Positions 1 through 64,000 of a stretch of DNA of 64,000 nucleotides are shown one piece after another; position 1 is the first letter of the stretch, and every line of letters starts with the position of its first letter. Source of the DNA: Arthrinium phaeospermum. Lineage: Eukaryota; Ascomycota; Sordariomycetes; Amphisphaeriales; Apiosporaceae. The stretch is from NCBI GenBank assembly GCA_006503535.1, contig QYRS01000011.1:2356001-2420000 (forward strand), read 5' to 3'. The notes under the pieces were generated by a model. It was not told where the DNA came from and did no database searches. It was given only the letters and a program-made list of their open reading frames with translations. A program made the position numbers and the translations under genes.

Positions 1-2406
1 TCTGCGCTACCATCTCCATGATCCTACACCGGATGTGCATGGGCAGGCCTCCCCAAGGACTGTGGCTTGCTGCCATTCTGGAAGAAGCTGGATTGCGTAG
101 TATTATAGAAGCCGGTTACTCCGAAGAACAGTGAAGCGAGAACGGCCGGGAGTCTTTTGAGAACGAGACGAAGCAGGGCATCCAGATTGTAAGATTTATT
201 TGATGCAACGACTAAAGGGAATTCGAACACCAACCTTAAATGATGTGCCAATTTATTCGGCATGGTACTGAGCAAGTAACCATGACTTCCTTCTCTTGGT
301 CCGTTCTTGAAACAAGATTCACAGTTACCATGGAAGATATTAGTACGCACCACGTTAAAGATATCTATCAAATAAAAGCTCTGTAGACCCACGGGACCTG
401 GAAACATTTGGCTCATGAGGTCCTTTTGAATTTCGCAGACGCTGGGCCACATGACTTCTAGTTCAGATCATGTTTCTAGTCGAGTCGGTGAATGCGCCTC
501 CATCCTCACAGGCCCTTCATTCAAAGTCGACGCCTCGCCCTCCGAGTTGCGCGGACCCGCTTCGCCCGACTTGACAATGTGTTGCTGGCCGCCAGTGCTT
601 CTGCCAGTGAAGTCTGGTCCTGCTCCTTGTGACTGGCGATTCATGTTGGGGGGAATACGAACTCTAGGCGGCTCGATGGGGCTCCGTATCGACTCGGATT
701 GGGTTTCCTCCGTGTGTGGTACCGATTGTGATGAGACTGATTTCGGTTCGTCCTGCTCGGGCTGTGGGAAGACAATCAACTCCGGTTCTGGCTCGGATAC
801 AAAGGACGAACTGGACGTCGAAAGGGGTTTCTCTGGTTGGTCGACATCTTCCATTTTGAGGAAGACGATCTCATTCGGCCGCCAGTGGGTCAATGTGGAC
901 GTTCCGGTGAGCTGCGATTGTAATATCTGCCGGCCGACTCCAACTGCCGTTTGTGGACTTGATTCTTCTCCTCCAAGTGGCCCACATACAAATCAAACGG
1001 CATCAGCTCCGTCGGTTTCCTGGGTTGCATTCGAGCAAAAAATAAAAAGAAAAAAAAAGAAAAAGAAAAAAAAACCACCTGAAATAATAAGTTACATTGA
1101 TTGCAATTATGGTGACTACACATCTTTTCTTCGTAGGTCCCGCATCCTGACTCGTCGCCTCGCTCTACAAGTTACTCGACTAGACCACGAGCTACTCGTT
1201 GCCGCTGAGCGATTCCAGATCGACCACAACCCTGCGCCATAGACAGCGACCCTGCAACGGGAGTAGTGCCCCACGCTGCCCTCCGGGCGCTGTAGTTGGG
1301 TTTCGGCCCATACAGAGGATAGGTACTTAGCTTGCAGTGCTTTGGTCGGCTGGAGACCGTGGACATTTATAACTGGCGCGAGGGGCTCGCGTCCGCGTTT
1401 CATCATCTAGCAGGGAAGCTGGCCGCTCACGTTGCGTACGACCGGAACTCGGACGCCTAGCTGGTGGTGTACTGCGAATGCCACACCATCGGCTGGAAGG
1501 GTTCAATCAATTCAATCAATGGCTCCCATTTTCTGATGTGTTCGACTTATGCCAACGGACGCTCCGTAAACCTGATTAAGCCATAATACGAGAGCCATTA
1601 GCTGTTTATTACCAATGGCACAACGTTTATTCCACTGTCTTGTAGAATAAACTGGCCGGTAGGTTATGAATAGAAAAGATTAAACCAACCGACTATTCCA
1701 AACCAAACGTTCTCAATTTTAAGGGGTGGTAGTCTTACCTTTTATAACTCCGCGGTATTCAAATTACAACATGGGAAGGATGGGATTGTTTTGCAATGTG
1801 AAGGTAATGAATGGCTGGGTGCGAACCTGGAAAAGGGGCTTAAATTCGACTAGGTTCGGAGATACCAACCGCCCGGCTATCCTCCTGCAGAGAATTCCAG
1901 GATGAACCTTTTTGCGATGTACAGCAACAAGTACGTACTTGCAGCCTCGTGAGGTACCCCGGAAACTTAACCTTTTTTCGGCATTGTTCCATGCAATAAG
2001 ATTCCAACGTCTCTTTTTTGAGATGTATGCCGGTACAATGTAACGTCTTTGACTTTCGCCCGATTCCTGTTAGCAGCCCCCAGTGCGTACGCAGCTGGGA
2101 GGGGTTGGTGACATGCATGGTGTCCGTTACGGAAGACGATTGGGCAGATTGTGGAAAGCCAGTGGGCCATGTCGCATTACACATTGACCGCACATCATTA
2201 ATAAATCGACTGCATCTGATTGGCTATCGAAGTTGCTCACCGGATAGTTGCGCAGCCTGCTTCATGCTCCGCTTGGCAATGAAGGACCTTGTCGCTATAA
2301 GTCCGTCATCCGCCCCTTACTTACGAGCATCGCTTCCTTCTGTTGTCTCAAGCACTACTTAGTCCACCTATCCACACTCAAGAACCTGCTAGGCTTTGCT
2401 ATCGCG
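1..2406. other. Gene-poor leading region, no gene supported
   Basis: Several reading frames of 60-260 codons exist on both strands, but none shows a recognisable domain, a consistent intron chain or fungal codon use. The minus strand at 468-893 and 890-1123 encodes a Ser/Glu/Pro-rich stretch that could be an exon of an unknown or decayed gene, but phases do not join convincingly. An A-rich tract lies at 1037-1074. The region probably serves as upstream sequence of the Clr5 gene that starts at 2407. Confidence 0.4.
1037..1074. repeat. A-rich low-complexity tract
   Basis: The plus strand is almost pure adenine with scattered guanines and one thymine over about 38 nt. It is simple-sequence DNA and creates meaningless poly-Lys or poly-Phe frames on the two strands. 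Confidence 0.8.
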
Positions 2407-5400
2407 ATGGAAAAGCCTACCCGATGTGGGCCAGAGCTACAAGACCTCGAAATCTGGCATCGCTACAAGCCACATCTCTATGAGCTTTATATAGTCCAGA
2501 ACAAGACTTTGAAGAAAGTCAAGGAGTCGATGGAAACACAGCATGGTTGGCCGGTGTTCAAGTAAGCTCGGGAGTACTCCTCTTCCAAGGCTCGCACTGA
2601 AGACAACAAAGGCTCGCTACATACGAGGTGGTGCTGCGCGACGAGCTTCGGCTTGTCAAGAACCTAACGAAGGATGACTGGCATGCAATCCAGCACCACA
2701 TTGAGAAGCGAAAGCGGGGTTCGAAGCGTAGTGAAGTTGTCATACACGGTCAAGTCGTTGACCAAAAAGGTATCACCAAAGCTATGAGCAGATATCGTCG
2801 CTCTGTTGAGATCGGCAGAGGTGAGATAAGTGATCCCCATAATCCCGGAGCAAGTTGACACTAAACAGCCAAAACAGCGAGAACCCCAGTCTTGCGCGAT
2901 GGTGTTCGCATTCATACTCCGCCTTTACTCTCGCCACGTACACTTGTCCCAGGTGGCATGGCTTATGCCCAGACGGTAACAATGGCGGAACCGCCGAACA
3001 GCATCACAAATGAGGCATCACCAATACTACCGGGAAGCAGGAACGCTATACTACCGGTGTCCAGCGGTGGACCCTTGAGCATACAGGCGATACTTGATAT
3101 ACGGTCCAACGCACCTTTCAACCAGTTCGCGAAGAAGTTACAGGAGTTAGGCAAGTCAATACCTGAACACATGTTGAGACTTATTATTAACGCTTATGAA
3201 TATCAGGACAATCACTCATTAGGCCTACGCAAAGGAGGGCCTCTTCCATGGTACATTCAGAACAGCTCGTGATGGACTCTGTTTCAAACCGCCGACTGCA
3301 ACAACCGGATCCGACCACCACGAGCCACCAATTGATCAATATCCCGGAGAGATCATCCCAGAGTAACATGGGGCAGCTAACCGGTTTCCCCGACACGGAT
3401 GAGTACCTTGGTGTTCTACCAAAAGCATGCTATGTGTTTTCCAACAATTTGAACGATTTTGAAGTCCAACGACGTTTCCTGGAGTGGGTTGGACTAGTTG
3501 CAGAAATGAAATTGCTGAGGGCGTTCTTTTCTCTGAAGCTACCAACCGTGATCGCCGTATGGGAGAATTCCCTTGATGCGTCATACCGCTTCCAGGATGG
3601 CAAAGCCTTCGCTATCTTGATCGAGATTGGCCTTGCCGTCGATAACGGCCGCTTGATCCGGTCCCGCCACGCCACGTACTTTGCATTGGCCATTGACTTG
3701 GGATCCGGCGACGCCATGGGCACCGTGTCGCGCTTGGTGAAGGCTGGAGTGTCACCAAACTCCCGATTTGACCGGTCCTGCTTGTCTCTGATCCCCGAGA
3801 AAAGAAATCATGGCGATTGGATTGACCACTACTGGCGTTGTTGTGCCCTCAAACAAGCCGCAAAGAATCGCGATTCCGAAATGCTAGAACTTTTGATCAC
3901 TGCTGGCAATTGCCGGTGTGGCAAGTTTGACGCCATGTACGGGAACATTTTGCTGTGTATGGTGGCCACGAGGGACCCAACTACCGGGCGTCCTCCATCC
4001 CTCCAATGTGTGAATGCGATCATCAACGCAGGAATGAGGGTTGACTTTCTGCCTGAAACATCGGAAACTATGAAATTCACGACAAAGTCTCTGGGTTGGA
4101 GCCACTGCGGCAAGCCCGAACTTTTGGTTGATCGCGTCCTTTTCTCGGCTAGCGGAGCCGATCGAGATATCTACGAAGCTATTGCAAGCAAGAGTCAATG
4201 GGCTCAGAAGTCTGTTACGGTCTCGGGAATCTTCCTGGCTGCCGAAGTAGGAACCGCACAGATCAAAAGATATCTGGAATCTGCCGCAATACCACAGTCC
4301 ACCGCGAAGGACGCACTCCTCCAGATTGCTCTATCGGAAGCTGCGGACCGAGAGGATCTCCCCGTGCTAGTATGTTTGCTTCAGTATGGCGTCGATCCAA
4401 ACGTGAATACACTTGTGGCCGGGCTCCCCGAAGAGGAGCGTCCTCTATGGAGCCCAATCGTCCGGGCATCCACGCGATGGAATATAGGAGCTTTACGCCT
4501 ACTATTGACCCACGGAGCCGATGTTGGAAGATACCCATTGTTTCGACGTGCTATGCAAAAAACGGTCAAACCGGGATCCGATTATTCTCACCTTGAAAAG
4601 AGACGCAGTCTCACAATCCAATCGCTCCTTGATGCCGAGGCGCATATTGACATACCGGCGGCTTCTCTTACTTTGGCTGCGCTGGTACCTCTTAGACCCT
4701 ACTACCCAGATGGTGTAAATGTGTTCATGAATGCTCACATTCGCCAGTGGCTTGACCACATCAAAGGCTTTGCGCCTGACTACGCACTTTGCGACAAACT
4801 CCAACAACACGGCATCTGTTTTGATCGTGGAGTAGATGGTTGCAACACATTACAAATTGTGCTACGGGAGGGTTGCAACTGTTCCACGGTGTCTTACCTG
4901 ATCAAGAGTGGAGTGCAAGTTCATTCATTCCTTTCAGAGAGATTTGACATACATTTCGGTGACACCACTATGCTCCACGACGCTTTACTGATGGCACATG
5001 TCGACCGTGTGGAAATTGTCGATCTCCTTCTTGAGAATGGCGCTGACATACACGCAACCACCTCGAGAGGGGTGTCTGTTCTTGAAGCCTCGCTCAGGAT
5101 GCCGAACTTGAATATCCCTTATCACATGCAGAGGTCCAAGGACAATCAACAAGGGTCCATGGAAATCTTCTGGAAGCTAATTCAACGTATGGGACCCCTC
5201 CAGGCCTCCTTGGTGGAGTTCAAGCGACAATCGCTCTTGTCATACTTGATTGAGTTGGGGGAATCCGATGATAGTATCTGCGCAGGATTAGATACTGTTA
5301 GCGACATCAACAACTACGGAGTCCTTGAAGGCTTATCACTATTGATGCAAGCTATTTTGTATCACCGCACTACACTGGTAATAGAACTCGTGGAAAGGGG

Positions 5401-6590
5401 CTGTGATGTCAATTTGAGAATTGACTCCTTTCTGCCCCAACAACAAGCTGAACGACCCCGGTTCAATACTGCCTTGGAGGTCGCTTGTTGCCACGAACGA
5501 GGAGATGCTGAAGGCTTTTCTTATGTTCAACATCTTCTGGGACAAGGCGCGAAAGCGAACGACCCACCGGCAAGGTATGGTAGGACAGCCCTGCAGTCCG
5601 CCGCTTCTTTGGGAAACTTGGGAGCTGTGACAGTGCTTCTGGAGCATGGCGCAGATGTCAACGCAAAGACAGGAGCACAGTTCTGTTTCATTTTACGCAG
5701 TTCCGAAAAGCTAACACACAAACATCAAGCTGTCGACATGGCTGCATCTTTGGGACATTTAGACATGGTAGACTTGCTGGTCGGAGCAGGAGGCCTTAGT
5801 GGCAATCCGGGCGTAACAGGCCTGGACGGAGCCATAATCGCAGCGAATAAAAACGGCCATAACAGCATTGTGGAATACCTTGAGCGGCGCACTGGACATC
5901 AGCTTTCGGATATTATGTGTCAGGCGAAGAGAGTCCCAGCATCCCGGACCAGGTTAGAGGGAACAATGCCCACACTACTGATGTGTATGCTAACTTTTGA
6001 GCAGCAGTAGTGAAACGAGTACGTCGAGTGCGGGCAGTGAGCGCACAGATGGAGAGACATCTTGCCATTGCCAACCAGCGGCCATGGACCGGGAAACAGA
6101 CAGCACGGGAGAGGAGAGTTATAGTCCAGTGGAAGACATCCCTGATGTACACGGAGCCGCTACGACATCACGAAACCTGAGTATGCCATTGCGCTTTCCT
6201 GTATACACCTGCACATTTACTTCGCCAGGCTCGTCGCGACCGGGAACGCTTCAAAAGCACATCGCTGCTCCGGGCGCAGCGACCATAGCAGCGCCCGATG
6301 CGGAATCTCCGAGTCAAGCCGGTAGTGGTGAAGTTACTGACACCGATTTCCCGACGGAAAGGGCGTCGGGTGATCCTCGCCCCCAAGACTCGATGAGCCG
6401 AGTTGCAGCGAGAGACGTTAATACACACGAGTTGAGACAGTTTCAGGGGAGTTTTGACCAAATAAAAGCTAACGATATAGAATGGGGAAGTCGAGGAAAG
6501 GAAGATAGCGTTGGTGGAGGGTGCATGTCTCCAATGACTCGGGGTATTCTGGAATGGATTGAAGAGACTGACTTTGGGCTGCACTACTGA
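2407..6590 (+). CDS. Clr5-domain and ankyrin-repeat protein
   Basis: I read five exons: 2407-2561, 2612-2820, 2869-3154, 3223-5952 and 6005-6590, giving 1321 residues with all phases consistent. The N-terminus is a Clr5 domain (WHRYKPHLYELYIVQNKTL, then a GWP and a YEVVLRDELRLVKNL stretch completed across intron 1), a short fungal domain found at the start of many ankyrin proteins. The exon-3 product has the usual TP-rich linker after Clr5. The long fourth exon carries degenerate and then clear ankyrin repeats, for example LLLENGADIHATT and VTVLLEHGADVNAKTG. The C-terminal exon is Ser/Thr/Glu-rich and looks disordered. Introns 1, 2 and 4 have good donor, branch and acceptor sites. The intron at 3155-3222 (GTCAAT...TTAG) is weak, so the Clr5 part and the ankyrin part (which has its own ATG at 3248) might be two genes. 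The molecular role of Clr5-ankyrin proteins is unknown to me; a scaffold or chromatin role is only a guess. Confidence 0.75.
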
Positions 6591-7208
6591 CCAGGAAGTT
6601 ATTTGAAGAGATGGATGCTTTTTTCTCCTTCTTTTCCCATTTTCATTTGTCCTGTCAATAGTGACGGCAGAAAAGGGCGGATACTCTCCGTGGCATGTGA
6701 TCTGTATGGAAAGATCGGTTATCCCCTTGATGGCGAGAACGCTGCTCCCACCAGATTATGCTGTACTGTATATACCAGGGATCAATTGGTGCTATTAGAA
6801 TAACGCTTATTCCGTTGAATGGAATACCTGATTGGATAAACTAGACTATCAATTATCCACGGGAAGTACTGTACGAAAGGTAGCGTAATCGCCATTAAGG
6901 GGATATTGAACGTAGCATTGGGGTTTTAGTAAGCGGGCTTGAGGACACGGCGATTGGGTAGCAAATGTTGACACTGCAAAGGCCAAGACCAACGCGGCGG
7001 CGACATCATTATTGCCACAGCCAGTTCAGGGGCTACTGGCACTCCCCAAAAAGGGGCGTCACGTGCGCTGTACGCACGGATCACTACCCCCTCGTTCGAA
7101 AGGTGAAAGTGGTCCGTCAGCTGCAGATAGGCGTAAGCATACAACTGTGTACATCACCGATTGAATCTGTATCCATTGTACGATCATAAGAAAGGCGCTT
7201 CAACTATC
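6591..7208. other. Intergenic region
   Basis: This 0.6 kb contains the end of the Clr5-ankyrin transcript and the promoter of the HET-domain gene. I see no coding signal and no strong TATA box. Confidence 0.5.
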
Positions 7209-9039
7209 ATGGCGCTTGCAGAACCAGCGCCTGGTGATATCCTCGAGCTGTGTGACTCGTGCGACGACCTGAGACGTGGTGAGCGCGGTGCTTTCTACGA
7301 TTACGATGAACCAGCCGCATCCGGCGACGAAGGAACAACCTGTGAGGGATGCAAGCTTTTGCATACAGTGATAGAACCACTACCGCGACCCATAGATGGC
7401 TTAACCCTCATCCGGCATGAAAATATGGGGTCCGAATGCCTGCTCGCGGTTCTCGGCTATCAAAAGTTTCTACTGCTACATACAATCGAAGGTCTGCAAC
7501 GCTACCACTTCGCATAGGACTGCTCTGATAATCAGGATTGGTATAGGTATCCCTAACCCATGGAACCTGGACCTCTTCAAAGACACCTCCCAGTCGTCAG
7601 TCGCTTCTCTTGGTGACTTGGGTCACGTTCGTCATTGGCTACGCCGATGTACCGAGTCACACCCAGAATGCGGATACCCCGCTGACACAGTCCTACCAAC
7701 AAGGATACTGGACCTTGGTACTGATACTGCTAGTCTCATCCGTCTACGCGAATCAAGCGGCCTGTGCGGTCGCTACATATGCCTATCTTACTGCTGGGGA
7801 GGTTCCAGCTTCACCAAGACAACCCCGGACAACCTAGAATCTCACCGGCGGGGAATTAGACTGGAAGATCTACCCCAAACCTTCCAAGACACGATTCAGG
7901 TTGCTCGCGCACTCAACGTGCAATATGTGTGGATCGACGCCCTCTGCATCATTCAGCAGGACGACAACAACGAGGACTGGAAGCGTGAATGCGGCAATAT
8001 GGCGAATATTTACCGGAATGCGTACCTGACCGTTTCCGCCACCTGGGCAAACTCGCCGACGCTCGGCCTGTTCCCCAAACACAGAGAGGATTGTCGCAGC
8101 GGGCCCATCGTGGCGCGCATCATACATCATTTCTCAGAGGATGCAACCCTCGAGAGATCTATCCACTTCCCCGTGCTGGGTCGAGCGTGGACTTTCCAGG
8201 AGCGTATGCTGTCAACACGGGTACTTCACTTTGGTTCCGACGAGATTTACTGGGAATGCATGTCATTACATACATGTAAATGCGGAAAGGCAGAAATTGT
8301 ACATTTTGATGCATCGAAGACCGCATTTTCTGATGCTATATCCAATTTCAGATCCAACTCGACAGCTTCTCCAGACACAATATGGCGTTTTATGGTCGAG
8401 CAGTACACAGCCTTGCAACTATCATGTGCCACAGACAAACTACCTGCCTTCTCTGGAATAGCGAATGAAATGCAACAAGACAGGGGTCTGGAGTACCTGG
8501 CAGGGCTGTGGAGAGATACACTTGTGCAAGATCTGTGCTGGCGCGTGGCGTTGCCGGAGGATGAGAAGCCGTCCGTTCGAACCCCGCGGCGGCGACCGAC
8601 TTGGTCGTGGGCATCCGTCGACGTGCCGGTCCGATATAGCAACTACGTAAAACTTCATTCGCGGGAGTTGGAACTGCTAGTCGAGGTCCTTGATGCGCGG
8701 TGCTCGCTGGAGGGTCCCTCAGCCACCGGCCCAGTGAAGGGGGGATTCATCGAATTGGAGTGCGCCTTGATCCCTGTCTACTTTGAGAATGACGAGTTTC
8801 GCACTTCCTCGAGAATCTTGTATTCGTTCGACTTCCACGCGAAATGCGAGGATCAAGAAAACGTGGAGTACTACCGTATCCCGTTGTGGTGGGGTCAGAT
8901 ATTTCACATGTGCGGTTCTGGTGGGATTATTGTTACGCCCAAGAATCCACAAGAACTTACTCGTGTTGGAATGTACGAACATACTTGCTACAAGCAGGAG
9001 CTCACCAGCCTCGAGAGACAAAAAGTTAGAATCGTTTAG
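7209..9039 (+). CDS. HET-domain (heterokaryon incompatibility) protein
   Basis: Two exons, 7209-7491 and 7547-9039, give 591 residues. The 55-nt intron starts GTCTGC and ends GGTATAG; it is needed to pass an in-frame stop and restores the frame exactly. The N-terminal part has the usual Cys pairs of HET proteins (LCDSCDDL, CEGCKLL). The HET domain starts near residue 171 with YICLSYCWGG, continues through LPQTFQDTIQVARALNVQYV and WIDALCIIQQDD, then MANIYRNAYLTVSAT, and closes with GRAWTFQERMLSTRVLHF. HET domains are cytosolic and, in characterised genes such as het-6 or tol, trigger programmed death or growth arrest after fusion of unlike strains. The C-terminal half (about 250 residues, with PTWSWASVD) is typical of the large HET family and has no further named domain. 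Whether this copy acts in incompatibility cannot be told from sequence. Confidence 0.92.
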
Positions 9040-9186
9040 TATAGCTGCTTCTGTGATCATCATCGTGTTATAATATATTCTCTTCATCTAGGGCAGAGAT
9101 ATCGGTTATCGGAATGTGAGGAGTATCACTATCCACACTAAGGAGATCTGCAGGCTACCCATCCCCCTTCCAAAGTCCGTGCAACT

Positions 9187-10553
9187 TCAAGCGCCGTGTT
9201 CTTTTCCGATGTTGATGCCTGGGCAGTGCACCATGTTCTCCTGGCTGTCAGTCCGGGAAACTTCCGTCGCCATGTCGTCGAGCCGATAGGCAGGGCCGCG
9301 GGGGCTCAACGACGCACCTCGGCCGTACGACGGCTTGGCGGCGTCTTGTGGATACGAGTCGTCGCTAGACCCCACGCTCCGGAAGCACGGCAGTTTGACC
9401 AGCAAGGGGCGGAGGGCCGTCATGGCGGCGGCCAGGATGCTGGTGGCAACCTCGAGAACGGAGCTGTTTCCGTGCGGTCAGCAATCCTGAGGTCCGTGTT
9501 CTTCATGAAACATGATGGGTACTCACTAAATGGTGGCCTCCAGCGTGATGTTGACAATGTCCGGTCCGGCGATTCCGGTTTCTGCTGTCATCTTGGCCAC
9601 GGTGATGACATACTTCAGACGAATTATGGTCATGACTGCACTTCTACAACACCACTGGGTCAGCATGACTATAGCCAAGCAGACAATAACGTCCATCGTT
9701 GGTAGGGTCTTCACTCACATTAGCCCCAGTCCAAGAAGAGCCAAGATGGTAAGCTTCAGCTTAAAGTGGATCTGGACTTTTCGAAGCATGTACACGGGAG
9801 ACAACTGTAGTTATTAGTCAATAAACATCCAGACTCTAGCTTTGGCTTATTACAGAAGAAAGAAGAGATACACACAGCAAACACCGTGGTAAAGAAGACG
9901 TCGCCCGCCGATATGGCGATCCCGGCCGTGCCGATAACGCCGGCCGACATGCAACTGCCCGGCGCCGTGCCCGTAAGGTCCCAGGCCTTGGACAGCGGCT
10001 GGCACTGCATACCGAAGACGAGGGCGCCGCCGAGGAACCAAACGGCGGTGACGGCGATGCAGCCCACCAGGAAGAGGCGCATCTTGCGCATGTCGGTCGA
10101 GTTGGCGAGCCGGTACAGGACGAGGCCCACGCCGATCTTGGACACGCCCGAAGAGAGTATGTAGACGACGGAGCCGATGGTGAAGTACTTGGCCGCGAAC
10201 GCCGGGTCAAAGGTCGGCTCCATGACGGTGGCCCCGATGCCGTACCTCGCCGCCGTGAGCTCCATGGCTCCGAACAGCACGAAACCGACCTGTTCAAGGA
10301 AGGTAAGATTAGCGGACCGTGCATGGATCCTCGTCGTCTCCAGTGGGTGGAACACAAGTCATTTCGCCATATCCATGAGCTGTGGCAGCAGGGAGTTGGA
10401 ACGGGGCAAACCCACAAATGATAGGAGCATGGCAAAGTCGTCATAGCCGACTGCATCCTTGGAACTCCGGACCTTGAACCTCAAGACCACGGCGATGCTG
10501 TCGATCACGATAAACGTGACGATGATAGGAAAGTAGGCATCGCGCGGAGACAT
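9187..10553 (-). CDS. Fungal rhodopsin-like seven-helix membrane protein
   Basis: Five exons on the minus strand (10553-10416, 10289-9876, 9804-9719, 9643-9527, 9463-9187) give 343 residues with all phases closed. The product has about seven hydrophobic helices: IIVTFIVIDSIAVVLRF, the FVLFGAMEL helix, YFTIGSVVYILSSGVSKIGV, LFLVGCIAVTAVWFLGG, GTAGIAISAGDVFFTTVF, KLTILALLGLGL and VLEVATSILAAAM. Family signatures are visible: GYDDFAM in the first loop, KAWDLT with the preceding Cys in an outer loop, TIIRLKYV, then the LRPLL that ends the membrane part. This is the large Pezizomycotina rhodopsin-like (PTH11-related) family; it lacks the N-terminal CFEM cysteines of true Pth11. The tail of about 80 residues is polar and probably cytosolic. 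The role is likely surface sensing or signalling, but no ligand can be named. Confidence 0.85.
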
Positions 10554-11855
10554 AGTGGCGGCTAGTAAGACAAAATTTGATACAAGGAGGTGAATGTGTG
10601 TAAACCTTGAGCAACAAGTTTGCCTAAAAGCTGCCATATTGGAGCGAGACGGCGTTTTTGTAAGGCGCTCATCTTGCTGCTGTCCGTCATCTCATGATAC
10701 AAGAACCCAGCCATGCCCAGATGCCTCAAGCAATGCGACCAGTGAACGTCATATGCCAGTAATAGACAATGACGGAGGACGTTCGCCCTCACCAAAGGGT
10801 GGCCGAAGCCCAGCCATTGTTTCGATGCTTTTCTAACTGGCATTCTGGAAGAAGCGGGGACTCCAGATTGTAAATGTGATGGGGTGAGCACCTCTTCCAG
10901 TCTGTGTGTGGATATCATATTTTTCCGGGGAGCATTGATATGAATTGAAGAAAAAAGAAAAGAAAAAGAACAAAGATCGGCTTCTAAACGGGCAGGAGGT
11001 GTTTCGCATATTAACAGCCGGCGCTTGCAGATCTTGGCAAAATGGATTACTACGCGATGAACTGGCAATATATGATCGAATTCCAATCTAATTATACGAT
11101 TCGCCTCCCTGCCAAGTCAACGCCAACATTCCGGTCAGCTATCGGCTTGGCCATGCGGAGCTGAGTTCGCCAAGAGATGACCGTTACCACATGCGGGTCA
11201 TTCTAGACTTTGACAAGGGAATTGATAAGTGATGGGCGCAAGCGAGCACCTACATCTTTTGTGAGCTCCAAATTGAAAACCTTTTATGTTATCATCGTCG
11301 CGTTGTACAATGCCCTGTCATGCAAGGCCAAAGCAAAGATTGAGATGAAGAGTTTGCGACCAACAGGCAAAGGCCGGAGATCAGGTCCCCACCGAACCGC
11401 CCCTATGGGTTTCGGTTCTTGTGTTGGGCTCGTCATGCCGAGTCGGCGTCAGCCGGAAGAGGAATGCAACATCCGATGGCTGCTGTCCCAATGAATACCA
11501 CATGCCCGAGGAGTATGCGAGGGCAAGGATTCCCCTCAGCCAGCCCGGGGAGCCGGGTTGACACCCAGCCATCCGCTCTGGTTTGCGGCGCAGCCCCCGA
11601 TGAACGCGACAGATCTAACGTCGCTTGCAGATGCTTGGCTTTAGAGTGGAACAGTGGGACGCTGCAGGGGATGTGTCGGACATGCTCTTCTTTTGGCCGC
11701 AGGGATGCTCAGCTTCGAATGAGACTTGACAGGGACTCGCGAGGGGTGTCGTGGGTTGCACCGCGGAGAAACGCAGTCAACCCATCTTTCACTTGGAATC
11801 AAACAACCAGTCTGGTCTCTTTCCGGCCATCTCATCAACAACAACTACTGCTATC
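10554..11855. other. Intergenic region
   Basis: About 1.3 kb between the divergent rhodopsin-like gene and the kinase-like gene. A minus-strand open frame at 10562-11086 has no family features and is interrupted in any longer model. An A-rich stretch lies near 10945-10980. The sequence should hold both promoters. Confidence 0.45.
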
Positions 11856-13004
11856 ATGGGCAGCGTGGCGAACGACAGCAAGATGGCCATGCCCATGACC
11901 CCCGAGGAAATCTCGGCCGAATGGCTGAGCAGCATCCTCGGCCACAAGGTGCAGTCCTTCACCATCACGTCCACCCTTCTAAACCAGACGACCGGCAAAG
12001 TCTTCCTCGACCTCACGTACGAAGACGGAGCTCTTGTTGCTGCCGACAAGGACAAGGACAGGCCCGCCCACCTCTGCCTCAAGGGCTCCTTCAACCCGGC
12101 CATGGCCAACATGCCCGGCTACGCCGAGCTGCTGTACATGGCCTACTCGCAAGAAGTCGAGTTCTTCGCCCGCGTCGCGCCCGCGCTGCCCACCGCGGTG
12201 CTGCGCCTGCCCAAAGTCTGGTGGGCCGGCGCGAGCCGGGCGCAGATGCAGGGCATCTGCGCCATGGAGGACCTGAACCGGCGCCCCGGCATCCGCTACG
12301 GCGAGCCTGCGGAAGCCGCGACGGTCTCGGAAGCGATGGCGTGCGTGGAGCAGCTGGCGGCCCTGCACGCCGCAACGTGGGGCTACTCGCGGGATCGCGA
12401 CTTTCCCTCCGCGGGCGGGTACGAGACCGTCCTGCTCGGGCTGACGCGCGGCTGGGACGCCATGGTGCTGGACCCCGCGCGCCCGCCCATCCCGGCGGCG
12501 TACCGGGACCAGGCGCGCACGACGGCGGCGCTCGAGAAGCACTTCGTGACCCGGAACCCGCGCTTCCTGTGCCTCGTGCACGGCGACGCCCACGTCGGCA
12601 ACCTCTTCCTCGACGACGACGGGCCGGCTTTTCTCGACTGGCAGTTCGCCTCCGTCGGCAGCGCGTTTCACGACGTGGCGTACTACCTGGCGGGGGCGCT
12701 GTCGGTGGCGGACCGCCGGACGCACGAGGGCGCGGTGCTCGACCACTATCTCGCCACGCTCGCGCGGCTCGGCGGGCCCAAGCTCGAGCGCGGCGACGGG
12801 GAGGTGATGCGGGAGTACCGGAAGTGTCTCCTCTCGGGCATGGGTTGGGTTCTGACGCCGGTGCAGATGCAGAAGCGGGAGCGCGTCGAGGCTATGGTTG
12901 AGCGGTACGCTGCGGCCTTTGAGGATCACAAAGTTATTGAGCTGATTGAGTCGCTGCCCACGCAATCTCGGTCTTCCTCGTCGTCATCGCTGTCTTCCTC
13001 TTAG
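11856..13004 (+). CDS. APH/CHK-like small-molecule kinase
   Basis: A single exon of 382 residues. The ATG at 11856 is preferred to upstream in-frame codons because homologous sequence starts there and the context is good. The fold is the aminoglycoside phosphotransferase/choline-kinase-like (APH, CHK, DUF1679) kinase. Lys76 in LCLKG is the likely ATP-binding lysine. The catalytic loop is VHGDAHVGNLF (HGD at 242-244, Asn249), followed by the metal-binding Asp261 in FLDWQFASVG, then FHDVAYYLAG. The length is normal for the family. The C-terminus ends in a serine-only run of about a dozen residues encoded by TCN/AGC repeats. Characterised relatives phosphorylate choline, ecdysteroids, antibiotics or other small alcohols; the fungal subfamily has no agreed substrate. 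The gene is GC-rich, so long open frames on the opposite strand are shadows. Confidence 0.85.
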   Translation: MGSVANDSKMAMPMTPEEISAEWLSSILGHKVQSFTITSTLLNQTTGKVFLDLTYEDGALVAADKDKDRPAHLCLKGSFNPAMANMPGYAELLYMAYSQEVEFFARVAPALPTAVLRLPKVWWAGASRAQMQGICAMEDLNRRPGIRYGEPAEAATVSEAMACVEQLAALHAATWGYSRDRDFPSAGGYETVLLGLTRGWDAMVLDPARPPIPAAYRDQARTTAALEKHFVTRNPRFLCLVHGDAHVGNLFLDDDGPAFLDWQFASVGSAFHDVAYYLAGALSVADRRTHEGAVLDHYLATLARLGGPKLERGDGEVMREYRKCLLSGMGWVLTPVQMQKRERVEAMVERYAAAFEDHKVIELIESLPTQSRSSSSSSLSSS

Positions 13005-14377
13005 TATGTGGCTTGCTGGTTGCTTTTTTATCCAAACAGGTTCTGGCAGAGAGCATTGGATGGGTCTTTGACCTTTGGGGTGTTGGGGTCCATGACTAGA
13101 ACCGCCGGTGCGCCTGGGAACAGCTAATCGGGGAAGAATTAGGCCCTAGCGCAATGGGATTTGCTGGGTTTCGGCCACTAAAACGCCCGAGGGCTCTGAC
13201 TCTGATTCCTTCAGGCTCATCCATAATCGCACCTACCTAACCCTCTAAAGAGCAAATGTGTATTACAAGATCAGCAACTGAATATCACCATCAACCATTC
13301 CTCGAAGACGTCTATTTGTCGGGCAAACGCAACTACATATACTGTATGTCATAACGATAGGCTTCAATTTGTTTTTGTATCATGCTGTTCTTCTCCTGTC
13401 CAAAGATGAAAACGATGCTCAAACAACGGCCTGTTTCTGCAGGCGCACCTGCTGGCTGTATGTTCAATTGCGCGGTTTTAGGGGCGTCAGGCGGTACCAA
13501 GTCGCTGAATGTTCGACTCGCATTCGTTCAAGTTTCAGTTCACGTGAATGTTCATCAGACATGACCCTCGCAGTCACAAATGGCTCTTTTTACTGTGAGA
13601 AAACGGGTTGGATCTTTTCCCCATGAACGATATGTCATCATCATGTTTTATTTGGCTCCATTGCGTCGCCCACAGTCGCCACAGCCCAAGCAACAAGCAT
13701 CCATACCAAGCTGTCCTAGAGCGGGCGTTTCCGAAGCTATATTTGAAGCTAACTCAAAATCCACGACACTTCAAACCTGAGCAAACGGCCGGAAGCCATG
13801 ACGCATTTGAGAGGACACAAACGAACTTGGATATCTGAATGATGCCCTGCAGCTCATCCGGGCCAAAGGGACTGCAAGCAATAGGATACTGCCTATTGCC
13901 GGGGCCAGTGACTTTATCCGTATTAAGGTCCCCAAAGTCCACCAGTCACGCCGTCTTGGCCCCCGGTCGGGCTTGATGCTTCCGCAATCCGCGTGACGAT
14001 CAACTGGAAATCGAGGGGGTTCACCCCGGCAATCTACCCCACAGTCTACAGTAGATTGCACTTCACATTAGCCGCTTCGATTTCCGGCGCCTGACAACTC
14101 CCGAACATTTTGGGGAATCTGCACAGGGTCGTCACCACTTCGCGCTCAATTCGAAACCAAGACCGAATGGGGAACACTGGGCAACGCGGCACCGGAGAGG
14201 CGGATAAGCCCTACATGGGCATCTAATAGTACTGACCAAGTAATCTATAAGAAGATGTCCCCTCGAGCACCAATGACTAGTGCGGTTGATCCCATGCGCC
14301 AATTCGGAAACTGCACGATCACCCAGTACAACAACGGCCCTTGATTGATATCTCCATTAGCAGCCAAAGAAATCACG
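13005..14377. other. Intergenic region with possible xylanolytic regulator site
   Basis: No gene is supported over 1.37 kb. The reverse strand at 14068-14073 reads GGCTAA, the core of the XlnR/Xyr1 binding site, about 305 bp upstream of the acetylxylan esterase start. A six-base match is expected often by chance, so this is only suggestive. Confidence 0.3.
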
Positions 14378-15474
14378 ATGCAGCTCAAGTTCGCTTTCAT
14401 CACGGCGCTCGCCGCCCTTGGCAACGGCCAATCCCCGACCCAGGTCCGGGACTTCAACGCCGGCCCGACCAGGCTTGGCATGTGGACGTACGTGCCGAGG
14501 ACCCTCACCAAGCCGGCGCCGATCGTCGTCGCCGTGCACCACTGCCAGGGCTCGGCGCAGGGCTACTCGCAGGAGACGCGCTACCAGCCGCTCGCCGACC
14601 AGCACGGCTTCATCATCATCTACCCCAACTCCAAGTCGGGCGGCGGCTGCTTCGACGTGGCGTCCACAGCCAGTACGTTTCCAGCCCCAGTTCCCCTCTC
14701 CCTGCGTATCTAGAAGAGTCTTACTGATTGTGTTGTCCCAGCCCTGACCCACAACGGCGGCGGCGACAGCCAGACCATCGCCAACATGGTGGACTACGCC
14801 GTCAAGAACCTGGGCGGGGACCGCAACCGCACCTTCGTGACGGGCAGCAGCTCGGGCGCCATGATGACGCAGGTGCTGGCGGGCGCGTACCCGGACGTGT
14901 TCAAGGCGGCGTCGGCCTACAGCGGCGTGCCCGACGGCTGCTTCTTCGTCCAGGGCTCGACCGCCACCCAGGACCCGCCGGGCTGGAACAACCAGTGCGC
15001 CAACGGCCAGGTCTCCAAGTCGGCCGCGCAGTGGGGCGACGCGGTGCGGTCGTACTACTCGGGCTACACGGGGGAGCGGCCGCGGATGCTGATGTAAGTC
15101 CTGGCTCTGGCTTTACTCGAAGGATGGCGATGTTCAAAACGATGGCGACTAACACATCTTTCTTGATCTAGCTGGCACGGTACCGCCGACAACACGCTCC
15201 GCTACCCCAACTGTAAGTTTAAGTGCAACATGCCGGCTTATTGCATACTGACTGACAATTTGCAGACCAGGAGTCGATGAAGCAGTGGTCCAACGCACTT
15301 GGCCTGACAACTTCTAAGCAAGTCCAAAACACTCCTCAGCAAGGGTACACCCAGACCATCTACGGCGACGGAACCTCGACCACGGCCAAGCTGGTCGGCT
15401 ACAGCGGAGCCGGGGTGGGCCACACGGTCCCGGTGCACGAGTCGATGGACATTGCCTTCTTCGGCATTGCATAG
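14378..15474 (+). CDS. axe1: Secreted acetylxylan esterase, CE1 family
   Basis: Four exons, 14378-14672, 14742-15093, 15172-15212 and 15266-15474, give 298 residues with good splice sites. A short signal peptide (MQLKFAFITALAALGNG) leads the protein out of the cell. The body matches CE1 acetylxylan esterases (AxeA/Axe1 type): TYVP near residue 37, the oxyanion region VVAVHHCQG, GFIIIYPNS, CFDVAS, then LTHNGGGDS and the nucleophile in FVTGSSSGAMMT (Ser135). The C-terminal GVGHTVPVHE carries the catalytic histidine (His282). There is no carbohydrate-binding module; the protein ends at the catalytic domain with FFGIA. The enzyme removes acetyl groups from xylan during plant cell-wall breakdown. 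The related feruloyl esterases of CE1 are a less likely alternative, because the LTHNGGG and GVGHTVP motifs fit acetylxylan esterase. Confidence 0.9.
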
Positions 15475-15927
15475 ATTGTAAGGAACGCAGGGTTAATTGA
15501 AGCAAACCGATGTGTTAGTTCCTTGTACGGCAAGGCAGAAAATGAGTAAGAAACTTTGGGCGAGAAAAGGGGTTACTTTTGTGCATATTGAGCCCAAGTA
15601 TTGTAAGGTACATAGCTCCACCAAAAGAACATAGGTTGCCTCTTTTACCCTATTACACCAAATCGATGCCTCTTGAGTACACCCATGAGGCTTTTTATTT
15701 TTTATTGTAACCTTGCTGTGTTGGAGTATGCCTGACGGAGTGGCTGTGCACGTCGGTTGGTTCGCAAAGGGAGGCAACCACCGGCGCTTCCAATCCGATT
15801 AGTTCCTCCGGCTGACCAGTACAAATTCTTCGTCCTCCACCCCTAATGACATTCGTTTCTAGCACATCTTTTTTCTTTCTCCGTAGCAATCAATTTATAC
15901 ACTTGCATTGAAACAACAACAACAACA

Positions 15928-17248
15928 ATGGCCTCGCGCTGCTATTGCGATATCGCAACGGCTGTCTCCCGGCGTGATGACCCGACGGCCCTCTCCCACG
16001 ACAAGCTCGGCGTAGAGCAAGCCCTGGGCGAGTGCTTGGCCCATCTCGGCCCCAAAGGAGTACACCACGCGGACGATGACGGTCCCTTGGACAGAATGAT
16101 ACACAAACTGTGGCTGGACCAGCCGTTTGGGCCCATTGCTGCATCCATCAAGCTTTGCGAGCTCGATCCCCTGCAGAGTTCCGTTGATGGTAAGATGCAT
16201 CCTCTCCTAACTGTCGTGGTTGATGATACACGCAGCTTGAGGTTTTTTCTTTTCTCATTCTTCTCTTCTTTTGTTTTCTTTTTTTGATGAAGCTAGCTAA
16301 CCATGGAATTTGGTGGGTGATGGTTTTCCAGTCGACCAACAACTGCTGCCTCTGGTCCTCGCCGTCGCCGCCGAAGGCGCCAGCTGGGAGGCCATCGAGC
16401 CACTGCTGGCGGCAGAGACCGCCGTGCTGGCCTCCCCGTTGATCCGACAAGCCCTCATCGTGACGGCCATGTGCACCAGCAACTTCGCGGTAGCCAAGGG
16501 CCTCATCGACGACATCCCGCTGCCCGCGCCCCCGCCGCCCGAGCAGAACATGCTGACGCAGGACTCGGTGGAGAGCTGGTACCGGCTCCGCGAGCAGGAG
16601 CTCTGCCCGCTGTGGGCGGGCCTGATCGCCGCCGGCTGGGTCGAGGCGAGCTCCCGCTTCATCACCTTCGCCGTCCTCTGCCCGGACGGCGCGGCGGGCG
16701 TGGCGCTCTGCGACGCCCTCGAGGCCGGGGGCGTCCGGATCGCGGACGGCCACCGCGCCCTGCGCGGCGCCGCGCTCGCCGAGGCGGCGCTCGGCTACTG
16801 TCCCACCGCCGAGGTCCTGGCCTACCTCATGGACGCCTGCGGGCACCCGCCCCTGCCCGCGGACGCCCTGATCCGGGCCGTCGAGTTCTCGCCCCATGGG
16901 TTCTGGCCCGTGGGGCCCGTGGGGGTGCTGGAGTACCTGCTGGACCGGCACCCGCAGGCCTTCGATGTGCACTACCGGCGCCCGGACCGCAGGCGTAGGC
17001 ATATCTACGATCCCCGGGACATGGCCGAGCGGGAAGACAAGCGCGGGGGTCGGCCCCCCACCGAGGACCTCGAGATCACGGCGCTGCATATGGCGGCCGA
17101 CGGCGGACACTGGGACGCGGTGGCGTTTCTGTTGGATAGGGGGGCGGAGAAGGACGCGCGGGATGGGTTGGGGAGGACGGCTTTGGAGATTGCCACGGTG
17201 GAGGGGCACGAACGGGTAGTGGAGGTGCTCAAGCAACGCGATGGATGA
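15928..17248 (+). CDS. Ankyrin-repeat protein
   Basis: Two exons, 15928-16189 and 16332-17248, give 392 residues. The start lies in a strong context (CAACAACAATGG). The intron of 142 nt is long for this window and has a pyrimidine-rich stretch before its acceptor. The middle of the protein is alpha-helical and GC-rich, with units such as LADAL/LLAAE spacing that look like degenerate ankyrin repeats. Clear repeats occur at the C-terminus: TALHMAADGGHWDAVAFLLD, then GRTALEIATVEGHERVVEVL. No enzymatic domain is visible. Such short ankyrin proteins are usually protein-binding modules; the partner is unknown. Long open frames on the opposite strand arise from the high GC content. Confidence 0.75.
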
Positions 17249-17421
17249 GTGCGTCTTTTTTGAAGCTACATTTCGACCACCACCTCGTCGGACAGCCCTT
17301 CAAGCTCACAACTTCAGGCAGTGCCAACACGTCTGCTAAACGCGACTAGTACAAGAGCATTTCGTAATATACTTGCATTTCCATCGGCCGTGTTTGCATG
17401 TCTAGTCGTCTTCAATCTCGA

Positions 17422-20400
17422 TTACCGCACAGTTTGTGCTGACCTTGTTATCCCATGGCTTGAGTCCGACAGGCTCAAAAGCATGGTAGCTGCCATCTGT
17501 GCGTCAGACATCTCGCTGTTACCTCCCCCCATATCCCCTTGACTGAGCTGGTCACCCGAGGTTTCATCCAGAATTCTGATTCTCTCGGAGTCTCTAGATA
17601 TTCCCTCCATTGTTCTTTTCTTGTATTGGTTACCATCGTAACCTGCGGATGGGTTTGGAACATTGGGGCTGTTCCTCTCGGTCTCGATGATCTCTGGCTC
17701 GTGTTCCTCCCTTGGTCTCTTCTTAGACCATCGAACAATGCGTCGTTCGACTAGATTTAGAAGAGCGCTCCACTGGCCACGATTCGTATTATCTGAACGA
17801 CGTAACCAGTCTTTTACGACCCCCGTCACATTGTGCCGTCGTACATATTCCCCGTGACTGGTTTTAATCTGAGTCGTTGTCAGTATTTAGAACATGGACC
17901 TCGAATTCGTCAAGACTCAGGACCCTTACCGGCACGTGTTCGTGGAATAGCTTCATATCATATGAACGTTCGGCGGACGCTGTCCTTGTTGGGCCGGTAA
18001 CTTGTTCACACCGTATACAACAAGCATTAGGATCCGCCCCATGTTCAAGCATAAGCGTGAATGTTTTGGTGAAGTCTTCGGTGCAGCCTTCTTCTGAAAT
18101 AATATGCCCTGATTTGATGTGGACCCAACTTATTGTGTATTCCCATAGCGTGTGACCCCTGAAATAGCCGTTAGGATCCCCACCATGACGCAATATTGTT
18201 TCGAGAATATTATTATTCACACTCCAACTTACGTAGGATGGATTGGTGTGATCAAGGCGCATCGCAAAGAGCAACAGCGGGGGTCTTTCTCCACTAGCTT
18301 GAGAGGTCTTGCGCGCTGAAAACCCTATACCCGGCTGTGGCATATCGATGCCGTGACGTTCTGCATCCATCTTAGCAGATGCATACCAGGTGATACCACA
18401 CCAAAGTGATACCTCACACAGATTTTGGGGCTTGTGGCCTAGTGTTCTGGATTTCCCTGGCGCTTGACCTTTCCAGTAGTAACTAACTCCAAAGCGTCGT
18501 GAGAATGAGCGCAACAATAGTAGTCGTTCAATTTCTTCAAGAAGTAGGACTCCCTCATTGGGAACTGGAGCAGAGATGTTGGAAATGTGCCTGAGAATGT
18601 CGATTCCTAATAAACTCATGCGGGAATGCGAAGTGGCTTTGAGAAAGCTTATTGCTCCTTGAAGATGGGCTCTCATTGGATTGAACTGATTCTGCTTGGT
18701 CTGGGTCACGATTGTATCCCAAATATCTGGCCGCTCCAGGTAGTCTCTTGCTGTCCGGTGTATGTACTGAATATTTGGCATCTCCCTAGATGGATATGTA
18801 TGTGCTGTAAAGAGGGCTGTAGATACTTCGTGGACCTCGAGTAAGCCAAATGTCCTGCTGCTGACTCTAAGCTTCATCTGGTGGATGATTTGATTGTAGC
18901 CAGATTCGAATATTACTCGGTCGGTCTCAATGGGCATCTTCATTGTTGATTCTGCATCATCATGAAGAAGTGCCCAGTAAAGTGTGAGTACATCAAGGCG
19001 ATAACCCCCGGCACGGAACAGTTGAAATATCCGGGCCCCATCCTCACGGTACTGGGATTCAACTTTGGCAAGCATATGCTCGAATAGCATCTCCATATCT
19101 TTTGGGAGACTGAAGAGGTATGCCTTCAACTGCGCGACGCTGTCCCCGTTCAGAGCACCTTTGAGCAATGCCTTTACCACGAGAACAACCCAAAGGAAGA
19201 CACCCGAAGCTGTTAGGACGATATATTCTGAGATCTCAATGGCGTCCGGGCTTCCATGGGTAAGAGTTTGGCGTAAGGACCTATCATTGTTGAGTTTGTC
19301 GCTTACGTACGTCCGAATATCGTCTTCTGTCAAGTCTTGCAGTCTGAGGCTGGAGTATGGACTGAAAATTGACTGAAGTTCAGCCAGTGGCCGACTGCTC
19401 ACACATACTTTGACATTTGGTGAAATATCCGCGAGTTCGTTGATGATCTCGGCAGCGTCCGACGGTTCACCTCCGTACTCATCAATTCCATCGATGAAAA
19501 GACAAAAGCTGTGCTTTTGACAAGCAATGCTTAGCGATTTCTTGAATCCCCGCACTAAACGCTCCAAGGACCACGTCACCGAGGCCGGAGCAATATCGTG
19601 CGCTATAAGTTCACTCTGACGCTCCCAATCAGTTGGGAACGCCTGTGGGATCAGATCTCGGCGTTTGTCGAGTATCTCAAACGCCAGGGCCCTGAACAGG
19701 CCAAGCTGTGATCTCTGTTCTTCTGTGCCACTGTTCCAGAAGAAGAACTTGGGGATCTCTAGCTTGGTTCCCTTTGACCACTTTTCCAAAAGGGTAGAGG
19801 TCGTTTGTTCTTGAACCAGAAATCTCATTAAGGATGACTTGCCACTGGCCGCTTTGCCGCAAATCCAGTACACTCCGCGTCCGTTACTGAGCCAATCAGC
19901 AAAGTCGTCCCAAACTTGCCCGTGAGAACTGGGGTCGCGGAATATCCATTTGAACGTGTTGCGGTGAGCTTCAGGCACGGTTTCGAAACGAAGTCCCATT
20001 TCCGGGAAACGGAGACTTTCCAGGATAGCCACCTCCACTCTCTGCTTGGTTTTGACCAAGTCGTCCGTAACGAGGGTCTCTCTTTGCGTCTGAAACTGCA
20101 CTCTCTGATCTTTTCTCTCTGCCTCCGGCATCCTTCTCCTGTCGCCCCAAACGGCGTTGAACTCCTTGATGCTGGAGACCAGTCTCCTGTAAGCCTCGGC
20201 ATGGATATCATTCTGGGCATTGCCTTGGTCAATTACCACCCGTGTTAGATTCTCTAGGAGATCTCTGCTCCGGTTATCCATGGTGTTTATGTGTTGCACA
20301 ATCTCATCCTGTGTGGATTGAAGGGCCTGTACCAGCTGGTCAACCGCCATATCAGCCTTGTTGCTTATTGAAGTTGCGTTTGCCTTGCTATGAAGTGACA

Positions 20401-20908
20401 GGTTTTCGACACCGTTGCTAGTGAACCACACAACTGTCAGTTTAATCCATATGAATAAAAAGATATTGAAGACATACCTGAGAAGGACCAAGGTCTGTGT
20501 GTCCAGCTCCATGCGAAGGGATGCTAGTCTCTGCGCCATCGAGTCCAAATCGGACTTATTCCAGACACATTTCAAAGCTTGTCGGAAGCTCTTCCATCTG
20601 CGACTCGAATGACCGGAACTGATGCGAATGCTAGTGATGCGTTCACAAAGGGTGCGTGAGACGTGTTCACAATCGTTGCATATGAGGAGCAACCGCTCGT
20701 GTCCCTCGTTCCTTGCCAGAGGAATCCTGTCCCGGAGATCCTTTGTCAAATCTCGAAGCCGTGTTGTTACAGTCTCGGTGTCTTTAATTTCATACGTCAC
20801 GCCGTTCATAGAGTTAGAAAGCTCCTTCGTCTTGCAAACGATCTTGCAAGCGAAATCGATGAATTGCACTGCGGCTGTACTGATAGATAAGGCTGAAAAA
20901 GGATCCAT
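17422..20908 (-). CDS. NLR-like STAND protein with HeLo-like N-terminus
   Basis: Three exons on the minus strand (20908-20478, 20417-17930, 17868-17422) give 1121 residues. Residues 1 to about 140 (MDPFSALSISTAAVQFIDFA, then helices) form a HeLo-like/fungal N-terminal domain, the region that in related proteins executes cell death. A helical linker follows, then a nucleotide-binding domain with the P-loop GKAASGKSSLMRF (about residues 331-343), Walker B in SFCLFIDGIDEYGG, and a sensor-like VKVCVSSRPLAE. The C-terminal half is helical, with weak ankyrin-like units (ILETILRHGGDPN, LMLEHGADPNA), and fits the NACHT-type DUF7791 group. The intron 20418-20477 is 60 nt and in frame, so it is invisible to frame inspection but has perfect GTATGT, CTGAC and CACTAG signals. 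The last intron 17869-17929 joins a Lys/Arg-rich tail (KKRPREEHEPE). Such receptors act in non-self recognition in fungi; the ligand is unknown. Confidence 0.85.
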
Positions 20909-21959
20909 AGTTCACACAGTCTTCGCCGCCTAGCAGATAAATCGATGATATGTGGGCTGAACTATAAGTGGAACTTTGTGTGGTATAGTGTGTCGATGTA
21001 GATTCTTACGATTAGAAAATCATCAATATCCCGGTAGAAATATGAGGTGTGGATAGGATGATCAAGAAAAGGCCCAAGGTAGAATGAGATGCCTGATATA
21101 AGGCACCAGTGCATCCATGCATGCACCGCCACCGCTAATTTTGGTCTTTATGAACAGGCATACGCTTCTACATTCCCCATCCTCTACCCACCCTCCCCAG
21201 CAAATGTAAGCATTGAATTGCGATACACTTACAAGAGCTTCCAGCGCATCGCAATAGGTGCGCAGCGCTTGGGGACAAGGCTCTAGCTCCAGGCTGTGTG
21301 GAAAGCATTCTCTCTCCTTCGGCACATTGACCGAATCAGTCATAGCCCCCTCGGGACCTCCTAAGCCACCAATGAAAGCACCAACAACTGCGCCTCTCTA
21401 GGGTCGTGGTATGAGTTCTGCCTTGCCTGCGTCCAATAGGTTATTTATTTAAAAATAGTATTATACAACAGCAGATGGGGGATCATCATGGGGGCGTAAG
21501 ATGTATTGAGCAAGAAGGGCCACACATACTGCCGCGCTTTGGAGATAGATGAAGCTTGCATGTCCAGATCAGCTCGGCATGTCAGCTAGCCGCCAGAAGA
21601 ATCAGGCGAATTCTTCTGATTCGTTCGATTGCACATGAGCCTGGACCAACCAGTTAGTTTTTGCGGTGTAGGGTGCATTGAGTCACATCTCTCCTATCAT
21701 AGGACTCAGGTGGGGGCCAGAAAAAGGCTACGAGATATCGAGTTGGGGGCCAGGAAAGTCATGAGATACTGTTTCCCAGCTGTAAGGTCTACATGAATGC
21801 TTCGAACTCCTTGGATCCCATCCTTTTCTCTTTGCTTCCGTCCTGGATCAAATATCGACCATCGTTACATATCCCCTTTTCCTCTTTAAAAGACTGCTAC
21901 TCGATCTAGCCAGTAGCAAATCGTGTCCTTAACGGTATACAGACACAGAATAGCACAGC
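20909..21959. other. Bidirectional intergenic region
   Basis: About 1 kb separates the divergent NLR and membrane-protein genes. No coding frame is credible. A TTTAAAAG motif at about 21886-21893 is a TATA-like element 67-75 bp upstream of the membrane-protein ATG. Confidence 0.45.
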
Positions 21960-24445
21960 ATGGAGACACATGGACAAGTGTATTTAGGTCTCTGGACCAA
22001 TTGGTCTCGGGGTTCTGCCGTCATGGGTGCCACTCTCACGATGACGCGAGAACATGGCAACCTGCTTATCGCATTCACCGCCCTGTTTGTGCCGTTCGTT
22101 GCGTCGCGTTTCTGGAGAATCTTTGCGATCCTCTTCCACCAATCCTACTCGACGTCGGACTTGCGAGATACGATACACCACCAGCGGCAGATCCTATTAC
22201 GCAATTCGAGTTCGCCCGAGTCCGGCCTGTGGCACTTCATGCGAATGATTTGGGCATGGCGCCGTGTAGGCCGTCGGCCCTGGTTGCGTGTATTGCCTAT
22301 CGTTCTCTTCAGCTTCAGTTCCATCGGTGCATTTACTGTCGCAGGTGGCTTTTCGTCGCAAATCTCTTTTACGGGCGAAGTCCTTTTGAAAGGAGACACC
22401 TGTCAGGCATTCACCAACTACAATTCAGGAGATGCAGCCCAATACACTGCATCGACTGCATACTGGTCGGCCTACGACAACAATTTGCGAAACTATGCGC
22501 AGTCGTGCTATTCGAACCAAAGCGTGGGTCTCCTTGAATGCTCCAAGTTCGTTAGTGGCGCAGTTCCGACTGCGATAATGAACTACGACGCCCCTTGCCC
22601 ATTTAAGTCGGGCGTCTGTCGACGAAACACCTCGAATATACTATTCGATACCGGTCACCTGAATAGCAATGACATTTTTGGACTCAATGCCCCCAAGGAA
22701 GAGACATTGACGTATCGACATGTCCTGCAGGTTCGTATCTCGTATTTTTGCAAGGACGAAAAGTGTACCACCAGACCTCGGCCGTACAATCACACGCAAC
22801 CCTCTTTGCCTTATCAACGATATCAAATACTAACTGGATCTGAACCATGTACCAGTGCGCTCCATTAGCGACCGAAGGGCGTAAGCAGAATATAACAAAT
22901 TCCAACCAGAACTTTACAACCTACGACTATGGCCACCAGCCTTATAACAACTATACATACGCTGTTCGGGACGTCGAGAGTCAGTACGCCATAGCAGGGA
23001 AAGGGCTCAGCAACGGAAACAATTTCTTGCTAACGTAAGACCTTGTGTTTGTCTCCTTACCCTAGAACTACACCAATGAAGGATTTGCAGCTAGATTGTC
23101 ACACAATCCTCCAAGTTGGGATCTATGCTGACTCTAGACGTTAGTCCACGGGCCTTTACCCCATCTGAGGGGGGCAACGCGTCCTCTGGGTTTTCCCCAG
23201 ATCCGGCTATCGTTGAGCGGGATGGAGAAATCACCCTATTGTTTCTGTCAGGCAACGGTGTTCGTTTCCTGTCTCGCTCAGAGGACGATTGGTATCGAGC
23301 GACAATTCCCTCATCAACATTGGGGAAGCCAAAGAGCCCCAATATGTTGACCACATATCGCCCTGAGGAAGCAGCATCCGCAATGGGTTGCATTGAACGA
23401 GCTCAATGGTGCCGCGATCCCACCCTGGGTCGGTGTGGAAACTTAGAAGGCGTTGCGGATGCCGTACACAGTGCTGCCCCGTGGTTTGGTATGAGCGGAA
23501 ACTTCAGCATGCTAGACGAGAGGGACAACCCACGAACGAAGATTGGGTCTCTTCTCATATGGGCATACTTAATGCAAGTCTCCAACGGGGCAAATCTTCC
23601 ATGGATTGTTGACACGCTAGGCTCAGCATCACTAGCGTCGCAAAGATCAGTCCAGGCAGGTACTATATCACACATTGAGAAGAACCAATGGCAGTTGGAC
23701 GTCGCTCAGCTGTGGTATATCATGTTGGCTGGGCTTCAGTATAATTATGTCAACACCGCCCAGGGAACCGTCAATTTACCTGACCATCCCTTCTCTTTTG
23801 AGCCTGCGAATGATTTCGAATGGGAGTTCTGTCACAACCAGGTGAGGACACTGATTGGACTGGTCTATTATGGCGGCAGCTAACCCTCCTGTTTAGAAAG
23901 TCCGGAGTGCACAATACGCTTCGTTTAATGTCTTTGGTCTCGTATTTACGTACTCCGTGGGCGCGATCATTATCGTTACATCATTTATTATTACGCCGGT
24001 TCTCGACCTCTTGCAAAAGCACGGCCGGTACAACAGATACGCCTACCTCGAGTGGGAAGGAGAAACAGCGCTACAGTTTCATCGCCTGGCACAGGAAGAG
24101 CTCGGTCGCGGACAATGGAGCCACTGCGATGAAAGGATTCCGATTACGCGACCTGATGATATGCTAGCCCCGTTCAATATATCTGACCTCAAGCACCCCA
24201 TATTGGCTCGAACTGGTAATGATACCGCAGAGGAGACGAAACCAGAAAGCGCAAGCCACAATTTGTCTAGCGAACAGATCTCCCAGGATAACTTTGCCGA
24301 GCACAGCGACGAGCCTTCCTCGGGAAATAGCTCCGCAGGAGTCCGCCGAGCAAGGTCGGATGCGTACACCGACGTACTCAGAGTCAATCGTTCTCACTAC
24401 ATGCATGAAGTCCCCGAGAGTAGCAGGCCTGGTACTGCGCCCTGA
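21960..24445 (+). CDS. Large fungal membrane protein of unnamed family
   Basis: Exons 21960-22730, 22856-23034, 23145-23841 and 23897-24445 give 731 residues. The protein starts with a membrane segment (LLIAFTALFVPFVASRFWRI), a second one (LPIVLFSFSSIGAFTVAGGF), a large Cys- and N-glycosylation-site-rich region that is probably extracellular, and a C-terminal membrane segment (FNVFGLVFTYSVGAIIIVTSFIITPVL) before a polar tail. This layout matches a widespread, uncharacterised Pezizomycotina family with the motif LFFLSGNGV (here LLFLSGNGVRFLS). The acceptor of the second intron is a choice: the AG at 23090 leads to an immediate stop, whereas 23144 (preceded by CTGAC) keeps the frame, so I use that one. 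Function is unknown; a receptor or transporter accessory role is only a guess. Confidence 0.75.
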
Positions 24446-25772
24446 ACTACTATGCGTTCTCGAGACTTGACAACCAGGTCCACCAAGGAGCCGGAAGGAA
24501 CTTGGTCATTAAAATGGCGAATAGATTTGGAATCGAATCGAAGTCAAAAAGAGGAGAAAAGGAAAATGGGGTAATAATCAAGCTTTGGTCGATGGTGGGC
24601 ATGGAACATTTTTTTAAGTGTGCTTTCATTTGCGGACTTTTGACCAGATAGGGTCGGTATGGACGTATCATTTCTACCCTTCGTTTTCTTTGTCTCTATT
24701 TCCCCCTTATTGTGCCAGTGTTGCCGGATGCATTGCGGCATAGGCGAAGTGCCCGCCATGGAAGATAGCGCCCGACAACTCTAAGTCCGTGTCTCCTGTG
24801 CGGTTTGGTCAGGTCGACAAAGACGCTCTGTTGTATCCACGGCAGCCTGCTAAGCCATCAAGATATCTGATACGATAACGAGTTGACTCAGCGAAAGATT
24901 CAACCACCAAGAGGCTACAATGCCCGGTCTTTTGCCACGCCGAGCAAGATTGGCGCAAATCAGGGGAGACGTGTGAGAGCAACAGCCCATGATAGCCGGC
25001 TCTAATTAAGGCAGTGTAACCAGCGATGGCCATTCAGCCTCATCATCCCAACTATCCCGTGTGTGTCTTGGCCCTGAATAAGGCATCCAATGATAATCGG
25101 TGCCAACTTGACAAGTATGGCTCTTAGTGCCCACCACAGCCGGGTATAGTGGAATCATGTTGTGTTTGCTCGAAGGGGCAAGATTGTTAAACGGGGCGCG
25201 TTGTGAAAGTCTTAACAAACCAATCACGTGCCACCACCAGAACACCAATATGCAGCTGTTTTCGTCGGTGGTTGCACGACTAACGAGATTACAGAAGCCT
25301 TGGAGCTGCCATGCCAGGAGCAACCGGGTTTCACTGTTAGGCTGCACAGTAGCGCAGCCACTTCCCTTCCCTGAAATCAGGTAGAGGGCCATGACGAGGC
25401 GCTCTTTATCACCGAGATAGTCATTGTTTACGCTTACATTGTTATTAAAGTAGTTACCGTCACTAGATACAGGTAACTCGTTTATCTCCCTCGTTATACA
25501 TTTCGTACTCGTAACTGCTATGTTCTTAGGGGTAGTATTGCCACCGCACTCTGGCTGGCAGTTCGAGAGAGGGCCGATCCTGCTCTACTCAAGAAATATG
25601 GACGAACTCGAAGTCTCTCCCGATATCGTCTGGACACGATTGCTAGTATTAGGGAGAACCTCAGTAAGCCGGCTTAGGTGACCATCGATATTATGTTAAG
25701 AAAGATGAGCGATGCTCGTACGTGCCTTCCAACGCTCCGCAGCCGCCTTTACCCGATGTTGGCTTATGATGC
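24446..25772. other. Intergenic region, no gene seen
   Basis: No frame longer than about 130 codons and no recognisable domain or splice chain is present on either strand. Base composition is more even than in the genes. I see no transposon ends or simple repeats. Confidence 0.45.
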
Positions 25773-26509
25773 TCAAGAGAGCTCAAGAGCCTCGTAGACT
25801 GAGGCGCAAGCAGTACCTCTCGAATCCTTCATTATATCGGACCTGTCGTCCATGCTCAACGCATATCGCATCTTGACAAGCCATACATCCGGTGCATGCG
25901 GAAGCCACGAAGTTCCGACAATGTCTTCATCACCATAGCGTCGTACATCTTGCGAGAAATTTGTTTCCCACATACCGTCTGTCGTCGGGAATGCGACGTC
26001 GACTTTAAAGGCGCAATGGTAAGCATATAATCTCCCGTCTTCTATTCTGCTCGAGCGCCGGAAATACAAATCTCAGTTCGGCCATCGCTGCGGTCCAAAC
26101 CGGACTATGCGAGTAGTCAGGCCATCGTCGTCTCTCTCTCCCGCAACTGCATGGTATCGGGGGTGTTGGGCAGCCCGGGATAGAGAAGGTCCACGACCGA
26201 CGAATCTCTGAGCAACAGGATGCTGCCGGCCAAAGGGTACGTGACGAGGTTTCTGTCACCGCCGAATACGTTGGGTCTCCTGCCGGCATTCGGGATTGTA
26301 TGGCGGACGCCGTCTCTGGGGCTATTGTAGGAAACGTTCTGGTTGTCCCCTTCTATCCAGCATTGGGGGCAAACATCCGAATGGGTTTCCACGAAGCATT
26401 TGGCTTTGTTACACGGGTGAAAGCCTTCACTATGTCCCTGTACGGGGGATGATACAGCCAGAAGGGCAAGTAACCGGAAAACGCCGGTTGTTGTTCTTAC
26501 TCTATCCAT
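25773..26509 (-). pseudogene. Probable broken gene for a secreted protein
   Basis: The minus strand from ATG 26509 encodes a signal peptide (RLLALLAVSSPVQG) and a Cys-containing stretch with protein-like composition (FGGDRNLVTYPLAGSILLL, then DLLYPGLPNTPDTMQL). That frame stops after a GA repeat at about 26133-26143. Protein-like sequence continues in the next frame (SPVWTAAMAELRFVFPALEQ) and then in the third (GRLYAYHCAFKVDVAFPTTD to the stop at 25773). Two shifts in the same direction and no usable GT-AG intron at either point suggest a gene broken by small indels. I do not recognise the family. An unannotated pair of very short introns is the alternative. Confidence 0.35.
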
Positions 26510-26949
26510 GGTTGGCAACAGTGAACCACGCGACACCATCATTGGAGACTGCAGGTAAACAGACACCGTAGACCAGAGCTGTTCGTACGATGTACGTTCC
26601 CTTGTTGTCGACTGTCAACCGGTGAAGATGTTGTTTGTATCAGCCACTAGGAGCGTAGTGAAGGCCATTGGCAGTGGAATGGGTGTAGGTTCAGCGCGTG
26701 TAACTTGAGGGTACGAGGCACACTGGGAATCCTTCCATATGACATAACGTCTTCTTAGGAGAGTCTGAATCTAATCCCGAGCATCATACGGCCTCGGAAA
26801 CATATCAATAGTGTATTCGAGAAAGCGCTATCGCACCTCCCTGGTTTAGCCCCTTTTCCTAATTAGACACCGCGCGGCCCTATACCACTGTCAAATCAAT
26901 TAAAGACAAGCATAAGTCTTTCTTCCCTCTAAGCCCCTCGGCGCATTCT
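26510..26949. other. Intergenic region
   Basis: I see nothing coding in these 0.44 kb between the broken secreted-protein gene and the 3' end of the NACHT-ankyrin gene. Confidence 0.4.
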
Positions 26950-29900
26950 TTAATAAAAGACGTAACCCAGTTTAGGCCCCATATAACACTTATACATGTT
27001 AGAGCTCCCAGGGCTCTTGAAGCTCAGGCGTAGCCGACTTGTTCTCAGCAGCTGTAGTCGACCGGCCAAAATCTGGCTACAGCGGCGACTTGACAGTTTC
27101 CCACGCATTCTTAGTAATTTGAAGACAATGAACCATCGCCATAATCCACGGTCTGGTATTTGGTCTTCGATCATAATCCGGGCTCCATATTCAACCAGTA
27201 TGTTGATAATACCGGCGTCGGCAAGGTTAGCCGCCAAGGATAAGGCGGTTTCTCCAGCTAATGTTCTCCAATGTGTAGAAGCGCCTGATCTAAGAAGTTT
27301 CGAAACAGCTTTGAGTTTCCTTTCGATAACGAATGGGAGGAATTGGCGAATACTCCCTCCATGGGGCCAGAACATGCCGCGTGGTACCGCCTCCTTCTCC
27401 CTGATAGCTTCCATCAATGGCGTTGTTCCCGTACGGCCCACGAAATTGACTTCGGCGCCGTGGCTAAGCAAAACCTCGGCCACATCCGAAATTACACATC
27501 GTATCGCCAGAGTCAGGATAGAATTCCCGCGCTTGTCGATAGTATTGACGTTGGCTCCATGTTGAAGCAACATTAGGACCTGCTCAACGTGACCCAACAG
27601 GACTGCCCCTATCAGCTCGAAGCGTCCTGAATAACCAGAGTCGGAGAACCTGCCAAAGTTGCCGAGCTTGAGACAGAGGTCGAGCTCTCGATTGTGACTG
27701 ACAGCTATCACCAAGGTATTCACTTGTCCCTCCTCTATATTCCACCAGTGTTCTTTTACGAGTGTAGACCTGTCCGTACAGAAGGAGGCATTAGGTCGAG
27801 GCATATTTATTATAGGTTGCAATAAGAGATCTCGTCGATTTCCCACACCTGAAGTCAACATTCTCTTATCGTACTCGTCGAACAGCAGGATTAGCATTCT
27901 CTCGCGCTTGTCGGCCGGGGATGTGAATTGTATCGTGTCGGCTAATGCGGTGCGGCCGGGCTCCCAGCTGGAATAGATGTCGGCTCCAGATTCCAACAGC
28001 TGCTTACAGATTTCGACATGACCCATGCGTACCGCCATCACCAGTGCTTGGCATTTGAAATACGGTCTGCTGATTTCGGGAGGGGGCGGGAACAAATCGA
28101 GCAACCATTGCGCCGGCACTTGACTTGGTATGTGGAGAATTTGAACCATGGCCCTTGATTGTCGTATAGAACGCCACGTTGGCTTGTTTAGGTGGGATAG
28201 AAGAAGTGATTTGATCTCCATCGACTCCTGTTTAAACCAGTGCTTCAAATACCCCACTCTGCCGTACATCTCGTTTACCTCGAAAGCTAAGACAAGAGGT
28301 GATTTACCCCTGGTTCTACCAATCTCATGTTCAGCGTCTTCCGGAGTGGCGATCTCCAAGTCTACAGCTGCGCCTTGTTGTAGAAGCCACTCGACCATGG
28401 GCAAATCCCGCCTCCGAACTGCAATTGCAAGTGGCGTCAATCCGAGGGCATCCGTAGAGTCCAAATGGTTTCGCCGAAGGAGAATTTCCCAAATGGATCG
28501 TGCCTGTAGCTGATGCTGAGCCCATGGTATTACCCCCCAATAGGTGGCGATGTGCAATGGACTTGGCGTAGATTCTGGATAGATTTCTGGAACAAGGCTC
28601 TGATATATCCACTCTTCCCAATGGCTCTGCAGAATGCTGTTCGCTGTGAAGTACGGTCGGGACAATTCGCGACAGATGTTTGGGGCTGTACAAGCTTTCA
28701 TATGTTGGGGCAAAAAGTTGATAGAGTATGGTTTCAAAACGTCGCTTTGTTCTGTTCGTTCGAGGATTTTTAGGCACGTCCTCATAATGATCCGATGTCC
28801 ATTATCGATATGCGTTCGGTCGGTGACAGAGCTTGTTGGAATTATAAGATGTGGTTGGGCCAGGAATTCCTTTACTGAAGTGTGAACAAATCGGATAATT
28901 CCGGTTTCCTCGTTTACCACTAGGAGATGTTCGCAATAAATAGACAGGTCTTTGATGCGTTTCCGATGTTCGCGAGTAACGGAGCCTAAAACCGCGCGGG
29001 CCAACTGTGACACAGTTAAGGGCACAAATGCCAATGCGACCCAGGTAAGAAGAGCTTGGATTTCCCGCCAATCTTCGTCATAGTCCTCGAAGATAAGGCG
29101 CAATATTCGGTGGTATTGCTCCTCGAGTCCTTTAGGGGTGCGTTTCAATGCCCTAATGACCTCCCCGGAGGTGCGATACCTCGACAAATCCCTGACAACA
29201 AAGCTTATCCAGAGAAACGAGCCTTCTGATCGATCCCGGAGTTCATCAGATATCGGCTGGATCCAATCTTCGAAGCCAGCCTTGTGGGATAAAGAGTCCC
29301 GGATGTTGCTGGCAATAAAAAGCTCAATGTCATGCCGTATATGTACGTCACACTCCCGAAGTCGGAGGTTGGAGAAACCACGGAGGCCGCTTTGGTTTCT
29401 ACTCACGACTGCCAACTTGAAAGTGCTTTTAGAACGCGCTGCTTTGTCCATTGCGAAGAGATCATGAAACCTTTGGGTGAGTTTGAGTGACGATTCCTTA
29501 TCGCACTCGTCCAATCCGTCAAGGATACAGAAAGTCTGCGCTGAGCCTGGTGACGTGACCAAGGCTTCAAATACATTCCAAATAGCCTGTGGCTTTGAAA
29601 TTGTGTAGCTAGCGGCTTTATCGGAGTGAAAGCTCGGCCACACATGCTGGTCGAATGATTCGTCTGAGACCACCCGGAGTAGTTGGATGAGTAGACCCCG
29701 AAGAACCGCGGTCTCTGTGTTTCGCTTCTCGTCATCGTGACGACAGAAGAAGCAGGTCACACGCTCCCCGCTCTCTTCTAGGCTTTCGGTGATGAAGATG
29801 GATAGCATCGTCTTGCCCATGCCAGGTCCACCGGATATCCAAAGTCGTGCGCAGTCACCTTGGAGCCAGTTTCGATAGTCAGGGTGAGTCTGGATCCATT

Positions 29901-30173
29901 GGCATGTTCCTGGGAGACGCCGGCCCTTTTCGCTTTGGAGCTCGGCTCTATCATCGGATGGGTATGTTAGACGTAGGTCATCGAGGACCTTCGCCCGCCG
30001 TGTGGCAATATCGCCATGGTCTGGATTATGTCAGCAACTTTGGGCACCTCTTGGCCAGTAAAGCATTGTCCTGTACCAAATGAACAGCTGTGGAACGTCC
30101 CTGCGAGTACCACGGCATTGGGACCTGCAGTGATACCCTGGATATGTTGGTGCTGGGGTGAGGCTGAAGCCAT
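26950..30173 (-). CDS. NACHT-ankyrin NLR with N-terminal amyloid-like motif
   Basis: Two exons on the minus strand, 30173-30077 and 30020-26950, give 1055 residues. Exon 1 encodes 32 residues and holds the motif IQGITAGPNAVVLAGTF (residues 11-27). The 56-nt intron (GTACAG, branch GCTGAC, acceptor CCAG) joins in phase to VLDDLRLTYPSDDR and WIQTHPDYRNWLQGD, the lead-in of fungal NACHT receptors. Walker A is GGPGMGKTM (Lys102), Walker B is TFCILDGLDECD, and a KLAVVSRNQ sensor strand follows. After a winged-helix-like part (FVHTSVKEFLAQP) come ankyrin repeats: LTPLAIAVRRRDLPMVEWLL, GHVEICKQLLESGADIY, GHVEQVLMLLQHGANVN and ILTLAIRCVISDVAEVLLSH. The protein lacks its own death domain. The adjacent divergent gene encodes a HeLo-like protein with matching motifs, so I infer a receptor that seeds assembly of that effector. 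An extension of the frame upstream of 30173 is possible but has no good ATG. Confidence 0.88.
30093..30143 (-). other. Candidate amyloid signalling motif (R0) in NLR
   Basis: The 17 codons for IQGITAGPNAVVLAGTF lie just after the start of the NLR. They align without gaps to two repeats of the neighbouring effector: Ile1, Ile/Val4, Ala/Thr6, Ala/Ser10, Val/Phe11, Val/Ala12, Ala/Val14, Gly15 and Thr/Ser16 agree. Alternating hydrophobic residues and the conserved Gly are features of the HET-s-type (HRAM) motif. Confidence 0.7.
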
Positions 30174-30810
30174 TTGTTGTACGGCGTGTCGCGAGACGAA
30201 AACTATGAATGGGACACCAAGCGAACTTTTCAGGGGGCAAAATGGGCAATTGGATCCCTGTTATGTGTGGTAGGAGTGCTTGACGCCCTCACATCATTGC
30301 TCCCTTCTAAGAATATCTGCCCGCAGTTTCATGCAGCACAGCCCCAAGCTGCAAGTCGCGGAACGTTCTCAGTGGTGACGTAACAGGGTGCCGATAGCTG
30401 TAACCAATGGAAGCTGCTCTTAAGACGGCACGTTTCGGGAGCAGATTTACCGGGCGGCCCAATTTAAGCCAGAAGGAGGGGTTCTGCCCAATAAGGTGTT
30501 CTTCAACGTGTTGCCGAGGCACAAAAGCAATACTTTTCAACGTAGGCTGCTTTCTCTGTCAGCACTAGGCACACCATTCGGTCGCGCTGAGCTCGATTGC
30601 TGTCCCCTAGCGCTGGTGTGTGTCGTAATATTGCAGGACACTGTGCCCCTTCTTACCGCCTCTTGGTGCCCATCCTAATGGGGTAAGACAATCAGAAGAA
30701 TAGGTTTAGGTACGCTCCCACCTATCCAGTGTAGTTGCAGTAATATATTAAATCACTTATCTCCATGAAAAGTGACATGGTCAAGTAATTCACAAGTGTG
30801 CCGCGCTCCC
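30174..30810. promoter_or_regulatory. Shared divergent promoter of NLR/effector pair
   Basis: These 637 bp lie between the start codons of the NACHT-ankyrin gene (minus) and the HeLo-like effector gene (plus). No coding signal is visible. The sequence must contain both promoters, and a common control region would keep receptor and effector co-expressed; that last point is inference. Confidence 0.6.
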
Positions 30811-31751
30811 ATGGCGGACCCAATATCGATCGGCGGCCTTATTTTGGCTGTTTTACATTCCGTTGGAACAGTCTCGTCACTCATCGGGGATATCAGGAAC
30901 GTTCCATACCAGGTTAGGTTCCTCCGCTCCGACCTCGAAGCACTCAAGCCTGCCCTGGACCAACTCAGCGAAATCATTGGCCGGCCGGGGCAGAATGAGA
31001 TTCCCCTCGTATACAACCTTTCACCTGCCCTTCAACAATGCCAAGAAGCATCACAGGTCTTCGAGGAATCTCTCAGGCGCTGGGCCAAACGCCAAGTGGA
31101 TGGAAAGTTGGCCTGGATAGCTAGATTCAGCATCGCGACCCGACATCAAGGCCAAATCGACGCTTTCCAGAAACAACTCGCCGCCTGTAAGCAGAGTCTC
31201 ATACTCAGCATCACGACCACACACCTGTAAGTTGATCCTCAGCCAAATATTCGAATAAGCTGACAGGGACTAGATCCCAGTCTCAATTGACACCGATCCC
31301 TCGTGATGACTACATCTGGGACCAGGTGGAAGTGCTCGAAAGAAATGCAGCTGAAACCGGAAACTACTTCAGCACCGACCTGACGCGTATAGACGACCAA
31401 ATCAGAGATCTTACGTCATCCCGGCCAGCAGGCAATGGCAGCACGTCCCAGGACCTGCCTGACAACGCCATCCGGCAGCTGCAGCTTTACAGAGCGGCGG
31501 CCGAGCACTTCTACAGGCTCTGTTCCGAGTCCATCCCCAAGACCGTGACAGAGGTCAAGCAGCAGCGGATCCGCAACGTCAAGACGAGCGCGGATAGTGT
31601 CGCTCACGTGGGAAGCTTCAACGAGCGGGAAGGGGCAGAGAAGATCAACCAGGACATCTCTGACGTGATGACGGACGACAAGAGCTTTGCTGTTGTAGGA
31701 ACAGCTAACGGGATTGATTTTAACCAGATGTTTGCGAATATGCGTAGGTAG
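30811..31751 (+). CDS. HeLo-like effector with two C-terminal amyloid-like repeats
   Basis: Two exons, 30811-31226 and 31274-31751, give 297 residues; the 47-nt intron has GTAAGT, GCTGAC and GACTAG. Residues 1 to about 220 form a helical fungal N-terminal/HeLo-like domain, starting MADPISIGGLILAVLHSVGT, with a hydrophobic first helix as in membrane-targeting HeLo and HELL proteins. The C-terminus has two repeats 29 residues apart: IRNVKTSADSVAHVGSF (238-254) and ISDVMTDDKSFAVVGTA (267-283), separated by a Glu-rich linker. Size and layout are those of HET-S (about 290 residues, helical domain, then two repeats). The divergent neighbour is an NLR whose N-terminus carries the same motif. In characterised systems, the receptor motif templates amyloid folding of the repeats and the helical domain then damages membranes. 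Here that role is inferred from architecture. Confidence 0.82.
31569..31619 (+). other. Candidate amyloid repeat R1 of effector
   Basis: Codons for IRNVKTSADSVAHVGSF, residues 238-254 of the HeLo-like effector. It matches the second repeat and the NLR motif in the I-x-x-[IV]-x-[AT]-x(3)-[AS]-[VF]-[AV]-x-[AV]-G-[ST] pattern. Confidence 0.7.
31656..31706 (+). other. Candidate amyloid repeat R2 of effector
   Basis: Codons for ISDVMTDDKSFAVVGTA, residues 267-283 of the HeLo-like effector, followed by NGIDFNQMFANM to the C-terminus. The aromatic residues after the repeat recall the hydrophobic loop that follows the HET-s core, which is a loose comparison. Confidence 0.7.
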
Positions 31752-33089
31752 CTCCTGAATGGGTGAGTTGGAGAAGTCAGGGGTGAAGGAGAAGAGATCA
31801 TGTATTAGGCTCGGTGCGCAGGCGAATAGGGGCAAGTGGGCCGTAGAGGCCAAGCTACTTGGACAGCCTACTCTAGGTATTACAGGTTCATGTGGGAGGC
31901 TGGCAACCCACGCGAGATGTAACTGACTATATTCTTGACTATTGCTGCTGCGACTAATGATACCTTTCTGGTCCATAGTCTTACTCCTTCTCGGGTAGCC
32001 CTATCATTTCATATCGATTTTCGGTGTAAGCATTTACTCTTTCTGGAGTGAACAAGATGTCTTAAGAGGGAATAATGGGAGTTTATTCGAGTAAACGGTT
32101 ACTCTTTCCCTCATGAATCACTGGGATGGCGTGGAATAATCACTGGATTATGAACGAATAAACACCGAAGGTCGCTTACATGGCCCGGCCTCATCGATAT
32201 AGGATCTCCTTCCGTAGCACGTAGAAAGTGACTGGGCATTTGGAAAAGGAGTTACGTTGCAAGTATCCAGCATTAGTTGGCTGTGGCTGTATCGGGAGAG
32301 CTGAACCCGAGGATGTGATTGAACTACCATAATTGAATATTCCTCTCCACATCTCCTTCGAACCATCTTCAGTCATGGATGTCGGCTTCGGCTCGTTCAG
32401 TCGGAGCAATGTTCGACTCCCGTCGCGCCTTCCGCTCTTGTTGCTCATCGTACAAGCCTGACCGGGACGAAGCCTGTGGAACCCATGCAACAGATATGTT
32501 ACGCCCGAGAGGCAGTCGGTCCGGTCCGGTACTCGAAGATTGGTATCCCTCGATAGCCGACGCCGCACCGCTTGGCGTGCAACTCTTCACATGGCCAACC
32601 TGAGAATCATCATGGACAACACCAGCTCGCACTTGGCCGGCCTTCAACGGAAGCCTGACTTCTTCGGGATATGCGGTAATCCACTTGTGTCCAGGATATT
32701 ATGTTGGACATAACCAAAACCTGCCTTGCTGCCCGATTATTGGCCGCGGCTCGATCCTCCGGGAGGTTTCACCTGCACTGTTGACATGGTCTGAAACGTG
32801 ACACACTGGAGGAGCTCGTGACGGTGTGACCGAGTCTTCGGCTCCATGCTCCTAGCGAAGCACTTTTGTGCAACATCACTCCCGTCAGGTCCGTTTCATT
32901 CTTCGCTCGAATTATGCCTCTGGTTTTCCGATGCGTTTAGATGTGTAGATACGTATGGAGCAGGGGTCGCTTTTATAAAAGAGGATCGTGTTGAGGGCTG
33001 GCATATCCTTCTTTGATCAGCATCCCCCCAAGCTTTTTTCTCCTTCTAGATCGTCAGATAATCTTGCCCGTCCCGAATTCTCCGCTATA
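31752..33089. other. Intergenic region with inverted repeat
   Basis: No gene is supported in 1.3 kb. Around 32025-32150 there are near-repeats of TTACTCTTTC and TCACTGG, and an imperfect palindrome GTTTATTCGAGTAAAC at 32082-32097. A clear TATA box for the next gene lies at 32971-32980. Confidence 0.45.
32971..32980 (+). promoter_or_regulatory. TATA box of the 12-exon gene
   Basis: The sequence TTTTATAAAA sits 110-119 bp upstream of the ATG at 33090, a normal distance for a fungal core promoter with a short leader. Confidence 0.55.
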
Positions 33090-36000
33090 ATGTCTCAAGA
33101 CCCACCCCTAGATCCACCTCTCAACCAGTCTGGGGCTCCAGCTCAGCCTGGTGCGTCAGCCCACACGGATGATGCCTCCAAGGCCCTTGGAGCTATGAAG
33201 CTAGCCTCGGAGGTGATCTCTTCTCTGCCAGAACCCGCCGAGAAAAGTGCTAACATATTGTAGACGGTGCGAAATGCCATCATTTCCGCCATCCCCGTCG
33301 CTAACAACCAGGTCTTGACGGTGTCCGTGCCCGGTACCATGGTCAACTACAAGTAGGGAGCTCGGGCGAACGGCGCCCTTCATGGGATTGCTACTGACTG
33401 AAAATTAGGGACTTCTATTACAATGCCGACGAGACCATCAAGGCACCACTTGCGGTTCGGGTGGCCGAGGCCCGGCTGGTGGATAAAATGATTGCCTTGT
33501 CCAAGTTCACGGTGCGTAAGGGCATACGACCATGGTAATTTACACTTTGGGTGAAACACCGAGCTGACAGCGTAGTTCTCTACATTTTAGGCAGGCAGAA
33601 CGGGCAGGAGTGTGTCCCGTAGCTACCTCTCGACCCTGGACTTCTTGGTGCCCGTCGAGGCGTCCGTCTCGGGCGCCATCGGGTACGACCCATCCACCAT
33701 CACGGACGAGCGCCTCAAGACGGTCCGAGACCGCTACAACAAGGCCATGGACTACCTCAAGTCCCCCGACGAGGCCTCTGGCGTTTTCGGGCTGGGCCGG
33801 TCCAAGCTGGAGACGTACGTCGCGAAGCAGGAGGCCTGGTCCAAGGAGGTGGAGAGATACAGCAGAGCGCAGAACGAGGCGCTGGCCAACGTCAAGCCCC
33901 CGCTGGGCGGAACGACCAAGCAGATCGAGGAGGCGAGGGAACTGTATATGCAGTGGATGCAGGAGCATGGACGTGACGTAAGTGAAGCGGGCCACCGAGC
34001 GGAAAATGACACTGACGGGTGTGCATTGCAGTACAAACAAACCATCCAGACCAAGTATATGGATTGGGTAGTTCATGGCTACAAGTTTATGGTACGTGAA
34101 AACCCTAAAGACGGAGTCTAGATGAGCTCCGTTCCTTACCCCGCGACAGATCGACTTCAACTTCGGGATAGTCGACATCTCCTCTGGGGTGAAACGTATC
34201 GAGAACAGCAAAGAGGCTTTTCGCAACCTGAGCCTGATTGCGGATGATGGGACCAGCGAGTACAACACTGTCATCTTGACACCTAGCCATTGGTGAGCAA
34301 AGCCCCCCTTCCTTGAGCCTCCACCGTCGACCCAGGCCAACCCATTGATTTCCGCCTCTAATACAGGGCGGCCATTATCAAAGAGAAGATCGAAAACTGG
34401 GCGCAGCGAAACAACCAGCCGACCGCCTCGGAGAGGCGGGCCGAGCTGAGGCGCCTGCGGAACCTCCTCGCCTCCCACGAGGTTCTGCTCAAGGTAAATA
34501 GCGAATGAAACCCCGGGCCGAACTTTCTGACTTTCTTATCGCTGACCCCCCATCTGTCCTTAGGGTATCGAGGAAAAGGCCCTCTTCCCCGTCATCGCAG
34601 ACCCAAAGGCCACAGACGAGGCAGGCCTGCGGAAGGCGTACGCCGACGTCTACGCCGACGTGGACGAAAAGGCTAACGCGAATATCCAAGGGCCCAAGCC
34701 GGATGTTGAGAAGCGCAAGGGGTTCCTCGGCGCCTACAAACCCGCCAGCGACGGCGCTAATCCGCCGTCGGGTGGTAGCGAAGAGGCCGGGGAGGCCGAA
34801 GGCAAGGACGCGTTCCAGAAGCTGGCCGAAGCGCAGGCCAAGTGGAACGAGGCGAGCCTGGACCGCAACACCGCGACGGCTCGCTCGAACGAGGAGAGTC
34901 ACATGAAGGAGGCGGAGCTGTGGTTGACCAAGAGGATCGACATCATCAAGGGCGACATTGAGGAATTGGAGAAGGAGCTCGGGGGCGGCACCGGCAGGAT
35001 CATGCCCATCGAGGTGGTCGACGAAAAGGGGGTCGTCGTCGAGGAGGATGAGCTCAAAGCGAGCCCAGGTGAGAAGCCATTTGCCCCCGAACGGATATTT
35101 ATGCCAAGGTAGCAGGCTCGTTCGTTCTGCGACAGTATCGCTAACAGACGCCACGCGACGCCACGCACGCAGAGTTGGTGGGCCGTCCAGTGCCCGTGAA
35201 GGCGAGTGAATGGACCAGGGTATAGTCGCTTCCAAACAAGCAGAGTACTTCCGCGAGGTCAAGGCTGATATGGTGACCCCACAGATATCCTGCAAGGCCT
35301 CCCGCTCCAGCGAGACCAAGGAGTCGTTCACCCACGAACAGGCCAGTTCCATTGCGGCCAAGGTAGGGTATGGCTTCCTCAGCGCCAGCGGGGGTGGGGG
35401 CCATACTAGCAGCAGCGCGTAAGTCTCTCCATATGCCCCTGTTGTGCCCCAACTGACACCCGGGATCCACAGCAAGGCCATGTCCTCCATGGCCAATCTC
35501 GACGTCGAGATCACCATGGACACCATGGTGGTGGAGATTGACCGTCCCTGGCTGCATGAGGACCTGTTCTACGATGCCGAGTTGGACTCTGGCAAGTAAG
35601 TGCTCGAATGCTGGTCACACTCCTCACAAGATAGATGTGCTCACTAAATGCCCTCGACCCCTCCAGATTCGATATCTCACCAGGTCCGGCCGCGCTGAAA
35701 GAGCTCTACGAGAAAGACGAGACTCCAAAGGGACCCCATCAGCAATTCTCGTCGTATCCCACGGCCTTTGTTGTCGCTGCTGACGTCGAGCTGAGCGTAA
35801 GCCACCTATTCCCCCTTTTCTTTTTTTTACTATTTGTTTTTTCTTTTCTTCCCATCATCCCCCGAACTCCTTCTGGTGCTCTGCCAACCAACCATCGCGT
35901 TAACACACACCCCAACTCGCTCCCCCCAGTTCTCGGGCGACACCACCCAGCTCGAGAGCGCCGTCACGTCCTCGAGCACCGAAGCCAACCTCTCGGTCGG

Positions 36001-36262
36001 GTACGGGCCCTTTTCCCTGTCGGGCTCGCACAAGCAGTCCGACTCGCACGCCAAGACCAAGATGGAGGCGACCGCCACCGGCTGCCACATCTCCATCCAG
36101 GCGCCGCAGATCGTGGCCTGGGTCCAGACGCTGCTGCCCCAGCTGCCCAAGCCCACCAAGGGCGACACCCCGATGGCCGGCCTGTTTTCCGCGGGCGCGG
36201 GCGCGGGCGCGACGGGGCAGGGCAACGAGTCCGTCGCGTCGCCGTATGTGTGGAAGTCTTGA
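33090..36262 (+). CDS. Uncharacterised 12-exon fungal protein
   Basis: Exons are 33090-33212, 33264-33352, 33409-33511, 33591-33977, 34032-34091, 34150-34292, 34367-34493, 34564-35068, 35226-35418, 35473-35595, 35667-35796 and 35930-36262, for 771 residues. Most introns have excellent signals. I know similar uncharacterised proteins in Ascomycota but no named domain. Visible blocks are VLTVSVPGTMVNYKD, ARLVDKMIALSKFTAGRTGR, MDWVVHGYKFMIDFNFGIVD, a Glu/Lys-rich coiled-coil part, and a C-terminal beta-rich part with two similar halves: one with MDTMVVEIDRPWLHEDLFYD, the other with EANLSVGYGPFSLSGSHK and CHISIQAPQIVAWVQTLLPQ. There is no signal peptide. The exon after 35068 is uncertain: an acceptor at 35172 gives the better protein continuation (LVGRPVPVKASEWTR) but needs one extra base at 35218-35220; the acceptor at 35225 keeps the frame as written. 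Function is unknown. Confidence 0.72.
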
Positions 36263-36633
36263 TCGCTTGCGGGGCGGGGTGGTTAGAGGCAGGGGATCGG
36301 GTGGCGATGGAGTGTCGGTGACAAATTGGGAGATCCTTGAGATAATTAGGCTGCTTATTAGCTACGTTGATGCGATGTTTCTGGGAAGGTTTCTTTCGAC
36401 AGGGACTAGAGTACCCCTGAATATGATGATACAAAGGATATACACTAATAGGGGCGCTAATGCCCCCCTGGTTGAACCATATGCATGCATGTGCGCCTGT
36501 GCCCTTCAATTCCACGTTTCAGACCTGGACGCTCGCACGAACATCCGACGAACACGCCAGCCATAAGTATCTCCCTTACCTCCATGCCCGCACTTGTGCT
36601 TTAACTGTTCGACACATTTACTCACTAGACACC
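36263..36633. other. Intergenic region
   Basis: These 0.37 kb hold the 3' end of the 12-exon gene and the leader of the F-box/ankyrin gene. No other feature is visible. Confidence 0.45.
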
Positions 36634-38214
36634 ATGCACCTCTTCGACCTTCCTCCTGAGCTCGCTGGGCCAGTGTTTGAACTCGTTGCCGGTTCTCGTG
36701 AACTCAAGCGATTCATGAGATTGCGCATTGTCAGTCGTACGTTACCAGTTTCATCATGATGTAACACCGAAGCACAGTAGCTTCTTCTCTTCTCACACCG
36801 TTGCGTCCATACAGGCATGTTCAAGCACTACATTGACGACGTCATCTTCCGTCTCCAACTTCTGCACAGAATCCCCAAGTCGCCTTCGAAGGAATGGATC
36901 CTCGCCCCGCGACGCGAACCAATCCATACGGAAGCGTGCTCTCTGGTCTTCCGGTATCTGGCTTACCAGGCATGGATCGAGACGGAGCCCAACTCGCTTC
37001 TGGGGCGCGTTTGTCGGGCTGCCGTGTCCATCTCCGAGCAGTTGGACGACGCCGGATTGCCCGCCGTCATGTCTCGTCTGGGATCCCTGTGCCGCCTTGC
37101 AGCAAGCAACGAGAACGGCCCAGGCATTCCCTGGATGTTGTTCTGGTCCGAGGATCCAGATGAGGTCCGGTTCCATGATGGGCGGTGGTCTACCACCTGT
37201 AGTGCTCAAGACCTCGAGGACGACCTCTGCGTCGCGGCTGCATATCTCGGCTTTCGGTCGCACATCCAGAAGGTCGTAGCGCAGCGCCGTCTGTTGTGCC
37301 CCTGGGGACCTACATCGCAGGTCACCAGTAGAGTCTTCGGTCGCACCTATGACGCCGCCGTCATGAGCGGGGACATGTCCATGCTGCGGCTCCTCCTGTC
37401 GTCCAGCCCGAGCTACGTACCGGACAAGCCTCTGCACAGAAACGTGCGCCGCACCACCCTCGAGCTTGCCGCTGTCTTTGGCCACCGGGAGGCCTACGAA
37501 TTCGCGCTTGGTAGCAAGCCAGACTCGATGCGAACGTCCATCGAAGACGTTTTGCAAGAGCTGCAGTACCCGGACCAGTACGACCGAGCTTTGTCCATCC
37601 TGCACGCTAACCCATTCAGTCGGGGAGTCGAGCTGCTTTCCCGCAAGGCGAGACACGGCCACGGGGAGATGGTCAAGTACCTGCTCGATCAAGGCATATC
37701 GCCCAACCACGAGCACGGAAAGGAGGAAGGCCCCTTCTGCCGGCCCTACAAGCCGCTGATCCAAGCCGTCGAGAAGGGCAACCCCGACATCGTCGACCTC
37801 CTCCTCGAGCGCGGCGCCGACCCGAACTGGTTCCACCCCACCAACACCCCGCTCATGACAGCCGCGCGGCTGAGCCGCCACGCCATCGCCGAAGCCCTCC
37901 TGGGGGCCGGGGCCGACGTCGACGCGGGCTGTCCGCCACCGATCGTGCTGGCCGTGCTCAAGGAGGACATGGACATGTTCCGCCTGCTGCGCGGACGCTT
38001 CGGCGCCCGGCTGGACACGCCGGAGACGGGGGCTGGGCGATGGCGCTGGCCCGGCTGCACGGGCTGGACTCCATGGTGGGGGTCCTCGAGGGGGAGGGGG
38101 TGGGGAGGGATGTGGTGCTGCAGCGCTGCGGGCGGTTTGAGGAGCTGTATCCGGATTTGTATCTTTATGCGTGGCCGCCTGTGGAGTTTATCCCCATTTT
38201 CTCGACTGATTGAG
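36634..38214 (+). CDS. F-box/ankyrin protein with apparent frameshift
   Basis: Exon 1 is 36634-36736 and exon 2 begins at 36815. The N-terminus is F-box-like (FDLPPELAGPVFELVAGSRE), suggesting recruitment to an SCF ubiquitin ligase through Skp1. Ankyrin repeats follow: AAVMSGDMSMLRLLLSSSP, ARHGHGEMVKYLLDQGISPN, AVEKGNPDIVDLLLERGADP, and ARLSRHAIAEALLGAGADV. At a run of five G (38028-38032) the protein-like frame changes. As written, the frame goes on to 38445 through a Trp/Arg/Gly-rich, non-natural stretch. With one more G the protein would continue GWAMALARLHGLDSMVGVLE and end at 38214 with FSTD. I give the end of that likelier frame. Either a true mutation or a base-calling error explains it. 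Confidence 0.72.
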
Positions 38215-38964
38215 ATGCTGCAGGATGATGCAACCTCGCTACGGGAAGCTGTAGAGATACGGAAAAAAGAAAAGGTGAACAAAAAAACTGTTTGGCGATG
38301 TCCAATAGGGAGGAGTGAAGCTAGCAAGTTAGCAGGTGGTAGGTTCAAATGGGATCGCTCATTGCTACTTCGGTCCGTGACAGATTCTCAAGGTGGAGGG
38401 AGGAGATGGCAAAGCGCTCGAAAGCTATACCAGGGGCCTCAGTAAGCACAGTGTCAGACCTTGCGCAATCAAGGCCAATTGATTGCTTTTCCTTTAGCAA
38501 TTGCCACTAGACGATGTTCCTGTCAATGCGGAGCGGTGTTGGCTCTTGGTCAGTAGAAACGAGTTCATTAACGGGATTTCTAACTGCGAAATTGTCCCCA
38601 ATTGCGCTGTCCCAGATAAGAACGCTGCAGAATGGAGGGCCGACCGGTCAGACGCCCTGGCTGATGGATCTTGGCGCAGGGATCGAGGTCCGTGATGTAG
38701 TTGGGGTAGTCCGGCGAATGGGGCCAGATTGTCTTGGGCCGGCCGATCGTGCGCGCCTGGGCCAGTGGGGCGCCTGTCCGGACCACCACCATGCTCGGGG
38801 TTCCGACGAAACAGATGTCTTGTCATCAAACCTTTCTGGCCGCATATATAGGCGGCAGTCCCGCCATCCTGGTCTCCTGGGTGGCCATTCTTGCTACTTA
38901 CTCTAGATCATCATCACGAAATTCGATTACTACCACATACACATACATCCTCAATATCATTAAC
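38215..38964. other. Intergenic region and scytalone dehydratase promoter
   Basis: No gene is supported. A TATATA element lies at 38845-38850, about 115 bp upstream of the scytalone dehydratase ATG. Confidence 0.45.
38845..38850 (+). promoter_or_regulatory. TATA box of scytalone dehydratase gene
   Basis: TATATA in the context CGCATATATAGGCGG, 115 bp upstream of the start codon, is the best core promoter candidate for this gene. Confidence 0.5.
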
Positions 38965-39710
38965 ATGGCTGCCGGAAACATCACCTTCGACGGTAAGCAA
39001 TTACTTAGCCAACCAGTGCAAGACTCGTCGCTGACATGTCAATAGATTACCTCGGCCTCAACGCCTGCTTGGTTGAGTGGGCCGACAGCTACGACACCAA
39101 GGACTGGGACAGACTGAGGAAGTGCATTGCCCCCACCCTCCGAGTAAGTCGCCTTCCTGCTTCCTCTTCACCGAGTGAAGAGTGATGATCGAATTATTCA
39201 ATTTCCATGTCAAATTACCCAATTCTAAACTTCCCTCAGATCGACTACCGCTCCTTCCTCGACAAGATCTGGGAGGCCATGCCGGCCGAGGAGTTCATCG
39301 CCATGATCTCGAACCAGGCCGTGCTGGGCGACCCCCTGCTCAAGACGCAGCACTTCATCGGCGGCAGCAAGTGGGAGAAGGTCAGCGAGACCGAGGTCGT
39401 CGGCACGCACCAGCTGCGCGTGCCGCACCAGCGCTACGCCGACGCCACCCTGTCGGCCGTCGCCGTCAAGGGCCACGCCCACTCCACCAACACGCACTGG
39501 TACCGCAAGGTCGGCGGCGTCTGGAAGTTCGCCGGGCTCGACCCCCAGATCCGCTGGTTCGAGTACGACTTCGACAAGGTCTTTGCCTCGGGGCGCGACG
39601 AGTTCGGCGAGGAGGCTGAGCAGCCTGTCTCGGAGAGCGTGGATTGTTTGCAGCCGGTCGCGAGCGGGGCGGATAAGGTGCAGGAGCGCGTTACTGTTTC
39701 GCAGATGTAA
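38965..39710 (+). CDS. SDH1: Scytalone dehydratase (DHN-melanin pathway)
   Basis: Three exons, 38965-38992, 39046-39143 and 39240-39710, give 198 residues. The protein matches scytalone dehydratase along its length: [78 protein letters not shown] and [14 protein letters not shown]. All active-site residues known from the Magnaporthe enzyme are present with an offset of five: Tyr25, Asp26, Tyr45, His80, His105, Ser124 and Asn126. It dehydrates scytalone to 1,3,8-trihydroxynaphthalene and vermelone to 1,8-dihydroxynaphthalene in melanin synthesis. The C-terminal tail after the core is longer than the fold requires. No other melanin gene (polyketide synthase, naphthol reductase, Cmr1-type regulator) is in this window, so the gene stands alone here. 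Confidence 0.96.
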
Positions 39711-40302
39711 ATACGTAGCTCGTCGATTGCCACTTGTATGTATACTATGCACATGATTTAAAAAACGTGCGTTTCAAGTCAATTACATATACTTCAATTC
39801 CACATGTATTCCTCCAAGTGTGATACTTCTTGTCTCGGGCAAAAAGTTTCCAAACAGGCAAATTTGTCTATCCGAATTTCTTTCATATTCGCCGGTTTCC
39901 ACACTCAACTGGGAGTTTCTGTGTGAAATGCTGGGGCATGCCATCTGTATGCGGCCTCGGGACCTTTGGTCGCAGGCCAAAAACTGTTTCTCATTTGTAA
40001 CAAAGGATCGAATATGAGCTTGGTTCGACCAGTTGAGTGTGATATTAAGGAAAGGATCAGGCAAGAAAGATTCTTTAAGCTGATGAACCTTGATTTTGTT
40101 CGTCTTGTGTCTTCTTGGTCCCGTAGTTAATAGCAACCTAGTCGTAAATCTTGCTGCCTGAGACGCTCTTCCGGACGAGTCACCTTGTCCCTTAAATACC
40201 AGTGTGCCCTTCTCTTGACATTTGAGATATCTTCTATTGCTATCAACCTTGCTCGCCACTCGCATATGCATCAGAACAGCCTCCCATCAGCGACATCAAG
40301 CC
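39711..40302. other. Intergenic region
   Basis: These 0.6 kb contain no credible frame. They hold the 3' end of the melanin gene and the promoter of the first DUF7918 gene. Confidence 0.45.
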
Positions 40303-41485
40303 ATGGCGATCCTTCCCGACCTCCCCGGCCTCGAGACGACCATCGAAGTTGGGGGGCAAACACTCCAGGAGTACGACATACCCGAGTTTTGCAAGGCCGG
40401 AAACGAGACCGACATTATCATGGAGGCTGCCGAAGATTCGTATACTGTGACCTTGGACGCCAAGAGCATCCCGCTTGTCACCAAATACGTCGAGGCCACT
40501 ACCGACAAGCAGTTTGGGTTCCGTTTCCGCACTCAGCTCCCGTTCACCTCCAGTTGTCACCACCTAGCCATCGAAGCCCAGTTCGATGGCATCAGAACTC
40601 CACTGAGGCACTTGTTGGATGTCAACCCGTTCGCCAACAACTTGGACATACTCCATGACCGCGTCGTCGCCCGCTGCGATGGCAGCGTCACCTATTTCGA
40701 CTATGTCTTCAAATTCGGGGATCTCAAAGTCGGTCCGTCACTACCTCGCTTGCTTGTGTGACTATTATGAGCCCGCTGCATCAACAAGGAGCTATGTCTA
40801 ACATGAGGACAGATGAACCTGGTGATGTACCATTGGAGACCCTGGAGCGGCACCAGCATTGCGCACCGAACCGCGGCACCCTTCGATTGTTCGTTTACAA
40901 GATGAACGGGAGCGCCAACAGAAAGATCGACAAGACGGCAAGGATACCGCCCTCCTTCGCCGACGAGCCGAAAGAGCTGCCCAGAGAGGTTTTCGGGCCG
41001 CGCGTTCTGACGCACCGGGTGTATTTCGAGAGGCTCCTGGCAACCCGGGTGCTGAACCAGCAGTACTATGACGACTACCAAGACGACATGCGGCGGCCCT
41101 GCGCCATCTTCGAGTTCCGATACCGATCCAAGCGTGAGTCAAAGCCGTGGCCACCAATCAATCCCATGGTGTTCTCAGATTTGACACAATGTTGTTGCTC
41201 GACAAGCTGACCACGTTGCTGTAGAGTAACTCGTGGACGAGGAGGTGATTTCGGACCTCGACCCCATCGACGGGCTCTCGAATGAGGAGATACGGCGCCT
41301 TGCGCTTGTTGGACTGGAATACGAGGAGGTAAGTCAGCATTCATTACACACTTGAGGTATGACTTTCACTCCAAGAAAACTCAACTGTTCAACAGCAGGT
41401 CAAGCGGAAGAAGCCAAAGGGAAAGGAGGATACCGAAGCAGGTCCTAGCACTGGACATAACTTGCGTCCCAGGCGAGCAAAGTAG
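40303..41485 (+). CDS. DUF7918 protein, copy 1, with premature stop
   Basis: This is the first of four tandem DUF7918 paralogs. Exons 1 and 2 are 40303-40732 and 40813-41133. They carry the family signatures MAILPDLPGLETTIEVGGQT, KYVEATTDKQFGFRFR and MRRPCAIFEFRYRSK. The next acceptor (CTGTAG at 41224) joins to CAG TAA, an in-frame stop at 41227-41229 where copies 3 and 4 read Glu-Gly. Beyond it the frame is open and clearly homologous (LVDEEVISDLDPIDGLSNEE, LALVGLEYEE). It then crosses a good intron (GTAAGT from 41330 to CAACAG at about 41397) and ends in a basic tail HNLRPRRAK at 41485. As written the product stops after about 251 residues and lacks the conserved C-terminal segment. It may be a recent pseudogene or a functional short form. 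Family function is unknown; the basic tails of the copies suggest nuclear proteins. Confidence 0.72.
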
Positions 41486-42083
41486 GGTGGGTGTCTTGGG
41501 TTATGGCTTTTTTATGCAGGACAGCGGGCATTACCTGGGAGAGCGATTTGAGGTTTAGTTGGTATGCTGCCCAGAACGTGGCTAAAGGAATAGGATTGAA
41601 AACGTCATCCGTGGAAGAGAGAATATGGTATTAAACCGCTTAAACGCGACTACCCGTATGGAAGAAATGAGAGAACAATCGGTCCCATTTATAAGCTCTA
41701 AGCAGAAATGGTAATATATTTCTTAATACGTACTTTCCTACGATTGTACCATTTCACAATACCTTTCATCCTACTCGCACCTACCATTTTCCCAATTCTA
41801 AACGTACTCAGGTTGGTACGCGAAAACTCAATCCTCCCATACGTATTCCTTTTTACCACATACCCCAGCAACTCATCCCCTTTACATCTACAACCTCTGC
41901 CAGATTTTCCTACTCGATGATCCAACCTCCCTCCCTCACAATATCAATACCATCTATCCTCCTCGTCTTCTAGCCAAGATTGTCTCTCTTCCATCTGACA
42001 GGCTCAGATGATCTCAGGGTATAGACCATTTTCGGGTCTGCACAGTTCCTTTCGTACTTATTCTCTTCTCACCAACCTTCATC
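41486..42083. other. Intergenic region
   Basis: No gene is seen in these 0.6 kb. The stretch before 42084 is pyrimidine-rich (many C/T runs from 41860), as is common upstream of fungal start codons. Confidence 0.45.
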
Positions 42084-43329
42084 ATGCCTATCACCGAAGC
42101 ACCCCAAGGCCTCAAGTTCTGGCTCACGGATCGCAATAGCAATATCATCCCGACATACGATATGCCTGCCAACGATACCAACGACCAATTCCCTAAGGGG
42201 TTCGAAGACATTGATCGTTCTGTCAAATACGTCGAGGCCACACACAATCAACACTACATCGTCCATTTCAAGAAGGACAGAGATTTCAACAGCAACTGTG
42301 ACCACTTGGCTATTGCGTTTGTGATGGACGATAATGGCACAGAACTACTTCATGAGCCACCTAAGGAAGGCAGAAGAGACTTAGGACAAGACTGGGTTGT
42401 GAAGCGAGGCTCCTTCAATTCTATTGGTCCCGACGGATCCGTTAAGGAGCACTCCTTCAAGTTCTGCGACATTGTGCCCGGTAAGTGATGTATGAGAATT
42501 GTGCTGACTGAGTAAGTATCTGATCTGACATGCATGATCCTAGTCGACAACGGTGAGGCACTAGAGAGCCACGAGAACAAGACCATGGGCGTTATCAGAG
42601 CCCAAGTCTATAGAATGCGTCACGCAGGCGTAATGGAGGTCAAGCGCAACAGGCATAGCAGACGCCTGCCAGAAGCGATTCCCCAGGAAGTCGGCAGTAA
42701 GGATATAGCAAAGGGTGCGCTCATCACCACACGCAGCGCTTACGATACACGGCCATGCGAGAAGACTAGAGGGGTCGACTTGAAGTTGGAGGAGTCTTAC
42801 CAAGACGAAGGGAGGCGGCCTTTCTTCGTGTTCGAGCTGCGATACCTGAATAAAAGTAAGACTTACATGTTGAAAGACTATTTGGATAACATCTTGCTCA
42901 CAGTTCTATAGGCGGTCTGATCGAAGCCAAGGTTATCGAGTCTGATGTGTTGCAGGGAAAGACGCATGAAGAGATAATAGCTCTAGCCCGACAGAAACAA
43001 CGAGAGTTGTTACAAAACGAGGTAGGTTTTACGTTCATTTCCGAAGTATAAGGCATTTACCAAGATTCCTAACCGCGATATTTTTTTAGGAGGCTCGCGA
43101 GGAGTCTGCTCGACGCAGTGTCAAGCGCGAACAATCCGAAGCTCCTGGCCCGGGACCATCGCGCAAAAAGATCAAGTTCAAGGAGACTATCCGCTACGAT
43201 GGAAAAACCGAGATTGACCTTGACTCGTCTGACGAGGAGTCCGACTCCGAGGCCGACAATGTCATCAAACGCGAGGTGGGCGATGGCGCTGAATCCGGCG
43301 CTGAAACCGATGGCCTTTTTGTGAGCTAG
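42084..43329 (+). CDS. DUF7918 protein, copy 2
   Basis: Four exons, 42084-42480, 42544-42855, 42912-43021 and 43090-43329, give 352 residues. The N-terminal half has the family pattern (VKYVEATHNQHYIVHFKK, CDHLAIAFVMDDNG, SFKFCDIV). The second exon contains the VYRM strand and ends FFVFELRYLNK, where copies 1 to 3 share an intron. The third exon (GLIEAKVIESDVLQGKTHEE) is helical. The C-terminus is charged: SVKREQSEAPGPGPSRKKIK, then KTEIDLDSSDEESDSEAD and VIKREVGDG. The basic cluster looks like a nuclear localisation signal. VKRE and IKRE fit the SUMO-attachment consensus (hydrophobic-K-x-E), and EIDLDSSDEE resembles a weak SUMO-interacting motif. This is the most diverged N-terminus of the four copies. 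Function unknown. Confidence 0.85.
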
Positions 43330-44021
43330 GCTTACAGCATCTATCAAATGACGATCTGGGGCACGCTGATACAAGAAGAACGGGACAAGATGTACACTGA
43401 TACAGTTATGCGTTGAATTTATGAGCATGACACGTACGTTACCAGTTTGGTGGTTGGTAACCTTATCTATCAAGAGGCAACGGGAGGAATGGTACAGTGG
43501 GACTAGGAGAGAAGCCATTACTTGGTGGCTGCCCATGTGCGGGCCATTGGGGACCGCGCAATTTCATTTGGGAGGCCTGGGAGATACACCTACAACAATT
43601 ACCATTACTGAGATAGAACAATCCATAATTTACCATTGCAAGCAAGCAAGCAAGAACACAGTACTTGTTGATTGAACGCGTTCTTGCTGGGTTGGCCAGC
43701 CTAAGGTGGGAACTGAGAGGTGCCTTAAGCCTGCACAGCACCTAACTGCCATCCAAACCTCACAACTCCCAGACCATTTTCACTTTTGCCTCACCCATCA
43801 ACCTTTCCCACCAGGCGACTGGGTAGCCTTCCGAAACAAACCTTCCAATCCCTCAGGTGATTTGACCACAACACATATTTTCCCTGTGCGTGTGGGTGGC
43901 ATCTGGTTTCGCAATTTCTCGACGTTTTCTCCAGCTTCGCTCGCACACCACACTCTCAGCTTGTCACACCCCTTCTGCCGCAATAATTCCCGCGCAAACT
44001 GCCCGCCTCAGCACCCTCACC
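43330..44021. other. Intergenic region
   Basis: No gene is supported in 0.7 kb between copies 2 and 3 of the DUF7918 array. A short direct repeat (AAGC three times) occurs near 43639-43652. Confidence 0.45.
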
Positions 44022-45204
44022 ATGGCTGTCATCGACGAACTCCAAGGCCTTGAGGCCTGGGTCGAGATCAACGGCCAGAGAGCCCAGGAGTACAGCAAGC
44101 AGGATGATGATGATGGTGACAACGACATACAACTCTTGGCGTCGGCGACCAAAATCGCAGATCCTGTCGCTCTCAATGTCCAGGCCATCCCCCATGTCGT
44201 CAAGTACATCGAGGCTATCCCGGACCAATGTTTCGCCATACACTTCAAGAAGGCAGCATATTTTACCCGACAATGCGACCACCTGGGCATTACCTTCACA
44301 GCCGACAAGACTTCGACAACTCTTTGTCATGAGCATTCCCAGCCCAAGCAACATGAGAATTCAGAGTGGCGCAAATATTCGTCGTACCTTTCTTCTGGCA
44401 ACGACAAGATTGGATTTTCGCGTCACCGTTACAAATTTGGCGAGGTGAATCATGGTAAGCATAAACCCCTCAACTTAAGGGACACCTTGAACTGACAAAA
44501 ATACAGTTGAAGCCTATGACTTGACCAAAGAATCACTGGACAAGGCGATGGGCAATGCCAAGCGCTACGGATCGATCGCCGTGATCGTCTACCGCATGTC
44601 TTCCTCGAAAGTTGTCAAGCGCGAAAACTATAGCAAAGCGCCGCCGACCACTCTGCCCCGAGATGTACCCGAAAAGGTCTTCAAAGGTGCTGCTGTAACC
44701 AACTGTACCACACTTGAACATGAATCAACGACGGAGAGGCCGCGATGGGCCGACTACTATCAGGAGAATATCTTCCAAGATCCCCTCAAGCGACCCTGCG
44801 CAGTCTTTGAATTCAGGTACCGTTCAAAGGGTAGGCTTCCCATTGAGGATGTTTGAACATGCGTTGCTGACTACGTTTCAGAGGGACTGTACCAAGAAGG
44901 TGTTCTCGAACGGCCCGATCCCGTGGACGACATGAGCCCCGAGGAACTACGTCGCCTAGCCCGTATTGGGCTGGACCACGAGAGCAATGTAAGCACCATG
45001 TTTGCTGCATATCTGATTCAACTACTAACGTCCCATTTCTGGTAGAGCGTAGCGAAGCAAGACCCCGACCAGAAGATCAAGCAAGAGGGTGCCGGAGATG
45101 TACTGAACCGCAAACGCTCCGCCTCTAGCACCGCGGATTCGCCCCGAAAGAGATACAAGGAGACTGTCCGTGACGACGGGAAGGTTGAGGTCGACCTTGA
45201 GTAG
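44022..45204 (+). CDS. DUF7918 protein, copy 3
   Basis: Four exons, 44022-44454, 44507-44830, 44882-44988 and 45046-45204, give 340 residues with intron positions identical to copy 2. Signatures are MAVIDELQGLEAWVEINGQR, VKYIEAIPDQCFAIHFKK, CDHLGITFTADKT, HRYKFGEVNH, then VIVYRM, LKRPCAVFEFRYRSK and EGLYQEGVLERPDPVDDMSP. The C-terminus, KQDPDQKIKQEGAGD then NRKRSASSTADSPRKRYKE, holds an IKQE SUMO-attachment consensus and a bipartite-type nuclear signal. It ends KVEVDLE, a shorter version of the acidic end of copy 2. The run of Asp near residue 28 is encoded by GAT/GAC repeats. Function unknown; a nuclear role is inferred. Confidence 0.87.
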
Positions 45205-45871
45205 CCGGACAAGACGCGGCCCGTCTTGCGACTGGACACTGCCGGTTGACGGGATGGCATGGTCTTGTGACATTGCCGGGGCCTCTGAAGCAGTGTAAAA
45301 CGAGGCATTCATGTACAATACGGAAGGGATTGGGACTGCTCAAAATGTCCTTCATCATGGTCATATTGCCATCAATGGGTTGACCTGAGGGTTTTGGTAC
45401 CCGAGTTCATGGATCAAGCTAGATATGTTTTGCGTAGATGAGAATGAAATCATCCTTCACAAGAACTGCACGTTGAAGACACGATGGGGCCTGTCGTGAT
45501 GATTACGCCGTTTTTCGGTGCCCGTAGTGCCAAGTGAACCGAAGGGACTTAAAGTGGAATAACGATTTTACGTTGGTATAATACTCGTCTGTACTTGTTT
45601 TTGCTCTGGTTGAATGGCATCAAATTCAATATTACCCAAGTGGCGTAGTGGTCTGCAATACTTTCAACGCGTTTATTCGGTCTGTCTTGCGTGGGGAATA
45701 TTGTTTATTCCATACGGAAGGCACGTCGAGTAGCGTTCCTTCCTATGATGGCACAAGGCAACCAGCCAATTTATGCCCCACGCGTATTGTTTTTGAAGGC
45801 CTTCCAGTCCAAACCTTTCCCTCCACCTGTCACTTCCAATAGTATTGTACAGCACTTCCAAACAATCGACC
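45205..45871. other. Intergenic region
   Basis: I see no gene in these 0.67 kb between copies 3 and 4 of the array. Confidence 0.45.
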
Positions 45872-46918
45872 ATGGCCATCCTCGATGAGCTCCCCGGCCT
45901 GGAGGTCACAGTCCAGGTCGACGGTTACAACGTGCGCGAATACACCGACCCCTACACTGACCACCACCGTCGAGCCTCACGACGCAGCTGCCCGAAATTG
46001 GTCAAATACATCGAGTCCAAGACCGGCGCCAACTTCTCGGTGTGCTTTCTGAAGGATCCAGAGTTCAAGCAGCTCTCTCATCACATTGCCTTCCGTGTAT
46101 ACGTCGATTCCATCGAAGCAGGCTTTTTCCACGAGCCCAACAGCTTCAATCGTCGCGAATGGGGCATCAAGGTTGATGGCGGATCTTGGAAGAGCCAACA
46201 CGGGATCACGTCATACAAATTCCGGTTCGCCGACTTCTCCGTCGGTAAGCTTCCTTCACTCTTCCCTCACATTCATTTACCAGTCTAACTTGCTCTTTCC
46301 ATCCTTCCAGTACCCAATGAAGAGTTCTCCCTGGAGGAAATCGAGAATCACAAGCACGAGGCCTCTCGAATCGGCACTATCAAGGTCTCTGTCTACGATA
46401 TGGAGGAAGGCATCTTCGTCGAATCCAACCCCAACAGTCGCGGAGGCCGCGATGAGAGCGCCGACGAGGCCCTGACGCGCCAGGATTTCTTTGCCGAGAA
46501 GGCCGTCAAGGGGGACCGCGCCCTTACACACAGTGTTGACTTTGGCCAACGTCGTGAGATGCCTCACGGACGCATGCACCGCGACGGCCTCGTCAAGAAG
46601 AGCGTGTGGGCCGACCCGCGAAAGCGTCCGTTTGCCGAATTTGAATTTCGGTACCGGTCTATGGAAGGACTCATTCAGGAAGCCATCGTCTCCCGCACTG
46701 ATCATATGGATGATGAGCAAGTGCGCGAGTATGCCCAGACCCTCGAGCGCGACAACCTGCGTCTGCAGACTCAGAACGGCCGGAAGCGCGGTGCGCCTGC
46801 CGACGGCGGGGAGGAGCAACACCGGGATAAACGGGTCCGCATGGACGTTGATCCCGTTGTCATTGACTTGACTCAGGACGACGAGGAGGAGGATGATGAT
46901 GGAGATTATTGGTGGTAA
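45872..46918 (+). CDS. DUF7918 protein, copy 4, with SUMO-interacting-type end
   Basis: Two exons, 45872-46244 and 46311-46918, give 326 residues. The N-terminus MAILDELPGLEVTVQVDGYN, VKYIESKTGANFSVCFLKD and YKFRFADFSV mark the family. The second exon runs without a break through RKRPFAEFEFRYRSMEGLIQ, the point where copies 1 to 3 have an intron, so this copy has lost that intron or the others gained it. A predicted coiled coil follows (VREYAQTLERDNLRLQTQN). The tail has basic clusters (GRKRGAP, HRDKRVRMD) and then VVIDLTQDDEEEDDDG, a textbook SUMO-interacting motif: hydrophobic core beside an acidic run. I infer a nuclear protein that can bind SUMO-modified partners. Confidence 0.87.
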
Positions 46919-47582
46919 TTGTAGCAACGGAATGGGATAATGGGATAATGGAATAATGGCTGGTAATCATGTGGAATAATCAGCAGTGGAAGTAGTGGAA
47001 TAGCTATCTAGTCGTATCAATGACAGCCACAGTACTCGTCGAGTCATATGCCTAATGCATCTCGAATGCCGACCAGCACAAGAAACAACAGTGATCCGAC
47101 TGGTATCTTGCTTCATCCAACAAGAATCATGATAGAAACTAATTTCAATTTTGGAAGAATAACGATAAAATAAACGAATTTACGAAATCTTTATGTAGCG
47201 TGAGTGTGCGTGTATATATCGAATCGATTGGTTGGGGTGATATTTGCTGAGTTCTAAAAATAGCGTTATCGTGAGGCGATCTGCAATGGGATTCGACGAG
47301 CGGCTCAGCTGCTGTGTCGATCTCGTGTAACCAACAACGATAACCCCACCATGGTGGTCCCGGGTCTCGTGCTTCACGCACGCGCCAATGTTCCGACTGC
47401 TATTAATCTTCTTCTAAACAATTCACAGGAGGATTGATGTGAACAGCATTGAATCACCGAATTCGTTGCCTCCTCTTCTTTTTTGTATCTTGCATGGGTT
47501 CGCTTCACTGTCTAACTCTATCAGGCTAGCACGCACACCTTTTCGGTACGCATCCGAAGCCGTTAGTGACCAATCAATCACA
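46919..47582. other. Intergenic region
   Basis: No gene is seen. A short degenerate repeat of GGGATAAT/GGAATAAT units occupies about 46930-46957. Confidence 0.45.
46930..46957. repeat. Short GGRATAAT tandem repeat
   Basis: Three to four tandem near-copies of an 8-9 nt unit (GGGATAAT, GGGATAAT, GGAATAAT) lie directly after the stop of DUF7918 copy 4. Confidence 0.6.
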
Positions 47583-49406
47583 ATGGATCTACTGCCAGTC
47601 GAGATCTGGTGCTCCATCTTCCGGCTCCTGGACCCGGTCGGGCTCGTCGCGGCGAGCCAGGCCTGCGCCAAGTTCCGCCAGATCATCCAGCCGGGGCGCG
47701 TCCATTTCGTGGAGCGGCTGCTGGCGCTCGAGTGTCAAGCCGAGCACGGCGGGCCGGTGCCGCACTTTTACGCCAACAACTACGAGCTGGAGCCCGCCTG
47801 GGAGGACGAGGCGTGGACGCGGATGCGCTGGGCTTGCTCGGGGTGCCTGCGCCTGCTGCCGGACGCGGCGTTCGATAACCATTCGCTCCTGCGTCTCGGC
47901 TATCGCAAGCCCGCGCCGGGTACGCCCAGCAGCCGGGCCGTGACGAGCTGGGAGGCGTCGGCGGCGAACCTCTTGCGGAATCGGAAATGGACGGCCGAGG
48001 ATCGGGACCGCCTTCGCGCGCAGGAGAAGAGGGTTCGGAAACAGTACGGGATCGCGCTCAGCTGGAACTGGGACATCCCCAAGGACTCGCAGGACCCGCT
48101 GCAGCGGCTGACGTCGTTCCGGGACGCGGGGCTGCGCGAGTTCGTGCACTGCCGGCTCGAGTACTTCCAGTGCATGGACATCGAGGAGGAGCGCGACATG
48201 TTCGACCGCGCGGCGGCGGCCATCGAGGGGGAGCGGACGGGGTTCCGGCGCCACCTGCGCCGGTGCAACGAGTGCCGCTGGCGGCGCGGCGAGATGCGGG
48301 TGCGGTGGCCCCGGTCCGTCAACGAGCAGGGCCTGCGGCTCGCGGGTCCTAATATCGGCACGGCCAACGTCCCCATCGTCCGCAGCCGCCAGGTCCTGCT
48401 GCCCTCGCCCCTGGACCGCTGGTTCCCGGGCTGGTCATCTCTTCTTCTGGGTAAGGGCGAGAGTGGGGACGGGGATGAGGACGAGGAGGCCAAACCGCCC
48501 CAGACGGGCCGGCCGCTGCATTTTCGTATATACAACAAGCTGCGCCAGCACGAGCCGTGGACCATGTACATGGTGCGCTGCCGCGGGTGCGCGCGCTGGC
48601 AGGAGCTGCGCGCCTTCCGGTGCGGCGACGCGTTCCCCAAGTGGCGGCCCGTCTCGCGACCCCAGGCCATGGAGCAGTACGAGAACTGGGACGGCGAACG
48701 GCTGACCGACAAGTACATCGACAAGCTCGTCTGCAACCGCTGCTACCGGGACCGGCACGGCGACGAGCGGCTGGCCCGGGACCTGATGCTGTGGTGGGGC
48801 GTGCTGGCCGACTCGGAGCTGAGACGGCTCGAGTTCGACATGTCGTACGGATGGCGCATGCTGGAGAGGCACGCGCCCGGGTTCTTGTTGCACGAGAACG
48901 ACGAGGACGCAGCAGCTGCGGACGGTTCCGGTGGAACGGCGGCGGCGATCCCCATGTGCCGCTCGACTGCCACCGTCCAGTTCGAGCTGGTCAAGGACCG
49001 GGCGGCGCTGCGACGGCGGCAGAAGCGCTTCGCCGACCTGTTGTACGGCCCCGACGACGCAGACGTCCCGGCGTCGTCGTCGTCGGGGGGCAAGGATACA
49101 AGGGGACTCGCGCGCCAGCAGATGACGACGATCAAGAGGGCCCTGGAGCAGGACGAGACGACGAGGGCGTGGATGGGGTACTGGGCGCGCGAGTACGGGA
49201 CCATGGACGACTGGTGGTTCTGGCTGCGGCGGTGCAAGGAGGCGTTCCGGGCGGACCCGAAGCGGCTGCTGATGGACCGCGACTTCGTGGCCGGCGTCAT
49301 TCGAAGAGGGGCAGAATTGGAGCGGCCGATGGAGTGGTGGCCTGTTTCGGCTTGGGATGCTTCTGGGCCGTGGCAGGCTTCTATACCGTGTAGACTTCGA
49401 ACTTAA
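47583..49406 (+). CDS. F-box protein
   Basis: A single exon of 607 residues. I start at ATG 47583 (context ACAATGG) because the F-box (LLPVEIWCSIFRLLDPVGLV, then ASQACAKFRQII) begins there; the open frame upstream has no protein character. The F-box would bind Skp1 in an SCF ubiquitin ligase. The rest contains several Cys pairs in zinc-finger-like spacing (WACSGCLRLLPDAAF, RRCNECRWRRGE, VRCRGCARWQELR, VCNRCYRDRHG), which is typical of a fungal F-box group whose substrates are unknown. A short acidic segment (GDGDEDEEAK) separates two halves. The gene is very GC-rich; long frames on the reverse strand are shadows. No introns are needed. Confidence 0.85.
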   Translation: MDLLPVEIWCSIFRLLDPVGLVAASQACAKFRQIIQPGRVHFVERLLALECQAEHGGPVPHFYANNYELEPAWEDEAWTRMRWACSGCLRLLPDAAFDNHSLLRLGYRKPAPGTPSSRAVTSWEASAANLLRNRKWTAEDRDRLRAQEKRVRKQYGIALSWNWDIPKDSQDPLQRLTSFRDAGLREFVHCRLEYFQCMDIEEERDMFDRAAAAIEGERTGFRRHLRRCNECRWRRGEMRVRWPRSVNEQGLRLAGPNIGTANVPIVRSRQVLLPSPLDRWFPGWSSLLLGKGESGDGDEDEEAKPPQTGRPLHFRIYNKLRQHEPWTMYMVRCRGCARWQELRAFRCGDAFPKWRPVSRPQAMEQYENWDGERLTDKYIDKLVCNRCYRDRHGDERLARDLMLWWGVLADSELRRLEFDMSYGWRMLERHAPGFLLHENDEDAAAADGSGGTAAAIPMCRSTATVQFELVKDRAALRRRQKRFADLLYGPDDADVPASSSSGGKDTRGLARQQMTTIKRALEQDETTRAWMGYWAREYGTMDDWWFWLRRCKEAFRADPKRLLMDRDFVAGVIRRGAELERPMEWWPVSAWDASGPWQASIPCRLRT

Positions 49407-49622
49407 AAGGGGACGAGGAAGTATGGGAGAAATATTATTTGGTGGCATACATTGCGCGAGCCCTCTCTTCTGCTCATGGATACTGGCATCTATGGTAGAC
49501 AATTGCCAATCCATTTCTAATACAGATACATAGCGACGGCACAGCCCTACGTGCTGAGCACCTCGCATGCATATCATTGCTCGCAACTCGTCCAGGCCAA
49601 TCTAACCGAAATCCAGAATGCT

Positions 49623-50684
49623 CTACTTCCCCTCGGCCCAAAACCGATCCAACGCCTCTTGCCTGACCTCGTACGCCCAATGATGACACGTCTGGTGGAC
49701 CACCGGGCTCACCTCCCCACGCTCCTCCTCATCGTCATCCTCGTCGAACACGCTGCGGACGCCCATCTGCACGTACTTCTTAAGTAGGCTGCGCCGCCAC
49801 CGGCCGGTCTCGCCGACGCACTTCTTCCACCGCGAAATCTGCCGCTCGTCCTCGCCGCTTTCGTCGCCGAGCCGCCGTCCCAGCCAGAACCGGCAGTACC
49901 ACTGGAACCACCCCCGGACGTCGTACTCGTGGCGGATCCAGCCGGCGGCCTCCCACTCCTCGATCGACTGCCCGCAGCCGACGCCGTACTTGTTGACGGC
50001 CGGGTCGTACTCGGCGGACGTCAGCTGTTTGTCGATATCGAAGCCGCCGCCCGTGGTCCACTCCGAAGGGAGCTCGCGCCAGTCGTCTTCGATGGTGGTG
50101 CCGAGCCGCTTCGAGTAGAGGGGCCGGAAGTAGGTCCCGCCGAAGGCGCCCTCGCGCAGGATCGACTCGGGGGACTTGTTGGGGCGGAAGGACGGGTGCG
50201 TGGCGAAGTGGTACTCGCCCGTCGTCTCGTCGCGGGTCGGGGGCGGGGCGGCGGGCGTCCAGGAGGTCCAGCCGGCGCGGATGGTTTCGAGGTCGGGGTT
50301 CTTCTTCGCTGCGGGAGCGGGGGAAGCACTGGTCGGTCTTGCTGTGGTCGTCGCCTCGGTCTTGATCTGCTTCTGGCCCTTGGTTCTGCTGCTTGTCGTC
50401 GCTGCTGCGCCTTTCTTCGTCTTGGTGGCGCGGGAAGACGGCTCCGTTTGCTTTATCAGGGCGTCTTCGTTGTAGGTTGCTGGTCGAGAGGTCGCGCTGG
50501 CGAGGCGCCGGGAGGCGCGGGTGGGCGTTGCCGGGTCGAGTTTGCGACGTTTGGGTGCGGGCGCCGGCGACTTGACTTCTTTCTTCTCTGCCAGTGGTTT
50601 GCTGCCCTCTTCCAGGCCTAGGTCCTGGACCAGCTCGGCGTTGCGCTTGATGTTGGCCAGTCGCCTGGCTTCGTAGCCGTCCAT
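49623..50684 (-). CDS. Conserved fungal protein, nuclear-type, unnamed
   Basis: A single exon of 353 residues. The N-terminus (MDGYEARRLANIKRNAELVQ) resembles the short helix at the start of Cmr1/WDR76-like and other chromatin proteins, which is only a resemblance. Residues 30 to about 125 are Lys/Arg/Ala/Thr-rich and disordered, with KRRKLD as a nuclear signal. The conserved C-terminal domain contains GAFGGTYFRPLYSKRLGTTI, WRELPSEW, YDPAVNKYGVGCGQSIEEWE, GWIRHEYDVRGWFQWYCRFW and RWKKCVGETGRWRRSLLKKY, ending with VVHQTCHHWAYEVRQEALD. I recognise this as a family conserved in filamentous fungi but know no function. The 3' end lies about 220 bp from the convergent F-box gene. Confidence 0.82.
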   Translation of the reverse strand: MDGYEARRLANIKRNAELVQDLGLEEGSKPLAEKKEVKSPAPAPKRRKLDPATPTRASRRLASATSRPATYNEDALIKQTEPSSRATKTKKGAAATTSSRTKGQKQIKTEATTTARPTSASPAPAAKKNPDLETIRAGWTSWTPAAPPPTRDETTGEYHFATHPSFRPNKSPESILREGAFGGTYFRPLYSKRLGTTIEDDWRELPSEWTTGGGFDIDKQLTSAEYDPAVNKYGVGCGQSIEEWEAAGWIRHEYDVRGWFQWYCRFWLGRRLGDESGEDERQISRWKKCVGETGRWRRSLLKKYVQMGVRSVFDEDDDEEERGEVSPVVHQTCHHWAYEVRQEALDRFWAEGK

Positions 50685-51155
50685 TTCTGCTGCTGCTGCG
50701 AGGTGCTGCGATTTTCAAGGGTGGTTTTTAGCAAATGTCAAATGTCAATAATGGCTTGATCGGAATGTTGCCCGTTTCGCGTTGCGGTTTCGCGACGGGA
50801 ATTTGGAATACGTCATTGGTTCAGCTCAATTGCGATTAGCCTTCAGCTCGTAGGGGTCTTTTGTTCTAGAACAGAGAGCTACCCCACCTAAGTACCCGAG
50901 GAGCTACAGGGACATGCTAGCTCAGCCGTAACGATTGCCCACATTGAAGTCCCCTGCGGGAAGAGGAGACGATGCGTTTATCTGCGGAATGAGATTGGTC
51001 TTGTGTGCAGCTCTAAGTGTGTCTCGCGGTAAGTTGATAGCTCTATGTACGCACTCGCTAAATCGAATCCATCGGTCCCAATCAGGCTTGCAGAGTAGTC
51101 TCCGGCCTTCTCCAGTTGTGACGGCTTCGCACTATGACATCAGGCATCTCAGCTG
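50685..51155. other. Intergenic region
   Basis: No gene is supported. The stretch next to 50685 should be the promoter of the conserved nuclear-type protein. Confidence 0.45.
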
Positions 51156-52434
51156 TCACAGAGGTTTTCGTCCATACACAACATAGCTGAGATGACCAGG
51201 TCAGTAAGAACGGCGAATTCAAAGATGGTTGCCACTCACAAGTAACTGTAGCCTTTCACCTTGCCCTCCCTCAGCTCGACCTTGGTCGCCTGGACGAACT
51301 CCTCGATCTCCTCGGGCGACATGCCCGCGTTGCGCAGGAGCAGGTAGCTGACGCCCCGCAGCCCGTCGTGCATGTTGCGCTGCTGGTACGCTCCGATCCG
51401 CGCAGCCTGCAGATTCCTGGGCCACGGGCTGCAGGGCACTTCGAACCTGTGCGCCTGGATCTCCGTGACTACAACGTAGGTTTTGAATGGTCAGCTAGAA
51501 TGCCTGCCCATTTCCCAACTCTTGCGCAAATGAGGAGGAAGTCCGCGAGGAAGAAGGATGGGAAACCTACAGCCGATGTCCTTGAGCCAACTATCGTAGT
51601 GCTTGGCTTTTCGCACATCAAAGCCTTTGGTTGTGGCACCGGCAGCACAGTAGTCGAACCACTTGCGGATATGCGAGTCTTTCAAGTGGTCAGCCAGCTG
51701 TTCGGCAGCTCGACTCCAGGGCTAACCTCACCTTCAACGCCCTCTCCATCCAGTTCCATGGTGCCATCCTGGATCTCAATCCACCCCCGGGCACGAGATG
51801 GTCGTAGACTTGCTGGAAGAGCCTCTTCGGGTCACGGATACCAGTCACAATTTGCCGGATGTGGATGTAGTCGAAAGTGGGATCCCATAGCCAGTCTTCC
51901 TCGCAGTCGTCCTTCTCAAAGTGGCAATTTGGGACTTCTGGCTGGGGCTGGATCTTGCTCAAATCCGTCCCTACGACATACGACCCAGGGTTCGCTCGGG
52001 CTGGGGAACCAAGTCAACAGTTGAGCGATACTCTTCAACGAGATTAGACCGGGGCACTACCAACCGAATTCGAGTGCCCAGATCCCCGTACCCGTGGCGA
52101 CGTCCATGACTTTCTTGGGAGCTTCCACGATCGGCGCCATGACCAACTTGCCACCGAGGATGAGAGTCATCATGGCATGTTGAAAATCAAGACGGTCTTG
52201 CTCGGCCTACCTGGGTCGATGAGCAAAATCTTCTGGACAGATGGACGTACGACATGAATGTCTGACCTCGTCGTTTGGCAATAAGTAGCTGCCCTCTTTG
52301 TATCCATGGTATCGCCTTCCAGACTCTCCGACGACATGATCAGGCTCATAGATGGATGACCCGGTCGGTTCACGTATTAGCTCCTCGTCGGCAAAGGTGG
52401 GGGAGAAGGCGTTCATGGTCTGATCTGCCGCCAT
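51156..52434 (-). CDS. SAM-dependent methyltransferase with apparent frameshift
   Basis: Exons on the minus strand are 52434-52267, 52206-52065, 52000-51732, 51678-51571, 51468-51240 and 51186-51156. The protein is a LaeA-like class I methyltransferase: RRYHGYKEGSYLLPNDE, AEQDRLDFQH, motif I VMDVATGTGIWALEFA, motif II GSYVVGTDLSKIQPQ, FDYIHIRQIVTGI, KDIGFTEI and the usual end FYVVYGRKPL. At the five-base C run 51784-51788 (G on the coding strand), VPGG is followed in frame by non-homologous sequence, while the expected WIEIQDGTMELDGEG lies in another frame, as if one G were missing. With that base, the donor at 51731 pairs with an acceptor at 51679 (branch CTGAC). As written, an acceptor at 51698 instead keeps the frame, giving 321 residues with about 20 abnormal ones. 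Substrate unknown; such genes often serve secondary metabolism. Confidence 0.8.
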
Positions 52435-53486
52435 TGCGCGGGGAGACCCACCCAATGGGAAGGGAGCGCAGGTCCGGAAGGGAATCTGCCGTGCTGTATG
52501 CGAAGCGGTGGCTGGCTATACGAAAGCTCGACTACTGCGATTCGGTTAGCGGCCGCCGTGAATCTGCCCGATCGAATCTATTTTGGTTTCGAGTATATCA
52601 CATACAGTTCGAGCTATCGTATTCAAGAAATGGTGCATTCCCACTATTCTTCAATCTACCCCTCAGCGGGTAGTGGTTCTAGTAGCCATTGAAATTACTA
52701 AGCTGAGATCCTACCCCTTACGCATTCGACCTTGGGCTCTCATTTGACGAAAGCATCTACTTCAGATCCCCGTTCTGCAAGTCTTGATGCTATCACAACA
52801 GTACTTGCCTATAGTATTGGAGGGTCACTTGCATAAGCGCCAGCACACCGCATCTTTCCTATGTAACCTGATGCAACCTGAGTTCGTGATCCTTCGGCGG
52901 GCCGAGGCGGCCTACCAAGTCAGTGAACCGGTCGACTTGCGAGCTACCCCGCACGAACTCCCTGCACCTAGCGAGTCGACCTATAGCATGTTGCTGCGCC
53001 GAGAGACTGCTGCTCACTTCCCAACCTCTCCCTGCGTTGCCTTGGGATAAGCATGCACTAGGATATACATACGATTTTTGCGATAGCAGCAAACGAGGGT
53101 CTTCGGAGATATATCTGCTCCTGGGTTTCGCCCGCAACACATGACGATGTAACGGCCCATGGAAGCTTACTCCCCCGTGTTCAACGAACTGTGGAGAATG
53201 GAGTAGTTCTCCATTGCGGGGAAGCCTGCACGAGGGACTATCGGAGAGAGTCAATCATGTTGCTCCCAATGAATCGTCATTGCACAGGTTCAACGGCCCA
53301 GACCGGCACGGGTCGGGTCTCAGGTGCGAGAGTACAAAATGAGACATCTCTCCCGGTCCTTGTTGACCGGTCGACCTGCTGTTATTCCTCAGTCGGATCT
53401 GCTCTGAGCTGACGCGCCCATCTGTCTCTCTGTCTTTGTTGTTACTACTCTCATCATTCGTCTACAACTCATAAGCGCATGTCACG
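52435..53486. other. Intergenic region
   Basis: About 1 kb between divergent methyltransferase and GH43 genes. Several short frames exist but none is protein-like. Both promoters must lie here. Confidence 0.45.
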
Positions 53487-54818
53487 ATGAAGTCAGTCAT
53501 CCTTACCGGCCTTTTGGCTCTTGCCTCGCATGCGGGTCTCTGCACCGCGCAGACTTTCGACCCGAACAAGGCGGCACCGCAGAACTGGGACCTGTCCAAG
53601 ATCGGGACGGACAAGAAGACCAACACCACCTTCTCGAACCCCGTCTCGACTGAGAATATCGGGGATCCCTTCATGACCAAGTACACATCCGACGGCCAGG
53701 ACTGGTATCTGTACACCTTCTCCACCAACGACAACATCACCCTCAAGAGGTCGCGGTCTTTGACGGACAATTGGGATGATGCAGAGACGCGGGTGGTCTT
53801 CAAGCCCAACGCCACGGGCGCCGATGCTGGCAAGCCTTGGTCTACGTCCATTTGGTAAGTGTTTCGTCGCATGCGCTATGTCGCGGGGTCTAGTGCGCTC
53901 ATGTATGCGTACTGACTGTCGCATCATCTTAGGGCACCTGAAATCCACAACATCAGCGGCAAGTGGTACATCATCTTCACGGCCACGCCGGACGGCGACA
54001 ACCCGCCGCCGCTGCAAGACGCCATCTGCCCGATCAACTGCCCGGCCGTGAACCACCGGATGTTCGTGCTGGAGTCGACCGGCTCCGACCCCTGGACGTC
54101 CGACTTCCCGATGAAGAGCATGCTGGACACGTACGACCAGTTCGCGATCGACGGGACCTACTTCTCGTACCAGGACAAGCTCTACCACATCTACAGCTGC
54201 TGGGAGAACGCCTACTCGGCCTGGCCTGCCAATCTGTGCATCACGGAGATGTCGGACCCGTGGACAGTTTCTTCCAGCTTGAGTGAACGTCAAATAGTGA
54301 GTTCGGTCATGGCACACCCAAAGAAACAACTCTGACAACAGATACAGATCTCGATACCCGACCAGCCCTGGGAACAGGTGCCCTACGGCCGACCGATCCG
54401 GCTGGCGACCAACGAGGGCCCCCAGCAGCTGACGAACCCCAAGACGGGCCAGAACTTCGTCATCTACTCAGCGGCGCGGGTGAACACCCCCTACTACTGC
54501 CTCGGGATGCTGGAGCTGGTGGGCAACGACCCGATGCAGTACCAGTCGTGGCGCAAGCACAAGGACGGCTGCGTCTTCCACCAGAACACGCAGGCGGGCG
54601 TCTACGGGACGGGGCACGCCAGCTTCACCACCTCGCCCGACGGGAAAGAGGACTATATTGTGTATCACGCCCAGACCACGGCGAACCCGGTCGCCGACCT
54701 GTACCGCACCGCGCGCATCCAGCGGTTCGGCTGGAACGAGGATGGCACGCCCAACTTCCCGCTCGCAGAGAACGGGCCGTTCCCCGTGCCGGCGGGGCAG
54801 AAGGAGATGGCGAAATGA
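53487..54818 (+). CDS. Secreted glycoside hydrolase family 43 enzyme
   Basis: Three exons, 53487-53854, 53933-54296 and 54348-54818, give 400 residues. A signal peptide (MKSVILTGLLALASHAGLCTA) precedes a five-bladed beta-propeller of GH43. The catalytic residues fit the family: Asp60 in NIGDPFMTKY (general base), Asp196 in QFAIDGTYF (pKa modulator) and Glu267 in LATNEGPQQL (general acid), with WAPEIHNISGKWYIIFTAT in the second blade and GHASFTTSPDGKEDYIVYHA near the end. No carbohydrate-binding module is attached. GH43 members with this NEGPQ pattern are mostly alpha-L-arabinofuranosidases or exo-arabinanases acting on plant arabinan and arabinoxylan; beta-xylosidase is the alternative. The CE1 esterase at 14.4 kb would act on the same kind of material. 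Confidence 0.9.
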
Positions 54819-56014
54819 TGCGAGAAGAGACCGGGGGCGGTTTACGAGGTACACATTACCTACATCACCTACTTAATATATATACATGCCTAGACTATAG
54901 GACAGTTACCACTTAAGCAGTAATAAATACATGAATCGTTGCGAAAGGAAAGGAAAAGATTACAGTGCTGGTGAACATACAAGGGGTGCAAGGGCGGTGT
55001 GACATGCGCATGGTTCTGGCTCGTGTAGCCTGCTGCGGCAACTTACCAGACTCGTGTCACCATCATCCGAATTAGAGTTTACCTACTTGTCAAGTCACGA
55101 GCCGCCTAAGATTTTCGAGGGAGATCCAATATTGCACATGCAGCGGTATGCGAGGTATATGCGCCTACTCTTAAGCGTGCACAAGGATTGCATTCCATGA
55201 GGCTGGCGACTGAGGGAATTCTTGCAGGTTTTTCGAGCCTGCCAAGGGCGACTTGGGCGAACAGCTAATCCCTTCAGTGGATGCAGGCCCCCGTCATCAA
55301 TTTCAATCCCGCTTGGCTTTCCCCAACTCCGCATCCCCGTCATACCACACTACCCCGCAACGACTGGGGTGGCTCCTCGCTCGACTTTTTAGTCAAATCT
55401 CCTCATCTCCCCAGCTTGCCCAATGCCCATGGCATGATGCAAGGATGTTCCTGTCGTCATGCCTGCAAACCTCCAATCAGACAATCTGGCCCTACTCAGG
55501 TAGTTCGCCCATTTGGAAGCGTCCGAACTGTTATGGACCTATCAAGACTCAAGACACATGGCTTGTAAGCCGTTATCCCTAAAACTGACTGCCTACTACT
55601 CGTCGCACTCACTCGAAGATGGCTGGGTAAGTAAGTGGCCAAGAAAGCCAAGTCTTTGCCGGCCGCGCCGGTAGCAGTAGCGCAGTGCCAGCTTGCCTCT
55701 CCCCATTTCTCGGGTCAATGTTCGGTGCTTCTACCACCACCGCGGTCCTTGGCAACTCTATCAGCTCACCTGGGGGGTCACCTTGACGTCGTCTATTACC
55801 TACTTACATACTGGTACTTTTCGCCCGGTCACCACCGCACCACCCCCTTGGCATAATGGGGCCGCATATGGAGCTGGTCGCCGGAATATGCCGTTCAGCT
55901 GCCCTTCGAGAATGATTCATAAGAGCTCCATGTCGCTGTTGTTATCATGGATGAACGAAGAGACGAGCTGAGCTGACATTCTCGTCGCATCTCTGCCCTG
56001 CATTCCCATCCACG
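54819..56014. other. Intergenic region
   Basis: About 1.2 kb with no supported gene; upstream region of the GH32 gene. Confidence 0.45.
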
Positions 56015-57885
56015 ATGTTGTTCCCAAGGTTCCTGCTGTCTGTGGCTGCCGTTACTGGCGCTGCGACGGCCCAGGGTGTGAGCACCTATGTCAACCCGGC
56101 CGTCCCAACTGGCACTCCCATCCCGGCCAACTACACCGGCCCGCTGCGCCCCCAAGTCCACTACTCGCCACCGACGGGCTTTATGAATGACCCCAATGGC
56201 ATGTTCTACCTCAACGGCGTATTTCACCTGTACTACCAGTACAACCCGACCGGGCTAGGAGCAGGCAACCAGGTGAGTTGACTTCCATTCGCACTCACCA
56301 TGACTCTACCCAGGCTAACCCAAGAAACTTCAGCATTGGGGCCACGCGACAAGCAAGGACGGCTACACGTGGGAGAACCAGCCGATTGCGCTGTTCCCGC
56401 CCGAGGAGAAGCAGTACGTCTTCTCGGGCAGCGTCGTGGTCGACGCCAACAACACGAGCGGCTTCTTCCCGGACCAGGACAACGGCGTCGTCGCCGTCTT
56501 CACCCTCGCGCGCTACAACGAGGACGGGTCCGGGGGCCCCCAGACGCAGGCCATCGCCTACTCCCACGACGAGGGCTACACGTTCCAGTACTACGACCAG
56601 AACCCCGTCATCAACAGCACCAGCAGCCAGTTCCGCGACCCCAAGGTGATCCGCTACGGCGATACGTGGGCCATGGTCGTGGCCTACTCGCAGGAGTTCG
56701 CGCTCGGCATCTTCACGAGCCCGGACCTGAAGCAGTGGACGTGGGCCTCCAACTTCACCGACCACGGCCTCCTGGGCGCGCAGTACGAATGCCCCAACCT
56801 GGTCAAGATGCCGGTGCGCGACCCCGAGAGCGGCGCCGTCACGGACGAGAAGTACGTCATGACCCTCTCGGTCCAGCCCGGCGCCCCCCTCGGCGGCTCC
56901 ATCACGCAGTACTTCATCGGCGACTTCAACGGCACCCACTTCAGCACGCTAGATGCGGCGACGCGCCTGACCGACTTCGCCAAGGACAACTACGCCGCGC
57001 AGTTCTTTTACGGCATCGAGGGCAACCAGATCAGCCTGGGCTGGGCGAGCAAGTAAGTTTTATAGGCCTCGAGCGGGCTTTCTTTAATGGAAGGTATATC
57101 ATATGCTGACTCACAATCGCAGCTGGCAATACGCGCAGCAGGTCCCGACGGGCAACAACGAGGGCTGGCGCAGCGCCATGACGCTGCCCCGGGCCAGCTA
57201 CCTGACCAAGGCGCCCCGCATCGGCTGGACCATGGTCGACGAGATCTACGACGCCCAGCCCATCCTGGGCGAGTCCCTGGCCAGCAAGACCATGGGCAAC
57301 GGCAGCGTCACGGTGGACTACGCCGACGTCGAGTCGGGCGCCCTCTACATCGAGGCCAACGTGACGGGCATCGACGTGGCCAAGGCGACGTCCTTCTCGA
57401 CCCTCAACCTGACCTTCACGTCGCCGGCCTCGGGCGAGTCGCTGCGGTCCGGGTTCTACTTCGGCGGCGACAACCCGTTCTTCGTGGACCGCGGCCAGCT
57501 GCGCGGCTTCGACAACGTCTTCTTCACCGACAAGTTCAGCGTCGCCGACGTGTATTATGAAAGTTCTACCGACAAGGCGGCGGCGTGGCGCGTGCAGGCC
57601 GTCATCGATCGGAGCATGTACGAGGTCTTCCTCGACGGCGGGCGGCACGCGGGGACGGTGCTGCTCTACCCGACGCAGCCGCTGACCCTCCTCAACGTGG
57701 CGGCGGGCGACCTGCCCGCGGGGGCGCGGGTTAGTGTCGCGGTTTGGGGGCTGAAGAGTACGTGGGCCGGCTTGGCGGATGAGCGGGGGACGGTGCTGGG
57801 GAATGTGACGACGGATGCGGCGTCGGGGAAGGGCCCGGCGGCGTCGAAGAGGCATGTGATCTATGAGGGGGGGTTCTCTGTGTGA
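56015..57885 (+). CDS. Secreted GH32 fructosidase/invertase
   Basis: Three exons, 56015-56272, 56334-57052 and 57123-57885, give 579 residues. A signal peptide ([20 protein letters not shown]) is followed by the GH32 propeller. Nucleophile Asp59 is in [14 protein letters not shown], transition-state stabiliser Asp188 in [12 protein letters not shown], and acid/base Glu238 in [11 protein letters not shown]. Other signatures are [23 protein letters not shown] and FSGSVVVD. The C-terminal beta-sandwich module holds [16 protein letters not shown] and [17 protein letters not shown]. Several N-x-S/T sites suggest glycosylation. The enzyme hydrolyses terminal beta-fructosyl bonds of sucrose or fructans outside the cell; sequence alone does not separate invertase from exo-inulinase. 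A sugar-type MFS transporter lies 4 kb downstream and could take up the products, which is inference. Confidence 0.93.
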
Positions 57886-58014
57886 TGTGGAATGAAGAAT
57901 GATGTGATGTGAACAGACATAAGACAATATATAATGATCTAATCCTAGTTTAGACGTATATACTCTTGAAAGGGAATTCGTAACAATCATGATCTCGTAT
58001 CTTTTCCCGTCTCT

Positions 58015-58821
58015 TCAAGCCAATGTCGTTAACACACTACTGATCAAACCGACCACCAGCCCCAACGTCACCGGAACCCCCGTCGCCAACGACGCGCCCG
58101 CCCCTTCCTGCGCCTGCACCTCAGCCGTAAACTTCCCAATCACATTCCCCCGCGGCCAGTACTCGCACACCAAATACCACCCCCTGGCGCCGCCGCCCCG
58201 ACCATCACCACCACACATGCGCGCCCCGCACCCGACGCTCGTCGTGTCCTTCCAGACGAGCTGCGTGAAGTGGCCCGTCGACTCCCCGAAGTCGCCCCGG
58301 CCAAAATCGTAGTCGCGTCGCTCGTCGCCCCAGGCCGCGACGCAGCTCGAGGCGTTAGAGCAGCCGAGGGCTAGGTTCTCGCCGTAGGGGCCGCCGGAGT
58401 GCTGGAAGTCGCATTTGCCTCTTCGGTCCCGGGGGTTCAACTGGTCGGATGAGAAGTTTGACTCAGAGTCGGAGTCGGGGCTTGAGGAAAGGCTTGAGGA
58501 AAGGTTGGAGGAAAGGTGGGAGGAAAGAGGCAAGGACCGCGAGACGACTTGGCGCAGGTACCGGTTCGCGTAGGCCTCGAGGGTGCGGTTCCAGACGAGG
58601 TGGCTGGCGTTGTGCTGGTCGCGGTAGGTGTTGGTGCTGTTGAGGATGGCCGAGGTGAAGAGGGAGGGCTGGGTGAACTCGGCGGCGGCGGTGGCCTCGC
58701 TGCTGGGGCCCGAGGTGATGGTCTTGGTGATCATAACATCTTGAGCTGATACGCCGGGGATGCTGGTCTGGGATAGCAGCAGCGGCAGGATCAGTAGGAG
58801 AGACCGGAGTAGGGTGGTCAT
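58015..58821 (-). CDS. CAP/SCP (PR-1-like) protein, probably GPI-anchored
   Basis: A single exon. ATG 58821 is preferred to the upstream ATG at 58857 because it starts the signal peptide (MTTLLRSLLLILPLLLSQ) directly; the product is 268 residues. The CAP domain has ILNSTNTYRDQHNASHLVWN, GGPYGENLALGCSNASSCV, the signature GHFTQLVWKDTTSVGCGARM and WYLVCEYWPRGNVIGKF, with conserved Cys. The C-terminus is small residues (GAGAS) followed by a hydrophobic tail (VPVTLGLVVGLISSVLTTLA) without a basic end, typical of a GPI-anchor signal. A Ser/Leu-rich insert of about 40 residues, encoded by a 12-bp minisatellite, interrupts the CAP fold. Fungal CAP proteins such as yeast Pry1 bind and export sterols and fatty acids; that may apply here. 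A TATA-like TATATAATA lies about 50 bp upstream. Confidence 0.88.
   Translation of the reverse strand: MTTLLRSLLLILPLLLSQTSIPGVSAQDVMITKTITSGPSSEATAAAEFTQPSLFTSAILNSTNTYRDQHNASHLVWNRTLEAYANRYLRQVVSRSLPLSSHLSSNLSSSLSSSPDSDSESNFSSDQLNPRDRRGKCDFQHSGGPYGENLALGCSNASSCVAAWGDERRDYDFGRGDFGESTGHFTQLVWKDTTSVGCGARMCGGDGRGGGARGWYLVCEYWPRGNVIGKFTAEVQAQEGAGASLATGVPVTLGLVVGLISSVLTTLA
58481..58528. repeat. 12-bp minisatellite inside CAP gene
   Basis: Four tandem units (CTTGAGGAAAGG twice, TTGGAGGAAAGG, TGGGAGGAAAGA on the plus strand) encode repeated Ser-Leu-Ser-Ser type units on the minus strand. Unit length is a multiple of three, so copy-number change alters protein length without a frameshift. Confidence 0.85.
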
Positions 58822-59531
58822 GGTGGGCTGCTGCTTGCTGGGAGTTCGGATGAACATGGTGTGGGGTATTATATATAATAGAGAGTGTATATGTCTTCAC
58901 CTATAGTACGGACTTCAGGAACAGTAAAGGTGGTGAGAGTTCATGTTACATTGGCCGGACGGGTTCCCATGTGTTTTATCAGTCCAGCCATCTCCCAGGT
59001 CTCCTTGATTTGACCAACTATTCTATTTACAAGAACTGGCAATTTAGCCTATGACAGATGATATCAACAGCTGATGGGTCCCGGGCTTGCTTGCTTGCAT
59101 CCTCACTCATAGCGGTTATGTTTGCTGGCTGGATCATCTTTTGTTTCTTGTTTCGACCTTGGCAGTGGTCGATGGAAAAGTTGAAACATGACGTAGGCGC
59201 CTGTAGAAACATGCAGGGGAAGCGAAAAAGGGCCCCTGTCCGCTAAAATTGCCCGAGTTCGACGGGTTGCTGCTAGTTGGTTGGTTAGTGCAGGGGTATT
59301 TCGTTTTTTGGGCAGGAGGGTCAAGTTCCTTCCGCTGGCCGCTGCACCCCCACTCTCACTGGCAACCATCACAAGTGACAGGTTTTCTGGAGATGGGTCT
59401 CGTGAACGAAAGCGCTTACACTTTGCGCGCGCATGTCTCGGCGGCATCTAAGTATCGGGACAGAAACGATGGTAAATCAACCGACCTGAATATAAAGGTT
59501 CATCTGATTCTCAACTACCTAAGCATCGCAT
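58822..59531. other. Intergenic region
   Basis: About 0.7 kb with no gene seen. It includes the CAP promoter (TATA-like element at about 58870-58880 on the minus strand) and the 3' side of the alcohol dehydrogenase gene. Confidence 0.45.
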
Positions 59532-60647
59532 TCAATCCAACTGCAAGCAATGCCATCTACATGACCAGCACCCCCGGAACCGCACCTTGCCGCTAACGCA
59601 GTGCTCCATGGCCTCGTTCGCGTCCCCGAGCGAGAACTTCTCGACCATGCACTTAATGCCGTGATCCATAGCAAACTGCACCGCCTCCTCCGAGTCGAGC
59701 GCGTGCCCGCTCGGCCAGCCCACGACCGACACCGCTTTCGAAAGCAGGACGACGGAGTCGACCGTGATGGGCCCCGCCGCGGCCACCACCAGCAGCTTCC
59801 CCCCGACCCGCAGTCCCCCGACCATGGGCCCGATGGCCTTGGGGTTGGGCGCCGTCGCCACGATGGCCGCAGCCCCGCCCATTTCTTGTAATTTGGCGAC
59901 GGCGTCGTCGGCGCTGGCGTCAATGTACGCGTGCGCCCCCAGCTCCGTCGCGAAGTCGCGCTTGCTGGCCCCCGAGCTGATGGCGACGACGCGGTAGCCC
60001 ATCTTGCTGGCGAACTGGACCGCCAGGTGGCCCAGCCCCCCGATGCCCTGCACCGCCACCAGCCCGCCCTGCTCGACGTGCAGCTTGCGCAGGCCGTTGA
60101 AGACGGTCACGCCCGCGCACAGCAGGGGCGCCGCCTGCGCCGGGTCCGTGGACGCGGGGAGCCGCACCACGGCCTCCTCGCGCAGGAGGACGTACTCGGC
60201 GTAGCCGCCGTCGCGGGTCACGCCGTTGATCTGGGCGTTGGCGCAGGTCTGGAACATGCCGCGGGCACAGGAGGTGCAGGCGTTGTCGTGGCCTGGAGGA
60301 TTTGGGGCATTAGTACATTGATGTGTAGGTAGGTAAGTTTGATGTGCATGTGTGAACTAACCTCCGTGCCAGGGCCCGCCGGCCCGCTCGCCCACGGCGA
60401 CACGACTAACCCCGTCGCCGACGGCCACGACGTCGCCAATGATTTCGTGGCCGGGCACCAGGGGGAACGAGTTGCCGAAGTGGCCGCCCTGGGCGCCGCT
60501 GTCGCTGTGGCACACGCCGCACGCCAGGACCTTGACGAGGACCTGCTTCGGGCCGGGGGGCTTGAGGGGGAGGTCCTTGATCACGAGGGGGGCGTTGGCC
60601 TTCTCGATCACGGCGGCCTTGTAGGTCTGGGGGAGGGAGGGCGACAT
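59532..60647 (-). CDS. Zinc-dependent alcohol dehydrogenase
   Basis: Two exons on the minus strand, 60647-60362 and 60292-59532, give 348 residues as written. The N-terminal GroES-like part has the catalytic zinc ligands in GVCHSDSGAQ and VPGHEIIGDVV, and the structural zinc Cys in NACTSCARGMFQTC. The nucleotide-binding motif is GIGGLGHLAVQFASKMG, followed by ISSGASKRDFATELGAH. Length and order fit fungal cytosolic medium-chain alcohol dehydrogenases. Near the end, at a five-base C run (59571-59575, G on the coding strand), the frame leaves the family: the usual last residues (VRFRGVLVM then stop at 59557) are in the next frame, as if one G were missing, and the written frame adds CWSCRWHCLQLD. 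The intron has GTTAGT and CTCCAG ends. It oxidises alcohols or reduces aldehydes; the substrate is unknown. Confidence 0.87.
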
Positions 60648-61977
60648 TTTGGGCGTTTCTATTTTGTTCGTGTGTTTGAGTGAAGACGGTGACTAGACTA
60701 CTTGGTGTTCAAAGACAGAGGATGATGAGTCGAGGATGGAAGAAGAGTTGCATCTTGGGTTTAGAGTGCAGGTCGCCCTGCTTAATATACTTTGCGTCAA
60801 CTCTGCAAGTACGTCAAGAATGCGGGGGGTTCATCCATCTCGTCATGGTTAGGGATGAACTGAAAAAGAAATCATTAAGTCCGGTGTGCGCGTGTGAGTG
60901 TGTGTAAGGCCATCCCGCCCTTCCCCGTCACTGTGGCAGGGCGTCGAGATAACGTCGATGACCCGGGCGCGGCGGACCTTTAGAGTTGGACGTTTGTTAA
61001 AACCGACAGCGTCGGGATTAGCTGCCCTCCATTTGCTTGCAAAGCCGACCGGGCTTGCTTCTAGTCGGGATTACGGGCGACACCCAAACACCCCTCTCTG
61101 CTGTGCCATAGCACTAACCCAAGCTGGTTTAGGGGGCGTCAATTACACTCCAGGCGCCGTTGCACTTTATGTAGTAAGTCAGCAGTCAGCATGACGGCCA
61201 AAGGCAATCGCTTTCGCGCGCTCAGGAATCCGACGCTCTATTGGCAGCATCGTTTTCGTCTTCGATACCTAAAACCCGGATCATTGGCCTTCATCCTGTT
61301 CATCTGATAAGAAGAGGCGATTAGTCATCCCTCTGCCCCCTGCTTCTCTTTCTCTGTCTCCTCTCATACAATATGACTTTTCGCCACGCACGCTCAATGT
61401 AGTTTTTCCTTCACTTAGTAGTAACTGGGCAACCTGGGTGAACTCAAGGATTCCGTACTTCCCACTCCCAATTGGGCCATCCTATCATCGCAAGATGTCG
61501 CTGCCAAATATGAGGCGGCTTTGTATCAATGACACGAGCCGAGATTCGAAACGGGCGCCGGGCTACGCCAACCTACTACTTGAAAAAGGAAATGACGTAA
61601 AGCAATACAAGATTGGATTTGGTATATTCTAAAAACAACGAAGCGCACTTCGCGAGTGATACACTTCTCTTATCGGCTTCAAGTTGTAGGAAAGCATCAA
61701 TCAGGAGCATGATTGGCAACTAGCAGAGACGCAGTCTAGGTATGATGACGATAAACACCACGTTGACGCCAAAGCATGACTTCGTTCTTCGGGTAGGATT
61801 TCCCCCATGATGGATTCATTTCTCCTTTATGGAGACATTGGTGGTTTCCGATATCCTGCAATTGAGGCTATGAAACTGGTTTGTACATAATTGTCCTGTT
61901 CATATATCCCAACAACTGCACAACTTTTGGTATTATCCCAATTCCACATCTGAATACTCTACAACTCGAGCAGCTAC
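60648..61977. other. Intergenic region
   Basis: About 1.3 kb with no supported gene. It holds the promoter of the alcohol dehydrogenase gene and the 3' side of the transporter gene. Confidence 0.45.
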
Positions 61978-63994
61978 TCAAACGTCCTGCGAGCGTCGTC
62001 GCGCCTTGTCCTCCGTCACCTCCACGTTGGCCTCGTAGCTCTTGTGGTCCGGGTCCGCGTCCTGGTCCGCCGTCGCCCCCGCACCGGCCAGGTTCCGCTT
62101 GCTGCCGCCGAACAGCTCGTCCATGTGCTCCAGAGATACGCCTATGGAAGAGCAACGCGTCAGTCGGGTGATTGGGTGATTGCGAAAAGAAAAGTGGCAC
62201 TTTGGACTTACCCTTGGTCTCGGGGATGAAGAAGAAGACGAAGAAGAACATGCAGACGCAGAAGCTGCCGAAGATGAGGTAGGTCCCGTAGCCGTGGGCG
62301 CCGACCGTGACCAGCATGTTGGGCACGGCGCGGGCCACGACGAAGTTGAAGAGCCACTGGGTGGCGGCCGCGAGTGCGACGTTCTGTAATGTCATGGTCT
62401 GAATCAGTATACGACTTCATCTCGCCGGGGAAAGAGGGTTGGGTCTCGTCGGTATGCGCAACACTTTCAAAGATTAAGACTTACCAATGGTCGAAGCCGC
62501 GCCGTGGGGATCTCAGCCACGTAAATCCAGCAAGCCGGCCCCCAGCCGAACTGGAAGAAGGCCGCAAAGACAAAGATGCAGACGAGCGCAAAGTACCCCG
62601 CGGGAGGCACATCCGCGCCGTCGACGGGCGGCGAGATGCGGACGTAGATACCAATGTAAAACATGCAGAACGCCTGCCCGACCGACGAGACGAGCAGCGA
62701 GCGGCGGCGGCCGAGGGAGTCGGCCATGAACAGCAAGAAGGCCAGGCAGGAGATGACCTTCACGATGCCGTAGACGCCCGTGCTCAGCAGCGAGTTGGAC
62801 TGCCCGACGACTCCGAGGTTCTTGAAGATTGTGGGCGCGTAGGTGTTGATGGCGTTGGTGCCCGTCATCTGCTGGCAGATCATGAGGGTGATGCTGAGGG
62901 CGGCGCGCTTCCGGTTCGACGCCGACTGCGCCATCTCCTTGATCAGGACCCAGAAGGTGGCGTCGCCCATGACGCGCCGCTCGTGTTCTAGTTGGGTCTG
63001 GATCTCGCGGTACTCGTCCTGCAGGTAGGGGTGCGTCTCGGGCAGGTTGCGCACCCGCCGCAGCACCCGCTTGGCCTCCTCCCACTTGTCCATGCGCGCC
63101 AGGTACCGGGGGGACTCGTTGCTGATGAGCATCAAACTAAACAAGAGCAGGGCGGGCAGGCCCTGGATGGCCAGCGGCACAATGTACTGGCGGTGGCCGC
63201 TCAGGTGCTTGTTGACGGCGAAGTTGCCCCAGAAGGATATCATGCCGCCCAGCACGATGAAGAGCTGGTAGCACGACGTGAGGAGGCCGCGGATCGCCCG
63301 TGGCGCGTTCTCGGACACGTAGATGGGGTTCACGACGCTGGAGCAGCCGACGCCAAGGCCTGTACACAAGAAGAAAAACAAAGGTTAGCGAATGAGAACA
63401 TCGAGGGGAGCGTGGGAAGGGTTCGAAGCCGCCTTACCAGAGATGAAGCGGCCGATGTACATGGGCTCCAGATGGCCCGAGGCGGCGGCTTGCATGACGA
63501 CGCCCGACAGGGTGAAGAGGGCAGATCCGATGAGACTCCATCGGCGCCCAATCCTGTCGGCCAGGTAGAACGCCGCCAGAGCACCCGCGAAACAGCCAGC
63601 TTGGAGAACCGACACGATGTTGCCTTTTAGGTTGGCCGTCGGCACACTGTCCGGATCGCCTAGGTCATAAGCGCTGTGGAGAAAACAAGAAATTGTCAGT
63701 AAAATCTTCAGAGGCATCGTCTGTCAATGATGTTGCGGTGTGATACGACACGGGTTATCGTCTCGCGGGATTGCAGTAACATACTCGGCAAACGTTTGCA
63801 GCTCAATGACACCACCAATCACACCACTGTCCCATCCGAAGGACATGGCACCGAAGCAGGCCTGTCATGAAGAGGAGTCAGCTTCTTCTATCTGTAAGTC
63901 TTTTCTCTTCCCGAAAGCAGCAGCCGAGAAAACGTACCGAGAGGGTTAGGACGTAGACTCTCCATCCGTAGATCTCATTGGGGTCTGATTTCAT
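61978..63994 (-). CDS. MFS sugar/quinate-type transporter
   Basis: Six exons on the minus strand (63994-63938, 63861-63752, 63673-63438, 63359-62485, 62383-62212, 62141-61978) give 537 residues. It belongs to the sugar porter family of MFS proteins with twelve membrane helices: [10 protein letters not shown] in helix 1, the DRIGRRWSL loop, GRFISGLGVG in helix 4, VYVSE-type [13 protein letters not shown], the [15 protein letters not shown] signature before the central loop, [14 protein letters not shown] in helix 7, [20 protein letters not shown] in helix 10, and PETKG at the end of helix 12. The [14 protein letters not shown] form is close to quinate permease-like (QutD/qa-y) and related sugar transporters. 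The start at 63994 lies six bases inside the window edge, so further upstream exons outside the window cannot be excluded. The donor at 63751 (GTGTCG) is weak. It likely imports a sugar or sugar acid by proton symport. Confidence 0.88.
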
Positions 63995-64000
63995 CGCATC

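Follow-up and report, generated by a model that had tools for sequence, protein, structure and literature searches.

Positions 26950 to 31751 of the window (the whole 64-kb stretch of DNA that was analysed) hold two adjacent, divergently oriented genes, one encoding an NLR and the other a HeLo-like protein, referred to below as the effector. The locus has the following features:

26950..30173, minus strand: NLR gene (NACHT, ankyrin repeats), 1055 aa; spliced ORF, Pfam, relatives P0007-P0010 and P0013
30173-30077, 30076-30021 and 30020-26950, minus strand: NLR exon 1, intron and exon 2; spliced ORF
30093..30149, minus strand: r0, motif of amyloid type in NLR residues 9-27, a 19-mer whose motif position 3 is Q; sequence
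29398..29910, minus strand: NACHT-type nucleotide-binding domain (NPHP3_N) of the NLR, residues 70-240; Pfam
27394..28443, minus strand: ankyrin repeat region of the NLR, about residues 559-908 (limits are those of the best Ank matches); Pfam
30174..30810, no strand: divergent intergenic region, 637 bp from start codon to start codon; gene models
30811..31751, plus strand: HeLo-like effector gene, 297 aa; spliced ORF, relatives P0001-P0005
30811-31226, 31227-31273 and 31274-31751, plus strand: effector exon 1, 47-nt intron and exon 2; spliced ORF
30814..31427, plus strand: HeLo-like domain (PF17111) of the effector, residues 2-190, with the intron inside; Pfam
31563..31619, plus strand: r1, amyloid-type repeat, effector residues 236-254; sequence
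31650..31706, plus strand: r2, amyloid-type repeat, effector residues 265-283; sequence

The NLR gene runs from an ATG at 30173 to a stop at 26950 and is interrupted by a single 56-nt GT-AG intron. Five named Apiospora relatives carry the motif-bearing NLR N-terminus; four of them (P0007, P0008, P0010, P0013) align through the predicted splice junction, and in the fifth (P0009) the motif is the same and the junction shorter than that of the window. Pfam assigned NPHP3_N to residues 70-240 of the NLR with 124.9 bits and Ank_2 with 87.7 bits, and PF17111 to the effector with 47.6 bits against a cut-off of 27.2. Elsewhere the window holds a further NLR-like gene and one for a HET-domain protein.

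A single motif at the NLR N-terminus (r0) and two at the effector C-terminus (r1 and r2) form a 1+2 layout. The gene models agreed with the coordinates and sequences given in the original prediction for both proteins and for the three 17-mers (NLR residues 11-27, effector residues 238-254 and 267-283). To place the motifs we used the published rules for HRAM sequences, which ask for a hydrophobic residue or T at positions 5, 8, 10, 16 and 18, G at position 19 and a loop of 6-18 residues between repeats (PMC4518210). All three copies fit this strict pattern, and the r1-r2 loop, which is 8 residues long in the 21-residue motif numbering, falls within the published range. Subclasses are marked by Q at position 3 (HRAM2), 18 (HRAM4) or 16 (HRAM5) (PMC4518210); r0, r1 and r2 all have Q at position 3 and none has Q at 16 or 18, so that by the published rule, and not by clustering with published motifs, the window motif is classed as HRAM2. 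Complementary charges between r1 and r2 and a low charge in r0 are a further rule (PMC4518210), and r1 and r2 carry opposite charges (R/D at position 4, D/K at position 13) while the r0 19-mer is free of D, E, K and R. The motifs depart from the rules at position 15, where R or K is a preference and no requirement (PMC4518210) and the three copies have V, F and V. Positions 17 and 21, which in published motifs tend to agree in being polar or hydrophobic, do so in r0 (L/F) and r2 (V/A) and differ in r1 (H/F).

The PF11558 profile did not match the effector at E <= 1, nor any of seven effector C-termini at E <= 10 (filters drop most matches above 0.1). A canonical HET-s prion-forming domain (PF11558, HRAM1) was rejected for the window effector on this ground. 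The same profile recognizes only 38 of 155 published HRAM proteins (PMC4518210). A canonical HET-S relative lies elsewhere in the same genome (C1, L037), and its HeLo protein is matched by PF11558 with 64.4 bits.

Structure modelling yielded no confident fold for the effector (AlphaFold mean pLDDT of 62.4) or for its motif region (53.5). With the low-confidence helical model of the effector as query, Foldseek returned no match at E <= 0.001, and chains named HeLo, HET-s or MLKL were absent among the 50 matches listed by each of two PDB fold searches, a result that carries no weight for a model of such low confidence. A PDB sequence search gave three matches, all with E of at least 1.3, and the effector C-terminal profile gave none.

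As the identities with r0 are few (5/19 for r1 and 4/19 for r2) and modelling gave no confident fold, the shared motif might reflect chance or an ordinary strand or linker similarity, the two neighbours signalling otherwise or being functionally unrelated. In shuffling tests of r0 against the effector tail, the score of the 17-mer was reached by 319 of 5000 shuffles, and the 17-mer comparison is therefore weak by itself; when the two upstream residues (Q-x) were added, 58 of 5000 shuffles reached the score, and for r1 against r2 only 13 of 5000 did. Among 172,238 19-mers from open frames of the window and 17 loci, four scored at least 27 against r0, namely r0 itself, r1 and two unrelated 19-mers that exceeded r1 with 31 and 30, so the pairwise score alone is no proof. 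Against chance, the two best places of r0 along the whole effector are precisely r1 (27) and r2 (17), the third-best scoring 5, which bears out the claim of a motif common to both proteins. Conversely, the best place of r1 along the NLR is r0 (27, next 14), and r2 finds r0 tied with an unrelated NLR stretch at 17 each.

The layout of the repeats is stronger evidence than the pairwise score. A first motif pattern, run on the HeLo-like and HeLo loci of the same genome, gave scattered single matches and missed the canonical C1 repeats, which have A at position 5; the pattern was widened so that C1 fits, and C1 is thus no independent control. When open frames of the window and L030-L047 were then searched for a pair of matches close to the frame end and separated by 23-45 residues, only 3 of 1794 had one: the window effector, a paralogue on C8 (L030) and the canonical HET-s-type C1 protein (L037). 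The other 16 loci (L031-L036, L038-L047) contained no paired repeats. Such rarity also speaks against a fortuitous resemblance.

Recurrence of the pattern in relatives points in the same direction. The strict pattern was present in 6/6 type-1 NLRs with an N-terminus, the window counted in, and in 0/111 other NLR relatives (the remainder of the best 120 of 387). Among 13 effector C-termini including that of the window, both repeats match in 8 and one repeat in 5. In Apiospora sp. TS-2023a the NLR and effector have consecutive tags (PG984_013051/013052), and identical listed contig sizes were noted for P0001 and P0010 (247314) and for P0011, P0128 and P0129 (15554). Other Apiospora thus retain the gene pair as well as the motif. 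Furthermore, the C8 paralogue keeps the 1+2 layout with altered motifs on both proteins, and a chance origin of the shared motif appears highly improbable to us.

In this paralogue the HeLo-like exon is broken while the amyloid region is still open. Among type-2 effectors of four genomes (C8, P0133, P0134, P0135), variable sites amounted to 11/55 in the amyloid region versus 37/79 in the linker, the rows being related and the columns taken as independent, so that p-values from this comparison are indicative at most. The type-1 rows of the same comparison were the window, P0001, P0002, P0003, P0006 and P0131; P0005 (poor fit to either type), P0127 (short) and P0129 (one-residue gap in r1) were aligned and uncounted, and P0004 was left out of the alignment, its tail departing from every relative around the close of r2. 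Judging from these sequences, the killing part of the C8 partner seems to have been lost and the prion part retained. Combined, the broken exon and the less variable amyloid region hint at an amyloid-only partner and at cross-wiring to the window effector.

Such cross-wiring would mean that the window effector executes for several NLRs, including that of C8, a supplement to the main explanation and no replacement of it. The best two places of C8 r0 on the window effector are r1 (26) and r2 (28), no worse than window r0 (27 and 17), and the C8 partner has its broken exon; however, C8 r0 also fits the partner of its own pair (26 and 32), window r0 fits C8 r1 less well (18), and similarity does not predict cross-seeding, as Podospora HET-S, HELLF and HELLP do not cross-react according to the available text of two papers (PMC7885112, PMC7889193). 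We regard this arrangement as unlikely. Somewhat less likely still is a branched amyloid circuit in which the C8 paralogue would comprise an NLR and an amyloid-only protein, the latter, with a broken killing domain and r1-r2 still constrained, relaying to the intact HeLo-like executioner of the window or acting as a decoy that absorbs the signal.

Taken together, the pair is very probably an HRAM-type amyloid signalosome made up of two genes. The sequence itself shows the domains, the divergent neighbouring genes, the 1+2 layout, a fit to most of the HRAM grammar and the recurrence in Apiospora; from HET-S/NWD2 and HELLF/FNT1 we infer that a ligand is sensed, that an amyloid fold is formed and templated, and that cells are killed. 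By analogy with these systems, a ligand would be recognised by the ankyrin repeats of the NLR, upon which the NACHT domain would oligomerise and cluster the N-terminal r0 motifs. The clustered r0 motifs could nucleate a β-solenoid whose fold would template the effector C-terminal r1-r2 as two rungs, and the HeLo-like helical domain, once freed, may attack the plasma membrane and cause cell death. Homology and motif grammar thus speak strongly for the proposed HET-S/NWD2-like unit. A role of the pair in vegetative incompatibility instead of immunity, by an unchanged amyloid mechanism, we consider rather improbable: HET-S-type systems can serve allorecognition, and the window also contains the HET-domain gene and second NLR-like gene, but besides [Het-s] and sigma such components are not natural prions according to the available text of a review (PMC7889193).

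The pair resembles several known systems. Like the window, HET-S/NWD2 of Podospora anserina (HRAM1) has adjacent genes, 1+2 motifs and a helical death domain on the effector; in contrast, HET-S carries HeLo (PF14479) and PF11558, whereas the window effector carries HeLo-like (PF17111) and is unmatched by PF11558, and NWD2 has WD repeats where the window NLR has ankyrin. In HELLF/FNT1 of P. anserina, as in the window, a HeLo-like N-terminal domain is followed by two C-terminal HRAM repeats, with one r0 on the adjoining NLR (PMC7885112, available text). FNT1 is NB-ARC/TPR and the window NLR NACHT-type/ankyrin; HELLF is HRAM5 in the 2021 papers, and the Podospora HeLo-like protein is HRAM4 in the 2015 table, while the window has Q3 and neither Q16 nor Q18. 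HELLP/PNT1 likewise combines a HeLo-like effector with an adjoining NLR, but its PP motif is single-copy and RHIM-like, whereas the window motif follows the HRAM pattern. The 2015 HRAM survey included HeLo-like proteins and one HRAM2 protein in Apiospora montagnei (PMC4518210, Table 1); this protein shares Q at position 3, belongs to the genus of the window's best matches and is possibly from the same locus as the window effector. The idea that combining a HeLo-like domain and such a motif might be new is not supported: HELLF/FNT1 (PMC7885112) and the 2015 survey (PMC4518210) speak against it, as far as their available text goes.

The pair adds a NACHT-ankyrin/HeLo-like example to an already described kind of HRAM signalling. 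The useful part is the three-locus set within a single genome: C1 has a canonical locus of HET-s type, C11 the intact HRAM2-like pair of the window, and C8 a sister pair that has decayed. With this set, insulation versus cross-signalling of close amyloid motifs becomes directly testable, as does selection keeping an amyloid-only remnant as adaptor or decoy. If the branched circuit were true, evolution would have produced, in the C8 protein, an adaptor or buffer for prion-type death signals.

The pair consists of two divergent genes:

30173-26950, minus strand: NLR gene, 1055 residues, one 56-nt intron; a short N-terminus, then a NACHT-type domain, then ankyrin repeats
30811-31751, plus strand: effector gene, 297 residues, one 47-nt intron

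A Pfam domain search identified the NACHT-type domain as NPHP3_N (124.9 bits), and residues 2-190 of the effector match the HeLo-like family PF17111 (47.6 bits against a cut-off of 27.2). The NLR intron joins the NACHT frame to the motif exon; at this splice junction, four of the five named Apiospora relatives having that N-terminus (P0007, P0008, P0010, P0013) are in line with the window and the fifth, P0009, is slightly shorter.

The three 17-mers of the original prediction, one at the NLR N-terminus (r0) and two at the effector C-terminus (r1 and r2), were found at the residues it had stated. Taken alone they are weak evidence, the score of r0 against the effector tail being reached in 319 of 5000 shuffles; upon extension by two residues, taking in a glutamine common to r0, r1 and r2, the count was 58/5000, and for r1 against r2 it was 13/5000. 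When r0 was slid over the entire effector, the top places were r1 (27) and r2 (17), the third scoring 5. Sliding r1 over the NLR gave r0 as the top place (27, runner-up 14), and with r2 the r0 tied with an unrelated stretch at 17 each. Among 172,238 19-mers from open frames of the window and 17 loci, four scored at least 27 against r0; apart from r0, these were r1 and a further two that are unrelated (31 and 30). Because these two also reach the score of r1, the pairwise score alone is unconvincing; at the level of sequence, it is position and doubling that make the likeness convincing. A further scan covered open frames of 60 or more residues and looked for a pair of pattern matches separated by 23-45 residues close to the frame end; its pattern had been widened to admit the C1 locus, which an earlier, narrower scan had missed. 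Three of 1794 frames were retained: the window effector, its paralogue on contig C8 (L030) and a canonical HET-s-type protein on contig C1 (L037).

In the 2015 survey (PMC4518210), the HET-s-related amyloid motif (HRAM) spans 21 residues, with hydrophobic residues at positions 5, 8, 10 (T allowed), 16 and 18 and G at 19; the repeats are separated by a loop of 6-18, charges between them are opposite at several outward positions, r0 is less charged and R/K is favoured at position 15. With the shared Q numbered as position 3, the window motifs follow these rules except for the R/K preference, position 15 being V, F and V in r0, r1 and r2; r1 also deviates from the published 17/21 tendency. The survey gives Q at position 3 as the mark of HRAM2, at 18 of HRAM4 and at 16 of HRAM5; the window motifs carry the first and have no Q at 18 or 16. 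Class names need care: the 2015 table places the HeLo-like protein of Podospora in HRAM4, but in 2021 HELLF is called HRAM5 (PMC4518210 versus PMC7885112, PMC7889193).

The strict pattern was present in all six type-1 NLRs (those like the window's NLR) having an N-terminus, the window included. It was not found in P0015, the sole complete type-2 NLR (like the C8 pair), where the motif is one residue shorter, nor in any of the 111 other NLR relatives (remainder of 120 listed of 387). Both repeats match in 8 of 13 effector C-termini, window included, and one in the other 5. A loose pattern matched within the first 60 residues of 6 of those 111 NLRs, among matches listed; two Fusarium NACHT-ankyrin NLRs, P0072 and P0078, are r0-like by eye in this segment and may be parts of additional pairs.

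The first protein search gave six effector relatives and a profile search added nine; every one with an organism name is from Apiospora. A check proposed with the original prediction, whether relatives keep the gene pair, gave a positive answer: effector PG984_013052 and NLR PG984_013051 have consecutive tags in Apiospora sp. TS-2023a. A. marii has a type-2 pair with consecutive tags (PG991_003497/003498), and from equal-sized listed source contigs only we infer further pairs in P0001/P0010, P0011/P0128/P0129 and P0014/P0134. Close to where r2 ends, the C-terminus of P0004 (A. marii PG985_001579) no longer resembles any of its relatives, through annotation error or real change.

The suggestion that a HeLo-like domain with such a motif may be undescribed is not supported, as the window pair is like a described arrangement: HeLo-like domain, HRAM and an NLR next door. 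Apiospora montagnei is entered in the 2015 table with HRAM1 (1), HRAM2 (1) and HRAM4 (2) (excerpt of PMC4518210), and among the Apiospora and amyloid matches listed, by titles and abstract starts, only that survey concerns amyloid signalling. Excerpts of PMC12258605 describe amyloid N-termini on T-NACHT NLRs, and ankyrin or WD40 repeats as their commonest pairings in Sordariales; further literature is found in PMC4986451, PMC7889193, PMC12881547 and PMC5485727.

The neighbourhood, scanned over 10 of the 27 ORFs of at least 260 aa besides the pair, looks rich in recognition genes:

7417-9036, plus strand: HET-domain gene (PF06985)
17867-20908, minus strand: second NLR-like gene (NPHP3_N and DUF7791), about 6 kb past the NLR 3' end
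3248-6007 and 36817-38442: two ankyrin proteins

When the 66-residue effector C-terminus was used as query against its own genome (48.4 Mb), two places only were found, the window and C8. The genome thus searched and scanned contains these other loci:

G000:C8:2598305-2603045 (L030): divergent NLR/effector pair, paralogous to the window pair
G000:C1, L037 about 2346-4360: HeLo protein (PF11558, 64.4 bits) with canonical HET-s region

The C1 protein adjoins an NLR frame containing a stretch that by eye resembles an HRAM1 r0, and C1 is a third amyloid-type locus of the genome, of the canonical HET-S type. In a score matrix (r1, r2), C1 r0 suits C1 only (26, 26), its scores on C8 and on the window (contig C11) being no higher than 8. 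Window r0 scored 27, 17 on the window versus 18, 16 on C8, a preference confined to r1; for two other type-1 r0s the scores were 25, 20 (window) against 12, 21 or 15, 21 (C8). The C8 r0, one residue shorter and with S-H in common with C8 r1, scored almost equally on its own partner (26, 32) and on the window effector (26, 28). HeLo proteins at L039 (about 4099-5034, minus strand) and L043 (about 3588-4733, minus strand) have C-termini that by eye resemble single sigma-type motifs.

As for the predicted prion-type signalling unit, the sequence anatomy is in agreement, and the steps of the mechanism are modelled on NWD2/HET-S and FNT1/HELLF (excerpts of PMC7885112, PMC9815663). By this analogy the NLR repeats would bind a ligand and the NLR would then oligomerise, r0 would nucleate an amyloid that would template r1-r2 of the effector, and the HeLo-like domain would attack the membrane.

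The HeLo-like exon of the C8 effector looks broken from its sequence: upstream of the intron, matches to an intact relative are spread over three frames, a stop codon interrupts the frame and the expected start position lacks an ATG. The second exon, encoding the linker and r1-r2, is open. Three type-2 relatives (P0133, P0134, P0135; 157-162 aa) are likewise annotated without the HeLo-like part; these short annotations are weak support for its loss because the type-1 P0127 (123 aa) is also annotated short, and annotation artefacts are possible. Among the matches listed, literature searches on HeLo pseudogenes with a prion-forming domain and on branched amyloid signalling returned no title on an amyloid-only partner, which does not prove absence. 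In type 1 (six rows), 35/75 linker columns and 23/55 amyloid-region columns were variable (p 0.60). In type 2 (four rows, four genomes), the counts were 37/79 versus 11/55 (Fisher p 0.0018), a protein-level comparison of few, related sequences in which the evidence for truncation beyond this genome is indirect. Because the amyloid region is less variable than the linker across the type-2 rows, these data hint that the amyloid region of an amyloid-only protein is under selection.
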